From positions 1 through 31,754 of IMG/VR virus record IMGVR_UViG_3300020442_001809: DNA of 31,754 nt, one strand, 5' to 3'. The translations under genes and the position numbers were made by a program. The notes under the pieces are model-generated. The model worked only from the letters and a program-made list of their open reading frames with translations. It was not told the DNA's origin and ran no database searches. Below, piece after piece: positions 1-31,754 of this stretch (position 1 is the first letter of the stretch; every line of letters begins with the position of its first letter). This DNA comes from a virus.

Positions 1-1240
1 GTGTCTTGACACCAGAGAACCCAGAACCAACTTGCTGACCTGCACGCCCACGCATTGCAACCATCAACAGGTTCTCATACTCCAAGTCATAGAACAAGAT
101 GGATGCCACCTGGTCACCGATGTCATTGACCTCTGCCAAGACATGAGCATTGTTGTATGCCCTACCCACTTCCTCAATGATTGATGGGAAGATCATGGGT
201 TTGATTTCGTTGTCTCGGTAAACTCCGACAACTTTGTATGGGTATTCTGTGATATCAAAAACACAGAACGTGCTATAGTCTTTGCCTACGCCACGTGCAA
301 CGTCAACTGTGATGACGTACTCATGATTTTCACGTGGAGTCTCATACAAAGATAACTTCCCATTTCTCTTCACTGGGTCTTCATAGACCAGTGCTTTGAG
401 TTTTGATGCTGCAATCAGGGTGTCAACAGATCCAAGGAATTCGCACTCGAACTCGATCTTGAACTGTTGCTCTGATGTGTTGGCAATAGTTTGTTTCTTC
501 CACTTGGCGTCTCTGCCTGGTACCTCTGACCAGTGCACCTCAGTGGCAACATACTCATTCTTTCCACGCTCAGCGTCATGCCACATCCTGTAGAAGTGGT
601 TCATGCCGTGAGGCGTAGACACGATGATCACCTTGGTGGACTTACCAGATGAAATCGTGGGATACACAGATGCAAAGAAGTCATCTGCCAGGTGGTTTGC
701 AACGAACGCAAATTCGTCCAGGAAGATGATGTTGAAGGACATACCCCGAACAGCAGATGCTGAGGTGGATGCCGCGATGATCTTGGAACCGTTCTCCAGT
801 TCCATAGATCCTTTGTTCCACGCTACGATACCTTGCTGCATCCAACGCGGCAGGTTCTCGTACGCCAACTGTAGTCTGCCGAGGAGATCTCTAGCAGTAG
901 CCGCTTTGTTCGCGAGGATTCCGATATTGACGTTGTCGTTGAAGATTGCATAGTGGAGCAGGAACGATACAACAGTTGTTGACTTGCCCGTCTGCCTAGG
1001 CATTTTACAGATATTGAATCTGTTTTTATGGAAATTTTTGATAAGTTTCTTCTGAAACTTATACATGCTGAATGGAACGAGACCTTCGTCCACGTTCACA
1101 ATTTTGATGTGCTTCTCTGTAAAGTAAACAGGGTCGTTCTTACATCGAACGAACTCGATGATGTTTTCTTCAGTAAATTCTTGCTGAGTGTTTGCCTTTT
1201 TTAGATTAGGATTACCAAGATATACGTCACTGCCAGGCAT
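1..1240 (-). CDS. 17: Terminase large subunit gp17 (partial, C-terminus off window)
   Basis: ATPase-nuclease of the DNA packaging motor. It docks on the portal, pumps concatemeric DNA into the prohead and cuts it at headful. I translated 413 codons from the ATG at 1240, and the frame is open to the window edge. The Walker A variant is PRQTGKSTT (residues 81-89) and Walker B is IIFLDEFAF (171-179) with the D-E pair at 175-176. A coupling-type motif VSTPHG lies at 207-212. The RuvC-like nuclease domain begins near 305 with TVDVARG (Asp313) and continues with AEVNDIGD (369-376), which supplies the second acidic cluster. T4 gp17 is 610 residues, so roughly the last quarter is missing here. A strong ribosome site AAAGGAG sits just before the start, overlapping the end of the preceding gene. 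Identity is very sure from motifs and synteny with gp13-gp16. Confidence 0.96.
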   Translation of the reverse strand, partial: MPGSDVYLGNPNLKKANTQQEFTEENIIEFVRCKNDPVYFTEKHIKIVNVDEGLVPFSMYKFQKKLIKNFHKNRFNICKMPRQTGKSTTVVSFLLHYAIFNDNVNIGILANKAATARDLLGRLQLAYENLPRWMQQGIVAWNKGSMELENGSKIIAASTSASAVRGMSFNIIFLDEFAFVANHLADDFFASVYPTISSGKSTKVIIVSTPHGMNHFYRMWHDAERGKNEYVATEVHWSEVPGRDAKWKKQTIANTSEQQFKIEFECEFLGSVDTLIAASKLKALVYEDPVKRNGKLSLYETPRENHEYVITVDVARGVGKDYSTFCVFDITEYPYKVVGVYRDNEIKPMIFPSIIEEVGRAYNNAHVLAEVNDIGDQVASILFYDLEYENLLMVAMRGRAGQQVGSGFSGVKT

Positions 1241-1243
1241 AAA

Positions 1244-2026
1244 TTACACTCCTTTCGCTTCCGACATAAACTGTTTGAAGGTCTTCAACTCTGCGGATTC
1301 GGTCTTCCAACTAGACTTGCCGAAAGCAGCAGCAGTGTTTCCAACTGCGAATTTACCAATCTTTCCTGCAACCCCTGCGACCTTTCCAGCAACTCGTGCT
1401 GCCGCACCAACCTTGCCAGCAACTCGTTTCGCCTTGACATAATTTTTCTTTGCGGTGTAGTTAGTAGGACCACCAGTCTTTTTCTCAGGTGCTCTCCGGG
1501 CAAGTGCACCACCCTGGGCAACTCGGTCAGTGCCTGCACCAGAAGGAGGACGACGGTTGCCACCTGCTCCACTACCAGACAGTTTCTTTTGACCGCCTGA
1601 ACCAGAGGAGGAAGAAGAAGATGCACTAGGAAGTTTCTTCTGACCAGGAGTTACGTCCCGGACCTTCACCTTCTTCACACCCATATCTACTGCCTTACCT
1701 CCAGCAGAAGATACACGCTTGCTACCACCAGAGCCACCAACCTTATTAGACTGATTGCTCTGTGAATTGCTTTTGACAAGACCGCCGCGCTTGGCAAGTG
1801 CACTGGTACCTACCTCTTTCTTTCCTGATGGGGTGCTGGTAGTCGTACTCTTAGTGGGTTGAGGAGAACCAGACTTCTTGGCAGCACGCTCTTGTGCCTG
1901 CTTACGGACTCTTGCTGCCTTCTGAGCAGCACCAGGATTTTTCTTCTGGTAGTCGGCAAACTGGTCGTCCGACATTTTCGCGAACGCATCACCAGGTGCT
2001 TCGTATAGCGGTTTTTTGAACGACAT
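1244..2026 (-). CDS. Basic, low-complexity protein between the terminase genes
   Basis: 260 residues; I do not recognise a family. The protein is very rich in Lys, Arg, Ser, Gly and Ala and looks largely disordered. The N-terminal 50 residues are helical in character (MSDDQFADYQKKNPGAAQKA). Residues 50-165 are a Ser/Gly/Lys linker with a run of seven Ser and two GQKKL segments (129-132, 145-149). Residues 200-225 carry AGKV/AGKI repeats (RVAGKV, RVAGKVAGVAGKIGK), and the end, FKQFMSEAKGV, looks structured again. It starts 7 bases after gp16 and ends 3 bases before gp17, so it is part of the packaging operon. In T4, gp16 and gp17 are adjacent, so this is an extra gene. The strong positive charge suggests nucleic-acid contact (a packaging accessory or internal virion protein), but that is inference. 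Confidence 0.8.
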   Translation of the reverse strand: MSFKKPLYEAPGDAFAKMSDDQFADYQKKNPGAAQKAARVRKQAQERAAKKSGSPQPTKSTTTSTPSGKKEVGTSALAKRGGLVKSNSQSNQSNKVGGSGGSKRVSSAGGKAVDMGVKKVKVRDVTPGQKKLPSASSSSSSGSGGQKKLSGSGAGGNRRPPSGAGTDRVAQGGALARRAPEKKTGGPTNYTAKKNYVKAKRVAGKVGAAARVAGKVAGVAGKIGKFAVGNTAAAFGKSSWKTESAELKTFKQFMSEAKGV

Positions 2027-2033
2027 AGTGATG

Positions 2034-2441
2034 CTACTTGTCCGTGTTATTTAGGAGACCCTTCTTGATCATCTTCTGCAGTTCACTTGTGCTGCCCACA
2101 AACAGAGCGTTGTTAGTAACGTTCTTAGGACCTTCTTCTGCGTTCAGATCCTTCATCTTCTTCTGGAGGTCAACGATCTTATCGGTGACATCACCAACGT
2201 GCTTGATCAATTGACCAGCAACTTCATATGCTCTAGGATGTTGGGTATCCATGCAGACATCAAGGATACCGTTCACTGCTTCTTGTCCCTTCTCAACTAA
2301 GTTATAAAGTTGGGCACGAGAATACTCGTAATCTTTATCTGGATCTTCTGGTCTAGTTTGTTTGGAGATTGCTTTTGATTCTTTTACAATCTCCGATTTA
2401 GTTTCTAGTGCCTTATCAATAGCGTCGAAGTCTTGACTCAT
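2034..2441 (-). CDS. 16: Terminase small subunit gp16
   Basis: DNA-recognition subunit of the packaging terminase, which forms a ring that regulates gp17. The protein has 135 residues against 164 in T4 gp16. It is highly charged and predicted helical: the central part (about residues 40-100: YSRAQLYNLVEKGQEAVNGI, then a helix around IKHVGDVTDKIVDLQKKM) fits the coiled-coil oligomerisation core of the family. The assignment rests on this helical build, on size and on the exact gp15-gp16-(x)-gp17 position. The start codon overlaps the gp15 stop as ATGA, so translation is probably coupled. A late-promoter-like CTAAATAA lies inside its last codons and may drive the next two genes. Confidence 0.88.
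   Translation of the reverse strand: MSQDFDAIDKALETKSEIVKESKAISKQTRPEDPDKDYEYSRAQLYNLVEKGQEAVNGILDVCMDTQHPRAYEVAGQLIKHVGDVTDKIVDLQKKMKDLNAEEGPKNVTNNALFVGSTSELQKMIKKGLLNNTDK
2047..2054 (-). promoter_or_regulatory. Possible late promoter for 260-aa gene and gp17
   Basis: Minus-strand CTAAATAA lies inside the last codons of gp16, 20 bases before the 260-aa start. It has the same core as the better placed promoters, but it is within coding sequence, so the call is tentative. Confidence 0.4.
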
Positions 2442-3484
2442 GTATCAGTACCAGTGGTTGGACTAAACGATTTGCCATCTGCATCAAAGAATGATCTAGA
2501 TTCGCTGAAACCGAATGTATCCCCAAATTCAATTAGGTCATTATCTTGACTATTTACCAAATTGATCTTGTCACCACTTGCATGTTCACGGATAGCAGTG
2601 TTGTATGCACCCCGTTGAACAATCAAATTGTTGCCATCGATCTCCTTGATCCGCATGACTTCATTATTGATTTCAATGTAACCACCGACGCTATAGTTTG
2701 ATCCGTTCGTTACTCTGAGAAGAGTTTTTACTCGATCGAGGGCGGCAGAAGTTGTTCCCGTTCCGTCCGCATTATAGTCTTTGACGGCTTGAGGAACAAC
2801 GGTGTATCTCTGCTCCCTTGGAGCACGGATAGCGGTAGAATAATCCACCTGAACTTTTTTGATAATTCCATTTTCGTCCGTAGGTACTTCTTGGTAGAAA
2901 TACGTCTTCGCTACGAAATCAAGATCATATTGAATGAATCTGCGTGTTGAGAAATCACCCTCATACTCGTCTACGAACCCAACGTTCGTAAGGGTGAATG
3001 GAATGTCACGCTTCTCGTCCACTCCCTCCAGCATATTGATGGTCACGCTGTAGGAAGGTTGGAAAAATGGTAGAATCTGCTCAATGATTTGTAGTGCATC
3101 GTCTTGCAGTTTTGCTGCAAAACTCAGTCGGAATCCCACATCATATGGGACAGGCATAAACATCTTCTTGACTTTAGTTTTGTCTGCTGGTGACAGCATC
3201 GTAAACTTCTGGACAGGAGATGCTTTCCGAGATGCGTCGTAGACGTATGATGTCAACTGAAACGACAGTCGAGGAAGACTGATAGCGACGTTATCATCAA
3301 AGTTCGGTTGCTGTTCAATCCGTGCAAGGAACCGTTGGATAGGTCCATATGCAATGGGAACTTTGATTTGACTTATGCTCTTCCCATCGGTACCATACTT
3401 TTTGATGGTGATGTTATTGAACAGTGTACCGAAAGCAATTACGGTCTTCCGAATTGTTTCATTGTAAAAGTAATTGCCAACCAT
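2438..3484 (-). CDS. 15: Tail completion and sheath stabiliser gp15
   Basis: gp15 forms the hexameric ring that caps the tail tube and sheath and joins the tail to the head neck. The protein has 348 residues; T4 gp15 has 272. The beginning MVGNYFYNETIRKTVIAFGT parallels T4 gp15 (FYN..R.....G.LF.NI.IK). The block DALQIIEQILPFFQPSYSVT (about residues 127-146), followed by KRDIPFTL and STRRFIQYDLDF, reproduces the conserved core of the family. The extra length is at the C-terminus: a Ser/Thr-rich segment and a hint of a small added domain (YSVGGYIEINNEVMRIKEID). The start overlaps the gp14 stop as TAATG, and the stop overlaps the gp16 start as ATGA, so the three are translated as a unit. Confidence 0.95.
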   Translation of the reverse strand: MVGNYFYNETIRKTVIAFGTLFNNITIKKYGTDGKSISQIKVPIAYGPIQRFLARIEQQPNFDDNVAISLPRLSFQLTSYVYDASRKASPVQKFTMLSPADKTKVKKMFMPVPYDVGFRLSFAAKLQDDALQIIEQILPFFQPSYSVTINMLEGVDEKRDIPFTLTNVGFVDEYEGDFSTRRFIQYDLDFVAKTYFYQEVPTDENGIIKKVQVDYSTAIRAPREQRYTVVPQAVKDYNADGTGTTSAALDRVKTLLRVTNGSNYSVGGYIEINNEVMRIKEIDGNNLIVQRGAYNTAIREHASGDKINLVNSQDNDLIEFGDTFGFSESRSFFDADGKSFSPTTGTDT

Positions 3485-4872
3485 TACACTTCACCAAATG
3501 GGTTTTTCTCTGTAAAGTCTAAGATGCTATCTGCTTCGCTCTGAATAGTATCTCCCGAGTTATAGTCGGGAGCGAAGTCGTCATCGTTATAATCGACAGT
3601 ATTTAGACGATATGCACTTCCCTCGTTGTCAACGATAAGTTCTCCCACCTGGAAGTCACCACTGAGGTTACGTGCTTTGAGGGTAAGAGTCGGTGCATCC
3701 CAAGAGGTAACAAACGCAGTGCTGAGACTGGTTTGACCCTTGATAATTTCTCCGTAAGAGAACGTACCGATACCAATTGTGCCTGCAGCACCAACAGTGA
3801 TGGTGGGAGTAGTGCTGTATCCGACACCAGAGTCAGTGATACGAACCTCTCTGACCCGACCAAATACGTCAAGGACAGCATGTGCTCTTGCAACATGTCC
3901 ACCAGAAGGAGGATTCTCAACGACAATTTCTGGAGGCACAATGTAGTCTGCACCTACGTTGTTGAGGGTGATAGCACCAATACCACTGGTGGTGCTGATG
4001 GCAACATCCACCTTGGCACCACTACCCTTACCGTCCTCTGAGACAAACTGGACAGTGGGTGTCATGGTGTAACCAGTACCGGGATTAGTGATGTAGATCT
4101 CACTGATCCGAGTAGACCTCAACTGACTTGTTCCAGTTGACGTGGTGATTGCCACTGCCTCTGCAGTTGTTCCACCTGCCAGCGGAGGTGAAATCTTGAT
4201 AGTTGGTGCAGCAGTCCATCCACTGCCACCATTGAGAAGTTTGATGTAACGGACACCAGTTGCACGGGAGGTCACTGCCTGTGCTGTGGTGCCAACGTCC
4301 ATCAACTCGAATGTGGCGTTGTAACCAGCAGTCTTGAAGTCGTCATCAATGACATTGACTCCAGTCTGGATGACCTCATCCTCATACTCGAACGGTTCAA
4401 CCGTCAGAGTGTACGAATAGTTCTTACGTAGTTGATAGAAGTTACTGACATCATCAACATACTTGATCTCCATCAAGAGATCTCTGTATGGGAAGTACAG
4501 AAGATCACCTTCATATGGACGTGTGGGTGCATTTGTCAGTCCACGATGACCATCCATCAACGGTGTGATATAATTTAGATAGCGAGTTTGAGAGATGACA
4601 ATCTTCATCTCTGCGTTGGTACGAACTCCGAACTTAGTCAGCAGGTTATATCCAGCATCAAACCCTTCGTAAGATTCGATATACCCCTCAATAGGAAAAG
4701 ACTTAGTAAACTTTGAGGAAGATACCTCCCTCATAATAGTCTTTACGTTGACAAAAATACGAGGCATATAGATGAACTCTACCCCGTACATCGCGATCTG
4801 TTCGTTTACCAGATCTTGTACGAGGTCCTGCTCATTAGAAGTACCTTGCTGAAAGAAAGGATTTAGTGCCAT
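3484..4872 (-). CDS. 14: Neck protein gp14 with inserted GxGY repeats
   Basis: Head-completion neck protein that works with gp13 to close the filled head and receive the tail. The protein has 462 residues against 256 in T4. The N-terminal region (LVEDLI-like QDLVQDLVNEQIAMYGVEFI, then YMPRIFVN) aligns with T4 gp14. The terminal NPFGEV also fits. The extra residues (about 205-370) are four copies of a beta-type unit with the pattern hydrophobic strand, G-x-G-[YW], PPT-hydrophobic: LLNGGSGWTAAPTIKI, ITNPGTGYTMTPTVQF, LNNVGADYIVPPEIVV, ITDSGVGYSTTPTITV. The same unit recurs in gp8 and two other virion proteins in this window. The start overlaps the gp13 stop (TAATG). Confidence 0.93.
   Translation of the reverse strand: MALNPFFQQGTSNEQDLVQDLVNEQIAMYGVEFIYMPRIFVNVKTIMREVSSSKFTKSFPIEGYIESYEGFDAGYNLLTKFGVRTNAEMKIVISQTRYLNYITPLMDGHRGLTNAPTRPYEGDLLYFPYRDLLMEIKYVDDVSNFYQLRKNYSYTLTVEPFEYEDEVIQTGVNVIDDDFKTAGYNATFELMDVGTTAQAVTSRATGVRYIKLLNGGSGWTAAPTIKISPPLAGGTTAEAVAITTSTGTSQLRSTRISEIYITNPGTGYTMTPTVQFVSEDGKGSGAKVDVAISTTSGIGAITLNNVGADYIVPPEIVVENPPSGGHVARAHAVLDVFGRVREVRITDSGVGYSTTPTITVGAAGTIGIGTFSYGEIIKGQTSLSTAFVTSWDAPTLTLKARNLSGDFQVGELIVDNEGSAYRLNTVDYNDDDFAPDYNSGDTIQSEADSILDFTEKNPFGEV
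3599..3606 (-). promoter_or_regulatory. Weak candidate late promoter inside gp14
   Basis: Minus-strand CTAAATAC, identical to the elements at 7436 and 13063, lies 115 bases before the gp15 start within gp14 coding sequence. It could boost gp15-gp17 but may be chance. Confidence 0.25.
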
Positions 4873-5717
4873 TATCCAATAAGGTCAAGAGGAGGAAGTT
4901 CATACTCAAGCATCATCTTATCTTCAAGGTTTTGAATCTCCAGCATGGCGTCTTCATAGATCTGCCTTCCATTCAACTCAACACCACCAGGGAGTTTGAC
5001 TCCCTGGAACTTGATAAGATTCTGACCCCACTGCTTCTTGACTAGTGCAGTGAAGTATCTCTTCAAGAAGATGTCGTTGTATACCTTGGGGTAATCATCG
5101 GGGTTCAAAACCCTGTAGCAGCGGATGATGATGTAGTCATCTGCCTGCATGCTGTTACCATCAACATCCAGATAGAGTCGATTCTGTCTACGGTTGAATC
5201 GGATCTGTTTGTCAGGGTGGAGGATATGATCAAGGTCCTCAAGGTAACGCTTGGTCATTGTGTATCCCATCAGTTCCATTGAACTGAAGAAGTACACGTC
5301 ATTCAGCATCAACTGGTAGTTGATGTTGAACATGTTTGTGGAGATGAGACGATTGTCCAGTTTGTATACTCTTTCGACCCCAATAACAGCGTCCGGAATC
5401 TGGATGAAATTCTGGTTCTCCTCATAACTAAAGGTGGTAGTGCCAATTCCAGTAATATTTGCTGTAGCGGTACTGGTAGTGATACCAGTCGCTTTATCCT
5501 GAGCCCTAGCACGTGTAGCATCGAGGAAATCCTGAGTGATCTTATGCTTCAGGTACATCAATTCAACGCCATCCATGTGGCGGTTTTGATAAATCTGAAG
5601 GGCATCATCCATCAGATCTTCAATTTGCTCATCAGCAACATTGATTTCAAGAACCGGAGCACCAAGTTGACGCTTGGCGTAAGTAACTAACTCCTGTCTT
5701 GTAGATGGGTTTGCCAT
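4872..5717 (-). CDS. 13: Neck protein gp13
   Basis: Head-completion protein of the neck; it binds the portal after packaging and, with gp14, forms the platform for tail joining. The protein has 281 residues against 309 in T4. The start RQELVTYAKRQLGAPVLEIN (residues 6-25), followed by the acidic helix EQIEDLMDDALQIYQNRHMD, matches the T4 pattern of ELVKTYAERQLG and a DALEYW-type helix. The central IPDAVIGVERVYKLDN and the C-terminal KKQWGQNLIKFQGVKLPGG also have the look of the family. It is the first gene of the gp13-17 block, 22 bases after the fibre gene. A CTAAATAG late promoter overlapping the stop of that gene can drive the whole block. Confidence 0.94.
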   Translation of the reverse strand: MANPSTRQELVTYAKRQLGAPVLEINVADEQIEDLMDDALQIYQNRHMDGVELMYLKHKITQDFLDATRARAQDKATGITTSTATANITGIGTTTFSYEENQNFIQIPDAVIGVERVYKLDNRLISTNMFNINYQLMLNDVYFFSSMELMGYTMTKRYLEDLDHILHPDKQIRFNRRQNRLYLDVDGNSMQADDYIIIRCYRVLNPDDYPKVYNDIFLKRYFTALVKKQWGQNLIKFQGVKLPGGVELNGRQIYEDAMLEIQNLEDKMMLEYELPPLDLIG

Positions 5718-5735
5718 TTATTCAAGACTTTTTTT

Positions 5736-5743
5736 CTATTTAG
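5736..5743 (-). promoter_or_regulatory. T4-type late promoter for gp13-17 block
   Basis: Minus-strand CTAAATAG, close to the late consensus TATAAATA, lies 19 bases before the gp13 start. Its TAA triplet is also the stop codon of the preceding 544-aa gene. The same CTAAATA core occurs before several other minus-strand genes in this window. Confidence 0.6.
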
Positions 5744-7374
5744 TTACGTCTCACAACGACATCGATCTCGTCACCTGCAGTTGTGCCGTTGGTGAGAGTT
5801 ATACTGACACTTCCAAATGTCCAATCTGACGCTCGTAGCAGGACACCATTCAAGAATACCTGAGCGTTTTTGGTATTGATGTTTGCGTCAGTTGGAACGA
5901 AGGCGGTCTGTCCCTGGGTAGCAGTGAAGTGATCTTCTGATTGATCACCACAGATATCAACCTCGTCTCCCACTTTGCATCCTGTCCCAAGGACAACAGA
6001 TGCACCGCTACTGTAGTCTGTGGTTTTACGTAACTTTACTCCATTCAAAAATACTTTGAAGTTTTTCGATGCAGTATAGTCACCTGAGATTGTGAATACT
6101 GTCTGACCTTGTGTTGCAGTGAATGATTCTTGCTCAAGCGTATGACCATAATGAACTTGGAGAGCTACCTCATCACCTACTGTGGCACCACTAGTCAGAG
6201 TTACTGTGCTTGTAGATGAGACACTGAAGTCAGTATCTTTACGCTGACGAATACCGTTGATATATGCTTCTACGGTGAGTTGTGTGCTTCCGTCATTATG
6301 GGCATGGGGAGTGGAAAACGATGTCTGTCCCTGAGTGGCAGTTGTGACTCCAGATGCAATAGATGTAGCAGCACCAACTTGGAGGTTGGTAAGACCAGAT
6401 CCATCACCGGAAAATGAATTACCAGTGATAGTTCCTGATACATCAAGATCGCCAGTAACAGATGCACCACCTGCCAACGTAGCGGCACCATTGACAATCA
6501 AGGTGCCCATGGTCCAGACGTTGCCGGTATCCGTATCCACGGTAAACCGGTTGCTGCCGCTGGCGGTCTCAATAATAAACTCTTCGTTATCAGCTCTTAC
6601 TCTTAGAGTTTCGTAAACTCTGAGCTCGCCATTCTCAACGTTAGTGGGTCCGTAAAGATAACTTGTATCAATACGCTGGACCTTTAGAAGATTAGTTCCT
6701 GGATTGAATGTAAGTCCAGTGTGATCTACTTGTAAGGTATGATAGCTACCCCCATAATCATCGGGGTCTTTATCTGAAAAGAAGATATTGTAATCAACAT
6801 TATCATCCTCAGATTCATCAACATATACTCTGGTTGAACCAGTTGCAATACCAGTTACATCACCAGTTAGATTGCCGACAAATGTATCAGCATTGACCGT
6901 GGTTGCAGTGGTGACTCCAGTAACGTTTAGTTGGGAGACTGTTGCTTCACCACTGACCTTACCAAAACTACCAATACCAGCATAGAGTTTGCCAGTGTTG
7001 GGGTTGTAAGTAAGACCGTTAGTCTTTATCTTTTGATATCCAGTTCTATTATCAAGGAATCCAACGTGGTGCCACTGGTTACCACTATCAGTTGCAGTAT
7101 CTACCTTGTTTGCACCACTGGAGATACCAACAATGGTGTTGTCTACAGTGAGACTAGTTGCTTCAAGTGTGGTGATCGTAGAGATCCCACTAAGAATCGT
7201 CTCGGTACTTATTCCAACTTCACGTACAGTTACGCCTGCTCCAACACCAGCGGCAATGAAGACTTTGCCGTCTGCAGTGTTGATTGCAAACTCGCCTAAA
7301 GCAAGGCTATCGGGGTAATGGGGGACCTTCCCAGCAATCGCTGAGCGTTTGATCCTGATATTCGGGGATGACAT
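5740..7374 (-). CDS. Tail-fibre-like virion protein with three ATQGQT modules
   Basis: 544 residues; a probable receptor-binding or fibre/whisker protein. The N-terminal 50 residues (IRIKRSAIAGKVPHYPDSLA, then LGEFAINTADGKVFIA) resemble the N-terminal attachment domain seen in phage tropism-determinant and fibre proteins. The middle has fibre-type triplets such as GNLTGDVTG and SGDGSGLTNLQ. The last 210 residues are three consecutive modules that each start with ATQGQT[SVA]F, run through a strand pattern [VA][FY][LI]NG[VI][RKL]LR and close with a GDE[VI] strand. The same module occurs once in the 1430-aa fibre. It sits where T4 has wac (whisker) before gp13, but no fibritin coiled coil is obvious. 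Exact role is inferred. A CTAAATAC promoter and an inverted-repeat leader precede it. Confidence 0.85.
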   Translation of the reverse strand: MSSPNIRIKRSAIAGKVPHYPDSLALGEFAINTADGKVFIAAGVGAGVTVREVGISTETILSGISTITTLEATSLTVDNTIVGISSGANKVDTATDSGNQWHHVGFLDNRTGYQKIKTNGLTYNPNTGKLYAGIGSFGKVSGEATVSQLNVTGVTTATTVNADTFVGNLTGDVTGIATGSTRVYVDESEDDNVDYNIFFSDKDPDDYGGSYHTLQVDHTGLTFNPGTNLLKVQRIDTSYLYGPTNVENGELRVYETLRVRADNEEFIIETASGSNRFTVDTDTGNVWTMGTLIVNGAATLAGGASVTGDLDVSGTITGNSFSGDGSGLTNLQVGAATSIASGVTTATQGQTSFSTPHAHNDGSTQLTVEAYINGIRQRKDTDFSVSSTSTVTLTSGATVGDEVALQVHYGHTLEQESFTATQGQTVFTISGDYTASKNFKVFLNGVKLRKTTDYSSGASVVLGTGCKVGDEVDICGDQSEDHFTATQGQTAFVPTDANINTKNAQVFLNGVLLRASDWTFGSVSITLTNGTTAGDEIDVVVRRN

Positions 7375-7382
7375 TCACGCAG

Positions 7383-7438
7383 TCGCTATGTAGCGATCAT
7401 CTAATTGAACTGAGAGTATGTACTCTCGTATAAGAGTA
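7383..7438. promoter_or_regulatory. Inverted-repeat cluster in divergent intergenic region
   Basis: Three inverted repeats occur in 56 bases between two divergent genes. TCGCTA/TAGCGA is at 7383-7396. GAGAGTA/TACTCTC (7-base perfect arms, 2-base centre) is at 7412-7427. TACTCT/AGAGTA is at 7421-7438. The last two share the TACTCT arm, so only one hairpin can form at a time. On the minus strand this forms the leader of the 544-aa gene. It could be an operator or an RNA switch-like leader; the function is unproven. Confidence 0.5.
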
Positions 7439-7443
7439 TTTAG
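7436..7443 (-). promoter_or_regulatory. T4-type late promoter for 544-aa fibre gene
   Basis: Minus-strand CTAAATAC, 61 bases upstream of the 544-aa fibre start. It is identical to the sequence before the ferritin-like gene at 13063-13070. The predicted transcript begins inside the inverted-repeat cluster. Confidence 0.55.
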
Positions 7444-7444
7444 C

Positions 7445-7453
7445 TGTTATAAT
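7445..7453 (+). promoter_or_regulatory. Extended -10 promoter (TGtTATAAT)
   Basis: TG-T-TATAAT at 7445-7453 is a consensus extended -10 element, 22 bases before the plus-strand start at 7476. No good -35 lies 17 bases upstream, which is typical of extended -10 promoters. The following TTAG also matches the promoter at 8171-8199 (TTATAATTAG in both). A GGGGAAGG ribosome-site candidate follows at 7458-7465. Confidence 0.5.
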
Positions 7454-7475
7454 TAGTGGGGAAGGTTCCTATACT

Positions 7476-8156
7476 ATGAAGACACTCGTTGTACTAACTG
7501 GACCTCAAGGATCGGGTAACCATCTGTGGTCAAAAATCTTCTCACTACACGAGGATGTCTTTGGGTGGAAGTCTCTGCTGAACAATTATTGGGAGGCACA
7601 TAGATTCGCAGAACCTTTTGCGGAATACTGGAGAGACCCCAGTAAACTGCAAACTTTCGACTGGTCTCAATCGGAATATTACTTTACTTCTATTAGCGTC
7701 CCCCTCGGCATCAAAGAAAAAGGGACCCACTGGTGTCCAAACGTGTTGCAGTTTTGCAAGTCTGCCGAAAATATGGGGATCAAAACAAACATAGTAGTAA
7801 TTGGTCGGGATCAAACGATCCTTCACAATCAACAAAAGCGGTTGAGGGGTGAACCCACATCCAGGTACTTTCTGGATCAAATGTCTAAATTCCCCAACCC
7901 AACCTTTCTCAGTTACGAACTCCTATATCTCTACAAACAGGAGTATCTAAAGCATCTGGATGTTGGAATCCCAGTTGCCTGGTATGACGAGCGTGTGAAC
8001 GAGATTCTCAGGCGAGATGCTAATGAAAAATACATTGGATATGTTGAGCAAAACCCTTTGGACGACTGCAATAAAACAGGGTGCCCTGCACCCCTAGATC
8101 CATTCATTGAAGGACCTACAGGTCCACAACCAGAAAAGCCCACAAAGTGTTGCTGA
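7476..8156 (+). CDS. Sulfotransferase-like P-loop protein (GPQGSGNH family), copy 1
   Basis: 226 residues. The N-terminus LVVLTGPQGSGNHLWSKIFS has a strand-loop-helix like the 5'-phosphosulfate loop of PAPS sulfotransferases, but with Asn-His where P-loop kinases have Lys-Ser/Thr. VVIGRDQTILHNQQKRLRGE (about residues 107-126) resembles the 3'-phosphate-binding RDP helix, with Gln in place of Pro. It is clearly paralogous to the gene at 11753-12388: shared blocks are TGPQGSGNHL, FSLH, GW.SL..NYW, EPFA.YW, SVP, RDQ, QQ..R..GE and DAN.KY. The C-terminus is different: a GPTGPQPEKP tail with Cys residues CNKTGC and a terminal KCC. It likely binds a nucleotide and modifies a sugar, lipid or protein. 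The sulfotransferase fold is well supported, but donor and acceptor are unknown. Confidence 0.75.
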   Translation: MKTLVVLTGPQGSGNHLWSKIFSLHEDVFGWKSLLNNYWEAHRFAEPFAEYWRDPSKLQTFDWSQSEYYFTSISVPLGIKEKGTHWCPNVLQFCKSAENMGIKTNIVVIGRDQTILHNQQKRLRGEPTSRYFLDQMSKFPNPTFLSYELLYLYKQEYLKHLDVGIPVAWYDERVNEILRRDANEKYIGYVEQNPLDDCNKTGCPAPLDPFIEGPTGPQPEKPTKCC

Positions 8157-8170
8157 GTAACATCCGATTC

Positions 8171-8199
8171 TTGACACAGTGATTTTCTGCTCTTATAAT
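8171..8199 (+). promoter_or_regulatory. Consensus sigma70 promoter
   Basis: TTGACA (8171-8176), a 17-base spacer and TATAAT (8194-8199): a perfect match to the bacterial housekeeping consensus. It lies 68 bases before the DUF2061 gene. This class of promoter is used for early transcription by host polymerase in T4-like cyanophages. Confidence 0.85.
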
Positions 8200-8237
8200 T
8201 AGAGTGTGGAACGACGCCGCCACAAAAGATCGTCACT

Positions 8238-8245
8238 AATAAATA
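8238..8245 (+). promoter_or_regulatory. T4-type late promoter (AATAAATA)
   Basis: AATAAATA on the plus strand, 22 bases before the DUF2061 start and about 39 bases downstream of the -10 of the sigma70 promoter. This gives a tandem early and late arrangement. Confidence 0.6.
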
Positions 8246-8267
8246 AACCGAACATTTAGTTTTCAAA

Positions 8268-8522
8268 ATGTCTTTTGCAAATCCCAAGTGGTTTGAGCGT
8301 TTTCCTCGAACCATCGCCAAGGCTGTTACCTGGCGTTCCTGGATGATGGTCACCAACTCTGTGATTGGTTGGATCGTTGCCGGTAACCCCTGGAAGGGCC
8401 TCACCATCGGTCTGATGGCACTAGTCATCAACTCGACGCTGTATCTTCTGCACGAGCGACTCTGGAACCGTAACGACTGGAACCGCCGTCAGACGACTGC
8501 CACAGATCGAGTGGTCATCTGA
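8268..8522 (+). CDS. DUF2061 small membrane protein
   Basis: 84 residues. It matches the DUF2061 family pattern: R.IAKAVTWR near residues 14-24, then two transmembrane helices (about 25-40 and 43-62) separated by GNPWKG, and the signature LYLLHERLWNR (58-68). The family is found in bacteria and recurs in cyanophages, and its biochemical role is not known. Expected location is the inner or thylakoid membrane of the host. No clear Shine-Dalgarno is seen before the ATG. It is preceded by a tandem sigma70 and late promoter and followed by the dctP gene after 70 bases, so early read-through into dctP is possible. Confidence 0.85.
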   Translation: MSFANPKWFERFPRTIAKAVTWRSWMMVTNSVIGWIVAGNPWKGLTIGLMALVINSTLYLLHERLWNRNDWNRRQTTATDRVVI

Positions 8523-8552
8523 TAAGTATTATCTGTTACAGAACCCCTTTGG

Positions 8553-8560
8553 CATAAATA
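8553..8560 (+). promoter_or_regulatory. T4-type late promoter (CATAAATA) for dctP
   Basis: CATAAATA on the plus strand, 32 bases before the dctP start. An AGGAG ribosome site follows at 8577-8581. Confidence 0.6.
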
Positions 8561-8592
8561 CAAGCGTGTATAGTTTAGGAGTCAAATAAGGT

Positions 8593-9564
8593 ATGAAAAA
8601 GGTACGCTGGGTATTAGCACACGAACCCATTGAACTTTTTCTTCGCGCCGCCCGCAAATTTGCTACCCTTATGGAGCAACTTGCACCGGGTGAGCTCGAT
8701 GTCGAAATTCTGACCCTTTCCGAGTATTCGGAGAAGTATAATGATGGTGAACCGGTCACCAAGCATGATCTTCTTCGTCTGATGAAGGAAGGTAAGTGTG
8801 AAATGTCCCAAATGTATACGTCCACTCTCGGACGTGCACACAACACGGACATGCGAGTTCTCGACATGCCTTTCTTGTTCCGTGACCATGACCACGCTAA
8901 GTGGGTGCTTGAGGGTGAGATTGGCAACGAACTGCTGAAAGGTCTTGACGAAGAGTCCAAAGGATTCCGCAGCGTCAAGGGTCTTGCATTCACCTATTCA
9001 GGTGGATTCCGCATGATCCCTGCCAACAAAGAGATCCACAAAATTGAAGATTTCCAAGGGCTTCCCCTCCGTTGTAACAACTCTGACATTGCCAAAGAAA
9101 CTCTGAAGGCAGTCGGTGCTGTGCCTGTTCCCATCGAACTGGAGCAGATCAACGAAGGCGTGCAAGACGGCGACATTGTGGGTGGAGAATCCACCTACCC
9201 TCGTTTCTTCGGTCTGAAGCAGAACGAGCACATGAACACGATCAACGATGCGGAGCATTCCCTGTTCCTCACCACGATCATTGTCGAGAAAGAGTTCTGG
9301 AAGACTCTCTCCAAGGAACTCAAATGCTCAATCCGTGACGCTTCCCGTGAAGCAGCACGTGCTGAGCGTGTCTGGTCCGTTGAGGACATTGACATCGTCA
9401 AGAGCAAGTGTCAAGAGGAGGACATCAATGTCGTGACTATGTCCGACGCTGAGCGTGCTCGCTTCAAGGATGCAACTGCTTACTTGTATGACAAGTTTGC
9501 TGATACCCTACCTCCTGGTATGGTCGATCGTATTCGTAAGCATGGAACTCCTGAAGAGGACTGA
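8593..9564 (+). CDS. dctP: TRAP-type C4-dicarboxylate solute-binding protein (DctP-like), no signal peptide
   Basis: 323 residues, about the length of a mature TRAP extracytoplasmic binding protein. Family landmarks are in order: LDMPFLFRDHDHAKWVLEGE (about residues 90-109), GGFRMIPANKEIHKIEDFQG (137-155), then LPLRCNNSDIAKETLKAVGA (157-176) with Arg160 in the place of the substrate-carboxylate Arg, VPVPIELEQINEGVQDGDIV (177-196) and the ESTYPRF hinge. These proteins capture organic acids for a TRAP permease. The N-terminus (MKKVRWVLAHEPIELFLRAA) starts directly with the first strand and helix of the fold and has no hydrophobic export signal, so it should stay in the cytoplasm as encoded. No permease genes are nearby. 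DctP homologues have been noted in other cyanomyoviruses. A strong terminator follows. Family assignment is firm; the role in infection is open. Confidence 0.9.
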   Translation: MKKVRWVLAHEPIELFLRAARKFATLMEQLAPGELDVEILTLSEYSEKYNDGEPVTKHDLLRLMKEGKCEMSQMYTSTLGRAHNTDMRVLDMPFLFRDHDHAKWVLEGEIGNELLKGLDEESKGFRSVKGLAFTYSGGFRMIPANKEIHKIEDFQGLPLRCNNSDIAKETLKAVGAVPVPIELEQINEGVQDGDIVGGESTYPRFFGLKQNEHMNTINDAEHSLFLTTIIVEKEFWKTLSKELKCSIRDASREAARAERVWSVEDIDIVKSKCQEEDINVVTMSDAERARFKDATAYLYDKFADTLPPGMVDRIRKHGTPEED

Positions 9565-9587
9565 TTCCATCTTGACATAACAATACT

Positions 9588-9612
9588 GGCAGGCGTTATG
9601 CCTGCCTTTTTT
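9588..9612 (+). terminator. Rho-independent terminator after dctP
   Basis: Perfect 7-bp stem GGCAGGC/GCCTGCC with a 5-base GTTAT loop (9588-9606) followed by six T (9607-9612). It lies 23 bases past the dctP stop and directly before the next gene. Confidence 0.9.
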
Positions 9613-9625
9613 ATTGAGTAATTTT

Positions 9626-10753
9626 ATGGCACTGAATCAAAGTAATAATACCATATTACATAAATTTGAGTGGGACTCGATTTATGCTGCTAGGCAAGTA
9701 TGCTTTGGAGCAAATGATCCTAGACGCAAATTATATTACTATGATGAAGAAAATTATCTGAACATGTATTTTTCTACTCGCATGATTTGCCGTGCGAAGA
9801 AAATACCAAACAAGAGAAATTATAAAATCCTTTCCCCCCTTCCTGATAATTTTCAGACAGCTATGTCCTTCGGGGACTGTTGTGTAGATTCTGCTACAAG
9901 GATTCTTAGTAAGTTAGATAATAGAACTCTAAACTTGATGTGGTCTGGTGGTATTGATAGTACCGTTGTGTTTTGGGCACTCGTCGGCACTGGATATCCT
10001 TTCCACATTCACTTTGATAACACGGCACAGATAGAGCACCCTGAGTTGTGGGAGCGTATTCATAACAACGAATTCAAACAGATTACTCTTTGCAATACTG
10101 AAGAGGGTGCTGGGATAATTCCTCGAACTCACAACCCAGAACATGTATTTGTCATGGGCGAACCTGGTGATAATATCCATGGTGCTGGTAGATGTTTTCT
10201 ATTTGACAAAGAAGAAAGAAACAAACCATATCAATACAATGCACCAGACTGGGTAGTCGCACATCTTGAACCATCAGTCAACGTGGTTCTCAATGACCCA
10301 AACTGCAATCTAAAGCAGTGGCACTGGGCATGGAGTTTCATGTGTAAGTATCAATACTGCTGCATTCGTTCAATCAAGAATTTCAATTTGTGTCCCTATC
10401 CTAGGTTTGATAGAGCACCAAATATGATGCTGTTCTATGACACTCCAAACTTCAATAGGTGGTCCATCACTAATCAAACAGAAAACAGTTCCTGGCAAGA
10501 ACTTCGTGAGTATAAAATGCCTGCCAAGGACTTTATTCTTGCTTCCGGCGATTCCCAACACTATCGCGATAACAAACTAAAGGTTCCCTCATCCAACAGA
10601 GCACGTCTCAACATGTTCGATAAACCTATGCCTGGGTTTGAACCAGATCAAGATTGGATGTTAGTTATCAAGAGGACCTTTGGTGGAACAGCACCTGATA
10701 TCATGTATGATGGGGAAAGCGTTACTTCAAAAGATTGTAAAGGTCTCCCCTAA
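9626..10753 (+). CDS. Asparagine-synthase-like PP-loop protein
   Basis: 375 residues from the ATG at 9626; a TTG at 9614 in frame would add four residues. LNLMWSGGIDSTVVFWAL (residues 102-119) holds the SGGxDS pyrophosphate loop of N-type ATP-pyrophosphatases. The preceding helix (FGDCCVDSATRIL) and the later VMGEPGDNIHGAG (about 176-188) resemble the segment before the PP-loop and the GEGxDE-type loop of asparagine synthase. No N-terminal glutaminase domain is present; the first 80 residues are not recognised. FDNTAQIEHPELWE after the loop is also reminiscent of PAPS-reductase-type enzymes, so the subfamily is uncertain. Expected chemistry is adenylation of a substrate with release of pyrophosphate. 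No ribosome site is evident, since the dctP terminator ends 13 bases upstream. Its stop overlaps the stop of the convergent sulfotransferase. Confidence 0.8.
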   Translation: MALNQSNNTILHKFEWDSIYAARQVCFGANDPRRKLYYYDEENYLNMYFSTRMICRAKKIPNKRNYKILSPLPDNFQTAMSFGDCCVDSATRILSKLDNRTLNLMWSGGIDSTVVFWALVGTGYPFHIHFDNTAQIEHPELWERIHNNEFKQITLCNTEEGAGIIPRTHNPEHVFVMGEPGDNIHGAGRCFLFDKEERNKPYQYNAPDWVVAHLEPSVNVVLNDPNCNLKQWHWAWSFMCKYQYCCIRSIKNFNLCPYPRFDRAPNMMLFYDTPNFNRWSITNQTENSSWQELREYKMPAKDFILASGDSQHYRDNKLKVPSSNRARLNMFDKPMPGFEPDQDWMLVIKRTFGGTAPDIMYDGESVTSKDCKGLP

Positions 10754-11754
10754 TTTGAGAATCGATCCCAGAAGTAAGAATCAATATATTCAGTGCTGTA
10801 TAGTCCTGGGTGATTAGTGAAGTCCACATATAATTTACCATCAACTTTACGGTAAGTTCCCTCCTTGATATTCTCTTCACGTATACCTGTTATGGGCAGT
10901 GAGCAGGTCTCTTCATAATTTACTGGGACTCCCCATTCTTCAACATCCCACCCCTCATAGTGGTCACTCATAATATCTTTGTACTCATAGTATTGTTTCT
11001 CGGTCATATTGAACTGATCTGATGACCATTGATCTTTTTGATATTGATATCTGACTGCTTTGTTTCCTCTATCAGGATAATATAAGTTTGGAGCAAATTC
11101 AGTCTGTCCAAATAACTCATTCAGCAGTTGTGTTTTCCCTGCCCACACCTCCTCCATGATTAGGACGTGTACAGGACACACTTTTCTTGCATTTTCAATA
11201 ACTTTATGATATGGTTGTAGGTTTGAAAATTTTATTTTAGCAGCAGAGTGAATATCACTAAACTGTTTTACATCATCAAGTATCTTCGAGTAATTATTCC
11301 ATCCATAATTCAACCAAGACCATGCTCTCCGTACAGGATCTCTACATACTATGAGAGCACTAACGTCAAATTCTTTGCTGAGTGCTCTGAGTAACCGCTG
11401 TGTAAAATCAGCGTCTAGTTTATAGTTACTATTAGACCAATCAACTAATACGTCTCTACCATATCCCCTACTATCCCACAGACTTTTGTAGTAATCAACA
11501 TATTTCTGTATAGACCAGTTACTAAAATCTGGAAAAGATGTTACAATCTCTCCAGAGTCAGAACCAAATTTCTGGTACCAAGAAATCTTCGCTTCACATC
11601 TCTCTAGTTTCTTTTCATCACCAAGGTGTTGAGTAAAGTCTGCCAAATGATGTTCTTTTGCAACTCCACTCGTCACCCTATGACGAACCATTTTATACAA
11701 TGGACTCGACGCCGAAAACGCTGTTCCTAAAAAAAATATAAATTTGGGTTTCAT
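10750..11754 (-). CDS. Sulfotransferase (PAPS-type)
   Basis: 334 residues from the ATG at 11754; an earlier start would add seven residues and run into the divergent gene. The N-terminal FIFFLGTAFSASSPLYKMVR (about residues 5-24) is the 5'-phosphosulfate-binding strand-loop-helix. ALIVCRDPVRRAWSWLNYGW is the 3'-phosphate-binding motif with the RDP and a Ser on the following helix. VHVLIMEEV then fits the strand and acidic residue that usually precede the second half of the fold. Proteins of this family transfer sulfate from PAPS to sugars, lipids or tyrosines. The gene is AT-rich: bases 11221-11280 are 28% GC by hand count, far below the fibre gene next door, which suggests a separate origin. 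Acceptor is unknown. Confidence 0.85.
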   Translation of the reverse strand: MKPKFIFFLGTAFSASSPLYKMVRHRVTSGVAKEHHLADFTQHLGDEKKLERCEAKISWYQKFGSDSGEIVTSFPDFSNWSIQKYVDYYKSLWDSRGYGRDVLVDWSNSNYKLDADFTQRLLRALSKEFDVSALIVCRDPVRRAWSWLNYGWNNYSKILDDVKQFSDIHSAAKIKFSNLQPYHKVIENARKVCPVHVLIMEEVWAGKTQLLNELFGQTEFAPNLYYPDRGNKAVRYQYQKDQWSSDQFNMTEKQYYEYKDIMSDHYEGWDVEEWGVPVNYEETCSLPITGIREENIKEGTYRKVDGKLYVDFTNHPGLYSTEYIDSYFWDRFSN

Positions 11755-12388
11755 GAAAAGACTTCTTATCACCACTGGACCACAGGGGTCAGGAAATCAT
11801 TTATTAGCTCGTGTATTTAGTCTGCACTCTGCCGTTGTAGGGTGGGAATCACTGAAAACTAATTACTGGGTTCCTAGTGATCAAGAACCCTTTGCCAAAT
11901 ACTGGGTATATCCTGACCAACTAGAGTTCCCTGATGGTGAGTTCTTTCTCGCTAACGTCAGTGTCCCTTTCTTCTACGATGGTGTACGGCAGACACCAAA
12001 GATCGTAGAGGTGTGCCATCAGGCAATGCACATGGGGTATGAACCTGTCGTTGCAATTATCTGCAGAGATCAGAATATCAACGCTGTGCAACAACAAAGG
12101 GTCGGAGGGGAAGTGACCCTACCGACCGCTAAGGAGTATTACAGATTGCTGTTAGATGATCCTTATATTGAAACTCACTTCCTATCCCATGAATCATTCT
12201 TCATGTGGAAGGAAGACTATATCAAATACATTGGGCACCAACTAAAGTTCCCTGTAACGACCGAAGGCATCGACCAGTTCATAACCGGCGATGCCAACGG
12301 AAAGTATGTAAGTCCCGTCGAAGACCATTGGTTAGACGAGACTATTAGAGAAGGTCGTCAGACCTTCAGACAACGGCGAGGGGAGTAG
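11753..12388 (+). CDS. Sulfotransferase-like P-loop protein (GPQGSGNH family), copy 2
   Basis: 211 residues from the ATG at 11753, chosen because MKRLLITTGPQGSGNHLLAR aligns with the start of the copy at 7476 (MKTLVVLTGPQGSGNHLWSK). It has the same order of blocks: FSLH, GWESLKTNYW, EPFAKYW, NVSVPF, then AIICRDQNINAVQQQRVGGE as the likely 3'-phosphate-binding helix, FLSHESFFMWKEDYIKYI and GDANGKYVSPV. It lacks the Cys-rich tail of copy 1 and ends in a basic RRGE. Its start codon shares the CATG palindrome with the divergent sulfotransferase. Its 3' end overlaps the convergent ferritin-like gene by 23 bases. The fold call is by motif; function is unknown. Confidence 0.75.
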   Translation: MKRLLITTGPQGSGNHLLARVFSLHSAVVGWESLKTNYWVPSDQEPFAKYWVYPDQLEFPDGEFFLANVSVPFFYDGVRQTPKIVEVCHQAMHMGYEPVVAIICRDQNINAVQQQRVGGEVTLPTAKEYYRLLLDDPYIETHFLSHESFFMWKEDYIKYIGHQLKFPVTTEGIDQFITGDANGKYVSPVEDHWLDETIREGRQTFRQRRGE

Positions 12389-13040
12389 CGGTGTTCTTGG
12401 CACTGATCTCCAGGAGGTCAGCACGCATTTGCTCAACCAGAGCAAGAACACGATCCTGCAGTTCTGCACTGCCTTCCACCAAACGACTCAGGGCACGGCC
12501 ACCGAGGTTGGAGTGGAAACCTTCATCCTTAGCGATGGAGGCATAGCGGGTGGAGATGAAGGAATCTTCGACGCACTCAGCCATTTCAGACCAGACTGCT
12601 TCTGCACGACCTTCAGCAACGAGCTGATAGGCAGCGAGGGCAGCGGGATCTTCAGCAGCTTCATACTTCTCAAGCAGGGAAGCACCCTTTGCCTGAGGAG
12701 CGGCGGCTTCAGCAGCGAAAGCAGCAGCAACATCCAGTTCTTCACCAGTGATGTGCTCGATCACTTCCTTCACCATACGGAAGTGCTTTGCTTCGTCAAG
12801 TGCTTGCTTGCTCAGCAGTTCAAGATCACGCACATCGGTGCTGGGATCGGCAGATGCCACTTGACCAGCGATGGCGTACATGTTTTGTGCTTCGTTGACC
12901 ATACGGCCACGGAAGTGCTCGACGAGATACTCGTCACTAGGGGAAGAAGCGAAGAAACGACGAACGTTCTTCCTGGAAGCCTCGAACAACTCCCGATTAC
13001 CTTCCTTGATCTTCTTTACGAAATCGGTTCCAGAAAGCAT
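12366..13040 (-). CDS. Ferritin-like di-iron four-helix protein
   Basis: 224 residues from the ATG at 13040, which has a good AAAGGAAA ribosome site. An upstream in-frame ATG at 13073 is rejected because it lies in the promoter. The sequence is helical and has the classic di-iron ligand spacing: Glu50 (VNEAQNMY), Glu83 and His86 (DEAKH), Glu143 (AEGRAE) and Glu173 and His176 (DEGFH). This is the E...ExxH...E...ExxH signature of ferritin-like oxidases, hydroxylases and rubrerythrin-type proteins. An Ala-rich stretch (about residues 104-120) joins the two halves. The substrate is not evident; candidates are small-molecule hydroxylation or peroxide handling. It is coupled to the methyltransferase upstream, whose last codons carry its promoter. 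Confidence 0.8.
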   Translation of the reverse strand: MLSGTDFVKKIKEGNRELFEASRKNVRRFFASSPSDEYLVEHFRGRMVNEAQNMYAIAGQVASADPSTDVRDLELLSKQALDEAKHFRMVKEVIEHITGEELDVAAAFAAEAAAPQAKGASLLEKYEAAEDPAALAAYQLVAEGRAEAVWSEMAECVEDSFISTRYASIAKDEGFHSNLGGRALSRLVEGSAELQDRVLALVEQMRADLLEISAKNTATPLAVV

Positions 13041-13059
13041 TGTGGATTTCCTTTCTACT

Positions 13060-13587
13060 TTAGTATTTAGCATAGTGAAAAAAATACCTGAGATGCCCTT
13101 GGGAAGTGTGTTCTTCCTTCAGTAATGTCAAATTATAATGGTATTCTTCAGCAATTTTATTTATCTTGTCGGTCGTCCAATCGTACCATGTAATCCCTCC
13201 AATATCATCGTTTGCCCAATCATGGGTGATGCCTGGATTGACTCTAAAGATGATATCTTTCAAAAATAACTTGTCCAGCATATCGATCTGACGGTCGATA
13301 TTTTTCTCATCTCCAAAGTTGATTGATCCTAAACAAAGGACTACATCGGCAGGAGGGAATTCATACTGATAGTATTCTTCCAGAGACATATGGAGATGTG
13401 CCTCTTCATTGTAGGGGTCAATACCTACCAACCCCGGTATACGGTCTCTGAGGCGGTTGTAACCGCATCCGACATCCAATACGCTTGAAGGTGATAACTG
13501 CTTGACATAATCGACTACAGCGTCTCCTGAGTATTTCAGTTGACCCACATAGTCATCCTTCCAAATCCCACCGAAATAAGAATCCAT
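13060..13587 (-). CDS. SAM-dependent methyltransferase (class I)
   Basis: 175 residues. Motif I is SVLDVGCGYNRLRDRI (residues 35-50). The acidic residue that binds the SAM ribose is Asp57 in VGIDPYN, and a motif IV-like strand is ADVVLCLGSINFG (80-92). The C-terminal part has ITWYDWTTDKINKIAEEY. The protein is short for the fold and may recognise a small substrate; no DNA-methyltransferase (N/D)PP(Y/F) motif is seen. Its start overlaps the stop of the preceding small gene as TAATG, and it is followed by the ferritin-like gene. The two enzymes may act in one pathway, which is inference. Confidence 0.85.
   Translation of the reverse strand: MDSYFGGIWKDDYVGQLKYSGDAVVDYVKQLSPSSVLDVGCGYNRLRDRIPGLVGIDPYNEEAHLHMSLEEYYQYEFPPADVVLCLGSINFGDEKNIDRQIDMLDKLFLKDIIFRVNPGITHDWANDDIGGITWYDWTTDKINKIAEEYHYNLTLLKEEHTSQGHLRYFFHYAKY
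13063..13070 (-). promoter_or_regulatory. T4-type late promoter for ferritin-like gene
   Basis: Minus-strand CTAAATAC, read in the methyltransferase as GCT AAA TAC just before its TAA stop. It lies 23 bases upstream of the ferritin-like start and decides against the earlier ATG at 13073. Confidence 0.6.
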
Positions 13588-13811
13588 TATTTTTTAGTTG
13601 TCCTGCCCACACCAGCGGACTTAGTAGGAGGAGTAGCAGGGAATTCTCCACCGTCTTGTGGCAAATTCTTCTGTACTTCTGCTGCTAGCATTTCAATCTG
13701 TTTTGCCATCACATTGATCCGTGCTTCGTATGCAACAGATCTGGCGATCTCATCAGAAAGTCGCTTCATGTACACATTCAGAATATTCTGAATCTCTTCT
13801 TCTTTAGACAT
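13587..13811 (-). CDS. Small helical protein, unrecognised
   Basis: 74 residues from the ATG at 13811; a GTG start at 13829 would put six extra codons through a terminator hairpin. Residues 1-50 are one or two charged helices (KEEEIQNILNVYMKRLSDEI, then VAYEARINVMAKQIEMLAAE) of coiled-coil type. The last 25 are a Pro/Thr/Lys-rich disordered tail ending in GRTTKK. I do not recognise a family. It follows the 1430-aa fibre gene after a terminator hairpin that contains a near-perfect GGAGGTGA ribosome site. A role as fibre chaperone or small virion protein is possible from position only. Confidence 0.75.
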   Translation of the reverse strand: MSKEEEIQNILNVYMKRLSDEIARSVAYEARINVMAKQIEMLAAEVQKNLPQDGGEFPATPPTKSAGVGRTTKK

Positions 13812-13837
13812 AAAAAAAGGGGGAGTCACCTCCCCCT
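13812..13837 (-). terminator. Rho-independent terminator containing a Shine-Dalgarno
   Basis: On the minus strand AGGGGGAG-GTGA-CTCCCCCT forms a perfect 8-bp stem with a 4-base loop (13818-13837), followed by seven T (13818 shares the first pair; 13812-13818) that run straight into the ATG of the next gene. The stem and loop hold GGAGGTGA, complementary to the 16S rRNA tail. Confidence 0.85.
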
Positions 13838-13859
13838 ATATATCAAGTTTTTATGAACC

Positions 13860-16800
13860 TTAGAACGAGCCACCATCGATGGTGATGTTCTCCAGTGAGC
13901 GAGTCGTGCCGGAGCAGGAGATCACTTGAGACTGACCAGCACAGTCATTCAGGTACAGGGAACCAACTTCCAAACCACCGTAGGCGCTAGGAGTCATAAC
14001 ACCGGAGTTCTCAGCAGCCTCGCTCGCGAGCACGAAGCGAGCAGCAGAGTCATCCCAGTAGATTGCTGCCTTCTTGGCAGATCCGCTGTAGTAGTTCATC
14101 ACGATACCAACGTCTTTGTTGGTGTCGCCACTCAGTGCACCGCCATCAACCTTCTGCAGTTCAAGCAGAACGTCTTCGATGGTGGTGTTAGTGGTGTTGA
14201 TCTGGGTAGTAGAACCTTCAACAACCAGGTCACCGCTGACGGTCATGTTGCCGGATGCAGTGATCGCACCCGTGACAGCAAGGGTTGAACCGTTGTAGGT
14301 CAGACCGCCGCTGTCGCCCAGAGCACCGGAGGCACCCGCGAGAACAACGCGACCAGAGGTCAGGTCAGACACCGTGGCAGATGCCATGACGGTTTCGCCG
14401 CCAGTGATGGTTGCACCACCGGAACCATTGATGGCACCAGCGACACCCATGGTCGATCCGTCCCAGGTGAGGTTGCCGTCATCACCCAGAGCACCAGATC
14501 CACCTGCGACCACGATGCGACCAGCAGTCAGGTCGGAGACCGTTGCGGAGGACATCACGGTTTCGCCACCGGAGATGTCTGCACCGCCGTCCACGTCAAG
14601 TGCACCCGTGACCGTCAGACCAGCACCCACGACTGCGGTGGTGGACTTCAGGTAGGTGTTGGTGGCAATGCCCGTGACGTTGATCTGAGCGAAGGTTGCA
14701 CCAGATCCACCGCCGAGCACGTAGGACTTCACGCGAGACATTGCAGTCTTGCGGTTGGTGCCGCCAGCACCGTCGTCAACGATCAGGAGGTCAGCGTCAA
14801 CCAGGTCAGCGCCGATGTCAGTGCCGCCGTCGATGTCCAGAGCGGTCAGTGGGACGGTACCGGCATTCAAACCAGAACCATCACTGACGGTACCAGTGAC
14901 ATCACCAGTCAGGTCACCCACGAAACCGCCGGTTGCGGTAGCGACGCCTGCGACAGTCAAGTCACCAGCAGTCTTCAGGGATTGGATGTGAACAATGTCA
15001 CCCAGGGACTTCCAGGAGACGAATTCCAGTTCGTCACCCACGGTTGCACCCGTAGCGAGGGTGATGGTTGAACCGTCGTTGCCTTGGGTGTAATCAGTAC
15101 CGGTGATCAGGCGAACACCGTTGTGATACACATCACAGAAACCTTCGGTGAAACCAGCGGAGACTGTGTAAGAGGTTTGACCCTGCGTAGCAGTGATGGT
15201 CTGGGAAGTGGTGAAGGTGGTAGCAGCAACACCAGAGACGGTGATGGTTGCTTGACCATCTTCAACCTTGTAATCCTCAAGACCAGTACCAGTGAACTTG
15301 AAGCTGGTGACGATACCGGTGTGAGCACCAGCACTCGAAACACCAACCATGGGGATCAGACCGCCAGCAGCGTTCCGAACATCGGTTGCAGTAACAACAC
15401 CGCTGGAAACAACGTTACGGAGAGAAGCGTCGCGAGCAGTCAGTTCCTGAGTAACCGTCAGGTTAGTGCTGACAGTTGCAGCACCCGTGACAGCAAGGGT
15501 TGAACCGTCGAAGGTCAGGTTGCCGCTGTCTTCGATAGCACCAGCAGTGCCAGCGAGAACAACACGACCAGCGGTCAGGTCAGAAACCGTGGCGGAGTTG
15601 GCGGTGAAACCACCAGTGACATCCATGCCACCGTTTGCATCAACAGCACCAGAGACGGTGATGCCACCAGTGACGCCGAGGGTAGAACCGTTGAAGGTCA
15701 GGTTACCGCTGTCTTCCAGTTCTCCGGCAGTACCAGCGAGAACAACACGACCGTCAGTCAGGTCAGAGATTGCAGCGGAGTTTGCTACGAGACCGCCAGC
15801 GATGTTTGCACCGCCGTCCACGTCAAGGGCACCCGTGACAGTTGCACCAGCACCAACCTTCAGGGTTGTGGCATCAGCGAACGTAACGGTTGAAATACCA
15901 GTGACGTTGATTGCGGCGAAGTTTGCACCGGCACCACCGCCCAGCATGTAGTCCTTGATCTCGGTGGCAGTGATCTTGCGGTTGGTACCGCCTGCACCGT
16001 CGTCAACCAGGAAGAGATCAGCGTCTGCCAGATCAGCACCGATTGCAGTTGCACCGTCAATGTTGACAGAAGCAGCATCAACAACAACGCTAGAAGACAG
16101 AGCAGTAGCACTCAGGATCTCAGTGTTGTTGACCTTGAGGACTTTGCCAGAAGCGAGGTTCAGGTTCTCAGAAGAACCGAAGTTGTCACCCAGTGCTTCA
16201 AAGTGGAAGGTCTTGTCACCTTCACCAGAGTCAACAGTGAAACCAGCACCGTTAGCAGCGGCATCGTTGGCAGCACCCTTAGCAACTTCGATTGCCAGGT
16301 CAGCAACAGAAACTGTGGTGGAGTCAACTTGAGTCGTGGTGCCCTTGACTTGCAGGTCACCCAGGATGAACACCGTGCCGCTGTTGTCGTTCAGAGCAGC
16401 AGGGTCAAGGGTGATCGAAGAAGGACCAGTGATCGTGTCGCTGGTAACGATGATCGCAGAACCAGCAGCACCAGTAGCGAACTGAGTGGCAGATGCAATA
16501 CCAGTAGCGTTGATGCCACCGGTAACACGGAGATCGTTGTCGCCGTAGGTCAGACCGGAGTCATCACCCAGTTCACCACCAGAACCTGCGATCAGTACAC
16601 GACCCTCAGTCAGGTCTTGGACAGCAGCAGAAGCAAGGGTTGCAGCACTGGTAGCAGTGATTTGAGCACCTTGGACAGTGCCTGAAGCGGTGACATCACC
16701 GGTCACTGCCAGATCAGAACCATCAAAGGTCAGAGCGGCGTCGTCTTCCAGTTCGCCACCTGCACCTGCCAGGACAACGCGACCACTAGTCAGGTCTTCA

Positions 16801-18152
16801 ACAGCAGCAGTAGTAGCAGCAATGCCACCGTTTGCGTCGATAAGACCAGAAGCAGTGACAGTGCCGGTGACACCAAGAGCAGAACCATCAAAGGTCAGGT
16901 TGGCACTATCTTCAACTTCACCACCAGTGCCAGCAATCAGAACCCGATTATCCGTCAGGTCAGAAATGATTGCAGAGTTTGCAGTCAGACCACCAGTTAC
17001 GGTCAGACCACCAGCAACGTTTGCACCACCATCAACGTCAAGAGCACCAGTAACGGTTGCACCAGCAGAGACATTGATGTCAGTGGTCTGCAACTGGTTG
17101 GTAGTGGTAATACCAGTTGCATTCAGGTTGACGAAGTTGGCACCTGCACCACCACCAAGGACATAGTCCTTGACGCGGGACATTGCCGTCTTGCGGTTGG
17201 TGCCACCAGCACCATCATCCACAAGCAGAAGGTCGGCATCAACCAGGTCAGCACCGATGTCGGTAGCACCATCAAGGTCGATAGCAGAGACATCAACCTT
17301 ATTGGCAGATGTGATCTGATTCAGTTTGCTGTCAGCAATCGAACCAGCCAACTGAGCGTTGGTGATCGTGCCAGACAGGTTAGAAGTCAGATAACCGGTT
17401 GAATCAACCAGGTTGAAAGCAGGGGTGTTATCAGAAGCACCCAGTGCCAGGGAGACGCCACCGAAAGAAACCGTGCTATTGGCGAGTTGGTTGTTAGCAA
17501 CAGTACCAGTCAGGTTGCTAGTAGCAACATCGCCGTCGAACGAAGAGGCAGTAACAACACCAGTGAAGTCACCAGTGGTGCTCTTGATAAATGCAATAGA
17601 ACCAATGCCGGTGACGTTGATGGCAGCAAACGTAGCGCCAGAACCACCACCCAGGACGTAAGACTTGACGCGAGACATCGCGGTCTTTCGATTCGTCCCT
17701 CCTCCGCCGTCATCAACAATCAGGAGGTCGCCGTCAGCCAGGTCAGCACCAATATCAGTACCACCGTCGATGTCCAGCACCGAGAGAGGGGTGGTGATAT
17801 CAACTTCAGTAGACCAGGACATATTGCCTGATCCGTCAACCTTCATGTAACCGCCAGCGGTGGCAGTTCCAGGAAGAATATATGCTTGGTTATCTGTTAG
17901 GTTCGCGGGGGAACCCAGTGAAACGTAGTGAGAACCGTTATTTGTCCCTTCCACCATGCGGACGGCACTACCGGTTGTAGCACCTTCACGAGTCCAGTAG
18001 CGGGCAGAACCAACTACCTTGTTATTATTTGTGGATGAATCAATACCAACAAAAAGGTCATAACTGTCCGTCACCCATCCGGGTTCGCCAGCCTGCAGAC
18101 CGGGAAGAGCAGCGAGATTACCGCGCTTGAACTGTAAAACAGGTGCAGCCAT
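13860..18152 (-). CDS. Giant repeat-rich tail-fibre-like protein
   Basis: 1430 residues. The N-terminus LQFKRGNLAALPGLQAGEPG (residues 6-25) followed by TDSYDLFVG resembles the fibre attachment domain at the start of the 544-aa protein. The body is built of repeats. Four copies of a module centred on DIGADL.DADLLLVDDG.GGTNRK lie near residues 121-180, 287-344, 694-749 and 1102-1157. Seven copies have the pattern DLT.GRVVLAG..GELED..LTFDGS.L.VTG. One ATQGQTSYTV module lies near residue 990. The C-terminal domain (about 1300-1430) ends TIDGGSF. No chaperone (Peptidase S74) signature is seen. It probably forms a trimeric beta fibre that contacts the host. GC is high (68% at 14281-14340 by hand count). 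A late promoter precedes it and a terminator follows. Confidence 0.88.
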   Translation of the reverse strand: MAAPVLQFKRGNLAALPGLQAGEPGWVTDSYDLFVGIDSSTNNNKVVGSARYWTREGATTGSAVRMVEGTNNGSHYVSLGSPANLTDNQAYILPGTATAGGYMKVDGSGNMSWSTEVDITTPLSVLDIDGGTDIGADLADGDLLIVDDGGGGTNRKTAMSRVKSYVLGGGSGATFAAINVTGIGSIAFIKSTTGDFTGVVTASSFDGDVATSNLTGTVANNQLANSTVSFGGVSLALGASDNTPAFNLVDSTGYLTSNLSGTITNAQLAGSIADSKLNQITSANKVDVSAIDLDGATDIGADLVDADLLLVDDGAGGTNRKTAMSRVKDYVLGGGAGANFVNLNATGITTTNQLQTTDINVSAGATVTGALDVDGGANVAGGLTVTGGLTANSAIISDLTDNRVLIAGTGGEVEDSANLTFDGSALGVTGTVTASGLIDANGGIAATTAAVEDLTSGRVVLAGAGGELEDDAALTFDGSDLAVTGDVTASGTVQGAQITATSAATLASAAVQDLTEGRVLIAGSGGELGDDSGLTYGDNDLRVTGGINATGIASATQFATGAAGSAIIVTSDTITGPSSITLDPAALNDNSGTVFILGDLQVKGTTTQVDSTTVSVADLAIEVAKGAANDAAANGAGFTVDSGEGDKTFHFEALGDNFGSSENLNLASGKVLKVNNTEILSATALSSSVVVDAASVNIDGATAIGADLADADLFLVDDGAGGTNRKITATEIKDYMLGGGAGANFAAINVTGISTVTFADATTLKVGAGATVTGALDVDGGANIAGGLVANSAAISDLTDGRVVLAGTAGELEDSGNLTFNGSTLGVTGGITVSGAVDANGGMDVTGGFTANSATVSDLTAGRVVLAGTAGAIEDSGNLTFDGSTLAVTGAATVSTNLTVTQELTARDASLRNVVSSGVVTATDVRNAAGGLIPMVGVSSAGAHTGIVTSFKFTGTGLEDYKVEDGQATITVSGVAATTFTTSQTITATQGQTSYTVSAGFTEGFCDVYHNGVRLITGTDYTQGNDGSTITLATGATVGDELEFVSWKSLGDIVHIQSLKTAGDLTVAGVATATGGFVGDLTGDVTGTVSDGSGLNAGTVPLTALDIDGGTDIGADLVDADLLIVDDGAGGTNRKTAMSRVKSYVLGGGSGATFAQINVTGIATNTYLKSTTAVVGAGLTVTGALDVDGGADISGGETVMSSATVSDLTAGRIVVAGGSGALGDDGNLTWDGSTMGVAGAINGSGGATITGGETVMASATVSDLTSGRVVLAGASGALGDSGGLTYNGSTLAVTGAITASGNMTVSGDLVVEGSTTQINTTNTTIEDVLLELQKVDGGALSGDTNKDVGIVMNYYSGSAKKAAIYWDDSAARFVLASEAAENSGVMTPSAYGGLEVGSLYLNDCAGQSQVISCSGTTRSLENITIDGGSF
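14270..17790 (-). repeat. Internal repeat array of the 1430-aa fibre gene
   Basis: The DNA carries two interleaved, diverged repeat families. Type A (about 170 bases, encodes DIGADL..VDDG.GGTNRK..MSRVK.YVLGGG) has four copies near 14680-14845, 15905-16070, 17120-17290 and 17615-17790. Type B (about 105 bases, encodes DLT.GRVVLAG....LTF.GS.LAVTG) has seven copies between about 14270 and 16975. Copies are alike enough at DNA level to recombine. Confidence 0.8.
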
Positions 18153-18210
18153 TTACTTTTATCTTGTGATTTGAATAATCAACGAGGAATCACGAATGCA
18201 TTCATCTTCT

Positions 18211-18218
18211 ATATTTAG
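18211..18218 (-). promoter_or_regulatory. T4-type late promoter for giant fibre gene
   Basis: Minus-strand CTAAATAT, 2 bases past the stop of the 129-aa gene and 58 bases before the start of the 1430-aa gene. Confidence 0.55.
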
Positions 18219-18220
18219 AT

Positions 18221-18607
18221 CTAGAAAGACCCACCATCGAGGTCGATCTTGTCGTCTAAAGCGTCATCAAGGTAATTGATAGCAGTGTCCGTAAGACCAG
18301 CAGGTCCTGGGGAACTATCGATTGCATTATCAATTACTGCATCAGGGTTCACAAACTTGAAAGAGTTTGATGGAGCATCATAAATTAGAACAAATTTATC
18401 GGTTGTTCCCGACAAGTTTGTGGTGTTTACATCAGTAAGGTTGATTAGACGACTCACTGCTGATCCTCCCCCTCCGGCTGATTGATCTCCTAACGATTGC
18501 AAAGCAACAGAAAACGTCCCTGCCTCTAGTGCAGCAAGACCTTCTTCAGTAAGAGAGACATCGAAGAGTCCCCCGCTTGATAAAGTTACGGAATACTCGT
18601 TCTCCAT
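18221..18607 (-). CDS. Small fibre-like protein sharing C-terminus with giant fibre
   Basis: 128 residues from the ATG at 18607. The N-terminal part (YSVTLSSGGLFDVSLTEEGL) is beta-rich. A Gly-rich linker (SAGGGGS) and then LINLTDVNTTNLSGTTDKFV and LIYDAPSNSFKFVNPD follow, the latter typical of cyanophage fibre proteins. The end DKIDLDGGSF matches the C-terminus of the next protein (ITIDGGSF). The start overlaps the stop of the 112-aa gene as TGATG. It is probably a fibre, adaptor or capping component; the family is not certain. Confidence 0.75.
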   Translation of the reverse strand: MENEYSVTLSSGGLFDVSLTEEGLAALEAGTFSVALQSLGDQSAGGGGSAVSRLINLTDVNTTNLSGTTDKFVLIYDAPSNSFKFVNPDAVIDNAIDSSPGPAGLTDTAINYLDDALDDKIDLDGGSF

Positions 18608-18945
18608 CAACTAACCGTCGCGTTTACTTGAGCTTGGCCACTGATTACTTTTGTAACTTTGCCAGTAATATCACTCGTAACCAATACATCATAATTGTAT
18701 CTTCCGGAAGTTATAATACCGCTGGCAGCATTGTCCAGCGAGATCGTAATTTTTCCTTCAGTTGGCGTTGCACCAAAAGTCACACCGAATCCAGCAGCGG
18801 CCTGGGCACCCTCATACTTACTCATCTTCGCACTAAGCGAATGATTTGTAAGGTCTAAAGGAGAACCATTAGATCCGGTAATGTTGTATGTTGCAGAAAA
18901 GTCAGACCCTTGCTCAACTTGAATATTGACGACGGGAACTGCCAT
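18607..18945 (-). CDS. Small beta-sandwich virion protein
   Basis: 112 residues, nearly all predicted beta strand: VVNIQVEQGSDFSATYNITG, PLDLTNHSLSAKMSKYEG, KITISLDNAASGIITSGRYN and KVTKVISGQAQVNATV. This strand order and the L.G..L.AK...  type pattern resemble the N-terminal domain of phage upper-baseplate (BppU-like) and fibre proteins, but the match is by pattern only. It is preceded by a TATAAATA late promoter and overlaps the next fibre-like gene, so it is likely part of the fibre or baseplate periphery. Confidence 0.75.
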   Translation of the reverse strand: MAVPVVNIQVEQGSDFSATYNITGSNGSPLDLTNHSLSAKMSKYEGAQAAAGFGVTFGATPTEGKITISLDNAASGIITSGRYNYDVLVTSDITGKVTKVISGQAQVNATVS

Positions 18946-18966
18946 TTTCCATATTCGTTGGTGATA

Positions 18967-19173
18967 TTATTTATAGTTCGCTTTCTCAAGAAGCAAGGAT
19001 TCTAAATGTGCTAACCGTGCTTCTAACTCTTCAATACGTTTATCTCTGGAAAGTCTTGCTTCTCTCTCCGCCATATACTTCTCGTATCCACTCCTATCAG
19101 TAGATACGATAGCGTTATTCTTCGGATCCCTCACTAGATTCGGGTGATCCTTCACCTTGATCTTCTTGTCCAT
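18967..19173 (-). CDS. Small coiled-coil protein, unrecognised
   Basis: 68 residues. The first half is polar (VKDHPNLVRDPKNNAIVSTD). The second half, from residue 30, is one long charged helix with heptad spacing (YEKYMAEREARLSRDKRIEE, then LEARLAHLESLLLEK), a probable coiled coil. A GGGAG ribosome site lies 7 bases before the ATG. It sits between the 45-aa gene and the small beta protein in the late operon. Family unknown to me, although small proteins of this kind recur in this place in cyanophages. Confidence 0.75.
   Translation of the reverse strand: MDKKIKVKDHPNLVRDPKNNAIVSTDRSGYEKYMAEREARLSRDKRIEELEARLAHLESLLLEKANYK
18968..18975 (-). promoter_or_regulatory. Consensus T4 late promoter (TATAAATA)
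   Basis: Minus-strand TATAAATA, the exact T4 late consensus, 22 bases before the 112-aa gene. It overlaps the TAA stop of the 68-aa gene. Confidence 0.75.
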
Positions 19174-19200
19174 AAAGTAACTCCCAGAGAAAACCCCAAC

Positions 19201-19338
19201 TCATTTTTTCTTTAGCTTTTTATTGATCCGTTTGATCATCTTAGCATACAAAATTTCTTCCGGAGTATAATGCTCCGGATTTTTCTTTGCATGCTTGATG
19301 ATTCTTTTTGCAACCTTACGGTCACTTTGGTTCTTCAT
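19201..19338 (-). CDS. Very small basic helical protein
   Basis: 45 residues, found by translating the gap after the giant baseplate gene. It begins MKNQSDRKVAKRIIKHAKKN and continues with PEHYTPEEILYAKMIKRINK to a Lys-rich end. About 17 residues are Lys or Arg. Two amphipathic helices flank a PEHYTPEE turn. It starts 3 bases past the preceding stop and ends 27 bases before the next start, a spacing that supports a real gene. Function unknown; nucleic-acid or membrane contact is possible from charge alone. Confidence 0.65.
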   Translation of the reverse strand: MKNQSDRKVAKRIIKHAKKNPEHYTPEEILYAKMIKRINKKLKKK

Positions 19339-19341
19339 TGG

Positions 19342-22300
19342 TTAGGCAACTGCGATGGTACGGAAGTCGAGAAGTTTAGGTGCTTCTGCTGAGTTCGTGC
19401 TGTTGAATACGATCTTCACTTGGAATGCCGTGAAAGCAGGAACGTTGTTTGCGGTGTATTCATACTCATTGAACTGACCCTCAAGACTCGGGGAGGTCTT
19501 CTTGTCAGTCTTACCGTCGTTGTTCTTCGCGTTGATCACATCACCGTCTGAATCCAGGTTGTCGAAACCAGGCATCAGTTCAAACACCTTGTCGAAGTCA
19601 GCAGCGTCTTCACGCTTCAGGCGATACAGGACACGGATGTCACTTGCAGCAGGGCGGTTTGTAGCGAAGAGAACTTTCAGAGAAGTGGAGGGGTTCTCAA
19701 GGAGAACTTCCTTCGTCTGATAGACCATGTTGTGGGGATCCTCGGTTCCATTCGAGCGACGGTCAGTCTTGTAGTTGGAAACAGGATTGTTGATCCGGTT
19801 GGATTCTGTGAGGATGGAAGACTTGAACACGTCAATCACAGGAGACACGTTTTCGTTCTCACTGGACATGTTCGCTTCAAAGGTGAAGGACTTAGCACCA
19901 GGCATGGTGAGCAGGGTGTTCTTCTGCTGCTCGTTATCGCGGGAAGCGATGATACGAGTGGTCTTGAACTCAGTCTTGCCGAGCAGAGAGATGTCCTCAA
20001 ATCCTTGATCCAGGAAGGATGCTTCTGTACCATCAACACTGGTACCGGATGTGGTACGTATCTTGGCAGTCACTTGTGTTCCAGTAGGAGCACTGTGAGA
20101 GATGTTGGGGTTGACGGTATCGAATGCGATGTTTGCAGAACCACGTCCACGATCACCACCACCGATCTTGTCCTTAGCAAAGAAGTTGCTACCACCATGC
20201 TTCACGTAGTAGTGGTCAAGACCAATCTTGTCATCGATGCTGTTGGTGACATCACCGAAACTATGCTGTTTGTTGATCTTCCGGAGGGAGACACCAGCAA
20301 GTTCGTACTTCTGAACTGGAGCATCAATCTCATGGTTCATGACGATGGAGTCATCCACGTTACGGGTGATTGTTCCTGTCAGTTGGTTGGTGCCAACAGA
20401 CGTGTAACTGATGATCTCATCACCGATGACAGCGTAACCAGGATTGCTAGGAGTGACCTGAGCACCTTCAAACATGTTGAATCCCATGCTGCTTGCCACA
20501 CTCACGACGGAGGTAACACTTGCTGCATAACCCACAGTCAGTCGAGTAGGAACACTGTCACCAGTGATACCTTCCAGAGTCACATATGATGTGCTGGAGT
20601 GATTGCCATGGTTGGGGTGGTTGACCTTGAAGTGGCGACCGTCGTACTGATCGGTGTTGACAGTCACAGTGTCAGGAACGATTGCACCCTGCACAGATGC
20701 AATACCTGCTTGTGCACCAGCAGTGGGGATGTATGAAATGGCATCGGTAGTGTTGAACTCGGTGCCAGACACGTTGGTCAGAACCAAACCACTGACAGCA
20801 GTGGTAACACCCACGGTCAGGAGGAAGTTGCTTCCAAGACCCTTGGTGCCGAGGTTTGCAGTCAGTGTGTCACCAACTTTGTAACCTTCACCAGTCTGGA
20901 ATCCCTTGACGGTTGCTTGAGTGATAGCACCACCGGAGACAGTGACGATACCGACACCAGCAAGACCGCGACCTGTCACAGTCAGGAGAGGAACGTCGTC
21001 GTAAGTTCCATTCTCGTAACCAGAACCTGCATTGGTGATGCTGATGGTGTTTGCAGCAGTACCCAGGTGTGCCAGTTTCTCAGCAACCACACCGCGAGCG
21101 GTGGTGTTGTTTGCCTGAGACATGATGGTTCCCTCAACGATATGGGGGTTGCCCTCCATACCAGAAGACAGACCAACGAACACACGCTTAGCAAATGTCT
21201 CGATCGGGTTCTCAGGAAGTTTGTTCCGTGCGCCGTAGAGATTCAGTTGTGGGTTGTAGAGACGGACACTACCGTTGTTGGCAGTGAACTTCGCCTTGTA
21301 GGAGACATACTTCAGGTCTTCCAACTGGGAAGCAGTCCAGGTGTTGTTGCTCTGTGCTTTGAACAAGGAACCCTGAGCAGGCTGCTTAGCAACCACCACA
21401 CGTTGGAACTGGTTGATGTTCAGGGTGTTGATGTCTGCTTCACCCACCTGAGAGATCCAGGCGTCATAGTCACCAGAGGCAGAACCCAGGTAGAACGCAT
21501 AGTCACCTGCAGGCAGATACACAGGAGCAGGGAACGTGAAGCGAGTAGGAACAGAACCATCATTAGAGATGTTCACCTGATCCGGGTTCAACTCAACCTC
21601 ACTGTGCTTCATCACCTTCACCGAGGGATAACCATTCTCCAGAGGAACAATACGAACCTTGATTGGAATGGTCTCAGACCTGCTCTGGAAGAACATGTCC
21701 ACACTGGTCATGAAGATGCCAGGATCCTCAGTAACAACAAAGGACTGTGCCAGGGGGTCGTCGTTGTTGTTCTCCTGAACGTTGGTGACGTTAGTAACGT
21801 TCGTAATTCGGTTTACGTTAGTAACGTTCGTGATGTTGTTGGTAGTATTGTTAGTAATATTGGTGATGTTATTGATCACCGGTTCTGGCAGTGCAGGTTC
21901 TGTACGGATCACAGTAGTTTCCGTAATCTCAAAACCTTCACTGAAGAACTCAGCACTGGTGTTACTGGCGTTCTTGCCTGGGATCAAGTTCTCAGGGCGA
22001 ACCTGCAGCATGGATGCAGTGTGGTCACCATCACGGAACATATCCGGTGGGATGTAGTAACAACCTTGTACACAACCAGTCTCGTCAGTGATCAGACGGA
22101 CATCAGCAACGACTGCCTGAGCACCACTGGACTCACCCACCAGCACCATGCCAGTCTCCAGAGTTCCGAAGAAGTTGGCATCAGACTTCTGGTTCAGTGA
22201 CTGAGTGTCAACGTTCAGTACAGAGGTGGTCTCAGAGTATGCAGAAGACAGACCCACATTAGTGTTGTAGGGGTTCTGTGAGTAAGTGATGGTCGGAGCG

Positions 22301-25300
22301 TTGAATGGACCATCCTTATGGTTCGGTGCAGCAAGACGGAAGCGAATGTCAAAACCTTGACTGTTGACCTGGTTGCTGAACGTGTAACCACGGATTGCTT
22401 CACCGATCTGGAAAGAACCACTACCAGGAGTGACTTCAATCAGTTTGGGGACAACATAAGAGTTGTCATCCGTCATGTCAGTGCCATTCCAATAGGCAAA
22501 GTGCTGGGTGTTGGGTTTCAGCACAGTGCAGTCAAACTGAATGTTCTGTTCCCGCAGGAACGGAAGGGGTTCAGTCTGAGCAAAGAAGTCATTAGCAAAT
22601 CCCTCACCCTCAGTAATCGTGACCTGGTTACGGTCAATGAAAACGTCAGAGTCAGGAGTCAGATTCATGACACCGCCCCAGTCGCGGTACATGTAGGGGT
22701 TCACACTCTCAAGACGTGTGGCAAAGTTCTGACTACGGTCAATAACCTCGTCATATGCCAGGGTCACCACGTCACCGGTCTTGACAATGTTCGGGGAACC
22801 CAGGTCGTTGGTGTAGCGAGGATCCACGGTGGGATCAGGAGCACCATTGAGTCCAACAACGGTGTTGGAACCGATCAGAAGATCGATGCTGTCACGGTGC
22901 TGCTTAGCAATCAGAGTGCCATTATCCAGTTCGTACTTGATCTCAGTCTGAGTTTTATCTGCGACATCAAAGTTCCGGAATGGGTCAACAACGAAACCAT
23001 TCTTGAATCGATCAAGTCCAGTGTCAGGATCCTTGATGGTCAAACTGTCAGTCTTTGCCTCAAGCAAGGACAATGAGGTCATCTCTTCCAGATCTTCGAT
23101 CCGGTTCTCAAGTTTGCCGATATCCTTCATGGTATATCGACGGTTTGCCTTGAAGGTTACCTTCGTGTCATAGCGAGCATCGTAAACATATGGTTTGTAA
23201 TCAATGTGTGCCAACTCAAAGGAGTCAGTCATCGGGTCAGGCAGGACCGGACGCTCAGCAGGTGTGCCCTGAACAATCGTGAAGGTATTGTTCTGGTTGA
23301 CATACAGGCGATCTTTACGTGCCAGATAGTGCCTGTAGTCGAACTGGATAGTCTCGTCAGAAACTAGAACGTTAGGAACAGACTGTCCACCAGCAGCAAA
23401 GTTGCGGGAGTCAAACTCAAACGGTGACCGAGTCGTACCACTGAAAGGTGCTACGCGAGGGCGCAGATCAATAATATCAGTGTTACGGACATTTCCAAAT
23501 GCAGGCACTCGGTCGTATTCTGGTTTTTCATAACTAGATGCTGTAAGAATGTCACCACCATCTTCAGAGTTGATGGTGTAGTGGTCAAAGTAAACCTTCA
23601 GTTGACCTTGGGGTTTGGTGGCATTGGGTTTACGTACAAGACGTGCAAAGTCATAGAACTCTTCACGCTGTCCATTGTCCAGCAGGAAGTTTGCACGGAT
23701 GTTGGGGTCACCAGGGTTGACGCTGGAGATATTTGCCTTGATGCCACTCTCAGAGAACTCAATCTCCTCAGTCACAATGAAGTTGTTGGAGTTCTTGATG
23801 CAGACTTCAACCTTGTCACTGCCATCACGTGCAAGCACCATGGCCGCGGCACCTGAACTCTTACCAACACCAATCTCACCAACGATCAGATCGCTGTTGT
23901 CACCTGCACTTCCAGTGAAGGAAGAGAGTTGCAGGTTGGGGATGGTGGGAGCAGCAGCACCAGTTGATTCAAACACTGCATGCACAGTGACCACATCAGG
24001 CACGTCCAAGGAGACTTCATCATCCTGGACACGCTTTCCGTAAACCAGACTTGGGGTAAGACCATCACCAATACCAGTAGAGATACCGGAGTTGACGTTG
24101 GCAGAACCATTGACAACCAGAGTTGCTTGCTTCACCAGTGCCTTCACCTTGGAGGACACCGAGGACTTCTGCTGAGTGGTCTGAACAACCACGTTGCTTT
24201 GTGAGGCAGTCAGACCAGAGATGGTTCCAGACTTAGAACCATTGGTGAAAACGATCTGGTCACCACTGAGTGGTTCGATAGAACCATCTTGATAAGAAAT
24301 TGAATAACGCTCTTCATCAAAACCAGAGTAGATGAAGTCAGTACCAACCAACGAAGGTAGGGTCAACTGACCACCACTGCTGGTGGTTTGACCAGTGCTC
24401 TCTTTACGGATGTAGAGAATAGAGTCAGTCAGGTCAACGCTTTCGATATACTTGTGAGGCATATCTGCATACAGATAACCCTCAGTCGCTTCTTTGATCT
24501 TGCCTGCAATCACCTTCAGGTCAGTGATCGTGACGTTGCCACTGCCATGCAGAGCATTGTGTGCAACACCAGAAACAGCACCATCAGAACTGTTGATCAG
24601 AGTTGCACTCTGATTGGTTCCGGCAATAGCACTGACCTCCAGGTAAACAGGATCAGTCTGAGAGACATCGGTGTAAGAAACAATGTCACCGACACGGAGG
24701 TTCTTTGCCCATCCAGTAGAAGATGCAGTCAGAGCACCGGCACTGGTCAACTGGAATGTGTTGGTGAACGCTTGCTTCTCTTCCAGAACAACGTCAGCAG
24801 CAAATGTGCGGGAACCGCCAGTGGAACGGACGGACTTGACATCCTGCATGTCATGGTCACGGACACTGCTGACCACACGTCCCTGCTGCTCACCATTGAT
24901 GATCAGGGACTCGTCTTCTTGGAAAGAACCTGCAACATCAGTCAACACCATCTCAGTGGTGTTACTCATGGCGGTGCGGAGCATACCCTTGGCACCAGAC
25001 TGAGAACCCTGCACGCGAGCAGGTGCTGCCAGGGTCATTGCCTGGTTCAGTGTGATGACAGTATCCAGTTGGATATCAAAGAGCATCAACTCCCACACTG
25101 ATGCGTCGTTCGCATAAGCAGCGTTCTGGAGTTTGAAGTCGTATACCCGTGCACGTCCAATGCTGTCGCCAGGGGTAGAAGTCTTGTTAGCAAGAAGTCG
25201 CTTGCTACGGAGATCAACGAAATCTGCAGAGTCTGCATTCAGTTTGATCTGAGCATTACCAAAAACGTTGTTGACCCGCATGCGGTTGCCAGCAACGAAC

Positions 25301-26469
25301 GGGACACCCCGATCCTTGATCAGTTTGGTGGTACGAGGTTTGGGGACATCGAGGTTACGATAACCTTGCAGGTAACTCTCGAAACCTTTCACATATGCCT
25401 TACCAGGACCCACACCAATACACATCAAGTCCTTAGACGGCACATTGCCATCTTCAGTCAGACGACTGGAAAGGAATTGACCGAAGACACTATACCTATC
25501 GTTCAGGCACTCCTTTGCTTCGATGGGGAACTTGCGGACATAGTAGTCACCGCTCTCATCGTAAGTACGACGAGCAAATTCTTTAGCAATCTCGTTATAA
25601 ACAGTCCGGTCAACTAGTTGCTTGACCTTACCTTCATCGGTACGATACAGTTCAATGAAGTTCTCATCATTGAAGTCTGTAAGGGACTTCTTGGTCAGAG
25701 ACAGACTAATCTTCAGTCGGTCTGCACCAGGAGCAGTGAAGTTAGAGAATCCAGCAGCATTGTCAAACAGACTATTGTCATCAATAGCAGTGACAATCTC
25801 TTCGGAGACCTGGAAACCAACTCGGTAAGACGGACGGTTGGTGTACTGATCGAGAATGAGGGTGTCAGTAGGAACCTCAACAAAGGCACCACGTGCAAAG
25901 AAGACACCACGGATCAGTTTGAAGGAACAACCAGTGCCAGTTGCAGACGCAGCAATTGCTGAGGCAAAGTCAGATCCTTCAGTTACAGTGGTGACACCGT
26001 AAGTAAAATCTTTGAGGGTAACAAGGTTCTCACCATCCAGGAAGAAGTCATCCTTCAGGTCAGTGGAACTTCCCTCATACTTGATGTAAAGGGTTGTGTG
26101 TCCTGTGACGGAGGCAGATCCAGAGAGGACGTTGACCACCTTGGCGGTCACACCAGACACCTTGCCCTTGATGCGAAGACCAACCAGGTTGTCGTAGTAG
26201 GACTCTACAGGAACACCAAAGAATGTAGGTTCTACCTTGACATACGTATAGTCAGGGTCGTAGTTGAACTTACCAGGGATAACTACGGATCCCTCCTTGA
26301 ACATATGCTTACCAAACTTCTCAATCTGCCCTTGAAGAACAGACTGAAGTGTGGTCAGTTCGCGTGCCTGAACTGGTGACCCTGGTTTGAAAAGAATCTT
26401 GGTATAATTCTTCTCAGAATCAAAATCGTCAAAGTAAGGGCTAACGTTTAGGTTGGTGTTCTGTGGCAT
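19342..26469 (-). CDS. Giant baseplate / tail-fibre virion protein (DUF4815-like N-terminus)
   Basis: 2375 residues, the largest gene here. The N-terminus (FDSEKNYTKILFKPGSPVQA, then RELTTLQSVLQGQIEKFGKH) has the look of the DUF4815 family of cyanophage virion proteins. Long beta-rich stretches follow. Residues about 1530-1563 are an Asn/Thr/Ile repeat (NITNITNNTTNN, ITNVTNV). This is followed directly by DDPLAQSFVVTEDPGIFMTS, a second recognisable fibre-type domain (PIKVRIVPLENGYPSVKVM, YLPAGDYAFYLGS). GxGY-type units lie near 1805-1890 (ITNAGSGYENGTYDD, GFQTGEGYKVGDTL). It occupies the place of T4 gp9/gp10 after gp8, so a role at the baseplate periphery anchoring fibres is likely, but orthology to a T4 gene is not shown. 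It starts 4 bases after gp8. Confidence 0.85.
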   Translation of the reverse strand: MPQNTNLNVSPYFDDFDSEKNYTKILFKPGSPVQARELTTLQSVLQGQIEKFGKHMFKEGSVVIPGKFNYDPDYTYVKVEPTFFGVPVESYYDNLVGLRIKGKVSGVTAKVVNVLSGSASVTGHTTLYIKYEGSSTDLKDDFFLDGENLVTLKDFTYGVTTVTEGSDFASAIAASATGTGCSFKLIRGVFFARGAFVEVPTDTLILDQYTNRPSYRVGFQVSEEIVTAIDDNSLFDNAAGFSNFTAPGADRLKISLSLTKKSLTDFNDENFIELYRTDEGKVKQLVDRTVYNEIAKEFARRTYDESGDYYVRKFPIEAKECLNDRYSVFGQFLSSRLTEDGNVPSKDLMCIGVGPGKAYVKGFESYLQGYRNLDVPKPRTTKLIKDRGVPFVAGNRMRVNNVFGNAQIKLNADSADFVDLRSKRLLANKTSTPGDSIGRARVYDFKLQNAAYANDASVWELMLFDIQLDTVITLNQAMTLAAPARVQGSQSGAKGMLRTAMSNTTEMVLTDVAGSFQEDESLIINGEQQGRVVSSVRDHDMQDVKSVRSTGGSRTFAADVVLEEKQAFTNTFQLTSAGALTASSTGWAKNLRVGDIVSYTDVSQTDPVYLEVSAIAGTNQSATLINSSDGAVSGVAHNALHGSGNVTITDLKVIAGKIKEATEGYLYADMPHKYIESVDLTDSILYIRKESTGQTTSSGGQLTLPSLVGTDFIYSGFDEERYSISYQDGSIEPLSGDQIVFTNGSKSGTISGLTASQSNVVVQTTQQKSSVSSKVKALVKQATLVVNGSANVNSGISTGIGDGLTPSLVYGKRVQDDEVSLDVPDVVTVHAVFESTGAAAPTIPNLQLSSFTGSAGDNSDLIVGEIGVGKSSGAAAMVLARDGSDKVEVCIKNSNNFIVTEEIEFSESGIKANISSVNPGDPNIRANFLLDNGQREEFYDFARLVRKPNATKPQGQLKVYFDHYTINSEDGGDILTASSYEKPEYDRVPAFGNVRNTDIIDLRPRVAPFSGTTRSPFEFDSRNFAAGGQSVPNVLVSDETIQFDYRHYLARKDRLYVNQNNTFTIVQGTPAERPVLPDPMTDSFELAHIDYKPYVYDARYDTKVTFKANRRYTMKDIGKLENRIEDLEEMTSLSLLEAKTDSLTIKDPDTGLDRFKNGFVVDPFRNFDVADKTQTEIKYELDNGTLIAKQHRDSIDLLIGSNTVVGLNGAPDPTVDPRYTNDLGSPNIVKTGDVVTLAYDEVIDRSQNFATRLESVNPYMYRDWGGVMNLTPDSDVFIDRNQVTITEGEGFANDFFAQTEPLPFLREQNIQFDCTVLKPNTQHFAYWNGTDMTDDNSYVVPKLIEVTPGSGSFQIGEAIRGYTFSNQVNSQGFDIRFRLAAPNHKDGPFNAPTITYSQNPYNTNVGLSSAYSETTSVLNVDTQSLNQKSDANFFGTLETGMVLVGESSGAQAVVADVRLITDETGCVQGCYYIPPDMFRDGDHTASMLQVRPENLIPGKNASNTSAEFFSEGFEITETTVIRTEPALPEPVINNITNITNNTTNNITNVTNVNRITNVTNVTNVQENNNDDPLAQSFVVTEDPGIFMTSVDMFFQSRSETIPIKVRIVPLENGYPSVKVMKHSEVELNPDQVNISNDGSVPTRFTFPAPVYLPAGDYAFYLGSASGDYDAWISQVGEADINTLNINQFQRVVVAKQPAQGSLFKAQSNNTWTASQLEDLKYVSYKAKFTANNGSVRLYNPQLNLYGARNKLPENPIETFAKRVFVGLSSGMEGNPHIVEGTIMSQANNTTARGVVAEKLAHLGTAANTISITNAGSGYENGTYDDVPLLTVTGRGLAGVGIVTVSGGAITQATVKGFQTGEGYKVGDTLTANLGTKGLGSNFLLTVGVTTAVSGLVLTNVSGTEFNTTDAISYIPTAGAQAGIASVQGAIVPDTVTVNTDQYDGRHFKVNHPNHGNHSSTSYVTLEGITGDSVPTRLTVGYAASVTSVVSVASSMGFNMFEGAQVTPSNPGYAVIGDEIISYTSVGTNQLTGTITRNVDDSIVMNHEIDAPVQKYELAGVSLRKINKQHSFGDVTNSIDDKIGLDHYYVKHGGSNFFAKDKIGGGDRGRGSANIAFDTVNPNISHSAPTGTQVTAKIRTTSGTSVDGTEASFLDQGFEDISLLGKTEFKTTRIIASRDNEQQKNTLLTMPGAKSFTFEANMSSENENVSPVIDVFKSSILTESNRINNPVSNYKTDRRSNGTEDPHNMVYQTKEVLLENPSTSLKVLFATNRPAASDIRVLYRLKREDAADFDKVFELMPGFDNLDSDGDVINAKNNDGKTDKKTSPSLEGQFNEYEYTANNVPAFTAFQVKIVFNSTNSAEAPKLLDFRTIAVA
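21779..21880 (-). repeat. Short tandem repeat encoding NITN/NVTN units
   Basis: Degenerate 9- to 12-base units (GTTAGTAACGTTC-like on the plus strand) encode about 34 residues of Asn-Ile/Val-Thr repeats in the 2375-aa protein, just before its LAQSF domain. It looks like a flexible or triple-helical linker. Confidence 0.7.
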
Positions 26470-26473
26470 CGTA

Positions 26474-28003
26474 TCAGAATTCTAAGATGATCTTGATATC
26501 CTCTCGCTGGTTAGATGCTCTAGTTACTTCAGGACGATTATCTACGTAGATAATATCGCCGGAATACTTCTTGATCTCTGGGGAGGCAATACCAGAATTG
26601 TAAGTTTGACCCAAATAATAAGTGCGGTTATTGATAGTCGTAGAGACTCCAGTAAACGCGGTATCGACGGTAAGAGTTTCTTCTCCGCTAACTGTCTTGA
26701 CAACAATGTTCAAAGATCCACCCGTACCAGGGGTTTTCGTAAATCTATTTAGAGAGTATTGGTGAAGGGCTCCGGCAGATCCGTCTGCCATAGAGCGATC
26801 TTGCCAATAGTTCAGAACCTTTGTGGTGTTGTCATACGAGATAATTTTCCCGATAGCAGTGGATCCAACACCAACGGTTTGTTTGACAACTCCATCGTTG
26901 GCAACCACCATGGTCGTAGATGCTGCGCCTGCCAGTCGCACGCCATACATCGCTGACACCGTGGGGTCGGTGAGAATGTTGGAACTACCCTGCATTTCAG
27001 GGTTCTTGATGATGCCAATACGAGCAAACTGGTTTCCGGTGGGGAAATCAGGGTTCGTCACATCGCTGTTCTCAAAGCGGGAGTAAATGAGAACTTTGTT
27101 GGAACCGAGTTCACGGTAGATATCAGCACCATGTCCTCCCGGAGGGGGAATGATGACGGTAAAGGATGCACCAGAACCAGTGACAACAGAGTCAAGGTCC
27201 AGAGTCGCAAAACTGTATCCTGTGCCACCATTGGTGACCTGGACAGCAGTTGGTTTGCCGTTCACAAACGTGACTGACGCCATACCACCGGCACCATCAC
27301 CCTTGATGGGCACATTGTTCTTGGTTCCGGTGAACTGATAAGACGCATTGGTTACGTCCTCAATAACAATGACCTCAATACGACCATCAACAGCAGTATT
27401 CCTCACGTCTGCTGTGTCAGTGCTAATTGACCAGTCAGAAGGAAGAGGAATGAACTCAGCACTGTCAAATTTGACAATGTTGCTGGGTTTGATGGTGTAA
27501 AGGTACTTCCAAATGTATCCGTCACTCTCCAACCTGGGTTGCAGGTCAGTGTGGACGGGTTCTTGAAGCGAGATCACACCCTTGCCACCATTGGCAGGGT
27601 CAGCACCGTTATAAAGACACTCATAAACCCTGTAGTCAGAGTTCATGACATAGTAATTTGCCTTATACAATCCAGTTGCACTGGTATTGGGGGTAAGGCG
27701 ATTTACGCTATAATCATGACGATACATCTCATAGGTTGTACCACTCAACCATGAGATTTTTCGCACCACACGCAGGACATCGCTACTAGTGATCTTTTTG
27801 GCACTAATTAGCGTGTCATAGATATCGTCGTGCTCATCAAAGTTGTCAATAGGTGACGGGGTATCCGTATTCCAGTCCGATGCAACATCGGTAGCATTAG
27901 GCAAGCCCATGAAGACATAATAACTATTATCAGTGGTAGTAATTCCACTGACAAAGTTAGAAGCATTCAATACCCTAATCTGATCAGTGATAATGGCTGG
28001 CAT
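26474..28003 (-). CDS. 8: Baseplate wedge protein gp8
   Basis: Subunit of the baseplate wedge, a dimer that joins gp7 and gp10 in T4. The protein has 509 residues against 334 in T4. Family landmarks are in order: NSYYVFMGLPNAT (residues 26-38), ANYYVMNSDYRVYECLYNG, LESDGYIWKYLYTIKPSNIV and the C-terminus KKYSGDIIYVDNRPEVTRAS ending EDIKIILEF. The last parallels the T4 ending RHSGEMIYMENRPPI...EEINILFTF very closely. The added length includes a GxGY unit (VQVTNGGTGYSFATLDL, about 252-268) like those in gp14. A CATAAATA late promoter overlapping the stop of the gene before it lies 27 bases upstream. Confidence 0.95.
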   Translation of the reverse strand: MPAIITDQIRVLNASNFVSGITTTDNSYYVFMGLPNATDVASDWNTDTPSPIDNFDEHDDIYDTLISAKKITSSDVLRVVRKISWLSGTTYEMYRHDYSVNRLTPNTSATGLYKANYYVMNSDYRVYECLYNGADPANGGKGVISLQEPVHTDLQPRLESDGYIWKYLYTIKPSNIVKFDSAEFIPLPSDWSISTDTADVRNTAVDGRIEVIVIEDVTNASYQFTGTKNNVPIKGDGAGGMASVTFVNGKPTAVQVTNGGTGYSFATLDLDSVVTGSGASFTVIIPPPGGHGADIYRELGSNKVLIYSRFENSDVTNPDFPTGNQFARIGIIKNPEMQGSSNILTDPTVSAMYGVRLAGAASTTMVVANDGVVKQTVGVGSTAIGKIISYDNTTKVLNYWQDRSMADGSAGALHQYSLNRFTKTPGTGGSLNIVVKTVSGEETLTVDTAFTGVSTTINNRTYYLGQTYNSGIASPEIKKYSGDIIYVDNRPEVTRASNQREDIKIILEF

Positions 28004-28030
28004 TATGCTAAATGACTTCTCGATTCAACC

Positions 28031-28038
28031 TATTTATG
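28031..28038 (-). promoter_or_regulatory. T4-type late promoter for gp8
   Basis: Minus-strand CATAAATA, 27 bases before the gp8 start. Its TAA is the stop codon of the 955-aa gene. Confidence 0.65.
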
Positions 28039-30901
28039 GATAATCCACGAGGAGTTTTTGCTCACGGATCAGAGTAGGCGCAGTTGCTATACCAGTAAGA
28101 CCTGTACTGTTGATCGTAAACGTGGTTCCGATGGCAGAGTTTGCCGTCACTTTTGCCCAACTAAACTCGGCGTAGTGGGTGCCCACATCGCTGTGTAGAC
28201 CGGTAAAGTTGAGTCCATGACCACTAGCAATCTCGACGTGGACCTTGACCACATCAGATGCTAGATCTTCGATGTGAGAGCACTCGTAAATGCCATCAAT
28301 GCATGTGACAGCAGTGCCAACAATTGCGCTTCCGTCTTGAGACAGTGATGTCAAACCACTACCAACATTCGATCTAGAGATCACAAAGTAGTCACCCGTG
28401 CCAATACCAGTCTTCGTGATGCCACCATGCTGGTTCTGACGCTGAGGGTCATTCAGTGCAATGTGGAAGTGCAGTTGCATGCCCCCTGCTGTTGAACCAA
28501 CACCACACACATACCCGTTGTCGCCAACGATATTTGCCACATTCTTTTCAACTTTCTCAATTTTGAAACCTGTGGTACCATATCCTACGGGATTGACTTC
28601 ATTGTCAATCAAGAGCATCGGCCAATCTTCCTGTGGGTTGTGAGTATTACCCTCAGTAAGACTAAAGATCAAGGCACCGCTGTCGAGATAGACCTCAGTG
28701 TCAAGAGCAGCAACGTTACGAATGACTCGACCTGCAGGGAAGATTCTTGCTCCCAAGGAAGGACGGGACTTAGGCACCTTGACGCCTTCAACAAATCTAT
28801 CTTCGGTTTGCTTACACAGACTGATGACTCGTGTGGGAATAGCAGCGTCAGTGATATACGGACCCTTGTAGTTCGTGGTCTGCACAGTGTCTCTACTGAT
28901 CACACCACGCATGACACGACTGTCTTGCTTACCCAGTGTCAGGTTGTCGCCTTCCTTGACATCAGGGAAGTCCTCTGCGGTAGTGATGTCAGCATCGGTT
29001 CCCCGGTAGAACAGGAACTGGAGACTTGAACCTGCCTTGGGTGGTTCAGTAAATCGGATTCTGGTTCCACCCTCAAAGACGTATGCCTTGCCAGGTTTCT
29101 GGAGAACATCATTGATAAAGATCAGCAAGACTTGATCCAGTTCAACCACGGACCCATCACGCTTCTCAATGCTCATAGGCACATTGTCTTTAGTGATCTG
29201 GAACACGCTCCGGCGTCCATCAAACTGACTAGAGAAGTCATCAAGAATTTGTAACTTACCGAACACCCATCCAGCAAACTCATCGTCATGGGTATCCAGG
29301 ACTGTCACTGTGGCAGGAGTGAACCCAGTGCCATAGGTGGAGATGGTTGGGATACCAACCACGTTGAGAACTTCCCCGACAGTAAATCCATAACCAGGGT
29401 TGACCAGATCAACCTGACCAATACTCCTACCAGTGCCAACAGTGACAGTCACGCTTGCACCAATGCCAGTGTTGGCACTCACCAAAGCGATGTCATCATA
29501 TGCACCAGGGACATATCCCACACCCTGGGTATTGGCAAAGGAGACAACAATACCTTTCCGAGGCAGACGGTTAGCGTTTACATCGTTAGGGTTGGTGTTG
29601 GCAACAACACCTGGTTCATCGTTGCCCTTGAAAGCAACTGAGGTGATGCCAGGGTTGGGAGAACTGATGAACTCATAATCAATGTCAGGTTTCTGGAAAA
29701 TGTTGTTGATTAGAATTGCACCGAAGTCAGTTGTAATACCGATGACATCAGTATTATCCTTTTTCAGCGTAAACGTCTTACCGATACCAGTGAACTGATC
29801 AGCAATATCATCAAAGATCATGTTGCCATCGTAGTTACTACGCTGGAACACACGACCCTGGAAACTACTACCAACTAGGACATCAGCATTGACCAAACTA
29901 TGGGTACCAATACCAGCAGTAGTCAGGACTAGTTTGTTACCAACTAGGGCATCGTCTTTTGTATCTGCAAACGAGAAGTTGTTTGCAGCATTTTTGATGA
30001 TATAATAATCTCTGTTTGACTCCAGGGGTGATGGTGGGTTGAGTGATCTCAACTTGACCTTTGTACCAGTATCCAGATCGTCAGTCAGGATAGTAAAGTA
30101 ATTTGAACCTAAGTTGATGCTTTCTGATGTGATTCCAGTCGTTCTCCTGGTACCACCAAACGGCACATCAACAAATGTAATTTCATTGTCAATGATGTTG
30201 TAGTCGCCCAGCATTGCCTGGACCGTGTCGCCGTTGGCGTGAGTCTGCTTTGTCGTTCCCATCCAGGCACGATCCACAGTCACTTTGTTGGGGTCACCAC
30301 CAACGTTGGTGAGGCGAATCCTCATCACCTCATCATTGATCTTGAAGAGATCAAACCGTTCAAAGATAGATGCGTCTGTCAGGACAACATCTTTATTGGC
30401 AATAGAATCCAATGTGGTAGTCACACCATGCTTTTGATACATGGGGGACTGGATAATATTATCAACAGAGATAATACACTTAGTGTTCTGCTTCTCTGCT
30501 TGGAAGGTATGGGTCGAACCAATACCCACAGTGGTAATGCCGATAGCATCTGCTGTAAGAGCAAGTGCTTTTGTCGCTGCTAACTTGAAAGTATTCTCGT
30601 TTACTTTGATTGCAAAAACTTCAGATGGCAATGTGGTAGCAGCACCCACACCATTCACACCATGCTGAATACCGATAGGTTCATTGCCCTGATGGGCGGT
30701 ATATTGTAACTTCTCACCAGTAACGAAGAAGTGATTGTTGATAACAATGCTGTCGCTACCAGCAATCACTGCACTTGTACTACTGCCATCAAACTCTTTC
30801 CGAAAAATCGGGTCGAGTTTGTGACGCAGTTTGAATGTGCGTTTGAAACTCTCCGTTTCGGCGTTGAATTGTTTGTTTACAGAACCGAGGTTGAATGTCA
30901 T
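28034..30901 (-). CDS. Virion structural protein in gp7 position (probable baseplate wedge)
   Basis: 955 residues, immediately upstream of gp8, where T4 carries gp7 (1032 residues). The N-terminus GSVNKQFNAETESFKRTFKL and RHKLDPIFRKEFDG is charged and helical, and the rest is beta-rich. Recurrent phrases such as SIVINNHFFVTGEKLQYTAH, a repeated idea of NDVLQKPGKAYVFEGGTRIR (also INNIFQKPDIDYEFI earlier) suggest duplicated tail domains. GxGY units lie at about 455-515 (TQGVGYVPGAYDDIALV, VNPGYGFTVGEVL). I saw no direct residue match to T4 gp7, so the gp7 call rests on position and size. The start overlaps the upstream stop as TAATG. Confidence 0.75.
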   Translation of the reverse strand: MTFNLGSVNKQFNAETESFKRTFKLRHKLDPIFRKEFDGSSTSAVIAGSDSIVINNHFFVTGEKLQYTAHQGNEPIGIQHGVNGVGAATTLPSEVFAIKVNENTFKLAATKALALTADAIGITTVGIGSTHTFQAEKQNTKCIISVDNIIQSPMYQKHGVTTTLDSIANKDVVLTDASIFERFDLFKINDEVMRIRLTNVGGDPNKVTVDRAWMGTTKQTHANGDTVQAMLGDYNIIDNEITFVDVPFGGTRRTTGITSESINLGSNYFTILTDDLDTGTKVKLRSLNPPSPLESNRDYYIIKNAANNFSFADTKDDALVGNKLVLTTAGIGTHSLVNADVLVGSSFQGRVFQRSNYDGNMIFDDIADQFTGIGKTFTLKKDNTDVIGITTDFGAILINNIFQKPDIDYEFISSPNPGITSVAFKGNDEPGVVANTNPNDVNANRLPRKGIVVSFANTQGVGYVPGAYDDIALVSANTGIGASVTVTVGTGRSIGQVDLVNPGYGFTVGEVLNVVGIPTISTYGTGFTPATVTVLDTHDDEFAGWVFGKLQILDDFSSQFDGRRSVFQITKDNVPMSIEKRDGSVVELDQVLLIFINDVLQKPGKAYVFEGGTRIRFTEPPKAGSSLQFLFYRGTDADITTAEDFPDVKEGDNLTLGKQDSRVMRGVISRDTVQTTNYKGPYITDAAIPTRVISLCKQTEDRFVEGVKVPKSRPSLGARIFPAGRVIRNVAALDTEVYLDSGALIFSLTEGNTHNPQEDWPMLLIDNEVNPVGYGTTGFKIEKVEKNVANIVGDNGYVCGVGSTAGGMQLHFHIALNDPQRQNQHGGITKTGIGTGDYFVISRSNVGSGLTSLSQDGSAIVGTAVTCIDGIYECSHIEDLASDVVKVHVEIASGHGLNFTGLHSDVGTHYAEFSWAKVTANSAIGTTFTINSTGLTGIATAPTLIREQKLLVDYP

Positions 30902-31754
30902 TAGATGCCTATCGTCGTATCTTGGGCGATACTATCGGGACGATCAAGTCGAATCTCATAAGTCCGGCAAACATATTCTTTGTCTGCTAGCGGCATAAAC
31001 ATCAGACGCATGTTTGTGCCATCAAGGTCCATCTCTACATTACGAATATCGCGTCTCTCATTAGAGGCGTTGGACAGGTTGTTGTACGTGTTGTAGTTGA
31101 GATTACCGTGCGTGGAGTTACCAGCAACAGTGAACACAGAGTATTCATCATCCGTAGTATTATGTATTTGCACAAAATACTTGACTGATGTGAAAGTCCC
31201 AGTGTCCTTGATCGATATGGGGGTGTTGGAAGGAGTTGCAGAAGCACCAATCGGCACATAAGCAGCATTCAATTCAGCGTCTCCAACAGGCAGCGAACTA
31301 ATGCCGGAAACGTTGGATTGTGCTGTTTGAGCAACACCAACTTGGGTTACCATCATGTGAACGTCAACTGCCTGGTTGGCAGCAGGCGTGTAGGTCAAAC
31401 TGAGGACATTGCTGGATTGATCCATGTCAAAGTCACCCAGCGTGGTGCCACTGTCTAAGTTGCCGTAGTCACTGTAGATGACATTACCGTTGCCATCCAT
31501 GAGGAAGTTGTACTCTTCCATCTCACTTTCGGTGGCAGTTTCATGTGCTATCACCAGCAGACCCGAACGGAACTTGGTTCCATCGATGTCAAGCAGTGAG
31601 ACTGTGGCAGGAGATCCAGCAGAAGCGAAAGCAGAACTGACGCCAATTTTCTCAACATGTCCGAAGGCAGTGCTGCCGATACCAGCAGTTACCGTGCGAG
31701 GCAGTTCTTCTTTGTAGAAAGTGATGTCATACGTGAACGTATTGTTGAACGGTT
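30901..31754 (-). CDS. Virion structural protein (partial, N-terminus off window)
   Basis: The frame is open from the right edge; 283 residues are visible, beginning PFNNTFTYDITFYKEELPRT. A GTG at 31554 is in frame but is not a credible start because coding continues upstream without a break. The visible part is beta-rich with motifs such as VSLLDIDGTKFRSGLLVIAH, EYNFLMDGNGNVIYSDYGNL and FTSVKYFVQIHNTTDDEYSV. It ends RPDSIAQDTTIGI. The repeated-strand style suggests a baseplate or tail structural protein, and position in the late operon before the gp7-like gene agrees. No family assigned. Confidence 0.75.
   Translation of the reverse strand, partial: PFNNTFTYDITFYKEELPRTVTAGIGSTAFGHVEKIGVSSAFASAGSPATVSLLDIDGTKFRSGLLVIAHETATESEMEEYNFLMDGNGNVIYSDYGNLDSGTTLGDFDMDQSSNVLSLTYTPAANQAVDVHMMVTQVGVAQTAQSNVSGISSLPVGDAELNAAYVPIGASATPSNTPISIKDTGTFTSVKYFVQIHNTTDDEYSVFTVAGNSTHGNLNYNTYNNLSNASNERRDIRNVEMDLDGTNMRLMFMPLADKEYVCRTYEIRLDRPDSIAQDTTIGI

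Follow-up and report, generated by a model that had tools for sequence, protein, structure and literature searches.

Solute-binding proteins are described as extracytosolic in the available text of PMC9602780. The question raised by the present locus is where a phage protein of the DctP family that carries no recognisable export signal would act, and in what process. In the original prediction it was proposed to work in the cytoplasm as a metabolite sink or sensor rather than in uptake. The window, i.e. the whole stretch of DNA analysed, is a 31.8-kb virus record. A window protein whose relatives are annotated as gp8 baseplate wedge shares 65% identity with a single-cell marine virus and ~53% with cyanophage S-SM2. 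Genes of the psbA/psbD type were found in 4 of 13 longer records carrying relatives (none in G008 and the large records tested), and therefore the near relatives are probably cyanophages. No tRNAs were found in the window, nor in the 18 pieces examined from three records. The features used below are the following.

8171..8199, + strand: sigma-70-like promoter (12/12 matches), upstream of the DUF2061 gene
8268..8522, + strand: DUF2061 small membrane protein, 84 aa, upstream neighbour (PF09834, E 3.6e-13)
8554..8560, + strand: ATAAATA, T4-type late-promoter-like element, 39 nt 5' of the DctP ATG
8577-8581: AGGAG, upstream of the DctP ATG at 8593
8587..8589, + strand: in-frame stop TAA, two codons 5' of the ATG at 8593, with one codon (GGT) between
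8593..9564, + strand: gene of the signal-less DctP-family solute-binding protein, intact from ATG to stop, 323 aa
9010..9012, + strand: codon of Arg140, the second arginine
9070..9072, + strand: codon of Arg160
9588..9606, + strand: intrinsic-terminator-like hairpin and T run, 3' of the DctP gene and 5' of the PP-loop gene
9626..10753, + strand: PP-loop protein, the proposed partner; SGGIDS at 9944-9961; ORF listed from TTG 9614

The window protein matched Pfam PF03480 over residues 17-303 (E 3.2e-46; 158.4 bits, with a curated cut-off of 23.4), which places it in the DctP family, and it scored above the cut-off of NCBIfam TRAP_S1. An AlphaFold2 model built from 44 relatives had a mean pLDDT of 95.1. 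Foldseek searches with this model gave a best E of 2.5e-25, and the best solved matches were TRAP binding proteins, against which VIA-align yielded Z scores of up to 35.9 over ~300 residues. PF03480, the two-lobed fold and the carboxylate-binding arginine are common to the window protein and the DctP-type proteins SiaP, TeaA, 4xfe and 4n8y; it differs from these in being phage-borne, in the lack of a signal peptide and of DctQM nearby, and in its linkage to a PP-loop gene.

When 50,697 phage records were compared with window DctP to look for it in cultured phages, six distant matches (23-26% identical) were obtained, and none with its PP-loop neighbour or with the DUF2061 protein. BFVD contains two fragments from uncultured phages, 54% and 36% identical, under the name 'TRAP transporter solute receptor DctP/TeaA', which shows that individual genes had already been annotated. 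For the Ralstonia jumbo phages RP12 and RP31, the available text of PMC5468394 lists a gene annotated as TRAP solute receptor-like beside ABC transporter subunits. Its likeness to window DctP lies in being a phage gene with this annotation; in the BFVD fold search an RP12 protein, perhaps from another ORF, matched weakly (E 1.4e-3, TM 0.39, 9% identity). Among the matches listed from open-licence PMC papers, no description of a phage-borne or signal-less DctP was recognised. PMC9146016 was rejected as a phage-DctP paper, 'dctp' in its available text being the nucleotide, and the available text of PMC12285232, considered for the partner and for enzymes derived from binding folds, does not mention TRAP.

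Export signals in the window protein and its relatives

The N-terminus of window DctP, MKKVRWVLAHEPIELFLRAARKF, has no hydrophobic core. Within residues 1-35 the best 10-residue Kyte-Doolittle mean was 0.91, compared with 1.97-3.32 in 11 cellular relatives. Beta-strand 1 of the model comprises residues 2-8, and in structural alignments residues 1-2 coincide with residues 1-2 of the mature TeaA and SiaP chains (2vpn, 2cex), which agrees with the prediction that the protein begins where the mature fold does. No upstream start could add a signal, because the in-frame TAA at 8587-8589 precedes the ATG with a single GGT codon between them, as the original prediction had noted in finding no such start visible. 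Judged by its sequence, the window protein lacks the export signal that a functional TRAP binding protein requires; it is very probably cytoplasmic in infected cells and without a role in TRAP uptake.

The original prediction treated window DctP as a single odd gene, but the missing signal is a trait of a family. In IMG/VR one scan identified 55 loci and a profile scan 312 candidate stretches encoding a relative; 80 of the latter were retained, and three further scans added loci. Start sites were read from the DNA at 152 sites in viral loci (86 distinct start regions). Every one has an ATG 4-7 codons 5' of the shared motif, preceded by an in-frame stop, and none has a supported signal, in line with the predicted absence of export; an upstream start supplying a signal was rejected for the relatives as for the window. 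At two of these sites, in L146 and L177, an unsupported in-frame hydrophobic stretch lies well upstream and is reachable from distant starts only, so that a signal-adding start there is not supported, but not disproved. A separate check, in which relatives showed the same arrangement of in-frame stop and ATG as the window, covered 52 of the 55 loci, all except L051, L052 and L054. Five loci stood outside the motif-based reading: L054, which is cut, and the divergent L180-L183 (39% identical to L076), which were read separately and also start without a signal.

Genome contigs yielded 23 loci. In 11 cellular relatives, from Bdellovibrionota and a few other groups, the same mature start is preceded by 28-54 further residues that include a hydrophobic stretch resembling a signal, and one of them, L104, carries a lipobox-like motif; from their sequences, the extensions are read as signal peptides. 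N-termini were bimodal across 44 rows, with or without a signal-like extension, several rows of this comparison beginning at the tblastn match and thus missing a few true first residues. In a tree of 46 rows, the 25 viral and six MAG signal-less proteins formed one branch with support of 99/99, and therefore a single loss before the phage clade diversified is the simplest history. L101, L096 and L105 are signal-less yet outside this branch, which makes separate, additional losses possible.

The relatives from Bdellovibrionota with signal-like N-termini (L089-L094, L097, L100) are 39-46% identical to the window protein and share the W[VL]LAH[ED]P start of its mature part. Unlike the window protein, they have the 28-54 extra residues with a hydrophobic core and no PP-loop gene within 4 kb, and several adjoin AMP-ligase, MBOAT and ABC-transporter-like genes. 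Around the DctP genes of L089, L090, L097 and L100, whose products have signal-like N-termini, there are AMP-ligase, MBOAT, SBP and ABC-transporter-like genes, though not every locus has all four; these clusters resemble a Dlt-type cluster and have no adjacent DctQM. The signal-less DctPs of L096 and L105, off the phage branch, adjoin ABC-transporter-like genes on contigs from Myxococcota and Planctomycetota. At L003:8538-9599, and likewise in L004-L006, a second DctP-like gene lies 5' of DUF2061 and DctP; its divergent 353-aa product is also signal-less, and by eye Lys replaces its ligand Arg.

The ligand pocket and the PP-loop neighbour

Both Arg140 and Arg160 were present in all 25 viral rows, compared with 9 and 7, respectively, of the 11 cellular rows with signal-like N-termini. 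Arg140 aligns with an arginine of the DctPs in the PDB and is the likely counterpart of SiaP Arg127. Arg160 belongs to strand 6 of the modelled fold (residues 158-161) and is, by alignment to PDB DctPs and not to SiaP residue by residue, likely equivalent to the carboxylate-binding Arg147 of SiaP; the expected retention of the ligand arginine was thus confirmed. SiaP Arg147 is placed on strand 6 in the available text of PMC5812351, and according to that of PMC4646407 it is needed for high affinity, selects carboxylates and occurs in 98% of DctP-type SBPs, this conserved arginine limiting TRAP SBPs to carboxylates. Pairwise dN/dS was 0.04-0.19, which together with the invariant arginines indicates a pocket under selection, not decay. 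Window DctP is most likely still a carboxylate-binding protein, and we infer the kind of ligand from its pocket.

Clustering of the genes around DctP showed that it is usually accompanied by DUF2061 (in 42 loci) and by PP-loop proteins. A PP-loop ORF within 4 kb was found for 25 of 29 viral representatives (counting two L074 copies and the divergent L003 paralogue), for one of six signal-less MAG rows and for none of 12 others; the latter, labelled SEC, include the signal-less L096 and L093 twice, while L088, L099 and L105, with uncalled DctP ORFs, were not counted. One of the four viral representatives without it, L058, has almost no downstream sequence. The density of PP-loop ORFs was 34 per 344 kb near DctP versus 10 per 373 kb far from it (binomial p 1e-4, related loci pooled). 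Directly 3' of DctP lie both PP-loop ORFs found in G006 (133 kb), the only one found in G001 (85 kb; DctP spans a piece boundary there, and its position was taken from a separate gene-neighbourhood reading) and one of the four in G008. In about a dozen loci the two adjacent genes share 4 nt; in the window the gap is 49-61 nt, depending on the start chosen.

SGGIDS was invariant in 11 PP-loop rows and corresponds to the PP-loop motif SGGxDS. The model of the window PP-loop protein (pLDDT 88.6) resembled asparagine, beta-lactam and carbapenam synthetases (Z 10.6-12.9) more than GMP synthetase (7.2), and its Foldseek match was weak (E 7e-4, TM 0.31). With these three synthetases, which activate carboxylates, it has the SGGIDS PP-loop and the synthetase-domain fold in common, but no glutaminase domain was recognised. 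Because it had no Pfam match at E 0.01 and no NCBIfam match at 0.05, it is not filed as an asparagine-synthetase-type ligase. The PP-loop families beside DctP vary (clusters 1, 37, 77 and 88, of which 1 and 37 align around the motif only), and those tested gave no Pfam match above cut-off.

The neighbourhoods of L073, L079 and L085 contain AMP-ligase, SDR, BKACE and desaturase genes, and that of L073 also radical-SAM and Rieske genes. These loci (L073:1583-17478 and its two counterparts, on phage contigs and a MAG contig) are dense enzyme clusters with several PP-loop proteins and the cluster 38 family. The products of three further window genes close to DctP (7476-8156, 10750-11775 and 11744-12388) resemble P-loop sulfotransferases by eye; Pfam at E 0.01 gave none of them a sulfotransferase match. 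A 235-aa protein at 12366-13073 on the - strand has a weak PaaA_PaaC match below cut-off.

In these phages the export signal is absent across the family, the pocket is intact and under purifying selection, and DctP is linked to a PP-loop gene. The reading that we tentatively favour is that of a cytoplasmic phage DctP which has lost its signal, kept its pocket, binds a carboxylate and serves the adjacent PP-loop ligase. A ligand-handling role in an enzymatic pathway is preferred because of the PP-loop ORFs within 4 kb, the 4-nt overlaps and the enzyme clusters of L073, L079 and L085, and partnership with the ligase is suggested by this linkage combined with the chemistry, i.e. a carboxylate-selecting arginine beside a relative of carboxylate-activating synthetases.

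Other readings of the locus

Cytoplasmic DctP might instead be a sponge or sensor without an enzymatic partner, taking up a carboxylate metabolite of the host or an immune signal that bears a carboxylate. The absent signal and conserved pocket would suit this, as would the bounding of window DctP by promoter-like elements and a terminator and the four of 29 viral representatives without a nearby PP-loop ORF. Among 16 relatives inspected, the sigma-70-like promoter was retained in L001 and L002 only. The PP-loop linkage and the enzyme-rich clusters argue against such a role, no PADLOC match was obtained at E 0.01 for window DctP or its two window neighbours, and signal-less DctP also occurs in bacterial loci where no defence gene is visible. 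This reading is rather unlikely. Of the earlier proposal, 'cytoplasmic, not uptake' gains from the missing signal and the lack of a usable upstream start, whereas 'sink or sensor' is possible but less favoured.

That DctP has itself turned into an enzyme, with its pocket catalysing a reaction in the pathway to which the neighbouring PP-loop enzyme belongs, is slightly less probable again. In viral rows the N-terminal residues 5-20 are better conserved than the remainder of the protein (mean majority fraction 0.93 vs 0.69), but the pocket residues are the same in most signal-like relatives, so no new catalytic residue is evident, and the closest matches among solved structures are TRAP binding proteins.

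A structural or carried-in particle component with a DctP fold is improbable, although the late-type element might point to it. The T4 late consensus is TATAAATA. ATAAATA was found within 70 nt of the DctP start in 54 of 56 close loci (the 11 nearest groups), as it is before clusters 17, 22 and 34, read as late structural genes, compared with 96 among 715 other ORFs (p 4.5e-10 by Fisher's test on groups; background not de-duplicated); across all viral groups it was present in 18 of 29. In L040, DctP also lies among genes which we take to be neck and packaging genes. The cassette of L003 and L019, however, lies in what is presumably a replication-gene region, a scaffold would need no conserved ligand arginines, and relatives occur in bacterial loci.

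An ordinary periplasmic TRAP binding protein, exported by a non-classical route or helped by host DctQM, would explain the full DctP fold with its ligand arginine, and one record, G008, does encode DctM. This reading is very improbable, given that none of the 152 viral start sites has a supported signal. DctQ was found in none and DctM in only one of 22 viral records, which may be fragments, and DctM occurs somewhere in 12 of the 17 cellular genomes searched behind the genome-contig loci. The sole viral DctM adjoins a binding protein of its own, NMT1/TAXI-like and with a signal-like N-terminus, and Synechococcus elongatus, part of the control set, was not among the control genomes matching DctP or DctM. 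The G008 permease (L040:14199-16461, PF06808, E 1.9e-56) and its NMT1/TAXI-like neighbour could form a phage-borne TRAP-TAXI transporter. As a positive control, TctC-like proteins with signal-like N-termini adjoin DctP in L053, L073 and L075. It therefore appears that phages of this set can encode binding proteins for export, and by sequence comparison the signal-less DctP differs from these other, signal-like binding proteins of the same phages.

The idea of a gene in decay, or of one called with a truncated start, has nothing but the missing signal in its favour and was rejected as hardly credible in view of the low dN/dS, the invariant pocket and the same start in 86 distinct start regions.

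Proposed role of phage DctP

In the favoured reading, a cytoplasmic DctP serving the PP-loop ligase, the signal would have been lost once, most simply ahead of the diversification of the phage clade. We infer that DctP stays inside the infected cell in vivo, with its two-lobed fold and both ligand arginines retained, where it would most likely bind a carboxylate metabolite. It may hold the acid substrate for, or hand it to, the adjacent, asparagine-synthetase-like ligase as a physical partner, and the small DUF2061 protein perhaps places this activity near the membrane. Several observations count against this explanation: the hairpin between the window DctP and PP-loop genes, the four viral representatives without a near PP-loop ORF, the three G008 PP-loop ORFs that lie elsewhere, the differing PP-loop families, and the signal-less bacterial L084, L087 and L095, in which an MFS transporter gene, a gene of cluster 79 and DctP stand in series and the PP-loop gene is replaced.

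A wider proposal is possible though doubtful, namely an intracellular TRAP-type class in which the DctP of phages and of some bacteria lost export in one event and came to serve a PP-loop amide ligase system as the subunit that captures a carboxylate and presents it as substrate. Together with DUF2061, and with AMP-ligase, BKACE, SDR, desaturase and radical-SAM enzymes in larger phages, it would constitute a phage-borne small-molecule pathway.

Automatic annotation of signal-less DctP genes as phage transport or uptake functions would mislead. A large, selected phage family without the signal but with the pocket suggests that a solute-binding fold has been recruited into the cytoplasm, and its linkage to a ligase-like gene offers a concrete, testable role for phage DctP.
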